Part shown: piece after piece, positions 1-38,947 of the stretch
How the letters are laid out: each line of letters opens with the position of its first letter
Numbering within the stretch: position 1 is the first letter of the stretch
Assembly: GCA_003650365.1 (NCBI GenBank)
Contig: QMPA01000007.1
Coordinates: 1-38,947, forward strand
DNA from: Bacteroidota bacterium
GTDB taxonomy: Bacteria; Bacteroidota; Bacteroidia; Bacteroidales; F082
Direction: 5' to 3'
DNA length: 38,947 nucleotides
Program-made: the position numbers and the translations under genes
Notes under the pieces: model-generated
Databases searched by the model: none
Told to the model about the DNA's origin: nothing
The model's input: the letters and a program-made list of their open reading frames with translations, nothing else

Positions 1-1769
1 AATACGATGGTTTTGTTTTGTTCGTCCATGTTCAACTGCTGCGCAAACTGCGACGACATGAACTGATTTTTGTTGAGGACTTTCAACATGGCTTTGTCAA
101 AAGCACCAAGGTATTGGTATTTTAATTCAGGATTATCAACCAGCGACCATTGCCTGCGGCTGTGTTTGTAACTCCAGTCGTTACCTTCGCGAGGGAAATC
201 AATCCATTCGGGATGCCCGAATTCGTTACCCATAAAATTCATATAAGCCTGTCCGCCCAATGCAATGGTAAACAACCGGATCATTTTATGCAGTGCCATG
301 CCCCTTTCAATAATCAAATCGGGGTCATCTTTGTGCATATGAAAATACATTTCCTTGTCCATCAAACGGAAAGCCAATGTTTTGTCGCCCACCAATGCCT
401 GGTCGTGCGATTCGGCATAAGTAATGGTTTTTACATGCGGCAATCGGTCGTTGAGTACCTGCCACATTTGGTGGATGTCCCATTCTTCGTCCTTAAATTC
501 CTTCAATAATTTAATCCAAAAATCGGGAACACCCATCCCCAAGCGAAAATCGAAACCCAAACCGCCATCGTCAACAGGGGCTGTTAATCCAGGCATTCCG
601 CTTACATCTTCAGCAATGGAAATGGCTTTTGGATTTGTGGAGTGAATGAGCTGATTGGCCAGTTGCAGATAAGTGATGGCATCCCATTCGACACCCTGGT
701 TGAAATACTTGTCACGGTTGTCGATGGTTTCTAGTCCGTGATGGAAATACATCATCGAGCCCACTCCATCGAAACGGAATCCGTCAAAATGGAATTCTTT
801 CATCCAGTATTTGATATTGGACAAGAGAAAACGCAGCACTTCTGTTTTTCCGTAATCAAAAATTTTCGAATCCCATTCGGGATGTTCGCCCCTGCTACCG
901 GCATGGAAATATTGCGCATCCGATCCATCAAATTCATTGATGCCTTCAACGGTATTTTTTACGGTATGCGAATGCACAATATCAATAATGACGGCAATAC
1001 CCATTTGGTGGGCTTTTTTGATGAGGTGTTTTAAATCTTCGGGAGTGCCGAAACGTGAGGAAGGCGCAAAGAAATTAGAAACATGGTATCCAAAAGAACC
1101 GTAATAAGGGTGCTCTTGAATGGCCATCATTTGAATGGCATTGTATCCATCAGCTTTTATGCGGGGAAGGATATTTTCTGCAAATTCCAAATAACTACCC
1201 ACGCCCTCTTTTTCCTGTGCCATGCCGACATGGCATTCGTAAATAAATAAATCGTCGGATTGCTTGGCTTTAAAAGTATCGCCCTTCCAGTTAAACTTTT
1301 TCGGAAACCACAATTGCCCTGAGAAATTCTTGGTATCATCATCCTGAATAACGCGTGTGATGTAGGCAGGGATTCGGAAATTCAATCCTTTTTGCGAATC
1401 GACCAACACTTTAATTTTGCTTCCATGAACAAAAGTTTTGCCGTACGTTTTTTCTTCCAAAAATACTTCCCAAATACCAAATTCATTTTTCGTCAACGGG
1501 CAGGAATACTGAGCCCAATTATTAAAGTCACCTGTCAGGAACAAGGCATTTGCTTCGGGTGCCCATTCGCGATAAGTCCAACCTTTTCGTTTTTTATCAA
1601 AATTAATCCCGAAATATTTATAAGCATTAGCAAAGTGCTTTAAGCTCCCAAAATCATTTTCGATAAAATCCAATTTTGCACGAAAGCGATCGTATCTTTC
1701 CTCAATATCTTTTGCACTTGGTTCCAGCCATGGATCCTGACTGATAAGCTTCAATTTTCGTTTTGTCAT
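1..1769 (-). CDS. glgB: 1,4-alpha-glucan branching enzyme (GH13 family), 3' end truncated by the window edge
   Basis: Reverse-strand translation from the ATG at 1769 gives MTKRKLKLISQDPWLEPSAKDIEERYDRFRAKL...KGWTYREWAPEANALFLTGDFNNW...YECHVGMAQEKEGVGSY...IQEHPYYGSFGYHVSNFFAPSSRFGTPEDLK...DIVHSH...FRFDGVGSMMY...AEDVSGMPG...YAESHDQALVGDK...MNFMGNEFGHPEWIDFPREGN, open to position 1. It is absent from the supplied ORF track because it runs off the edge. Confidence 0.95.
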   Translation of the reverse strand, partial: MTKRKLKLISQDPWLEPSAKDIEERYDRFRAKLDFIENDFGSLKHFANAYKYFGINFDKKRKGWTYREWAPEANALFLTGDFNNWAQYSCPLTKNEFGIWEVFLEEKTYGKTFVHGSKIKVLVDSQKGLNFRIPAYITRVIQDDDTKNFSGQLWFPKKFNWKGDTFKAKQSDDLFIYECHVGMAQEKEGVGSYLEFAENILPRIKADGYNAIQMMAIQEHPYYGSFGYHVSNFFAPSSRFGTPEDLKHLIKKAHQMGIAVIIDIVHSHTVKNTVEGINEFDGSDAQYFHAGSRGEHPEWDSKIFDYGKTEVLRFLLSNIKYWMKEFHFDGFRFDGVGSMMYFHHGLETIDNRDKYFNQGVEWDAITYLQLANQLIHSTNPKAISIAEDVSGMPGLTAPVDDGGLGFDFRLGMGVPDFWIKLLKEFKDEEWDIHQMWQVLNDRLPHVKTITYAESHDQALVGDKTLAFRLMDKEMYFHMHKDDPDLIIERGMALHKMIRLFTIALGGQAYMNFMGNEFGHPEWIDFPREGNDWSYKHSRRQWSLVDNPELKYQYLGAFDKAMLKVLNKNQFMSSQFAQQLNMDEQNKTIV

Positions 1770-1888
1770 CTTACTTCAAATTAGACAACAAAAGTACGAA
1801 AAGACAGCAATTGGTGTCCTTTGAAACAGCAAGGAACGAAGTGTTTAAAACCATCAAAAAAAGGAGCTTTTTTTTAATCAAATCAAAA

Positions 1889-1920
1889 TTGTTTTTTCTT
1901 AAAATATTATTCTATTTTTG
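1889..1920 (+). promoter_or_regulatory. Candidate Bacteroidota-type promoter upstream of secDF (TTG at 1889-1891, TATTTTTG at 1913-1920)
   Basis: TTG - 21 nt - TATTTTTG matches the TTG(n19-21)TAnnTTTG Bacteroidota sigma-ABfr consensus, 44 nt upstream of the secDF ATG. Confidence 0.55.
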
Positions 1921-1963
1921 CACCCTCAAAATTTTGAAGATAAATCATTAATTATTAGATAAA

Positions 1964-4900
1964 ATGCAGAATAGAGGAGCCATTAAGTTTTTTGCCATTG
2001 CTTTTGCGTTGGTTTGTTTGTATCAGCTTAGCTTTACCTTTGTTACTTCAAGGGTAGAAAGCAATGCCAAAGAATATGCAGTCAACCAATCGGCACAACA
2101 ACAGGCAGATAAACTTGCCGCGGGAAATGATGTTTTAAGAAATTATTTGTTCGACTCAATCTCGAAATCCAGAGAAAGTTACTACCTGGACAGTGTTGCC
2201 AACCTGACGGCATACAACATGTTTGTAACCGAATACACTTACAAAGAGTGTAAAGAAAGAGAAATCAATCTTGGCCTTGACCTAAAAGGTGGAATGAACG
2301 TGGTATTGGAAGTATCGGTTGGCGATATTGTAAAAGCCCTTGCCGGGAACAGTGAAGACCCGGTTTTTCGTGAGGCGTTAAAACTTACCTACGAAAAGCA
2401 GAAAAGCAGCAACCAGGATTTTGTAACACTTTTTGGAGAGTCTTTCAATGAAGTTGACCCAAATGCAAAACTGGCTTCCATTTTCCTTTATGAATTTAAA
2501 GACAAAGGAATTACCACCAACTCAACAAATGAAGAGGTGCTGGCTGTTATTCGTACCGAAGCTAATGGTGCTATCGATCGTTCGTTCCAAATTCTACGGA
2601 CACGTATTGACCGCTTTGGTGTGGCCCAGCCCAACATCCAGAAACTGGCTACTACAGGTCGTATTCTTATTGAACTTCCGGGTATTAAAGATCCCCAACG
2701 TGTACGTAAACTTTTACAGGGAACTGCCAAATTAGAGTTTTGGGAAACCTACGATTTTACAGAGGTTTATCAGTATTTTAATGATGCCAATACTAAATTA
2801 AGAAATTTAGAAGACCCAACAGATACAACAGAAGAAGGCGAAACTAAAAATACCGAAGCTGGTGAAACTGAAACCGGAGAAAGCACTCCGCAGGAAGCTG
2901 AAAAAGGTGATGTAGCAGAAAATGGTGACCAAAACCTTGCAGACCAGATCGAAGGCGAAACCGAAGAAGATAAACTTGTTGACCAAATTGAAAGCGATAC
3001 AACAGCGATAGACGAAGACCTTGATTTTTCTGAATATGCAAAGAAAAATCCTTTATATGCCTACCTGATGCTTTCTTACGACCGTGACCAGAGTGGCGTA
3101 CCTTATCCTGCAAAAACAGCACGTATGGGCGTTGCAGCTATTAAAGATACTGCCCGCGTCAACCACATGTTGCGTCAAACAAAAGATGTTTTTCCGAGAG
3201 ATATGAAACTGGTTTGGACGGTTAAGCCGGATCCATCAAGACCTGATTTACTTGAATTGGTTGCTCTGAAAGCAAGTAGCCGTGATGGCAAAGCTGCTTT
3301 AGGTGGCGACGTTATTGTTGATGCCCGTCAGGATTACGACCAGAATGGCCGAATTAATGTTGACCTGCAAATGAATGGCCAGGGAGCGAAAGTCTGGAAA
3401 AGACTGACAGGAGAAAACATCGGTAATCAAATTGCCATTGTTCTTGACAATTACGTCTATTCTTATCCCAATGTAAATGGCGAAATCCCCAACGGGCGCT
3501 CAACCATTTCTGGAGGAACAATGGATCTGGAAGAAGCACAAGACCTTGCCAATATTTTAAAAGCCGGTAAATTGCCTGCTGCCGCACGTATTGTGGAAGA
3601 AGCTGTTGTTGGACCTTCACTGGGACGCGAAGCTGTTAAATCTGGAATGAACTCTTTCATCCTGGCCTTCATCCTTGTTTTGGCATATATGATTGTTTAT
3701 TACAACCGTGCCGGGCTTGTTGCCAATTTAGCGCTTATTACCAATATCTTCTTCCTGTTTGGTGTGTTGGCTTCACTAGGAGCAGTATTAACTTTGCCAG
3801 GTATGGCGGGTATTGTACTTACACTCGGTATGGCAGTGGATGCCAACGTGATTATTTTCGAAAGGATTAAGGAGGAAATTAGGGCAGGAAAAGGTTTCAG
3901 ACTGGCCATTACCGATGGATATAAAAATGCCTACTCAGCCATCGTTGACGGTAACGTAACAACATTATTAACGGGTATTGTTCTTTATGTATTTGGAACA
4001 GGACCTGTTCAGGGATTTGCTACCACACTTATTATCGGTATTCTTTCTTCCCTCTTTACAGCCATTTTTATTTCAAGGTTAATTTTTACCTGGATGCTGA
4101 ACAAAGACATTGCCATCAACTTCTCAAACAAATTTACAGCCAACGTACTCTCCAATACAAAAATTGCATTTATTGCCATGCGCAAGAAAGCATATATCTT
4201 TTCAGCCATTCTTATTTTGGTAAGTGTTGGTTCTTTGGCTACAATTGGATTGAATCTTGGTATCGACTTTACGGGAGGACGGACTTACGTTATCCGTTTT
4301 GACAAAAGCGTTAATACCGAAGAAATCAGACAATCGCTTGCTGCTGAATTTGATGGCCACGCTCCTGAAGTAAAAACTTTCGGTGCAAACAGCCAGATTA
4401 AAGTTACTACTAAGTTTTTGATTGATGATAATGATCCATCGGTTGACTCCATCATTCAGGTGAAACTGTTCAGCGGACTTACTTCTTTCTACAGAAATAG
4501 TATTGAATATGCTAATTTCTCTTCCGATACCGAAGGTGAAAATAAAATGCTGGGAATTCTTAGTTCACAAAAAATTGGGCCAACTATTGCCTACGACATC
4601 CGTACCAAGGCATTGTACGCAATTGCATTTGCGCTCCTCATTATCTTTATGTACATCGCTGCCCGGTTTAGAAAGTGGCAATATGGTGTTTCGGGTGTTA
4701 TTGCCCTATTCCATGATTCACTGATTACCATCGGAATGTTCTCATTGTTTTACAATATAATGCCATTTAGTATGGAAATCGACCAGGCATTTATTGCTGC
4801 CATCCTGACAATTATTGGTTATTCGATTAATGATACTGTTATTATTTTTGACCGTATTCGTGAAAACACCGGGCTGTATCCAAAACACTCCTTGAAACGA

Positions 4901-5170
4901 AACATCAACGATGGTTTGAACAGCACTTTGGCACGTACAATTAATACTTCAGGTACTACATTAGTTGTACTGCTAGTGATCTTTATCTTTGGTGGAGAAG
5001 TCATTCGTGGATTTGTATTTGCCTTACTCATTGGTGTTTTGGTAGGTACTTATTCATCTTTGTTTACAGCCAGCCCCATCGCATACGATTTACTGGGCGG
5101 TGACAAACAAGAGAAAGAAGTGATGGCGCACGAAGAAAAAATAAACAAGCGTCGCAAAAAGAAAAAATAA
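1964..5170 (+). CDS. secDF: Fused protein translocase subunit SecDF (RND family)
   Basis: 1068 aa; contains NLGLDLKGGMNVVLEV, AGIVLTLGMAVDANVIIFERIKEE (SecD) and GIDFTGGRTYVIRF, IIGYSINDTVIIFDRIREN (SecF) in one ORF. Confidence 0.96.
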   Translation: MQNRGAIKFFAIAFALVCLYQLSFTFVTSRVESNAKEYAVNQSAQQQADKLAAGNDVLRNYLFDSISKSRESYYLDSVANLTAYNMFVTEYTYKECKEREINLGLDLKGGMNVVLEVSVGDIVKALAGNSEDPVFREALKLTYEKQKSSNQDFVTLFGESFNEVDPNAKLASIFLYEFKDKGITTNSTNEEVLAVIRTEANGAIDRSFQILRTRIDRFGVAQPNIQKLATTGRILIELPGIKDPQRVRKLLQGTAKLEFWETYDFTEVYQYFNDANTKLRNLEDPTDTTEEGETKNTEAGETETGESTPQEAEKGDVAENGDQNLADQIEGETEEDKLVDQIESDTTAIDEDLDFSEYAKKNPLYAYLMLSYDRDQSGVPYPAKTARMGVAAIKDTARVNHMLRQTKDVFPRDMKLVWTVKPDPSRPDLLELVALKASSRDGKAALGGDVIVDARQDYDQNGRINVDLQMNGQGAKVWKRLTGENIGNQIAIVLDNYVYSYPNVNGEIPNGRSTISGGTMDLEEAQDLANILKAGKLPAAARIVEEAVVGPSLGREAVKSGMNSFILAFILVLAYMIVYYNRAGLVANLALITNIFFLFGVLASLGAVLTLPGMAGIVLTLGMAVDANVIIFERIKEEIRAGKGFRLAITDGYKNAYSAIVDGNVTTLLTGIVLYVFGTGPVQGFATTLIIGILSSLFTAIFISRLIFTWMLNKDIAINFSNKFTANVLSNTKIAFIAMRKKAYIFSAILILVSVGSLATIGLNLGIDFTGGRTYVIRFDKSVNTEEIRQSLAAEFDGHAPEVKTFGANSQIKVTTKFLIDDNDPSVDSIIQVKLFSGLTSFYRNSIEYANFSSDTEGENKMLGILSSQKIGPTIAYDIRTKALYAIAFALLIIFMYIAARFRKWQYGVSGVIALFHDSLITIGMFSLFYNIMPFSMEIDQAFIAAILTIIGYSINDTVIIFDRIRENTGLYPKHSLKRNINDGLNSTLARTINTSGTTLVVLLVIFIFGGEVIRGFVFALLIGVLVGTYSSLFTASPIAYDLLGGDKQEKEVMAHEEKINKRRKKKK

Positions 5171-5192
5171 TTATTTCAACTTTCATTGATTG

Positions 5193-5227
5193 AAAAGTCC
5201 CGTGGTAATAAGCTGCGGGACTTTTTT
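5193..5227 (+). terminator. Rho-independent terminator-like hairpin downstream of secDF
   Basis: AAAAGTCCCG ... CGGGACTTTTTTT stem followed by a T run, 23 nt after the secDF stop. Confidence 0.75.
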
Positions 5228-5263
5228 TATTCTACAATAGCAAACCGGCTCCGGTGTTTGGCA

Positions 5264-5310
5264 AACCCGCTGAGTTCCCGATAGCTATCGGGATTTGCTT
5301 TCAGCGGGTT
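5264..5310. repeat. Nested hairpin: AACCCGCTGA/TCAGCGGGTT arms around the perfect palindrome CCCGATAGCTATCGGG (5277-5292)
   Basis: Direct reading of inverted repeats in the intergenic region. Confidence 0.8.
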
Positions 5311-5335
5311 GAAAAAACACTCCTCCCATTCCCGA

Positions 5336-5364
5336 CCCGCTAAGACCTGCGGCTACTTAGCGGG
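5336..5364. repeat. Second hairpin CCCGCTAAG/CTTAGCGGG next to the previous one
   Basis: 9-bp perfect inverted arms, 5336-5344 and 5356-5364. Confidence 0.75.
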
Positions 5365-5482
5365 ACTTAATGGCGCGCGGATTCTCCGTGTGCTCAAATT
5401 TTACAATATATCCGGAATGCGAAAAATCCACACACCAATTTAGGGGAATATCGAAATTGCAGCCCTGCTTTTTTTATTACTT

Positions 5483-5797
5483 TTGCTTCCTTCATTTATC
5501 AAAACCATTGCTTTGCATTTATTATTTTTTGATTTCGGCTCCGGGGAAATACTGCTGATTGTTTTGGCAGCCTTTCTTATTTTTGGCCCCAGCAAGATTC
5601 CTGAAATTGCAAGAGGTTTGGGTAAATTTATCAATGATATTAAAAGGGCTTCCGAAGATATTAAAACAGAAATCAACCGGGAAGGCGACAGACAGGACCG
5701 TGAAAAACGGCTGGCCGAATACAAAGCAAAAGTAGAGCAGGACCTAAAGCCAAATGAAGAGGGTGCAAGCATTCAACGCCCAATAAAAAAAGATTAA
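5483..5797 (+). CDS. tatA: Twin-arginine translocase TatA/TatE/TatB-family protein
   Basis: Short N-terminal TM helix then FGSGEILLIVLAAFLIFGPSKIPEIARGLGKFINDIKRASEDIKTEI, the TatA/B signature. Confidence 0.88.
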   Translation: MLPSFIKTIALHLLFFDFGSGEILLIVLAAFLIFGPSKIPEIARGLGKFINDIKRASEDIKTEINREGDRQDREKRLAEYKAKVEQDLKPNEEGASIQRPIKKD

Positions 5798-5806
5798 TTT
5801 CGTTCA

Positions 5807-8299
5807 ATGAATCAGCACAACAGTACAAATACTTTTTCGATGCGCAATTCAACCCAAAGGATATTATTTCTATTCATTATTTTATTGATTCCAACATTAA
5901 TCTTCGCGCAAAGCCGTCGCAATCCTGCTAAAAGTGCCGATGAAGCTTTTTCAAAACAACAATACTCACTGGCTATCGACAAATACAAAAAAGCCTATAC
6001 CAAAGTAAAAAAAGACAAAGAAGAGAAAAACAGGATTACAGCCCAGTTGGCTATTTGTTATTGGTATACAGGCAACTACAAACGTGCCGAAGCCTCGTAT
6101 AAAAGGCTCGTAAATGCCGACTGGGCAAAGCGGGTTCCCGAGGTACTTTTGCGCTATGGCGAAGTACTAAAGATTAATGGGAAATATGAAGATGCAATAG
6201 AGCAATACAACGCATACGCACTCCGGGCACCCGAAGACCCCCGTGGAAAATTAGGCGCCGAAACCGCTGCCCTGATTCCGGAATGGCTTGAAAACCCTTC
6301 AAAATATGAGGTAACCAATGTAAAGAAAATCAATTCAAGAGAAAGTGATTTTGCACCTGCATTTACCACCGAAAACTATAACGAAATTGTTTTTACTTCT
6401 AATCGCGAAGGATCTACAGGAAAAGAAATTGACGATTGGACAGCCCAAAGTTTTACAGACCTTTTTGTTGCCAAAATGGACAGGGTGGACGAATGGAGTG
6501 CCCCCGTACTTTTTGATGACACAGAAACCATTAACACCAACGGAAACGAAGGTTCAGCCACACTCAACAGCAAATTCAATACCATTTACTACACCAAATG
6601 TCCCAATTCTGTTCAGCAAGAATCTGGTTGCCAGGTTTACAAATCGAAACGTACAGGAAGAAATTGGGGAAAACCTGAAATGGTAGAAATAAGAGGAGTC
6701 GATACCATGTCAACCATCGGGCAACCTACAGTAAGCAATGGCGAATTGATCATTTATTTTGCTTCCGATCGCAAAGGAGGTCTCGGGGGAAGAGACATCT
6801 GGATAGCTTTCCGCGAATCAAAAACAGAAGAATTTGGCAGACCGATGAACCTTGGTGATGTCATTAACACTGCCGGTGATGAGATGTTTCCCTTCCTGCG
6901 AAACGATTCGACTTTGTATTTTGCTTCTGATGGTCATGGGGGCATGGGCGGACTCGATATTTTTGTCACTACCATTGATACTGCCGGAAATTGGGGAAAA
7001 CCCCAGAACCTGAAATATCCAATGAATTCAAACCTTGATGATTTTGGCGTCTGCTGGCATCCCGAAGAAGAATACGGATACCTCAGTTCAAACCGAAAAG
7101 GCACACGCGGAAAGGAAGACATTTGGTACTTTATCCAACCACCACTTGAATTTACATTATCAGGCATCATTAAGGACGACCGCACACTTATGTTTATTGA
7201 AGGAGCATTGGTAAACTTAGTGGGATCCAATGGCCTTTCTGTAACAACACGCACCAACGAAAATGGCTTTTACACTTTTGGGGAAAGTCAACTGCAACCC
7301 AACACCACTTTCGAAATACTGGTAACAAAAATCAATTATTTCAATGAAAAAGGGACAATGACAACAGTTGGCGTTGAATTCAGCAAAGATTTTGAGAGAG
7401 ATTTCGTACTTCAACCCATTCCTGCCGAACCCATTGTGTTGCCAGAAATTCTTTACGACCTGGCAAAATGGAACCTGAAACCACAATACCAGGACTCTTT
7501 GCAAGGACTCATCCAGACATTGCGCGATAACCCCAACCTGGTGATTGAGTTGGCGGCACATACCGATACACGCGACAGTGACGAGCGAAATGACATCTTG
7601 TCTCAACGGCGCGCACAGTCAGTGGTCGATTATTTGATTATCAGGGGTATTGATCCACAACGCCTTGTTGCCAAAGGTTATGGAGAACATGTTCCCCTCA
7701 CACTTAATAAAGATATGGTTAGGGATGGATTTCTTTTTACCGAAGGCATCACACTTGACGAAGATTATATTAATTCGCTGGTAACCAACAAAGAGAAAGA
7801 AACTGCGCACCAAATGAACCGCCGTACCGAGTTTAAAGTACTCCGCAAAGATTACATACCAGATGCCACCAACCTCGACCTGACTGAAGTAAATATTTTA
7901 CTCAATCCTGATGACAAAGCCGTCATGTTTAAGGAAGAGCCAAAAACTGGTATTTATATTTCGACTTGTATCGTTGACGGCTACAATGAAGAGTTTGCTT
8001 ATGACAAAACTTCACCAGCCATGATATCGCTTGATAAGGCACTTGACCTATTGAAATGGGGAGCCATCAGTAAAGACAGTTTTGAAGGTGAGGCAGAAAA
8101 AGTACTGGCAAATAACACAATCGCCGATAAGGCAATCATCAATATTAAAGAAATTACCATCGCCAATAAAACCATTAAAGATGTCCAGCTTAAAGTCAAC
8201 TATAAATTGCGCTATGGCTTGGTTTTTGGCGACAAACTCTTAAAACGTTTTGGCCCTTATAAGTTCAATACAAAAACCCACAAACTGACAGTGGAATAG
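5807..8299 (+). CDS. Secreted TPR / PD40 (WD40-like beta-propeller) / carboxypeptidase-regulatory-like / OmpA-family protein (PorE-like), with an extra C-terminal domain
   Basis: Signal peptide; TPR (KQQYSLAIDKYKKAY...); PD40 repeats (IVFTSNREGSTGKEIDDW..., IYFASDRKGGLGGRDIW, LYFASDGHGGMGGLDIF, YLSSNRKGTRGKEDIWYF); OmpA motif (VIELAAHTDTRDSDERNDILSQRRAQSVVDYLIIRGIDPQRLVAKGYGE). Confidence 0.9.
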   Translation: MNQHNSTNTFSMRNSTQRILFLFIILLIPTLIFAQSRRNPAKSADEAFSKQQYSLAIDKYKKAYTKVKKDKEEKNRITAQLAICYWYTGNYKRAEASYKRLVNADWAKRVPEVLLRYGEVLKINGKYEDAIEQYNAYALRAPEDPRGKLGAETAALIPEWLENPSKYEVTNVKKINSRESDFAPAFTTENYNEIVFTSNREGSTGKEIDDWTAQSFTDLFVAKMDRVDEWSAPVLFDDTETINTNGNEGSATLNSKFNTIYYTKCPNSVQQESGCQVYKSKRTGRNWGKPEMVEIRGVDTMSTIGQPTVSNGELIIYFASDRKGGLGGRDIWIAFRESKTEEFGRPMNLGDVINTAGDEMFPFLRNDSTLYFASDGHGGMGGLDIFVTTIDTAGNWGKPQNLKYPMNSNLDDFGVCWHPEEEYGYLSSNRKGTRGKEDIWYFIQPPLEFTLSGIIKDDRTLMFIEGALVNLVGSNGLSVTTRTNENGFYTFGESQLQPNTTFEILVTKINYFNEKGTMTTVGVEFSKDFERDFVLQPIPAEPIVLPEILYDLAKWNLKPQYQDSLQGLIQTLRDNPNLVIELAAHTDTRDSDERNDILSQRRAQSVVDYLIIRGIDPQRLVAKGYGEHVPLTLNKDMVRDGFLFTEGITLDEDYINSLVTNKEKETAHQMNRRTEFKVLRKDYIPDATNLDLTEVNILLNPDDKAVMFKEEPKTGIYISTCIVDGYNEEFAYDKTSPAMISLDKALDLLKWGAISKDSFEGEAEKVLANNTIADKAIINIKEITIANKTIKDVQLKVNYKLRYGLVFGDKLLKRFGPYKFNTKTHKLTVE

Positions 8300-8304
8300 C
8301 TCCA

Positions 8305-8799
8305 ATGAAAGGATGTATTTACAGAACATATGGCCGTAAATTCAAAAATTTCATTCTGATAATTGGCATATTTGTTATCATTTCTGCTGGATTGAATTCC
8401 TGCTGCACAAAAATGTACTGTCCGGGGGCAGATGACATGGGACCGATTGAATTCCTGAATTTTTCTTCAGATGAAACCGATGACGTTTTCCTGGTTTATT
8501 ACAGCAAGGATTCAGACTTTAAAATGGTAGTCGACAGTTTCCCACTTGAGATACACCCAGTATCCGAAGGCGATAAGTTTTATGGATATTCCCCACTCAA
8601 TATTGCAGTTGAATATGACTACCGTTTGTATTTTACACTGATTGAGAAAGTCTATTCAATTTCAGAATTTCAAACCGGCAAATCTGTCTGCAACGATTGT
8701 TTCCTGTCGAAGGATTATTACACAAGCATGGATGCTTACAAGATAAACGGAAATTTGAAAAACAGCCATATCCTGCAGGTTGATAAGTTGACTGATTAA
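8305..8799 (+). CDS. Hypothetical lipoprotein
   Basis: N-terminal hydrophobic segment followed by a lipobox-like GLNSC; 6 nt after the OmpA-family gene, same strand; no recognised family. Confidence 0.6.
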   Translation: MKGCIYRTYGRKFKNFILIIGIFVIISAGLNSCCTKMYCPGADDMGPIEFLNFSSDETDDVFLVYYSKDSDFKMVVDSFPLEIHPVSEGDKFYGYSPLNIAVEYDYRLYFTLIEKVYSISEFQTGKSVCNDCFLSKDYYTSMDAYKINGNLKNSHILQVDKLTD

Positions 8800-8841
8800 A
8801 ACAGGGCATTAATATATTTAATACTTTAAGCACCTATATGA

Positions 8842-9360
8842 ATGATGAAGAAGAATCAGATACAGGAAAAAATTACTAAATCTATTGTTAGGATTAGGAA
8901 TCAAAGAGTCCTTCTTGATGTTGATTTGGCAAGCCTTTATGGTGTAGAAACAAAAGTACTAAAAAGAGCGGTTCGCAGAAATACCGATCGTTTTCCTGAA
9001 GACTTTATGTTTGAGTTAAGTAAAGAAGAGTGGTCCAACTTGAGGCGCCAATTTGGCACCTCAAGTGAATGGGGCGGAACGCGTTTTCCACCTTTTGTTT
9101 TTACTGAACAAGGTGTAGCCATGCTTTCTTCTGTGCTCAACAGCCCACAGGCCATTCAAGTAAATATTTCCATTATGCGTGTATTTGTAAAAATACGGCA
9201 GTGGGCAGCTAACTACAAAGAATTATTACTAAAGATTGAAGAGTTACAACAATCCGAATCGGAGCAGAATCAACATATAGCAAGGATTTATCAAATTATT
9301 GAAGAACTGCTTCAACCACAATTAACAGACCGTAATCCAATTGGCTATAAATTAAAATAA
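8842..9360 (+). CDS. ORF6N-domain DNA-binding protein
   Basis: IVRIRNQRVLLDVDLASLYGVETKVLKRAVRRNTDRFPEDFMFELSKEEW...FVFTEQGVAMLSSVLNSPQAIQVNISIMRVFVKIR is the ORF6N signature. Confidence 0.92.
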   Translation: MMKKNQIQEKITKSIVRIRNQRVLLDVDLASLYGVETKVLKRAVRRNTDRFPEDFMFELSKEEWSNLRRQFGTSSEWGGTRFPPFVFTEQGVAMLSSVLNSPQAIQVNISIMRVFVKIRQWAANYKELLLKIEELQQSESEQNQHIARIYQIIEELLQPQLTDRNPIGYKLK

Positions 9361-9366
9361 TTTACC

Positions 9367-10542
9367 TTGACCAACTCCCCATCCCGATACGACCAACGTG
9401 GTGTTTCAGCATCTAAAGAAGATGTACACGCAGCCATAAAGAATCTTGACAAAGGACTTTTTCCGAATGCCTTTTGCAAGGTCATTCCCGATTTGCTGGG
9501 CGGCGATCCCGAATATTGCAACATTATGCATGCCGACGGGGCAGGAACCAAATCATCATTGGCTTATTTGTATTGGAAAGAAACCGGCGATATCTCAGTC
9601 TGGAAAGGCATTGCACAGGATGCCATCGTAATGAATACCGATGATCTGCTATGTGTGGGGATAACTGACGATATTCTACTTTCTTCGACCATTGGCCGCA
9701 ACAAAAACCGGATTCCCGGAGATGTGATTGCTGCTATCATAAATGGTACCGAAGAGTTTCTGGAAAATATGCGCAAACTGGGTGTTCAAATGTTTTTAAC
9801 AGGTGGCGAAACAGCCGATGTTGGCGATTTGGTACGGACAATTATTGTCGATTCAACAGTAACGGCAAGGGTTAAAAGGAGTGAAATTATCGAGAATAAT
9901 ATCCAAGCCGGTGATGTGATTGTCGGATTAGCTTCTTTCGGGCAAGCCACTTACGAAAATGAATACAATGGCGGCATGGGAAGCAATGGCCTCACTTCGG
10001 CACGCCACGATGTTTTTCAACACAGCTTGACCAAAAAATATCCCGAAAGTTTCGACCCTGCTATTCCCAAAGATTTAGTGTATTCCGGAAAATTACAACT
10101 CGCCGGCCCAAGCCCTGTGGAAGGAGTGAATGTTGGCAAACTTGTTCTTTCCCCTACGCGAACCTACGCACCGATAGTAAAAGCCGTTCTGGAGAAACAT
10201 GACCGAAAAAATATTCACGGCATGATTCATTGCAGTGGTGGGGCACAGACAAAAGTGCTTCATTTTGTGGACAAACTGCATATCATCAAAGACAATTTAT
10301 TCCCCACTCCTCCCCTGTTCGAAATGATACAATCGCAATCGAATACCGACTGGAAAGAAATGTACAAAGTATTCAATATGGGCCACCGCATGGAATTTTA
10401 TGTGCCCAAAAAAATGGCTGAATCCTTGATTTCTATTTCAAAAAGCTTTGATGTGGATGCTAGGGTTGTGGGCAGGGTTGAGGCATCTTCTACGAAGAAG
10501 CTCACAATTAAATCCAAATACGGGGAGTTTTACTATGATTAA
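9367..10542 (+). CDS. purM: Phosphoribosylformylglycinamidine cyclo-ligase (AIR synthase), TTG start
   Basis: YDQRGVSASKEDVHAAI...HADGAGTKSSLAYLYWKETGD...IAQDAIVMNTDDLLCVG...FLTGGETADVGDLVRTIIVDSTV...GLASFGQATYENEYNGGMGSNGLT. Only a TTG is available, 7 nt after the ORF6N stop. Confidence 0.9.
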   Translation: MTNSPSRYDQRGVSASKEDVHAAIKNLDKGLFPNAFCKVIPDLLGGDPEYCNIMHADGAGTKSSLAYLYWKETGDISVWKGIAQDAIVMNTDDLLCVGITDDILLSSTIGRNKNRIPGDVIAAIINGTEEFLENMRKLGVQMFLTGGETADVGDLVRTIIVDSTVTARVKRSEIIENNIQAGDVIVGLASFGQATYENEYNGGMGSNGLTSARHDVFQHSLTKKYPESFDPAIPKDLVYSGKLQLAGPSPVEGVNVGKLVLSPTRTYAPIVKAVLEKHDRKNIHGMIHCSGGAQTKVLHFVDKLHIIKDNLFPTPPLFEMIQSQSNTDWKEMYKVFNMGHRMEFYVPKKMAESLISISKSFDVDARVVGRVEASSTKKLTIKSKYGEFYYD

Positions 10543-10604
10543 CATCTAATGCAATTCACAAGCGAAACCCGTTTTCGTTTCCCCATTTTTACTACATTTG
10601 AATT

Positions 10605-12026
10605 GTGATAGAATTTATCCTCAACAACAAACACATTTGCACCAAGGAACCGGTGGGCAAATCATTACTGGATTTTATCCGTTATACAATGGATTTGCCC
10701 GGCACCAAATCGGGTTGCCGCGAAGGTGATTGTGGCGCTTGCACTGTGATGGAAGGAAGTCTGATTGACAATGAATTAAATTACAAAACCATTGTTTCCT
10801 GTCTCACACCATTGGGCAATGTGCAAGGCAAACACATTGTTACCATTGAGGGATTAAACATGAATCACCTCTCCCCGGCCCAGCAGGCCATTGTTGAGCA
10901 CGGTGGTACCCAATGTGGATTTTGCACTCCCGGATTTGTTGTTTCTCTAACCAACCAAAGTCTGTCAAAAGAAGTAGGCAATCCAGATAAAGCACTTGCC
11001 GCTATCGATGGAAATATTTGCCGCTGTACCGGTTACAAATCTATTGAACGGGCAGCAAAAAGTCTCGCGGATTCTTTTAATGGAGAAAAAAACAGCCTGG
11101 CCAATCTGGTTGAGCAAGGTCATTTACCAAAGTATTTTATGGGTATTGCTGACAGGTTGCAGCAACTTAAAACGAATCAGAAACAAGTAGGGAATTCTGC
11201 TGTTATCTTGGGAGGGGGAACTGATTTACTGGTACAAAAAGCAGACGGAATTATTGAAGACGAATTGGATTTTTTGTCAGGAAGAAACGAGCTGAAAGGT
11301 ATCCAGATTCAAGACAACATCTGCAAAATTGGTGCTGCTACGACAGCCGCTGAAATCAGCAATTCTGTAGAATTACAGAAATATTTCCCTCACTTGAAAT
11401 CGGATTTCAAACTTATTTCTTCCACCCCCATCCGCAATATGGGAACAATTGGTGGCAATTTGGCCAATGCCTCCCCCATCGGTGATTTAAGTATTTTCTT
11501 TTTGGCTTTAGATACGGAAATTCAATTGCAGGATAAGGAAGGAACAAAACGAAACATTCCACTAAAAGAATTCTTTATTGACTACAAAAAACTTGATTTA
11601 CATTCGGACGAATACATTCAACATATTGCTTTCCGCATACCCGAAAAAAATGAGTATTTCAATTTTGAAAAAGTAAGTAAACGGCAGCATTTGGACATTG
11701 CCTCCGTCAATACTGCAATTCGCATCCGAATAAAAAATGAAAGCATTGTTGAAGCCAGCCTTTCTGCCGGAGGGGTAAGTCCGATTCCATTGCAACTTTC
11801 AAAAACTGCTTCTTTTTTAGTGGGGAAAAAACTCAAGGAGGAAACTATACTTGAAGCCAACAAAATAATGCAAAGCGAGATTTCCCCCATTTCCGACATC
11901 CGCGGTAGCGATACTTACAAACGGCTTTTGTTGCGACAGCTCTTTTTCGCTCATTTTATGAAGCTGTTTCCAGCTAAAATTTCATTCGGCAAATTGTTTG
12001 CATTAACCAACCAACAGAAACTATAA
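10605..12026 (+). CDS. xdhA: Xanthine dehydrogenase small subunit (2Fe-2S + FAD domains), GTG start
   Basis: GCREGDCGACTVMEG, QCGFCTPGFVVSL, ICRCTGYKSIERA (two [2Fe-2S] sites), then VILGGGTDLLVQ and TPIRNMGTIGGNLANASPIGDL (FAD domain). Confidence 0.94.
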   Translation: MIEFILNNKHICTKEPVGKSLLDFIRYTMDLPGTKSGCREGDCGACTVMEGSLIDNELNYKTIVSCLTPLGNVQGKHIVTIEGLNMNHLSPAQQAIVEHGGTQCGFCTPGFVVSLTNQSLSKEVGNPDKALAAIDGNICRCTGYKSIERAAKSLADSFNGEKNSLANLVEQGHLPKYFMGIADRLQQLKTNQKQVGNSAVILGGGTDLLVQKADGIIEDELDFLSGRNELKGIQIQDNICKIGAATTAAEISNSVELQKYFPHLKSDFKLISSTPIRNMGTIGGNLANASPIGDLSIFFLALDTEIQLQDKEGTKRNIPLKEFFIDYKKLDLHSDEYIQHIAFRIPEKNEYFNFEKVSKRQHLDIASVNTAIRIRIKNESIVEASLSAGGVSPIPLQLSKTASFLVGKKLKEETILEANKIMQSEISPISDIRGSDTYKRLLLRQLFFAHFMKLFPAKISFGKLFALTNQQKL

Positions 12027-12037
12027 TTAATTTCACC

Positions 12038-12586
12038 ATGGAGAAAGGAGTACCAGACAAAATTTCGGCAATCCCTGAAGAAATAATAATGAACAAGATT
12101 CTTGTAATCAGGAACAGTAGGGTTATGATAGACCGGGATCTTGCTGCACTATATGGGGTAACTACCAAACGTTTAAATGAACAGGTGAAAAGAAATACAA
12201 AACGGTTTCCCAATCATTTTATGTTTCAACTGACAAATGAAGAAAAAGAATATCTGGTCGCAAATTGCGACCACCTCAAGAGTTTAAAATACTCACCTTA
12301 TCTACCCTATGCATTTACAGAACACGGAACCATCATGCTCGCAAATGTTTTAAACAGTGAACAAGCTATTGTAACAGGAATAAAAGTAGTAGAGGTTTTT
12401 ATAGCAATGCGTGAGATGCTCCTAAACAATAAAGCTACGCATAATGAAATTGAACTCATCAAAAAACAATTATTGGAACAAGGTAAAAAAATAGTTCTGG
12501 TCTTCGAATACCTTAAACAGTTTGAGAAACTGAAGCAGGAAAAAGCAGAATTCAAAAACAGAACACGAATAGGTTACAAAAAATGA
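12038..12586 (+). CDS. ORF6N-domain DNA-binding protein located between xdhA and xdhB
   Basis: ILVIRNSRVMIDRDLAALYGVTTKRLNEQVKRNTKRFPNHFMFQLTNEEKEYL...YAFTEHGTIMLANVLNSEQAIVTGIKVVEVFIAMRE. Homologous to the 8842-9360 product; its stop overlaps the xdhB start (ATGA). Confidence 0.92.
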   Translation: MEKGVPDKISAIPEEIIMNKILVIRNSRVMIDRDLAALYGVTTKRLNEQVKRNTKRFPNHFMFQLTNEEKEYLVANCDHLKSLKYSPYLPYAFTEHGTIMLANVLNSEQAIVTGIKVVEVFIAMREMLLNNKATHNEIELIKKQLLEQGKKIVLVFEYLKQFEKLKQEKAEFKNRTRIGYKK

Positions 12587-14847
12587 AAAATATCGACTCC
12601 ATCGGACACGTTACCGGCAAATCAATTTATCTTGATGACATCCCGGAACAAAAAGGAAGTTTGCATGCATTGCCCTTTGCTTCATCCATTGCCCGCGGGA
12701 GAATTGTCAATATTAATTTTTCAAAAGCCACCGCCCTTGAAGGAGTAGTAAAAATATTCACATGGAAAGATATTCCGGGTGAAAACCAAATTGGCGGCAT
12801 CCTTCCTGATGAACCACTGTTTGCAGAAAAAAATGTAGATTTTATTGGTCAACCTATCGCCTGTATTGTAGCAGAAAGTGAATTGATAGCACGGAAAGCC
12901 CGAAAACTAATCGAAGTAGAATACAAAGAATTAAAACCAATACTCGACCCACGTGAAGCTGCAAAATCCGGACAGTTCCTCTTCCCTCCCCGCACATTTC
13001 AATCAGGAAATATTGACTCAAGCTGGAAAAAATGCACTCACATTTTTGAAGGCCGTTCCGACAGTGGTGGACAAGAACACCTCTACATCGAAACCCAGAG
13101 TGCTTATGCTTTGCCCATGGAAAATGGCAACCTGAAAGTGCACTCTTCAACACAAGGGCCAACCCTTGTTCAAAAAACCATTGCCAAAGTTTTGAGCTTA
13201 CCCATGCACCGGATTGAAATAGACGTTCAACGATTGGGTGGTGCTTTTGGCGGTAAAGAAGACCAGGCCACTGTTTGGGCTTGTATGGCAGCAATAGCTG
13301 CAAATGCGCTTCAAAAACCTGTAAAGATTTCGCTACACCGGATGGATGATATGTATATGACCGGTAAACGCCACCCTTACACTTCCGATTATAAAATTGG
13401 CTTATCGGAAGATTTGAAAATCCTCGCATTTGAAGTAGATTATTTTCAAAATGGCGGTGCTGCTGCTGACCTTTCACCAGCAATTCTGGAGCGCACTTTA
13501 TTTCATATTACAAACTCATATTTTATCCCCAATGTCAAGGCAAATGCTTATAGTTGCAAAACCAATCTACCCCCTTTTACTGCATTCCGGGGATTCGGTG
13601 CACCACAAGCCATGTTTGTCGTTGAATCGGCCATCGCATATGCTGCCGGAGAATTAAATATTCCGGGGCAGATTATTCAGAGAAAGAACCTTTTAAAAAA
13701 AGGAGATACATTTCCTTATGGACAAAAAGCTGAAGAAGATAATGCCGAAAAGTCCTGGGAACAAGCCACAAAACATTTCAATATTCCCAAACTGTCCAAA
13801 GAAATAGAAACCTTCAATAAAGGAAACGAGCAATTCAAAAAAGGAATGGCGTTGATGCCTATTTGTTTTGGCATTTCGTTTACCAAAACGCCCATGAACC
13901 AGGCGCGGGCTTTGGTGCATATTTATCAGGATGGCAGTATTGGGGTGAGTACCGGTGCTGTGGAAATGGGTCAGGGTGTGAACACCAAATTATTGCAAGT
14001 AGCTGCACAAACTTTCTCGGTAAATCCTGAGCGGGTAAAACTGGAAACCACGAATACAACACGCGTTGCCAACACCTCTCCCACTGCTGCGAGTTCCGGC
14101 GCGGACCTCAACGGGAAAGCCCTGCAAAAAGCTTGTAACGCTTTGTTGGAGAGATTAAAAACGAGAAGTGCCAAATTGTTGAATTGTAAAATCGATGCCA
14201 TTCAATTCAAAGATGAGACCGTTTTTGTTCACGAAAAGGCTTCAAAACTAAAATGGAACGAACTGATTGAGACAGCTTTTTTGGAACGCGACCAGCTTAC
14301 AGAAGTCGGACATTACGCCACACCAGTCATTCATTTTGACAAAACCAAAGAAAAGGGACATCCCTTCACTTATCACGTTTATGGTACAGCAGTGCTCACA
14401 GTTACACTTGATTGTCTTCGTGGAATTTACAGCTTTGATGAAGTGAAAATCGTTCATGATTTTGGGGAAAGCATGAACCTGGAAATTGACCTGGGTCAGA
14501 TAGAAGGTGCCGTGGTGCAAGGTATTGGGTGGATGACACTCGAAGAACTGGCCTGGGATGAGAAAGGGAGATTGCTATCCAACAGTTTATCCACTTATAA
14601 AGTACCGGATATTTATGCTGCGCCCAAAGAAATCATATGTATACCTCTGCAAACCCGGGGTCCTGAGCTGGCGATACTGAAATCAAAAGCAGTTGGCGAA
14701 CCACCATTTATGTATGGAATTGGTGCTTACTTTGCCATTCAGAATGCCATCAAGTCATTCAATCCCAACTACCAATTAAAGTTTGACGCACCTTTCACAC
14801 CGGAAAAAGTGCTGATGAGTTTGTATGAAAATAAGAATGATTCTTGA
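12583..14847 (+). CDS. xdhB: Xanthine dehydrogenase molybdenum-binding (large) subunit
   Basis: RLGGAFGGKEDQ, SGGQEHLYIETQ, TAFRGFGAPQAMFV, VEMGQGVNTKLLQVAAQ, SKAVGEPPFMYG motifs. Confidence 0.94.
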   Translation: MKNIDSIGHVTGKSIYLDDIPEQKGSLHALPFASSIARGRIVNINFSKATALEGVVKIFTWKDIPGENQIGGILPDEPLFAEKNVDFIGQPIACIVAESELIARKARKLIEVEYKELKPILDPREAAKSGQFLFPPRTFQSGNIDSSWKKCTHIFEGRSDSGGQEHLYIETQSAYALPMENGNLKVHSSTQGPTLVQKTIAKVLSLPMHRIEIDVQRLGGAFGGKEDQATVWACMAAIAANALQKPVKISLHRMDDMYMTGKRHPYTSDYKIGLSEDLKILAFEVDYFQNGGAAADLSPAILERTLFHITNSYFIPNVKANAYSCKTNLPPFTAFRGFGAPQAMFVVESAIAYAAGELNIPGQIIQRKNLLKKGDTFPYGQKAEEDNAEKSWEQATKHFNIPKLSKEIETFNKGNEQFKKGMALMPICFGISFTKTPMNQARALVHIYQDGSIGVSTGAVEMGQGVNTKLLQVAAQTFSVNPERVKLETTNTTRVANTSPTAASSGADLNGKALQKACNALLERLKTRSAKLLNCKIDAIQFKDETVFVHEKASKLKWNELIETAFLERDQLTEVGHYATPVIHFDKTKEKGHPFTYHVYGTAVLTVTLDCLRGIYSFDEVKIVHDFGESMNLEIDLGQIEGAVVQGIGWMTLEELAWDEKGRLLSNSLSTYKVPDIYAAPKEIICIPLQTRGPELAILKSKAVGEPPFMYGIGAYFAIQNAIKSFNPNYQLKFDAPFTPEKVLMSLYENKNDS

Positions 14848-14862
14848 CATCAAATAATAAAT

Positions 14863-14900
14863 GCCGCGGATGCGCGGATATCAATCTGTACATCCGTGGC
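14863..14900. repeat. Intergenic hairpin GCCGCGGATG / CATCCGTGGC
   Basis: Inverted arms 14863-14872 and 14891-14900 with one mismatch (G-U compatible). Confidence 0.6.
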
Positions 14901-14939
14901 AATAATTAACATAATTACACAAAATACCAGCTTTTAGCT

Positions 14940-16145
14940 ATGAGCGAAATATTTTCAAAAATCAAATCCCTCTCTGAAGAATATTCAGATTATACTGCAA
15001 AAAACCTTTCTAAACTGGTTCAGATTAAATCACTGAGTACGGAAGAAAAGGAAGTGCAACTCGAATTGAAACGCCAGATGGAAGAAGCCGGTTTTGATGA
15101 AGTTAAAATAGACGGATTGGGAAATGTAATCGGCCGCATTGGCAATGGAAAACGAATACTTGCCATTGACGGACACATGGATACCGTTGATATTGGCAAC
15201 CTCAGCAATTGGGATTTTGATCCGCTTGGCGGTGAAATAAAAGATGGTTTTGTACATGGCCGGGGTACTGTTGACCAGGAAGGTGGTCCGGCGGCTTTTG
15301 TTACTTCAGGAAGAATTTTGAAGGAGTTGGGATTTGACAAAGACCTGACAATTTATTTTGTCGGCAGTGTGATGGAAGAAGATTGCGATGGCCTCTGTTG
15401 GAAATATATTGTTGAAGAAAACAAGATAAAACCCGACTTTGTCATTAGTACCGAACCAACTGCGCTAAACATTTATCGTGGTCACCGTGGCAGGATGGAA
15501 ATGCATGTTAGTTTTTATGGGGTTTCTTCTCATGGTTCTGCACCAGAGCGAGGCAAGAATGCCATTTATATGGCTTCAAAAGTTGCACTTGAAATTGAGA
15601 AGCTGAATGAGCAATTAGCTACTGATGAATTTCTGGGAAGAGGTAGTGTTACTATCTCCGAATTTGTTTCCGAAAGCCCATCACTTTGTGCTGTATCTGA
15701 TTTTGCCCGTTTACATCTTGACCGTCGATTAACCTGGGGAGAGACAAAAGAATCGGCAGTAAAAGAAATACAGCAACTCATCGAAGGCATGAATGCTAAA
15801 GTTGAACTGCTGGATTATTTTGAAGAAGCTTATACAGGATTAAAATATGGAATGGAAAAATATTATCCCACCTGGAAATTACCTGAAAATCATGAAATTG
15901 TTCAGACCGGCGTGGGTGCTTATCAGAAATTGTATGGAAAAAAACCAAAAATAGACAAATGGACTTTTTCCACAAATGGGGTTGTAACTCGTGGTGTTTA
16001 TGGAATTCCGACCATTGGCTTTGGCCCCGGCAACGAAGTCCTTGCTCATGCCCCCAACGAAAAAGTAGCCATTACTGACTTGGTTGTTGCCTCCGCGTTT
16101 TATGCTGGTTTTGCTTATGGTATTTGTGATTCACAACTGCTCTGA
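14940..16145 (+). CDS. ygeY: YgeY-family M20 metallohydrolase (SDMH/purine cluster)
   Basis: M20 motifs LAIDGHMDTVDIG, HGRGTVDQEGGPAAFVTS, GSVMEEDCDGLCW; followed by a YgeW-like gene as in SDMH clusters. Confidence 0.88.
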   Translation: MSEIFSKIKSLSEEYSDYTAKNLSKLVQIKSLSTEEKEVQLELKRQMEEAGFDEVKIDGLGNVIGRIGNGKRILAIDGHMDTVDIGNLSNWDFDPLGGEIKDGFVHGRGTVDQEGGPAAFVTSGRILKELGFDKDLTIYFVGSVMEEDCDGLCWKYIVEENKIKPDFVISTEPTALNIYRGHRGRMEMHVSFYGVSSHGSAPERGKNAIYMASKVALEIEKLNEQLATDEFLGRGSVTISEFVSESPSLCAVSDFARLHLDRRLTWGETKESAVKEIQQLIEGMNAKVELLDYFEEAYTGLKYGMEKYYPTWKLPENHEIVQTGVGAYQKLYGKKPKIDKWTFSTNGVVTRGVYGIPTIGFGPGNEVLAHAPNEKVAITDLVVASAFYAGFAYGICDSQLL

Positions 16146-16166
16146 TGTAGAACAACAAAAATTTCA

Positions 16167-16250
16167 GACGCAGATTTCGCAGATTATTATGATAAAATGG
16201 TTCGTAACTTCGCAGCAACAAAATCATAATAAATCATATCAATCAGCGTC
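16167..16250. repeat. Imperfect long inverted repeat between ygeY and ygeW
   Basis: GACGCAGATTTCGCAGATTATTATGAT (16167-16193) versus ATCATAATAAATCATATCAATCAGCGTC (16223-16250): outer GACGC/GCGTC and inner ATTATTATGAT/ATCATAATAA-type arms. Confidence 0.5.
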
Positions 16251-16268
16251 CAAAAAAAACAAATACAA

Positions 16269-17456
16269 ATGAACCTTACAGAAAGAATAGAAAGCCTTTC
16301 CCAAATAAAATCAGCACTTTATCAAAAAGATTTCCTGCTTACATGGGAAAAAAGTAAAGCTGACTTAAAAGCAATTCTTGAGATTGCTGATTTATTGAAA
16401 AATCTGCGAGAGGAAAACATTTCGCCCAAGGTTTTTGATTCAGGCCTGGCAGTTTCCATTTTCAGAGATAACTCAACACGGACACGCTTTTCTTATGCTT
16501 CTGCAGCCAACCTGCTTGGGCTGGCTGTTCAGGATATGGATGAAACCAAATCGCAAATCGCACATGGCGAAACAGTCAGGGAAACCGCGAATATGATTTC
16601 CTTCTTAACTGATTTTATCGGCATTCGGGATGATATGTATTTGGGCGAAGGCAACAAATATATGCGCGAAGTTGCAGCAGCTTTGGATGAGGGATTTGAA
16701 AAGAAGGTGCTGCCTTCCCGGCCCGGAATTGTAAATCTGCAATGCGATATGGACCATCCAACCCAATCCATGGCCGACCTGTTGCACCTAAAGAATACCT
16801 ATGGTTCGCTGGAAGCATTAAAAGGCAAAAAGATTGTAATGAGTTGGGCGTATTCGCCAAGTTATGGAAAACCCATGTCGGTGCCACAGGGCATTATAGC
16901 TTTAATGACCAGGTTTGGGATGCATGTAGAACTGGCTTATCCTGAGGGCTATGATCTCATCCCTGAAATAGTTGAAAAGGCAGGGAAAAATGCAAAAGAA
17001 AGTGGTGGCTCTTTCAAAATCAGTCATTCAATGGATGAAGCTGTGAAGGATGCCGATATTGTTTACCCGAAAAGTTGGGCTCCTTTCCATATTATGGAGC
17101 AGCGGACTGAATTATTAAAAAATAAAGATGCCGAAGGTCTGGCTGCACTTGAACAGGAGGCTTTGCTAAATAATGCAAAATTTAAAAACTGGGAATATAC
17201 TGAAGAAATGATGAAAAGCACAAAAGGTGGTAATGCCCTTTACATGCACTGTCTTCCTGCCGATATTTCGGGTGTTTCCTGCGCAGCAGGTGAAGTGGAA
17301 GGTGCTGTTTTTGAAAAATACCGGATAAAAACTTATCATGAAGCCGGTTACAAACCTTATATTATTGCTGCCATGATGTTTGCCAATAAATTTGAAAAGC
17401 CTGCCGAAGTGCTTCGAAGTATTTTTGAAAGTGGACTAAAACGGCTTCGTTTTTAA
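16269..17456 (+). CDS. ygeW: YgeW-type (knotted) carbamoyltransferase
   Basis: FRDNSTRTRFSYASAANLLGL (carbamoyl-phosphate site), DMDHPTQSMADLLHL, YMHCLPADISGVSCAAGEVEGAVFEKYR; in SDMH context. Confidence 0.9.
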   Translation: MNLTERIESLSQIKSALYQKDFLLTWEKSKADLKAILEIADLLKNLREENISPKVFDSGLAVSIFRDNSTRTRFSYASAANLLGLAVQDMDETKSQIAHGETVRETANMISFLTDFIGIRDDMYLGEGNKYMREVAAALDEGFEKKVLPSRPGIVNLQCDMDHPTQSMADLLHLKNTYGSLEALKGKKIVMSWAYSPSYGKPMSVPQGIIALMTRFGMHVELAYPEGYDLIPEIVEKAGKNAKESGGSFKISHSMDEAVKDADIVYPKSWAPFHIMEQRTELLKNKDAEGLAALEQEALLNNAKFKNWEYTEEMMKSTKGGNALYMHCLPADISGVSCAAGEVEGAVFEKYRIKTYHEAGYKPYIIAAMMFANKFEKPAEVLRSIFESGLKRLRF

Positions 17457-18812
17457 CAGACTTCCTTTTCGAATATCTTGGGACAATCTATTTTTCTCCA
17501 AAACTACTTTCCCATCTAAAATTACATATTCTGGGGTACCTTTTGTTTTTATGCCTTCGTAAATATTCATATCACAATTCTGGTGATGCGTTTTTACAGA
17601 AATTGTATTTTCTTTTCCCGGATTCCAAATCACAATATCAGCATCAGAACCTTCGGCAATAATTCCTTTTGCGGGAAACATCCCAAATATTTTTGAGGCA
17701 TTTGTTGAAGTGATGGAAACAAATTGCTCCATCGAAATTCTCCCTCCTAAAACCCCATAAGTAAAAAGCAAAGCCAGGCGATGCTCAACGCCCCCGGCAC
17801 CATTTGGGATCTTCCTGAAATCATCTTTACCCATTTCTTTTTGCTCCTGCGTAAATGGGCAATGGTCAGTGCCAACGGTTAGTACAGTTCTATTACTAAT
17901 CGCCTCCCAAAGTGCAGCGTTGTCTGATGGTTTTCGCAATGGCGGACTCATTACAAATGGTGCAACCTGATTAAAAACCCCATTATATTTAGAATCATCC
18001 AATAACAAATATTGCGGACAGCTTTCAGCCATAACAACCTGTCCATTCTCCTGCGCTTCGCTGATGTATTTTAGGGATGCTTTTGTAGAAACATGGACAA
18101 TGTAGAGCGGACAGTTCGCTACTTTTGCCAATTCAATGGCCTTTTTTACAGCCTTTGCTTCCAGTTCTGCCGGACGTGATAATGAGTGGTATTTTGGGCT
18201 CAACTTATTATCACTGGCAAATTGAGTTCTCAATTCCTCAATATCATCGCCCAATTCGCAATGGACAGTTACCATACCACCAGCCTTACTCACAGCTTTC
18301 ATAACCTTCATCAGCACATCATCATTTAAACCAATGCTATCCTTATAAGCCATATAAACTTTAAACGACTTGAAACCTTCCTTGTTTACACAGTTTCTGA
18401 TTTCATCCTCCATCGAATCCCGCCATTCAACAGGACTTACATGAAAGGCATAATTTGTAAGGCAGTTTGCAGCTTCTGATTTTCGTTGACTTATTGCATC
18501 GTTAAGTGCTTGCCCTTTTTTAGGCGTAACAAAGTCGATTAAGGTGGTTGTTCCTCCATAAATGGCAGCCCGGCTACCACTCCCAAAATCATCAGAAGAG
18601 AAACCAGCCGGAGAAGGTAAATGCATATGGACATGTGGGTCAATGCCTCCCGGAATGACATAGCAATTTGATGCATCGATTATTTTATCGGGTGTTGAAT
18701 CGGGAATTAAATCTTTCTCAATTTTAATAATCTTTCCATCCTTACAGAGCACATCGGCAATTTTGTTGCTATCGGTATTAACAACTGTTCCGTTTTGAAT
18801 CAAAAGTGTCAT
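17436..18812 (-). CDS. hyuA: Dihydropyrimidinase/hydantoinase-family amidohydrolase
   Basis: VIPGGIDPHVHMHLP, SFKVYMAYKDSIGLNDDVLM (Lys ligand region), CPLYIVHVSTKASL, LTVGTDHCPFTQEQK. Confidence 0.92.
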   Translation of the reverse strand: MTLLIQNGTVVNTDSNKIADVLCKDGKIIKIEKDLIPDSTPDKIIDASNCYVIPGGIDPHVHMHLPSPAGFSSDDFGSGSRAAIYGGTTTLIDFVTPKKGQALNDAISQRKSEAANCLTNYAFHVSPVEWRDSMEDEIRNCVNKEGFKSFKVYMAYKDSIGLNDDVLMKVMKAVSKAGGMVTVHCELGDDIEELRTQFASDNKLSPKYHSLSRPAELEAKAVKKAIELAKVANCPLYIVHVSTKASLKYISEAQENGQVVMAESCPQYLLLDDSKYNGVFNQVAPFVMSPPLRKPSDNAALWEAISNRTVLTVGTDHCPFTQEQKEMGKDDFRKIPNGAGGVEHRLALLFTYGVLGGRISMEQFVSITSTNASKIFGMFPAKGIIAEGSDADIVIWNPGKENTISVKTHHQNCDMNIYEGIKTKGTPEYVILDGKVVLEKNRLSQDIRKGSLLKTKPF

Positions 18813-18879
18813 AGTAATAATAAATTTATTCTAAAAGTGTGTGTCTTTTCGAAGTAGGAACGACTGAGAAATCTTTATT

Positions 18880-18950
18880 GAGTCAGCCACGTTCTTGGGG
18901 GATTCCAGCCTGCTGCTGGCAGGTCTCCCTACGGTCGAAATGACAGCTAC
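18880..18950. repeat. Candidate interspersed intergenic repeat (GATTCCAGCCTGCTGCTGGCAGGTCTCCCTACGGTCGAAATGACAG)
   Basis: Non-coding, contains the CCTGCTGCTGGCAGG hairpin; resembles intergenic repeats I associate with Bacteroidota genomes. Single copy in this window. Confidence 0.35.
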
Positions 18951-18954
18951 TTTT

Positions 18955-19614
18955 TCATAATAATTCCTTTACAAACAGTCCTTCATTATTTTCCTTAAAA
19001 CCCAATTTCTTCAGGTATTTAATATGCTTTGAAGTACCACCCTTTGCAATCACTTTTTGGTAATTTTCTTTAATAAAAATACTTTTTAAACGGTGATACA
19101 CATATTTCCCGTTTTTATAATCACGGTATTCCGGAACTACGTAGTCGAGGCCTACTTTTAAGATGTTTTCATCTTCTCTGTGGACCAGGAATATTCCGGC
19201 AACAGCCATGTTTCTCAATACAAAAAAACTGATGGTATTCATCTCCGGTTTGTAAACAAAATCCGGGAAAAACTTTTTAATTTCATCTTTATGGTAATCC
19301 AGGAATTTAAGCAAATACTTATTATCACCCCTCACTTCCAGTGTATCGAACAAATGTGTTTTTGTGTAGATTCTTATCAAATAATAAATATCAACCGCAA
19401 CGATAAATCCGTTCAGTGCCATTACTGGAAAAGCACTAATTAAAAATCCATAAGTGGCAAAAGTTGAAGCCCCTACAAGATTAATCCACCGAAACTTGAC
19501 AATTGAATTCATTGTCATCGAAAGGGCGATTACCCCCGATGCTGCGTAACCAATCCAAAGTAATACATTTGATTCCATATTTTTCAGTTTGTAACTTTTA
19601 ACTTTTTCGCTCAA
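18955..19614 (-). CDS. YgjV-like small membrane domain fused to a GNAT-acyltransferase-like C-terminal domain
   Basis: N-terminal TM segments (VLLWIGYAASGVIALSMTMNSIVKFRWINLVGASTFATYGFLISAFPVMALNGFIVAVDIYYLIRIY); C-terminus VVPEYRDYKNGKYVYHRLK...TSKHIKYLKKLGFKENNEGLFVKEL resembles the GNAT C-terminal motif. Confidence 0.6.
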   Translation of the reverse strand: MSEKVKSYKLKNMESNVLLWIGYAASGVIALSMTMNSIVKFRWINLVGASTFATYGFLISAFPVMALNGFIVAVDIYYLIRIYTKTHLFDTLEVRGDNKYLLKFLDYHKDEIKKFFPDFVYKPEMNTISFFVLRNMAVAGIFLVHREDENILKVGLDYVVPEYRDYKNGKYVYHRLKSIFIKENYQKVIAKGGTSKHIKYLKKLGFKENNEGLFVKELL

Positions 19615-19742
19615 TCAAACGGACTCTTTCGGTCGTGCCTCCCTCAGAGCTAAACGATAATTTTAGCATATTCCTTATTAACTTCTACACAATTTCTATT
19701 ATTATAATCCCATCCCTTAAACTTTAAAAACTTTCAACTCGG

Positions 19743-21068
19743 TCACAATTTCTTCCAAAGCCGGTTTGCCTGTTCTTTTGTAAATTTCAATAATTCTTCT
19801 TCATTTACAGTTTGAATAATTTTATCTTTTACAATCAATTTTCCATCAGAAATTACATGCTGCACGTGATTAGAAGTCAATCCGAAAATAAAATGTCCAA
19901 GAAAGTTATTTTCATTTATTTCAGTTGGTGAATCATAGTCTAGCACAACTAAATTGTTTTCGCCATCACCAGTGTAACTATTGATGTTTAGATAATTGTG
20001 AGTTTTTCTAAAACGTCCATAAGCAGAAGTAAAATCAATATTATCATTTTCCTGACCAACAAAATAAGCAGCCTTAGAAGTCCGAAGCATGTCGCTGTGC
20101 ATTCCATCGGTTCCAAGCATTATCCTGTTTCCCATAGCATTTCCATTAAAATACCCAACATTATTATTGAGGTTACTTTCGGTATTCTGCACAACAAATG
20201 CTTTCGAGTTCCTGATCAACTTTCGTTCGTTTTCATTAACATGAAGGCAGTGCGCAAGTATCGTTTTTGAAGAATCCAGAACGCCAAAATCATTTAACCT
20301 TTCAACAACCCGTTTGCCATGATTTTGCATACACTGTTCCTGGTCAATTTTATCTTCAGCTACATGGATGTGTATCCCAGAGGCTTTATTTCTCATGAGC
20401 TCAGCAGCCTTTTCGAGGCTATCATCACCAACTGTAAACGATGCATGAAGTCCAACCAAGCCCTGATTTTTACTCAGATAATATTCAGTTTCTTCAAGTC
20501 CTTCCTGAGCCTTTTTCATTCCATTCCTATCCGTTATCTCGTAGCACAGCAGATGGCTTACCCCCACTTTTTCAAAAGCATGGGCAATCACATCGAGTGA
20601 ACCTTTGATATAATTTGGAGAAGCATGGTGGTCGATGACAAAAGTTGAACCGGCTTTTGCACTGGCCATAGCCGTTGCCAATGCGCTTGCTTCTATCATG
20701 TCTTTGTGCAGCGCTTTGTCAAGATTCCACCAAATATATTTCAGGATTTCCAGGAAATTGGCCGGTGTTTTTTCAGGAGCAGGCATTCCCCTTGCCAATG
20801 CCGAATAAGCATGATGATGTGCAATTGCAAATGATTTGGTTACTAATTTACCTTTGCAGTCAATGATTTCATCTTTTAGTGAAACTGGAATTTCACGAAA
20901 ATTATCAAAGAATGTTAATGAACCTGAAGTTCCCTCTTCAACTCTTAAATTAGTATTAGAAAAACTTAGGTTTTGCCAGTCAATAAAATTTGCGTTTTTT
21001 AGAATTACTGTCATATTAATGTTAGCATTAAGGTTTCGATTACTTTTCGCAAATCCGCCAAGACGCAA
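19743..21068 (-). CDS. ssnA: SsnA-like amidohydrolase/aminohydrolase
   Basis: IIDCKGKLVTKSFAIAHHHAYSALARGMPAPEKTPANFLEILKYIWWNLDKALH, GIHIHVAEDKIDQEQC, NVGYFNGNAMGNRIMLGTDGMHSDML. The true start is probably an internal ATG (MTVILKNANFI). Confidence 0.88.
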   Translation of the reverse strand: MRLGGFAKSNRNLNANINMTVILKNANFIDWQNLSFSNTNLRVEEGTSGSLTFFDNFREIPVSLKDEIIDCKGKLVTKSFAIAHHHAYSALARGMPAPEKTPANFLEILKYIWWNLDKALHKDMIEASALATAMASAKAGSTFVIDHHASPNYIKGSLDVIAHAFEKVGVSHLLCYEITDRNGMKKAQEGLEETEYYLSKNQGLVGLHASFTVGDDSLEKAAELMRNKASGIHIHVAEDKIDQEQCMQNHGKRVVERLNDFGVLDSSKTILAHCLHVNENERKLIRNSKAFVVQNTESNLNNNVGYFNGNAMGNRIMLGTDGMHSDMLRTSKAAYFVGQENDNIDFTSAYGRFRKTHNYLNINSYTGDGENNLVVLDYDSPTEINENNFLGHFIFGLTSNHVQHVISDGKLIVKDKIIQTVNEEELLKFTKEQANRLWKKL

Positions 21069-21130
21069 AGATATGAAATGCGGTACGATACTACCTCTGT
21101 GTTTTTGCGTGAAAATTAATTGAAGGTGAA

Positions 21131-23677
21131 CTATCTTTTCAGTGGTAACTTAACCCTCTTCACTCCATCAAAAGCAAAAAGTGCGTTGGCAACAGCGGCG
21201 GCAGTCGGGACAAGTCCTATTTCTCCAATTCCTTTCGCGCCATAGGGACCGATTGGGTCTTTTACTTCCACTCCCTTGACAATTATTTCAGGGGTTTCGT
21301 GTGCACGAAGAATTCCCAATTTACGCATTTTGTCGCTTTCCAAAAAACCATCTTTCATGGGGAGGTTTTCGGTTAGTGCATAACCCAAACCCATGTGAAC
21401 GCCGCCTTCAATTTGTCCTTCAAAAAGCATGGGGTTCATAATTTTACCGGCATCGTGGGCGGCAATCATTTTTGAAATATTACCTTCATCATCCAAAATA
21501 CAAAGTTGGGCTGCGTAACCGTAAGAATAATGAATAATGGGGTCTTCAACACCGGAACCGGGTTTGCTGGTCCAGTCACAAATAAACTCCCCTTTATAGG
21601 TTTTTCCTGCAAGTGATTTCAGACTTTTCTCTTTCAAATCGGTTTTCAATCCTTTGGCGGCATTAATGACTGCCAGTCCGACCAAAGCTGTTGCGCGAGA
21701 AGAAGTTGTCATTCCGGTTTTAATCTGTGCTTCGGTATCAACCACAACCCTTATTATTTCAGGATTCACACCAGTTTCTTCACATAAAGTTTGCAAGGCC
21801 ATATTGTGTACACCCTGCCCCATTTCCGTCCAACCATGTTGAAGGATAATCTTTTTTTCAGAAACAACTTCTATAATCACCTTCGATTCATCATTCATGC
21901 CATTGCCAACACCAGAATTTTTGATGGCACAGGCCAATCCAGAATATTTGGCATTGTAAAAATCAGCCTTAACGGCATCGAGACAGGCACGAATTCCGAC
22001 ACCCATTAGTTTTTGTCCTGTTGATGTTGTTAATCCGTCAACAAGTGCATTATCGTACCTGAATTGCCAGCGGTCGAAACCGGCTTGTTTACAAATATCA
22101 TCAATACAACTTTCGAGGGCAAAGGCAACCTGGTTTGCGCCAAAGCCACGCATGGCACCACTGGGAATATTGTTAGTATAAACTGTTTTTGCTTCAATGT
22201 CGATTTCCGGAATAAAATAGCCGCCAGAAGCATGTCCTGCTACGCGTTCCATCACTTTCATACCCACAGATGCATAAGCGCCAGTGTCGCCAACAGCCCT
22301 AAGTTTTAAAGCAGTGAGCTTGCCATTTTTATCGGCGCCTATTCGCATATCCATAAACACCGGGTGCCGCTTGGGATGCAGCCTGATTGATTCTTCGCGA
22401 CGCAATGCAAGTTTAACGGGTTTATTCAGTAAAAAAGCAAACAAAGTAGTATGCCCCTGCACACTTAAATCCTCCTTGCCACCAAAACCGCCACCATTCG
22501 GGACAAGAGTAACTCGTACTTTTTCCTCAGGCAAACCAAGTATCATGGCAACTTGTCTGCGGTCTTCATAAATCCCCTGACTCTGGCTAAACAGTTCGAT
22601 GCCTCCTTTTCTATCAGGCCGGGCGACAGCCGCTTCTTTTTCTAAAAACCCATGCTCGACACGCTGGGTTTCATACTGGTCGGAACTAACAAAATTTGAG
22701 GACTTTAATGCATCATCAGCATTGCCGATGGTAAATTGTATTGTTTCAAAATTATTTGGTTTTTCGGGATGAACCCGTTCACCATCAATCGCTTCAAAAA
22801 CATCAGTTACCGGTTTTTGAATTTCGTATTCAATCTCAATGAGTTCAATCGCTTCACGGGCAATCTTATCTGATTCGGCAACAACGCCAGCAATCACATC
22901 ACCAATATAATGCGTGATTTCTCCCTCGCCAATCATCAAAGGCCAATCTTGTAAAATCAAGCCTACTTTTTGTTCACCGGGAATGTCTTTTGAAGTAAAA
23001 ACCCGATGAACACCAGGATAATTTTCCGCTTTGGAAGTACTGATTTTTAAGATTTTTGCCTTTGGATAATCACTAAACTTCAAAGCTGCAAATAACATCC
23101 CTTCAAGAAAAATATCATCCACAAAATCACGTTTTCCGATAGCTGTATTGTAAGCATCGTATTTGGGATGGGGAACACCAACTCTTCCCGAAGTTTTGGT
23201 AATTTCCAGTTTTTCATTTTTACTGATGGCCTCTCCTGCACAGACAATTGCCTCTTCAATTTTCTTGTAACCGGTACAACGGCAAAGATGCGGCTTGATG
23301 GCTTTCCTTACTTCTACAATTGTTGGATGGGGATTGTTTTGCAATAAGACTTTTGTCCGGCTAATGAATCCCGGCGTACAAAAACCACATTGAACAGCAC
23401 CTTTGTTTACAAATGCTTTGGCAATAGTGTCCAAAACGTAATCAGGAAAGCCTTCAGGAGTTAGCACTTCTGCATCCTGCAATTTCTCCATTTTTACAAC
23501 ACATGATAACATTGCTTTCCCATTGATTTCAACGGTACAAGCACCACAAGCTGCCTGTCCCGAGCAACCATCTTTTACGGAAGTAATATGCTTATCTAGC
23601 CTTAGGAAATCCAACAATGACCTTTTAGGATTACCCTCGTATTTCTGTTTTTCCCCGTTTAGTGTGAATGAAATCAT
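21131..23677 (-). CDS. xdhD: Molybdopterin hydroxylase, 2Fe-2S and Moco domains fused (selenium-dependent xanthine dehydrogenase / XdhD-like)
   Basis: N-terminal ferredoxin (DGCSGQAACGACTVEI, QCGFCTPGFISR, LCRCTGYKKIEEA) fused directly to the Moco domain (NGGGFGGKEDLSVQ, SGAMRGFGANQVAFALES, GWTEMGQGVHNMALQTL, GAKGIGEIGLVPTAAAVANALF); no FAD domain. Confidence 0.88.
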   Translation of the reverse strand: MISFTLNGEKQKYEGNPKRSLLDFLRLDKHITSVKDGCSGQAACGACTVEINGKAMLSCVVKMEKLQDAEVLTPEGFPDYVLDTIAKAFVNKGAVQCGFCTPGFISRTKVLLQNNPHPTIVEVRKAIKPHLCRCTGYKKIEEAIVCAGEAISKNEKLEITKTSGRVGVPHPKYDAYNTAIGKRDFVDDIFLEGMLFAALKFSDYPKAKILKISTSKAENYPGVHRVFTSKDIPGEQKVGLILQDWPLMIGEGEITHYIGDVIAGVVAESDKIAREAIELIEIEYEIQKPVTDVFEAIDGERVHPEKPNNFETIQFTIGNADDALKSSNFVSSDQYETQRVEHGFLEKEAAVARPDRKGGIELFSQSQGIYEDRRQVAMILGLPEEKVRVTLVPNGGGFGGKEDLSVQGHTTLFAFLLNKPVKLALRREESIRLHPKRHPVFMDMRIGADKNGKLTALKLRAVGDTGAYASVGMKVMERVAGHASGGYFIPEIDIEAKTVYTNNIPSGAMRGFGANQVAFALESCIDDICKQAGFDRWQFRYDNALVDGLTTSTGQKLMGVGIRACLDAVKADFYNAKYSGLACAIKNSGVGNGMNDESKVIIEVVSEKKIILQHGWTEMGQGVHNMALQTLCEETGVNPEIIRVVVDTEAQIKTGMTTSSRATALVGLAVINAAKGLKTDLKEKSLKSLAGKTYKGEFICDWTSKPGSGVEDPIIHYSYGYAAQLCILDDEGNISKMIAAHDAGKIMNPMLFEGQIEGGVHMGLGYALTENLPMKDGFLESDKMRKLGILRAHETPEIIVKGVEVKDPIGPYGAKGIGEIGLVPTAAAVANALFAFDGVKRVKLPLKR

Positions 23678-24918
23678 AAGAGTAAGTTTTTCAGATTTTC
23701 AATTGAAGGAAAAATTGGTTTCGGCATCTTTATAACTCTTCCAACAGCCTTCAAATCTTTGAGTCCACTGCCTGTTAAAAGCACAACATTATTCGAGTCA
23801 TCAGTTAATTTGTTGGTGTTTTTATAGAATTGAAATCCTGCAAATGCTGCTGCTGCCGCGGGTTCTGCAAACAATCCGGTATTTTTAGACAAGATTGAAG
23901 ATGCTTCAATTATTTCGCTATCAGAAACTGAAATGTGCTCCCCCTGATATTTTTCAAGAAACATCTTAGCCATATAAAAGTTGCGTGGAATATCAACGGA
24001 AATAGAATCGGCAATGGAGGTACTTTTTTCTATTTCAAATTCTTTGTTTTCAATATTCCTCACAAGATTATCACTCTTTTTTGCTTGTACAGCAACAATT
24101 ATTGGCATGTGGTCGATTAGCTTTAGTTTGAGCAAATCTTCAAAGCCTTTATAAACACCAGAAATAATTACGCCATCGCCAACTGGGACAAAAATCCGGT
24201 CGGGAACCTTGTGGTTCAATTGCTCAAACAACTCAAAGGAAACCGTCTTTTTCCCTTCGATAGTAAACGGGTTGAAAGCAGTATTTCGATTGTACCAGCC
24301 AAAAGCTTCTGTAGCTTTAATGCTGAGGTCGAATGCATCGTCATATGTTCCATTGATTGGGACAATTGTTGCGCCATACATTAAAATCTGCGTAAGCTTT
24401 GCAAGAGGTGCTGAGCCGGGTACAATAACAATAGCCTTTTGACCTTGAGCAGCACAAATTCCGGCAAGCGAGGAACCGGCATTTCCTGTGGATGCTGCCA
24501 CGATGGTATTAAATCCCTTTTCTTTAGCATAGGCTGAAACAATAGCAGAAGCCCTGTCTTTGAAGGAATAAGTAGGGTTTTGTGAATCATCTTTAAGGAA
24601 AAGATTGAAAGGGAGTTTTGATTGATTAATCTTGTTGATTTTATAAAGTGGTGTATTTCCAATACTCAGGTTTGGAAGGCTTTTTATGTTGTTTATCGGT
24701 AATAAATCGATGAAATTGTTTTGCTTTAGACTATTGAAACTTACTCTTTCTTCGATTAGTTTCTGATAGTTATAAATTGTTTTCAGGACTCCTTTAGGTG
24801 GAAGGTTTGGCGTATTAGATTTACTACAGACAGGGCATAAATATTTTACTTGTGATGCTTCATGTTTAGCTCCACAATTGATGCATTCGTAATGATATTT
24901 GTTGGTAGTCATATTCAT
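23674..24918 (-). CDS. Threonine synthase-like PLP-dependent enzyme with N-terminal zinc-ribbon-like CxxC pair
   Basis: YHYECINCGAKHEASQVKYLCPVCSK; PLP site NPTYSFKDRASAIVSAYAKEKG; AASTGNAGSSLAGICAAQGQKAIVIVP; VLLTGSGLKD. Confidence 0.9.
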   Translation of the reverse strand: MNMTTNKYHYECINCGAKHEASQVKYLCPVCSKSNTPNLPPKGVLKTIYNYQKLIEERVSFNSLKQNNFIDLLPINNIKSLPNLSIGNTPLYKINKINQSKLPFNLFLKDDSQNPTYSFKDRASAIVSAYAKEKGFNTIVAASTGNAGSSLAGICAAQGQKAIVIVPGSAPLAKLTQILMYGATIVPINGTYDDAFDLSIKATEAFGWYNRNTAFNPFTIEGKKTVSFELFEQLNHKVPDRIFVPVGDGVIISGVYKGFEDLLKLKLIDHMPIIVAVQAKKSDNLVRNIENKEFEIEKSTSIADSISVDIPRNFYMAKMFLEKYQGEHISVSDSEIIEASSILSKNTGLFAEPAAAAAFAGFQFYKNTNKLTDDSNNVVLLTGSGLKDLKAVGRVIKMPKPIFPSIENLKNLLL

Positions 24919-24927
24919 CTGCTATTG

Positions 24928-25000
24928 TTTCTCGCAAAGGCGCAAAGGCGCGAAGTTTTTTGTTTCTATCTTCTTCGCGCCTTTGCACCTTTGCGAGAAA
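24928..25000. repeat. 28-bp-arm inverted repeat between two PLP-enzyme genes
   Basis: TTTCTCGCAAAGGCGCAAAGGCGCGAAG (24928-24955) and CTTCGCGCCTTTGCACCTTTGCGAGAAA (24973-25000), one mismatch in 28 bp. Confidence 0.9.
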
Positions 25001-25002
25001 TT

Positions 25003-26481
25003 TTATAAATACTCCTTTAAAACCCCCGTTCTTTCATTAAATTCCATTATTTCTTCATCCCATTCATCAAGCTTTGCGTAGCGTGACTTCCAATAATTCT
25101 CATCGTACCATTGTGCATTTAGTTCCTCAACAGTTTTACCTTGTTGTTCTATCCATGTGAAATATTTAAGGTTGTGCATACGTTTCTTCTCATAGTAATT
25201 CATCTCAATCATGTGGTCGATCTGGAGACCAAGTAAGTCGGCTTCATAACTTACTGCGGCATCCCTATTTGTAAACTCACCATGTAATTCATTTTCTTCT
25301 GCCAGGCGCGATTGGTACATTTCCATTGAATCGGTAGCCACCGAGAACACAAAATCGTTTTCATCCATTTCGTAATATTTAGCCAATTTGATAGAGCCCA
25401 TCAGGTTTGCAATGGATGAAATACCGAGAAGACCTAGTTTCTCAACCAGTTCAGGAGAAATCCCAAGTTCATTAATGAGGTATTCCTTTCCGGCAGGCTC
25501 ATTAAAAAGACGCATCAAACGGATGTTCGGATTGTCATCAATTCCGGCAACCATATCCATATTTCTGATATTGTGAATCCAGGGAACATGCTTGTCACCA
25601 ATACCTTCAATTCGGTGTTCTCCAAAACCATTTTCCAGGAGGGTTGGACACTGTAGGGCTTCTCCGGCACAGACCTTCATATTTGGATAAACTTCTCTTA
25701 GATAGTCAGTGCTTCCCAATGTTCCGGCAGAACCCTGAGTCAGAAAAACACCTGTGAATTTGTCATTTTCTTTTTTGAGGGAATTATAAACTTCTTCCAT
25801 TGCAGGGCCGGTTACTGCGTAATGCCACAATGGATTTCCAATTTCCTCGAATTGATTGAGATTAACAATTTCATCACCTCTTTCTGCCAGCAGTTCTTTT
25901 ACTTTATCATAAATTTCCTTCACATTGCTTTCTGTTCCGGGAGTTGCAAACACTTCTGCACCAACTTTATGCAACCAGTCGAAACGTTCCTTCGACATAC
26001 CTTCGGGCAATACCGCAATTGATTCACAACCCAGTAAATACGAATCGTAAGCACCTCCACGACAGTAGTTCCCGGTTGATGGCCACAATGCTTTTTGCCG
26101 TGTTGGGTCAAATTTTCCAGTAACCAGTTTTTCTACCAGAGGGCCAAAGGTAGCACCCACTTTATGTGCACCAGTGGGGAAATATTTACCAATGAGCAAA
26201 ACAATACGGGCTTTTACACCAGTCAGTTCGGGAGGAATCTCCAGGTAGTTTACACCCTGAAAGCCACCTCCAAAATCTATCGGTTCATTTTTCCAGTTGA
26301 TACGGAAAAGATTTAAGGAGTTTAAGTCCCACAGTCCTATATTTTTTAACTTATCCTGTATTTTTTGGGGAATCAATTCCGGATTGCGCATTTGTTTGTA
26401 AGTGGGCAATATGATGTGGCGCTCACGGCATCTGTTGATGGTGTTTTCTAAAACCTGTTCTTTCGTCATTATTTTATCCAT
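25003..26481 (-). CDS. PLP-dependent enzyme of the tryptophan synthase beta/cysteine synthase fold-type II superfamily (unknown substrate)
   Basis: FPTGAHKVGATFGPLVEKLVTGKFDPTRQKALWPSTGNYCRGGAYDSYLLGCESIAVLPEGMSKERFDWLHKVGAEVF; FLTQGSAGTLGSTDYLREVYPNMKVCAGEA. Confidence 0.85.
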   Translation of the reverse strand: MDKIMTKEQVLENTINRCRERHIILPTYKQMRNPELIPQKIQDKLKNIGLWDLNSLNLFRINWKNEPIDFGGGFQGVNYLEIPPELTGVKARIVLLIGKYFPTGAHKVGATFGPLVEKLVTGKFDPTRQKALWPSTGNYCRGGAYDSYLLGCESIAVLPEGMSKERFDWLHKVGAEVFATPGTESNVKEIYDKVKELLAERGDEIVNLNQFEEIGNPLWHYAVTGPAMEEVYNSLKKENDKFTGVFLTQGSAGTLGSTDYLREVYPNMKVCAGEALQCPTLLENGFGEHRIEGIGDKHVPWIHNIRNMDMVAGIDDNPNIRLMRLFNEPAGKEYLINELGISPELVEKLGLLGISSIANLMGSIKLAKYYEMDENDFVFSVATDSMEMYQSRLAEENELHGEFTNRDAAVSYEADLLGLQIDHMIEMNYYEKKRMHNLKYFTWIEQQGKTVEELNAQWYDENYWKSRYAKLDEWDEEIMEFNERTGVLKEYL

Positions 26482-29400
26482 TTATTTATTTGCATAAAAA
26501 TTGAGTGCTCCCTGAAGAATAATATTCATTTCGGCAGCTATCGTTAAATCCTGTTCAAATTTAGTTTTTTCTTTTACTTCTATATCAATCACGCGCAAAG
26601 TTGCAGGCTCAAGTTTCACCTTGAATTGTTCGCCTTCAAAAATGGCAAAATCAGATCCAATTGTGAAACGGTATTTTTGTTTTTTTTGATAAGAAAGTAA
26701 TGCTGAAAATCCATTTTCAAATTCCAAAAAATAACCATCTCTTTCCTTTTCAAATATTACTTTGTCGAGGTACAAATGTGGTTTTTCGAGATAGGGTGCT
26801 CCAGCAGTTGGACAGAAAGTATCGCAATTACCACATTGGTTGCACCAATCGGCGATGTGAATTATCTGTTGCTTTTGTTTGATTTCAAATGTATTTCCCT
26901 CCGTGATTTTTACCTGATTTCCTGCAACAATCACTTTTTGAATATTGTAACTTTCAGGCTCAATTTCATAAGAATGAAAGGCAAGGTTCGGACAGACTGT
27001 TGTGCAAATATTACATACTTCATCGCACAAAAGACAGCGGGAGGCTTCACGCATCGCTTCTTCCTCCGTGAGAGTTGTGCTTACCAGTTTGAAGTTTTTC
27101 CTATCATCCAAAGCAGTTTCCACAGTAGTTTGCGGTTTAATCCTTTTGGATTTTCTTATCATCAGACTTCTAACGTCCTGATGTTCCCTGTCACTTTCTA
27201 GCTGCGTATTAAAATCAATTCCTGCTTCATCAATAATTTCCTGCGCCGCCTTACGTCCATCACCGACGGCATTGATTGCTGTTGATGCTCCGCGCATGGC
27301 ATCGCCCCCGATAAACACATTGGGCAATTTGGTTTTGTAGCTGTTTTTGTTGGTGAGCAGTTCGGTGCTTTCAGCGAAATCGATGTCAATTTCCTGTCCA
27401 ATAGCCGGAATCAATGTGTCCATTTGAATTTCAAATTCCGACGCTGGAATTTCTACAGGTCTTTCCCTTCCTGAACTGTCCTTTTCACCCAATTTCATCC
27501 TGCTGCAAATAAGCGAACTTACGTGACCATTTATTACATTTACCTTTAATGGTGATGCCAATTCAACGATTTCGATGCCTTCTTCTAAAACGGCTTTTAT
27601 CTCGCCTAAATCGGCTGGCATTTGCTTGATAGTCCGTCTGTAAACAACGGTGACTTTTCCATTATTACCCACCAATCGATAAGCAGTTCGTGCTGCATCC
27701 ATGGCTGTGTTTCCGCCACCAATGATGACAACACTATTGCCCATTCCACTGCCGATGGATTTCTTCACATCAAATAAAAAGTCCAGTGGGTCGAGTACTC
27801 CTTTTGCATCGATACCTGGCAGTTCAGGTTTTATCGACTTTCTGGCTCCTGTTCCGATGTAAATAAAATCAGATTTGCGCTGTAAATTCTGAAATGACTG
27901 TTTGTCAATTTCCTGATTGTAATGAATTTCGACACCCAATTTTAGAATGGAATGAATGTCAATTTCTATGGCTTCATCGGTCAATCTGAAAGAGGGGATT
28001 GCACCAGAGACCATCCCGCCGGCCTTACTTTTTGTTTCATAAACATCAACTTTAAACCCGGCTTTGGCCAGAAAATAAGCGCAGGACAAACCGGAAGGCC
28101 CCGCTCCAATTACTGAGACGGAGAGTAGTTTTTGAGTTGTTGCTTTTTCTTTGTGAGACGATTCGTTTATATAATTCTCAGCAACAAACCTTTTGATTTC
28201 CCTTATCAATAAAGGGCTGTCATAATTTATGCGTGTACATTTTGTTTGGCAAAGATGGTCGCAAACCATACCTGTGGTATGTGGAAACGGATTCGTCTGT
28301 AGAATTATTTCTGCTGCTTTTTTAAAGTCTCCCCGGGATGTATAATACAAATAATCGGGTATGCCCTGATTGGTCGGACAGGTATCGACACAAGGTGCGT
28401 GAATACAATCAAAGTACTTTAACTCTCTGTCGGTTTTTATACTTGGGTCCTTAAATCCTGTTTTTTTGTAAGCTGCTGATTTTTCAACTTCTTCGGCATA
28501 AGCATTCAGGTTTTTCAGTGCGATATTTTGGTCTTCGGCATTCGTAGTGGAAAGGTTTTCAATGTATTGATTGAGCCTTCCGTAACCGCCGGGTTTTAAC
28601 AAATCGGTACAAATGGTTACAGGGCTCAGTCCACAGTTTACGATATCGGCAACATTGAAAGCATCGGCACCACCTGAAAAAGAAATATCGAGATTGCCAT
28701 TAAACTGATTTTGCAATTTAGAAGCCAGATTTATCGAAATAGGATGCAATGCCTTGCCACTCATGTACATCATTTCTTCGCTTGCGCCGAAAACTTCTTT
28801 GTGATTGAGACTTTCAAGTGTGTTTGTTAGTTTGATACTGAATCGCACTTGATTTTCATCTGCCTTCTTTTGCAGGTTTTTGATAATTATTAATGCATCT
28901 TCATACTTCAAGTCATGTTCAAAAGCAATATTAGGAACCTTGGTTTCAAAGTGAGAGTTGCGGAGAATTTCATGCAATTTTTCCTTTCCCAATAAAGTAG
29001 GGTTTAGCTTAATTGCCGTGTGTAACTTTTTATTCTCGATTAAATATTCACCAATGGTTTCAATTTCATCGGCAGGGCAGCCGTGCATGGTAGAAAGTGT
29101 AATATTATTGGAGATACAGGGGTTTATCTTTAGGTTTACAATATTGGGGTAAATGGATTTTACACTTTCAATTTTCTCTTCCAATTCCTTGGAGGCATCT
29201 CTCATCTTGTCAAAAAACCACTGTACATTATCTTTCAGAATCCCTTGGAAATCGTAGCCAACGCTCATATTGAAAATGACGCCTGGTTCATCAGTTTTGT
29301 TATGATTTAATTTATCACGCAAAATGTGAATGATAATCCATGCGTTCAGGTATTGTTCAAACGACTGCTCAATTTTTAGCTCCTGTGACCATTCACGGTT

Positions 29401-29721
29401 GTAACCCTCGTCCTGCATATCGATGCAAGGTTTCGACACTTCCAATTCATCAAGGGTTTGTATGGTTTTCAATTCGATGAAACGGGCTCCGCATAGCCAG
29501 GAAACAACAATATTTTGGGTAAGTTGCGTTTGCGGGCCGGCTGCGACGCCGATGGGTGTCTCCAGCAATCTGCCAAATCTCCGGCTTCGAAGTGACTGGT
29601 TTTGAACAGGATTGAAAAACAATTCTTCATTGAATCCAAAGATACTTCTCTTCTTATCGTACTGATTGAGTATTATTTTTAATAATTCGTTTAATGGTAG
29701 TATCGAAAAGCTGTCTGTCAT
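26482..29721 (-). CDS. ygfK: YgfK-like oxidoreductase (DHOD-like + GltD-like FAD/NAD(P) + Fe-S domains; annotated as putative selenate reductase subunit)
   Basis: RFGRLLETPIGVAAGPQTQLTQNIVVSWLCGARFIELKTIQ; CIHAPCVDTCPTNQGIPDYLYYTSRGDFKKA; VSVIGAGPSGLSCAYFLAKAGFKVDVYE; VVIIGGGNTAMDAARTAYRL; CLLCDEVCNICTTVCPNLAF; WCNQCGNCDTFCPTAGAPYLEKPHLYLD. Confidence 0.93.
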   Translation of the reverse strand: MTDSFSILPLNELLKIILNQYDKKRSIFGFNEELFFNPVQNQSLRSRRFGRLLETPIGVAAGPQTQLTQNIVVSWLCGARFIELKTIQTLDELEVSKPCIDMQDEGYNREWSQELKIEQSFEQYLNAWIIIHILRDKLNHNKTDEPGVIFNMSVGYDFQGILKDNVQWFFDKMRDASKELEEKIESVKSIYPNIVNLKINPCISNNITLSTMHGCPADEIETIGEYLIENKKLHTAIKLNPTLLGKEKLHEILRNSHFETKVPNIAFEHDLKYEDALIIIKNLQKKADENQVRFSIKLTNTLESLNHKEVFGASEEMMYMSGKALHPISINLASKLQNQFNGNLDISFSGGADAFNVADIVNCGLSPVTICTDLLKPGGYGRLNQYIENLSTTNAEDQNIALKNLNAYAEEVEKSAAYKKTGFKDPSIKTDRELKYFDCIHAPCVDTCPTNQGIPDYLYYTSRGDFKKAAEIILQTNPFPHTTGMVCDHLCQTKCTRINYDSPLLIREIKRFVAENYINESSHKEKATTQKLLSVSVIGAGPSGLSCAYFLAKAGFKVDVYETKSKAGGMVSGAIPSFRLTDEAIEIDIHSILKLGVEIHYNQEIDKQSFQNLQRKSDFIYIGTGARKSIKPELPGIDAKGVLDPLDFLFDVKKSIGSGMGNSVVIIGGGNTAMDAARTAYRLVGNNGKVTVVYRRTIKQMPADLGEIKAVLEEGIEIVELASPLKVNVINGHVSSLICSRMKLGEKDSSGRERPVEIPASEFEIQMDTLIPAIGQEIDIDFAESTELLTNKNSYKTKLPNVFIGGDAMRGASTAINAVGDGRKAAQEIIDEAGIDFNTQLESDREHQDVRSLMIRKSKRIKPQTTVETALDDRKNFKLVSTTLTEEEAMREASRCLLCDEVCNICTTVCPNLAFHSYEIEPESYNIQKVIVAGNQVKITEGNTFEIKQKQQIIHIADWCNQCGNCDTFCPTAGAPYLEKPHLYLDKVIFEKERDGYFLEFENGFSALLSYQKKQKYRFTIGSDFAIFEGEQFKVKLEPATLRVIDIEVKEKTKFEQDLTIAAEMNIILQGALNFYANK

Positions 29722-29744
29722 TATCTTCTAATTGAAAAGCGTAA

Positions 29745-29752
29745 CAAATCTA
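29745..29752 (-). promoter_or_regulatory. Possible -7 box (TAGATTTG on the minus strand) for the leftward ygfK-led operon
   Basis: CAAATCTA on +, i.e. TAGATTTG matching TAnnTTTG, 23 nt upstream of the ygfK ATG in the divergent intergenic region; no convincing -33 partner. Confidence 0.3.
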
Positions 29753-29823
29753 AGGAAAAGAACGGCTTAATAATTATCACGTCTGCAAAGTTTATCGAGC
29801 TCAATGATTTTGAATATTTTCGC

Positions 29824-30444
29824 ATGACGAATTCACTAGTAATGATAAAAAAAGATTGTTCAGCACTTATTCTTGTAGCGGGAAATTCATCCCGGATGGG
29901 AAGCCCGAAATTTTTATTAAAAATGCCTGATGGGGCATCTTTTCTGGAAAGTTTGGCGCATCAATATGCAGGCTTTGGCTGTACCGAAATAGTTGTTGTC
30001 CTGAGCAAAGAGGGACTTCAACTTATAAAAGACAAGCCACAACACCTTCCTTCACAAATACAAATTGTAATCAATACACATATCGAGTTTGGACGATTCT
30101 ATTCAATAAAAAAAGGACTAAAACAGCTGAGTACCGAATCCGTTTTTATTCATAATATTGACAATCCATACGCAAATAAAAATGTATTGGAACAAATTTA
30201 CAAGGCCAAATTAGAAGGCGAAGTCATTAAACCGATACTAAACGGAAAGGGTGGACATCCTGTTTTAATATCAAAAAGAGTGTGTGAATTAATATTAAAT
30301 GAAAATAACAACGACCAAAACTTTAAAGTATTCCTGAATAATTTTAGCACGAAAAAAGTAGAAGTTAAAGATGAAACGGTTTTACTGAACATAAACACCT
30401 ATGACGAATATTTGGAATTTTATAGCAGAGAAATTAAAAGATAA
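29824..30444 (+). CDS. mocA: MocA/YgfJ-like molybdenum cofactor nucleotidyltransferase
   Basis: CSALILVAGNSSRMGSPKFLLKMPDGASFLESL (NTP-transferase motif), HNIDNPYANKNVLEQI, NGKGGHPVLISKRV. Confidence 0.85.
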   Translation: MTNSLVMIKKDCSALILVAGNSSRMGSPKFLLKMPDGASFLESLAHQYAGFGCTEIVVVLSKEGLQLIKDKPQHLPSQIQIVINTHIEFGRFYSIKKGLKQLSTESVFIHNIDNPYANKNVLEQIYKAKLEGEVIKPILNGKGGHPVLISKRVCELILNENNNDQNFKVFLNNFSTKKVEVKDETVLLNINTYDEYLEFYSREIKR

Positions 30445-31351
30445 TCACACGCTTTACCTGATGGTAAACATTGAAAGCTACGGAAGTAGCCCCGGAAAAA
30501 AAGGCTTCAAAATGGCTGTTTCATCAGATGGCTCAATCAATGGTTCTATTGGTGGCGGGGTAATGGAACGCAACCTGGCTGAAAAGTCCCGGCAACTTCT
30601 AAAAACAAAAAAACGTACTACATTCCTGCTTGAGCAGGACCACCATCCCAAAGCCGGAAAAGAAGGTTCGGGAATGATTTGTTCAGGAAAACAAAGTGTT
30701 GCATTCTTCCAACTGGATGTAAAACACCTTGCTACGATTCAGGAAATTATCACTTCCATCGAACAAAATATACCCGGTGTGCTACGGATTTCAAGCGACC
30801 ATTTACTATTTGACAAAGGAACAATACTGACTACGGAAAACAACCAAATCCAAACAGGGGAACAATGGAAATTCACCGAACAATTGGGACTTCCAGACCA
30901 CCTCTACATTTTCGGTGCCGGGCATGTAGGACTGGCACTAAGTCAGATATTCAGTATACTGGATTTTCAAGTAACTATTTTCGATAACAGGCAAGGACTG
31001 AATACTTTTGAAGAAAATATTTTTGCTGACCACAAAAAGATAATCGACTATCAGAAAATTGAAAAGCTTATCCCTGAAGGGGAAAACATTTATGTGGTGG
31101 TGATGAGCTTTACACATAAAAATGACGAACTAATTATTCGTCAACTATTGCCAAAAAAACTAAAATACCTGGGGATGATGGGAAGTACAATGAAGGTAAA
31201 AACCATTTTCGACACTTTACAAAAAGAAGGATTCCATCAAAGTCAACTCGATAAAATAGACGCCCCCATTGGCCTTGAAATTGGTAGTGAAACCCCTTCA
31301 GAGATTGCCATTAGCATTGCTGCGAAGATTATTTCTGTACGGCGGGATTAA
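30401..31351 (+). CDS. xdhC: XdhC/CoxI-family molybdenum hydroxylase maturation protein
   Basis: VNIESYGSSPGKKGFKMAVSSDGSINGSIGGGVMERN; DHLYIFGAGHVGLALSQIFSILDFQVTIFDNR; KYLGMMGSTMKVKTIF; APIGLEIGSETPSEIAISIAAKII. Overlaps the mocA-like gene by 44 nt. Confidence 0.92.
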   Translation: MTNIWNFIAEKLKDNHTLYLMVNIESYGSSPGKKGFKMAVSSDGSINGSIGGGVMERNLAEKSRQLLKTKKRTTFLLEQDHHPKAGKEGSGMICSGKQSVAFFQLDVKHLATIQEIITSIEQNIPGVLRISSDHLLFDKGTILTTENNQIQTGEQWKFTEQLGLPDHLYIFGAGHVGLALSQIFSILDFQVTIFDNRQGLNTFEENIFADHKKIIDYQKIEKLIPEGENIYVVVMSFTHKNDELIIRQLLPKKLKYLGMMGSTMKVKTIFDTLQKEGFHQSQLDKIDAPIGLEIGSETPSEIAISIAAKIISVRRD

Positions 31352-31429
31352 TCGCTTTATCATCCCCACGCAACTATTTCACTACTTTTACCGTCCTTAT
31401 TATTACCGACAATCTTAACAGAAATCAAA

Positions 31430-34400
31430 ATGTATCGCAACCACATCTTTTTTTTCATTCCTTTATTTTTATTCCTATTTGCTTCCCCCACATTTGGACA
31501 GGGACAACGGCAAGCGTTTCAAGAAATAACTTTAAGCAAGGAAGATTCAATTATCGCATCATCCATTCCCGAATTAAAACTTCCTGAACATTATAAAGAT
31601 GGCAGCAGAACCGAGCTCCCCAGCGAGCTAAACAATGCCGAGCTACCATATTTTCGATCCATTTTTAGTCAGCAAGCCGCAAGTTGCGGACAAGCATCGG
31701 GCATTGGCTACAATTTTACTTATGAAATCAATTGTGCAAGGAATCTGTCAGCAAGCGATTCCAATAATCAATACCCCACACAGTTTGCTTACAATTTTAT
31801 GAATGGCGGAAGTGGCTGGCGTGGCGTTAGTTATTTCCATAGTTTCGATCTATTAAAAGCCTGTGGAACACCAAGCGTTGCTACTTATGGTGGAATGGGC
31901 GAAGGTGGTGATCAACGCTGGATGTCGGGTTACGATAACTACTACAGTGCCATGCAAAACAGGGTTGAAGAAGTGTTTTATATTGATGTGCGAAACCCGG
32001 AAGGTTTGATGACTTTGAAGCATTGGCTGAACGATCATTTGAATGATTCTGAATTTGGTGGTGTTGCCAGTTTTTATGCCAGCAGTCCTTATGCTTTGAG
32101 AGCCATACCACCCGAAAGTCCTGAAGCTGGAAAAGCTATTATGATCCGTTGGAATTGGCCCGCTTCCCATGCCATGACAATAGTGGGCTATAATGACTCA
32201 ATCAGGTTTGACTGGAATCAGGATGGGCAGTTCACAAATAACATTGACATTAATGATGATGGGCTTGTGAACATGAAAGATTGGGAATATGGTGCTTTGC
32301 TTTTTGCCAATAGCCATGGGGAAAATTTTGCCGATTCTGGCTATTGTTATATGATGTACAGAACACTGGCCGACGAATATGGGAGTGGTGGCATTTGGAA
32401 CAGTGCAGTGCATGTACTTACTGTTAAAGAGACCTATACGCCCAAACTTACTATACGCGTAAAACTCAACTACAATTCGCGCGAAAAAATTAAAATCCTT
32501 GCCGGGGTTTCTACTGATACCGCTTCATTTTCGCCCACTTTCTCAATGGACTTTCCTTTGCTTAATTATCAGGGAGGCAACTTCCCGATGCAGGGTCCGG
32601 CCAGCGATACCCTAGCGGGAGTGATGGAAATAATGGAAATAGAACTGGATGTTACCCCCCTGCTTGGATATACTGAGCCAAATCAAGCAGCAAGATTCTT
32701 CTTTCAATTGGCCGAAAATGACCCTGATAATCGAGGATTTGGTGAAATACTGTACTTCAGTTTAATTGATCGTACGGATAATGCAATTGAAATCATTCAC
32801 CCCGAAACACCCATGAACATTACCAACAATGGCATTACTTCCCTTTCCCTTGTAAAAAGTGTTTCCTTCGAAAAAACCAGAATAACAACAGAGGAACTTC
32901 CTGCTTATACAGGTGAAGGAAATTACACCCTAACATTGGAGGCTTCCGGCGGACAAAAACCCTATCAATGGGATTTACTGGAGCCCTACTCCATGAATAC
33001 CATCCAGAAAGATTTTCCAGAGGATGAAGGTACATTAATCAATTTTAATAACCAGGATGTCGGACATGTTGATTTCGATCTGGCTTTTCCTTTTCCATAT
33101 TATGGAGATACCATGCATCAAGTGTCAGTCGCCCTTGATGGTTTGCTTTCCTTTGAAAATGATGAGTTTGCCTATCCATATTATTATGGCGAAACCACCA
33201 TGCTCACCGACAGGAAAGTCATTGCCCCTTTTATGGCCAACCTTTGGATTGATTACAACAAAGACAATGGTGTTTGGGTTGAAAATACAGCTGAATATTT
33301 CGGGGTTCGGTGGTATGCCACCTATAACCATTATAGCGCCCTGATTGCCGGAGAGTTCAATTTTGCACTCCGCTTATTCCCTGATGGCCGTATCGAAACT
33401 TATTATGGCGATTTTGAAATACCTGCTTATGTAATGTGGGTTTCGGGTATTTCGAAAGGCGATAAATCAAATTATACCCAAAACCATTTTAGTCAGCATT
33501 TGCAAAACCCGGGAGGAAAAACTTTTGAATACCTTCCTGCCCAATTGCCTCAGCATATTGAACTCACGAAGGATGGTGAACTTAGTATCTCAGGAGCTGA
33601 TGCAGACCAGATTTCCCATCTGACAAGCAGGGTAAAAGATTACAATGGAATAGTTGATACAAAAACCTTCCAATTATCTTCAGGTCTGATATTTCATTCT
33701 GAAATCAGTTCAGGAACAGATGATAGAATTGATGCTTTCGATACCGCAAGTTTTAAATATTTTGTGAAGAATATTTCTAATGAAATAATTGAAAATATTG
33801 AACTTCAGGCTTTGATAGAAAACGAAAAAATTACTTTACTCAAAAACGGGGCTCAATTTGGGACACTTTCTCCGGGAGAAACGAAAGCCATTGACAGTGC
33901 TGTTGTTTTTGATGTAGCAGGAAGCATCCCTGATCAATATGGTTTTACAGTCTCAAACCATTTAACCAGCGATGAAAAAATATGGCAATCAGCTATTTTC
34001 TATTCGGCAGGAAGTATGCAACTAAACATTATTGACATATTGGTAGAAGATGGAAATAATAATTTTCTAGAACCCGGTGAAACAGTTGATCTGAATATTG
34101 AGGTTCAAAACCTTGGTCATGCAGCAGGGAGAGATCTTGATTTCAAATTTATTTCAAATAGCGATTATTTGATTGTCAATAGTGCTTCCCAACAAATTGA
34201 TTACATAGCTGTTGGGGCTAAAGCTGTTCTGCAATTTAATGTAACAAGCCGTAGCTGGACGCCCTCTGGCTACACTATTCCAAGCGTAGTTGAGCTAAGT
34301 TCACAGGGTGAAACTTTTCAACCCATGTCGGTGCCAATTACAATAGGAAGCATTCCGGTGCTACTCCTTGAGCTCGAAGACCGATCAAATTCTGTTGGGG

Positions 34401-35269
34401 AGTTCCAAAACATATTTGATAGTTTGAAATTGCAATACGAATACAGCACTAAAATTCCAGCAAATATTGACAAGTACAAATCTATTTTTGTTTGCCTGGG
34501 TTTCAAATTTAACAACTACGCATTAAATTGGGCCGAAGGAAACCGCTTGAACAACTATTTGAATAATGGCGGAAATATTTATATGGAAGGTATGAGAACC
34601 TGGCATGAAGATGAACCCACTCCCGTACACAATAAATTCGGTTTTGAGGTAATATCTGATGGCAACTACTTTGAGTTTGACAGTGTATATGGTGTTGATG
34701 GAAAACTTACCGAAGGAATTAAAATGGGTTATGGCGGGAGCATGGCTTTCAACAACTACTATTTACAAACTGTGGACGAGGCCTACCCTTTTTTACGGAC
34801 ATCACCCACCGACACTGCATGTGCGATTGCCAACGAAACTTCAAATTACAAAACAATTGGTTCATCAATATTATTTGGCGAGATGACCGATGTGGATTCT
34901 ACTTTTGCCCCAGCTAAATATGTAAAATCCATTCTTGCATTTTTTGAAATTGAGATTCAGGTTGTGGATGTTCCTGAAAACAGCCTGACAGTAAATGCGA
35001 TACAGTTTGAAGTATTTCCAAATCCTTTTAGCAATTGTTTAACATTACAGTTTAGTTTTACTGATGAGGAGAATAAAAGCTTCGAAATATTTGACATAAA
35101 TGGACGCCTAATTCTTCACCGAAAACTGCCTCCAAATTATACGAAGAAGGCTGTTGAAATACATTGGGATGGAAAAGGCACAGATGGAAAACAGCAGTCA
35201 CCCGGTATTTATTTTATCAGATATAATTATGGAAAACAATCTGTTACAAAGAAAGCGGTGATGCGGTAA
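31430..35269 (+). CDS. Secreted papain-like (C1 fold) cysteine peptidase with CARDB-like/adhesive middle region and a T9SS type A C-terminal sorting domain
   Basis: Signal peptide; FSQQAASCGQASGIGYNFTYEIN (Cys site); SHAMTIVGYND (His) and LLFANSHGENFADSGYCYMMY (Asn/Trp-like region); C-terminus FEVFPNPFSNCLTLQF...FEIFDINGRLIL...GTDGKQQSPGIYFIRYNYGKQSVTKKAVMR. Confidence 0.85.
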   Translation: MYRNHIFFFIPLFLFLFASPTFGQGQRQAFQEITLSKEDSIIASSIPELKLPEHYKDGSRTELPSELNNAELPYFRSIFSQQAASCGQASGIGYNFTYEINCARNLSASDSNNQYPTQFAYNFMNGGSGWRGVSYFHSFDLLKACGTPSVATYGGMGEGGDQRWMSGYDNYYSAMQNRVEEVFYIDVRNPEGLMTLKHWLNDHLNDSEFGGVASFYASSPYALRAIPPESPEAGKAIMIRWNWPASHAMTIVGYNDSIRFDWNQDGQFTNNIDINDDGLVNMKDWEYGALLFANSHGENFADSGYCYMMYRTLADEYGSGGIWNSAVHVLTVKETYTPKLTIRVKLNYNSREKIKILAGVSTDTASFSPTFSMDFPLLNYQGGNFPMQGPASDTLAGVMEIMEIELDVTPLLGYTEPNQAARFFFQLAENDPDNRGFGEILYFSLIDRTDNAIEIIHPETPMNITNNGITSLSLVKSVSFEKTRITTEELPAYTGEGNYTLTLEASGGQKPYQWDLLEPYSMNTIQKDFPEDEGTLINFNNQDVGHVDFDLAFPFPYYGDTMHQVSVALDGLLSFENDEFAYPYYYGETTMLTDRKVIAPFMANLWIDYNKDNGVWVENTAEYFGVRWYATYNHYSALIAGEFNFALRLFPDGRIETYYGDFEIPAYVMWVSGISKGDKSNYTQNHFSQHLQNPGGKTFEYLPAQLPQHIELTKDGELSISGADADQISHLTSRVKDYNGIVDTKTFQLSSGLIFHSEISSGTDDRIDAFDTASFKYFVKNISNEIIENIELQALIENEKITLLKNGAQFGTLSPGETKAIDSAVVFDVAGSIPDQYGFTVSNHLTSDEKIWQSAIFYSAGSMQLNIIDILVEDGNNNFLEPGETVDLNIEVQNLGHAAGRDLDFKFISNSDYLIVNSASQQIDYIAVGAKAVLQFNVTSRSWTPSGYTIPSVVELSSQGETFQPMSVPITIGSIPVLLLELEDRSNSVGEFQNIFDSLKLQYEYSTKIPANIDKYKSIFVCLGFKFNNYALNWAEGNRLNNYLNNGGNIYMEGMRTWHEDEPTPVHNKFGFEVISDGNYFEFDSVYGVDGKLTEGIKMGYGGSMAFNNYYLQTVDEAYPFLRTSPTDTACAIANETSNYKTIGSSILFGEMTDVDSTFAPAKYVKSILAFFEIEIQVVDVPENSLTVNAIQFEVFPNPFSNCLTLQFSFTDEENKSFEIFDINGRLILHRKLPPNYTKKAVEIHWDGKGTDGKQQSPGIYFIRYNYGKQSVTKKAVMR

Positions 35270-35344
35270 CATATTTTAACTAGCAATACAAAATAGCAAC
35301 GCAATTTCCTCGTTCTACTTCTACCCATCCGAAAAATACATTTT

Positions 35345-36853
35345 ATGAAGTTCAGGAAAGAGCTTGCCGTTGTCATTCTTGGCAGTTTACTTTTTACATT
35401 TTTCTTCTACGAAAAAAATATTGGCCTCAACCTTTTGCTATTTAATACATTCGTAATTGGCGCTCTTTTTTTTCTAAAGAAACTGCAACTCAAAAGCAGC
35501 CTTGAATTGGTGTTACTGTTTGGAACTGCGATTACTGCGATATTGCTTGTGTTCTACAATTCGGCACTGGCCATCGTAGTAAATTTTATTTCGCTATTTC
35601 TGTTAACGGGTGTTTTACTGCTGCCAAAAATACGCAACCTAATCTACGCAAGCGCATTGGCTATTATAAACACCGTGATGGCGCAAGGCAGTTTTTATAG
35701 CATACTCCAGGAGATGAGTAAAAACAAAAAAGGCCTAAGGTTGGCCTTAAGGTATTTGAAAATCATAGCTCTTCCGCTGATAATTGTATTTATCTTTTTA
35801 TTGATTTATAAAGCTTCCAATCCATTTTTTGGTGAATACGTTGATTTATTCATGGATAAAATCGATGAATGGCTAACTGCCCTGTTCCGTCATGTGAACG
35901 TCCCCTTGTTAATGAGCTGGATACTTGGTTTAATTATTAGTAATTTCTTGTTTCTTGGCAAAGCCGAAAAAACCATTAGTAATTTTGAGCATGCAGGAAA
36001 TATGCAGCTCTTACGACAACGCAAAAAACACTTTTTATCATTTAAAACTACAGGCTTAAAAAATGAAATTCGGGTTGCTGTTGTTTTGTTTTCATTGCTA
36101 AATTTATTGCTGTTTGTTGTCAACCTGTTTGATATTTTTCAGGTTTGGTTCAATTTTGAATGGAATGGAAATTACCTGAAACAATTTGTTCACGAAGGTA
36201 CTTATTTGCTCATTTTCTCCATCATCATTTCCCTTGCACTTACCTTGTATTATTTTAGAGGAAACCTAAACTTTTACCACAACAACAAGGTCTTAAAAAT
36301 ACTGGCTTACATCTGGTTGTTTCAAAATGCCATACTCACAATTTCAGTAGGCATCCGCAACTTTTGGTATATCGAATATTTTGCATTGGCCTACAAACGA
36401 ATCGGGGTTATTTTCTTCCTGATCTTCACCCTCATCAGTATTTACCTGGTGTATAAAAAAATCAAAGACAAGAAATCGACTTACTTCCTGTTCAGTAAAA
36501 ATGCCCTCACATTTTATGTTTTGCTAGTGATAATGAGTTTGTTCAATTGGGATACAATCATTGCACAGTATAATTTTAAACATTATAAAACAGCTTTTGT
36601 TCACCTCGATTTTTTATCGGAACTAAGTAATAAAACCCTCCCCTATCTTGATAAAACAGATAAACAGTTGAAAGACATTTCAAAAGAACAGAAACAACTT
36701 TTTCATTTTGAGGAACAATTTTTAAGTACCACCGAATACCAGAAAATAATAGCAGACCGGAAAATATACTTCAAAAAGAATTGGGAAAACAAAAACTGGC
36801 TGGAATGGAATTTGGCGGAGCAGCAAGCATATGATGTATTGTGCAAGGAATAG
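35345..36853 (+). CDS. DUF4173/DUF4153-like multi-TM membrane protein
   Basis: About ten hydrophobic TM stretches; pattern resembling DUF4173 proteins (NAILTISVGIRNFWYIEYFALAYKRIGVIFFLIFTLISIYLVYKKI; NWDTIIAQYNF). Confidence 0.7.
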   Translation: MKFRKELAVVILGSLLFTFFFYEKNIGLNLLLFNTFVIGALFFLKKLQLKSSLELVLLFGTAITAILLVFYNSALAIVVNFISLFLLTGVLLLPKIRNLIYASALAIINTVMAQGSFYSILQEMSKNKKGLRLALRYLKIIALPLIIVFIFLLIYKASNPFFGEYVDLFMDKIDEWLTALFRHVNVPLLMSWILGLIISNFLFLGKAEKTISNFEHAGNMQLLRQRKKHFLSFKTTGLKNEIRVAVVLFSLLNLLLFVVNLFDIFQVWFNFEWNGNYLKQFVHEGTYLLIFSIIISLALTLYYFRGNLNFYHNNKVLKILAYIWLFQNAILTISVGIRNFWYIEYFALAYKRIGVIFFLIFTLISIYLVYKKIKDKKSTYFLFSKNALTFYVLLVIMSLFNWDTIIAQYNFKHYKTAFVHLDFLSELSNKTLPYLDKTDKQLKDISKEQKQLFHFEEQFLSTTEYQKIIADRKIYFKKNWENKNWLEWNLAEQQAYDVLCKE

Positions 36854-36898
36854 TGAACAAGGAGTAATGATTAGTGATTAGTGGTGAAAGTATGTAAT

Positions 36899-37032
36899 GT
36901 GATCAGACGACTTTATGCCAAATCAAACAGTCGTCCGATGAGCCTAGAAAATCCGTAGGACCACTAAACTAAACCCAGCTTAAAGTAGTGGTCGGACGAC
37001 GATTTTGTCTCAGAGTATAGTCGTCTGACCAG
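36899..37032. repeat. Paired-hairpin repeat element, copy 1 (GTGATCAGACGAC...GTCGTCCGATGAGC / GTGGTCGGACGAC...GTCGTCTGACCAG)
   Basis: Two adjacent hairpins with GTGGTCRGACGAC-type arms: 36899-36911 with 36930-36942, and 36988-37000 with 37020-37032; second copy at 38142-38457. Confidence 0.8.
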
Positions 37033-37043
37033 CAAACCCACCC

Positions 37044-37116
37044 ACTAGCGCGCGGATTTTCCGCGTGGCCCTTATTGACACATAACCGTTTAGCACGCGA
37101 AAATTCGCGCGCTAGT
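37044..37116. repeat. GC-rich REP-like inverted repeat ACTAGCGCGCGGATTTTCCGCGTG / GCACGCGAAAATTCGCGCGCTAGT
   Basis: Arms 37044-37067 and 37093-37116; related single-arm matches at 5371-5392 (GGCGCGCGGATTCTCCGTGTG) and about 38070-38126. Confidence 0.75.
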
Positions 37117-37318
37117 TATTTCTAAATGCAAGAATATCTCCCGGCTGGCAATCAAGTGTTTGACAAATCAATTCCAATGTTGAGAAGCGGATGGCTTTGG
37201 CTTTTCCTTTTTTCAATATGGACAGATTGGCCATCGTTATTCCAACCTTTTCTGATAATTCAGTCAGACTCATTTTGCGTATCGCAAGCATCACATCCAG
37301 ATTTACAATAATTGACAT
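37112..37318 (-). CDS. Small Cro/CI (XRE)-type HTH regulator, likely YozG-like
   Basis: MSIIVNLDVMLAIRKMSLTELSEKVGITMANLSILKKGKAKAIRFSTLELICQTLDCQPGDILAFRNN; start trimmed from the ORF-track ATG to the ATG at 37318, directly after the DUF2975-like stop. Confidence 0.88.
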   Translation of the reverse strand: MSIIVNLDVMLAIRKMSLTELSEKVGITMANLSILKKGKAKAIRFSTLELICQTLDCQPGDILAFRNN

Positions 37319-37320
37319 GA

Positions 37321-37950
37321 CTATACAGTTAGTTTTTGTTCTTCCTGAAGACGAACACCATTCATAAAAATATGGGAAAGCACCCAAAGAAAAAGGGCTA
37401 CTACAAGAAGTATCCCAAAGGAATCGTATTTACTGGTGATTTCAAGATGCTCGAAAACCAATTCTTTGGCGATGAAATAATAAAAAAGGGCACTATAGAT
37501 TACCGAAAAAAACCACAGTACTACCAATCCGTAAGCAATGTTTTTCAGCATCCTGATGTTAAACCGCTCGAAAACGAAACCACGGTAAACATTCCCGATA
37601 AAGCGTTTGAACATGATAAAAATATACAGGAAGATTATAACGACAGCCATCATGGCAGCACCAAACCATTTGGCCAATTGAGGGTTTGTATTAATTAAAT
37701 GGAGTTTCCCAATGGCTTCGACAAATTCTACTTCCTGAATTTCTCCATAAACCATTAACGATCCTTTTTCTGTATAATTTACTTCAACCGGCAAACCGGC
37801 GTGCAATTGCATTGTATCTCCAAGGCTTTCTGTCAACAAAGCAATATTGATAGCAATAGCAGCTATAAAAACAAGTACGAAAATCCAGAAAGTAATCTGG
37901 GTAAACCAATAAATTATCTTAATACTAAGGGGTTGTTTTACTTTCTTCAT
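37321..37950 (-). CDS. DUF2975-like four-TM membrane protein
   Basis: Multiple TM segments (IIYWFTQITFWIFVLVFIAAIAINIALL; FGAAMMAVVIIFLYIFIMFKRFIGNVYRGFVFERFNIRMLKNIAYGLVVLWF; FGILLVVALFLWVLSHIFMNGVRLQEEQKLTV); classic pairing with a downstream XRE regulator. Confidence 0.8.
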   Translation of the reverse strand: MKKVKQPLSIKIIYWFTQITFWIFVLVFIAAIAINIALLTESLGDTMQLHAGLPVEVNYTEKGSLMVYGEIQEVEFVEAIGKLHLINTNPQLAKWFGAAMMAVVIIFLYIFIMFKRFIGNVYRGFVFERFNIRMLKNIAYGLVVLWFFSVIYSALFYYFIAKELVFEHLEITSKYDSFGILLVVALFLWVLSHIFMNGVRLQEEQKLTV

Positions 37951-38141
37951 GATAATAAGTATTTAAAATATTTCTGCAAAGATAAATACTTTTTATCGTT
38001 TGTCAAGTTTTTTTTATTGTTTTTCGATAATTTTTTATTGTTCTACATAATATCGCTACAACAACTGACGGGCGGTTTTTCCGTGTGATGCACTGATGCG
38101 TTGGATTTACATGCGAAGATTCGCACAGCAGTAGCAGTGAA

Positions 38142-38457
38142 GTGGTCAGACGACTATACGCCAAATCGGACAGTCGTCCGACCACTATACAAAACTCAAA
38201 TTAAAGAATCCACCCTCAAAGAAGGTGGATTTGAATTGTACCCATAGGGCGCTTCATCGAAATACGACTGGAAGGATGGAAGAAAAAAGGAAGGATGGAT
38301 GGATAATTTAGTGACTTCTTCCACCCTTCCATCCTTCCAGTTAAGAAATAATATGTATAACAAAAAGAACATAACCACCATCAAAGAAGGTGGATTTCAA
38401 ATGAACATTAAAGTGGTCGGACGACAATTTCGTTACAAAATATAGTCGTCTGACCAC
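38142..38457. repeat. Paired-hairpin repeat element, copy 2, interrupted by a nested ~200 bp insertion
   Basis: Hairpin 38142-38154/38173-38185 and hairpin 38413-38425/38445-38457 match copy 1; the segment between is expanded by about 200 bp flanked by ATTAAAG (38200-38206 and 38407-38413). Confidence 0.75.
38207..38406. mobile_element. Candidate short non-coding insertion with terminal direct repeats and a central hairpin
   Basis: 26-bp direct repeats CCACCMTCAAAGAAGGTGGATTTSAA at 38210-38235 and 38375-38400 (24/26 identical, each a CCACC/GGTGG hairpin), a 16-bp perfect inverted repeat ACTGGAAGGATGGAAG (38267-38282 / 38326-38341), and a 7-bp flanking duplication ATTAAAG. Confidence 0.5.
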
Positions 38458-38485
38458 GCTGTCACAGGGTTTTGCTCAGAGGATT

Positions 38486-38947
38486 TCACATAACCTTCTC
38501 CAACCAAACCACCAGTTCTTTCACCAAAACATGGTAGTCATAGTTTTTCACAGCACGGTGGCGGCAGGAAACGGACATTTGTTTGCGCAGGCCGGAATTA
38601 AGCAACAGGTAATTGATTTTTTGTCCGAGTGCCTTGGGATTGCGATCGGTCAAAATTCCTTCAGTTGGCGTTACTATCGAGCCAACCCCGCCACCTTCAT
38701 AAGCTACAACAGGGACTCCTGCTGCAAGGGCTTCGGCATAAATAATACCGAAATGCTCTTTCTTTTCTGGTGCTGCTACCAACAAGGTAGCAGCATTGAT
38801 TAATTTGGCTTTATCTTCAGAAGAAACAAAACCCAGAAGGCCACCACGCTCACCCAAATCGGATTGCAGTTCTTCTTCCAATTCACCAGCCCCAATAAAA
38901 ACGGTGGCCGCAATTTGTTCATATTCTTTCGATGCTTCTACCACATT
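38486..38947 (-). CDS. Glycosyltransferase family 4-type protein, C-terminal part (5' end beyond window)
   Basis: KAKLINAATLLVAAPEKKEHFGIIYAEALAAGVPVVAYEGGGVGSIVTPTEGILTDRNPKALGQKINYLL is the GT4 nucleotide-sugar binding region. Confidence 0.88.
   Translation of the reverse strand, partial: NVVEASKEYEQIAATVFIGAGELEEELQSDLGERGGLLGFVSSEDKAKLINAATLLVAAPEKKEHFGIIYAEALAAGVPVVAYEGGGVGSIVTPTEGILTDRNPKALGQKINYLLLNSGLRKQMSVSCRHRAVKNYDYHVLVKELVVWLEKVM

Follow-up and report, generated by a model that had tools for sequence, protein, structure and literature searches.

The window analyzed here, that is, the whole stretch of 38,947 nucleotides, is one of the 385 contigs that make up the 3.66-Mb draft genome, estimated as 94.5% complete, of a Bacteroidota bacterium. 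In the direction of transcription, its minus strand carries ygfK, P2, P1, xdhD, ssnA, a gene for a 219-amino-acid protein, and hyuA, with ygeY and ygeW lying past hyuA on the plus strand (Table 1). A reading of the sequence alone had placed two tandem PLP enzymes, hereafter P1 and P2, between xdhD and ygfK, and the corresponding open reading frames proved to be real; both products contain the PLP fold-type II domain (PF00291). The ATG of P2 immediately follows the ygfK stop codon with a gap of 0, and the 3' end of P1 shares 4 bp with the beginning of xdhD, so that ygfK, P2, P1, and xdhD look co-transcribed. Since XdhD, YgfK, SsnA, HyuA, YgeW, and YgeY are all encoded together, SsnA with a score below its curated cut-off, the locus qualifies as a reductive uric acid cluster.

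Table 1. Features of the uric acid cluster in the window, with the model scores on which the assignments rest.
Feature	Position	Strand	Description
YgeY hydrolase	14940..16145	+	TIGR03526 507 bits, above cut-off
YgeW carbamoyltransferase	16269..17456	+	TIGR03316 638 bits, above cut-off
HyuA / D-hydantoinase (dihydropyrimidinase)	17436..18812	-	TIGR02033 534.6 bits, cut-off 393
219-aa protein	18955..19614	-	kept between ssnA and hyuA across the home family
SsnA aminohydrolase	19743..21068	-	best matches PRK07203 375.8 and TIGR03314 341.8 bits, both below cut-off
XdhD-like molybdenum hydroxylase (Se-dependent-type XdhD)	21131..23677	-	TIGR03311 865.5 bits, cut-off 830
P1	23674..24918	-	414 aa, zinc-ribbon PLP enzyme of threonine synthase fold; proposed YgeX replacement
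P2	25003..26481	-	492 aa, CysK/CBS-clade PLP enzyme with TrpB-like GAHK lysine motif and N- and C-terminal extensions
YgfK, yanthine reductase homologue	26482..29721	-	TIGR03315 914.6 bits, cut-off 835.3
MocA-like and XdhC-like molybdenum cofactor genes	29824..31351	+	

In E. coli, the reductive uric acid cluster consists of XdhD-YgfK-SsnA-HyuA-YgeW-YgeY-YgeX, and its chemistry is established (PMC12507026). Every enzyme of this set but YgeX has a homologue in the one cluster described here, with identities to the E. coli proteins of 34% (SsnA), 38% (HyuA and YgfK), 51% (YgeY), and 67% (YgeW), whereas YgeX is missing and P1 and P2 are present instead. The lack of a canonical YgeX, remarked on earlier for the window, extends to the whole genome, in which the YgeX model (TIGR03528, cut-off 532 bits) matched just two proteins, P1 with 41.8 bits and P2 with 18.8. 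Although YgeX shares the PF00291 domain with both proteins, identity is ~25% over some 130 residues, with scores far below the cut-offs, and the TDGNHG motif containing the catalytic Asp120 of YgeX reads STGNA in 40 of 40 P1 homologues and STGNY in P2. Phylogenetic analysis further resolved YgeX, P1, and P2 as three separate clades, each with 100% bootstrap; neither P1 nor P2 is thus a YgeX by score, motif, or tree grouping. Because the draft is incomplete, absence of YgeX from this genome alone is no proof, but the cross-genome pattern described below is independent of it.

P1 had been read as a zinc-ribbon, threonine-synthase-like protein with an SFKDRAS motif, and the motif, the four cysteines, and the fold all bear this out. 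The zinc-ribbon residues C12, C15, C28, and C31 are each retained in at least 39 of 40 homologues, and the ribbon is as in some archaeal-type threonine synthase models. P1 has in common with threonine synthase (ThrC; PRK08197, TIGR00260) the SFKDR and STGN motifs and the fold, at a target TM of 0.86-0.89, and it exceeds the TIGR00260 (thrC) cut-off (184.9 vs 167.1 bits) as the only such match in its genome. Given this score and fold, automatic annotation would name it "threonine synthase". The pocket nonetheless differs from that of ThrC. In the T. thermophilus enzyme, residues T88, S155, R160, and N188 are those that we take to bind the substrate phosphate, and the aligned solved threonine synthases retain them, whereas the equivalent columns hold A, A/G, T/L/M, and I/T in 40 of 40 P1 homologues, the S155 column, which adjoins an alignment gap, being the least certain of the four. 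In addition, Asn185 of the cofactor-phosphate loop of threonine synthase is replaced in P1 by an invariant Asp (D248). At the motif level, STGNT of ThrC becomes STGNA, NS.NP.R becomes T-A/G.NP.T, and GNxGN becomes GDGxI. The P1 homologues form one clade (100/99) among threonine-synthase-like proteins, apart from YgeX.

As for P2, the 492-residue length and the GAHKVGATFG lysine motif given earlier are correct, but the description as TrpB-like fails beyond that motif: resemblance to TrpB is confined to the surroundings of the lysine, the best profiles and folds are those of CysK/CBS, and the tree places P2 as sister to CysK/CysM (support 100/99), which discards its assignment as a TrpB. The fold (target TM about 0.8) and the NP..H...TGP and HRIEGIG motifs are common to P2 and the CysK/CysM/CBS enzymes, whereas the TrpB-like GAHK motif, large N- and C-terminal extensions, and an altered cofactor-phosphate loop set it apart from CysK/CBS. 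With 95.5 bits against the 351 of the curated cysK cut-off, P2 is a relative rather than a member of that family.

Uric acid clusters with a conserved P1-P2 pair instead of YgeX occur in Bacteroidota and Cloacimonadota and in a number of further, largely uncultured bacterial phyla. Among 150 genomes of the home family, P2 is encoded in 41 and P1 in 39, figures that, like those that follow, show breadth and not probability because the genomes are related rather than independent samples. All genomes with P1 also carry P2, and those with P2 only (G024 and G033) have partial P2 matches. Inspection of the neighborhoods in 20 home-family genomes revealed that parts of the P2-P1-XdhD-SsnA arrangement recur and that, on contigs long enough, YgfK, HyuA, YgeW, or YgeY usually lies close to it. 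YgeW is present in six genomes of a 397-genome Bacteroidota sample, and all six encode P1 and P2 and none YgeX; in the five other than our own, P2 and P1 are 56-58% and 38-43% identical to the window proteins, respectively, and P1 adjoins SsnA or is at most two genes away (5/5). A scan of GTDB genomes uncovered the P1/P2 cluster genes in different orders in Cloacimonadota, Neomarinimicrobiota, and others. In a spirochaete (G565, locus L192) the arrangement is YgfK-SsnA-YgeY-P1, with P2 at another place, and P1 is directly beside YgeY in L114, L192, and L195. Conservation across phyla discards a chance juxtaposition of P1-P2 with urate genes.

A true YgeX elsewhere in the genome had been raised as an objection to any replacement; none was found in our genome, and 39 of the 42 carriers of P1/P2 or of the pathway that were searched likewise have no YgeX. 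Two of the three exceptions (G559 and G567) encode YgeX away from the urate genes and carry P1 as well. In the third (G546, bacterium BMS3Bbin03; locus L112), a true YgeX, 41% identical to that of E. coli, with the TDGNHG motif and above the PRK08206 and TIGR01747 cut-offs, is located directly upstream of xdhD, which is the usual slot of P1. The L112 cluster retains P2, and the search for P1 in G546 returned as best match a thrC-like protein of 28% identity and no P1. This exchange with P2 kept, of which one example is available and that from a draft genome, suggests that YgeX and P1 can take each other's place and that P2 is no stand-in for YgeX. Furthermore, among 28 P2- or YgeW-positive genomes, P1 is present in 23 of the 24 that have SsnA, G546 being the exception, and in only one (G566) of the four SsnA-negative P2 carriers. 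The position of YgeX in the P1 slot of L112, the retention of P2, and the association of P1 with SsnA collectively favor P1 over P2 as the YgeX replacement.

The proposal that one or both enzymes are a non-orthologous replacement of YgeX therefore has good support from gene content, with YgeX missing and the pair conserved; as to which of them took over the YgeX step, L112 makes P1 the likelier candidate. Our main reading, to which we assign a probability of roughly 60%, is that the P1-P2 pair replaces YgeX in a variant of the reductive uric acid pathway, with P1 probably acting as the 2,3-diaminopropionate (DAP) lyase and P2 alongside it. XdhD, YgfK, SsnA, HyuA, YgeW, and YgeY, present by homology, would lead to DAP. 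P1, an enzyme of threonine synthase lineage, would then form an aldimine via K120, hold the DAP alpha-carboxylate with its STGN loop (S143-T144-G145-N146), and remove the beta-amino group, releasing ammonia and 2-aminoacrylate, which would give pyruvate. In the predicted pocket, small or apolar residues take the place of the phosphate-binding set and the invariant D248 could hold ammonium; with that set lost and an Asp gained, ammonium would suit the pocket better than phosphate. Asp120 of YgeX is a Thr in 40 of 40 P1 homologues, so P1 cannot rely on such a residue for D-DAP, which counts against the main reading. P2 would be a CysK/CBS-type beta-elimination or beta-replacement enzyme working beside P1. 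Its substrates would probably come from the same family of C3 amino acids, possibly the other stereoisomer or the ureido precursor, or it may form a different amino acid by beta-replacement. We infer these P1 and P2 reactions from observed gene content, linkage, co-occurrence, phylogeny, and residue changes. Two further observations speak against the main reading: P1 occurs in G566, in which no SsnA was found, and P2 is nearly always present, which would not be explained if P1 alone suffices.

The score over the TIGR00260 cut-off, the status of sole such match in the genome, and the fold could also mean that P1 is the housekeeping threonine synthase merely sited in the cluster, a possibility that the sequence-only reading had itself set against its proposal. 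However, no homoserine dehydrogenase (PF00742) was found in the 94.5% complete draft, whereas all 14 control genomes have one, and the enzyme is equally missing from eight of the 11 other genomes in which P1 is the sole thrC-like match over or near the cut-off (9/12 with our own). Moreover, four relatives (G002, a single contig, G013, G018, and G065) possess a separate thrC scoring 276-284 bits. Together with the replaced phosphate-pocket positions and the maintenance of P1 in urate clusters across phyla, these data led us to reject this explanation, which we regard as highly improbable.

It is also quite unlikely that P2 is the DAP lyase and that P1 does something else, for example, deaminating serine/threonine or taking another pathway intermediate. 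P2 does belong with CysK/CBS-like enzymes, a family with beta-elimination, it often comes right after YgeW/YqeA or adjoins YgeY, and its mean column identity surpasses that of P1 (73% vs 52%), although its own value is inflated, the P2 homologues having been collected by their resemblance to P2. Yet P2 coexists in L112 with a true YgeX that occupies the slot of P1, and it is found in genomes without SsnA, for instance downstream of an arginine-deiminase-family gene in Aminicenantes, as well as in genomes of Aminicenantes and Caldisericum that have no P1; P2 is hence not specific to the pathway. A division of the step between the two proteins, either as L- and D-DAP lyases or as a racemase-lyase pair matching the stereo-promiscuous YgeX, is a live rival, since E. 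coli YgeX uses both DAP isomers (PMC12507026, PMC4000059) and the D vs L stereochemistry of the uric acid pathway is unsettled (PMC12990295). It would fit the near-perfect co-occurrence of P1 and P2 in the home family, as well as the lack of Asp120 in both, on account of which P1 may handle one isomer only. Nevertheless, P2 would be redundant beside the YgeX of L112, and its occurrence without P1 in the genomes just mentioned is hard to reconcile with a shared step, so we consider this division unlikely. In broader terms, a two-enzyme end of the pathway with chemistry unlike that of YgeX, in which DAP would be split by stereoisomer or P2 would carry out a beta-replacement on DAP or aminoacrylate to yield a product beyond pyruvate alone, is possible but doubtful.

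The anaerobic uric acid pathway is relevant to gut purine balance and gout, and the biochemistry of its enzymes was worked out only in 2025. We rate the P1-P2 version as a new variant of this known pathway rather than a new kind of system, and the open-licence literature searched yielded no account of either protein in a uric acid cluster. A published cluster survey took as YgeX any PF00291 neighbor of SsnA, a rule under which either protein could have been scored as YgeX; Bacteroidota are not named there among the phyla with SsnA. If P1 indeed replaces YgeX, surveys that rely on YgeX as a marker miss carriers in several phyla, and a purine-catabolic enzyme keeps being annotated as "threonine synthase". 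The main reading, if true, would also provide a clear example of how an enzyme of the threonine synthase type came to serve as an ammonia-lyase, and comparison of P1, P2, and YgeX makes the D/L question of the pathway intermediates testable. For P2, it would offer a functional setting to a CysK-like family that is both widespread and strongly conserved. This family is not strictly urate-specific, given its occurrence without SsnA and with other neighbors; at locus L147, P2 lies next to glycine cleavage genes, in a genome with SsnA-like proteins elsewhere.

The gap separating the gene of the CysK/CBS-clade PLP enzyme P2 from that of the zinc-ribbon, threonine-synthase-fold enzyme P1 can be folded into a long hairpin with a computed energy of −51.5 kcal/mol (z −11.7). 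Beyond the window, this motif was seen only in two of the compared neighbourhood loci, L090 and L128. The hairpin is perhaps a dispersed palindromic repeat, and it could change P1 expression relative to that of P2.

Features of the window outside the P1 and P2 coding sequences
Feature	Positions	Location	Details
Hairpin	24928-25000	between P2 stop and P1 start	stem of 28 bp, CGCAAAGGCGC-type repeats
ORF6N-domain protein, first	8842-9360	interleaved with xanthine dehydrogenase genes	
ORF6N-domain protein, second	12038-12586	interleaved with xanthine dehydrogenase genes	
PurM/AIRS-type protein	9367-10542	ahead of xdh genes	TIGR00878, 104 bits, below cut-off
219-aa protein	18955-19614	between ssnA and hyuA	

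P2 also occurs in other settings. In two Aminicenantes loci (L138, 8781-11470; L142, 8788-11476), where it lies away from urate genes, it is preceded by a gene of the arginine deiminase family and by one whose 151-aa product is similar to Lrp-type regulators, neighbours that offer a clue to the general P2 substrate. In the Cloacimonadota clusters L110 (5565-9965) and L118, three YgeW-like paralogues in a row are followed by a YqeA-like kinase and then by P2. As for threonine synthesis, both thrC and homoserine dehydrogenase are apparently missing from many genomes of the home family, which suggests that threonine auxotrophy is common in it.

The 219-aa protein yielded no Pfam or NCBIfam matches, and its position between ssnA and hyuA is kept in many home-family clusters. 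The ORF6N domain is familiar from phage proteins; relatives of the first such protein were found within the urate cluster of L197 and upstream in L098. Finally, in the spirochaete urate cluster of L192, the protein encoded at 16334-17404 combines alanine-racemase and D-serine-dehydratase domains; it adjoins ygfK, which would fit D-amino-acid intermediates.
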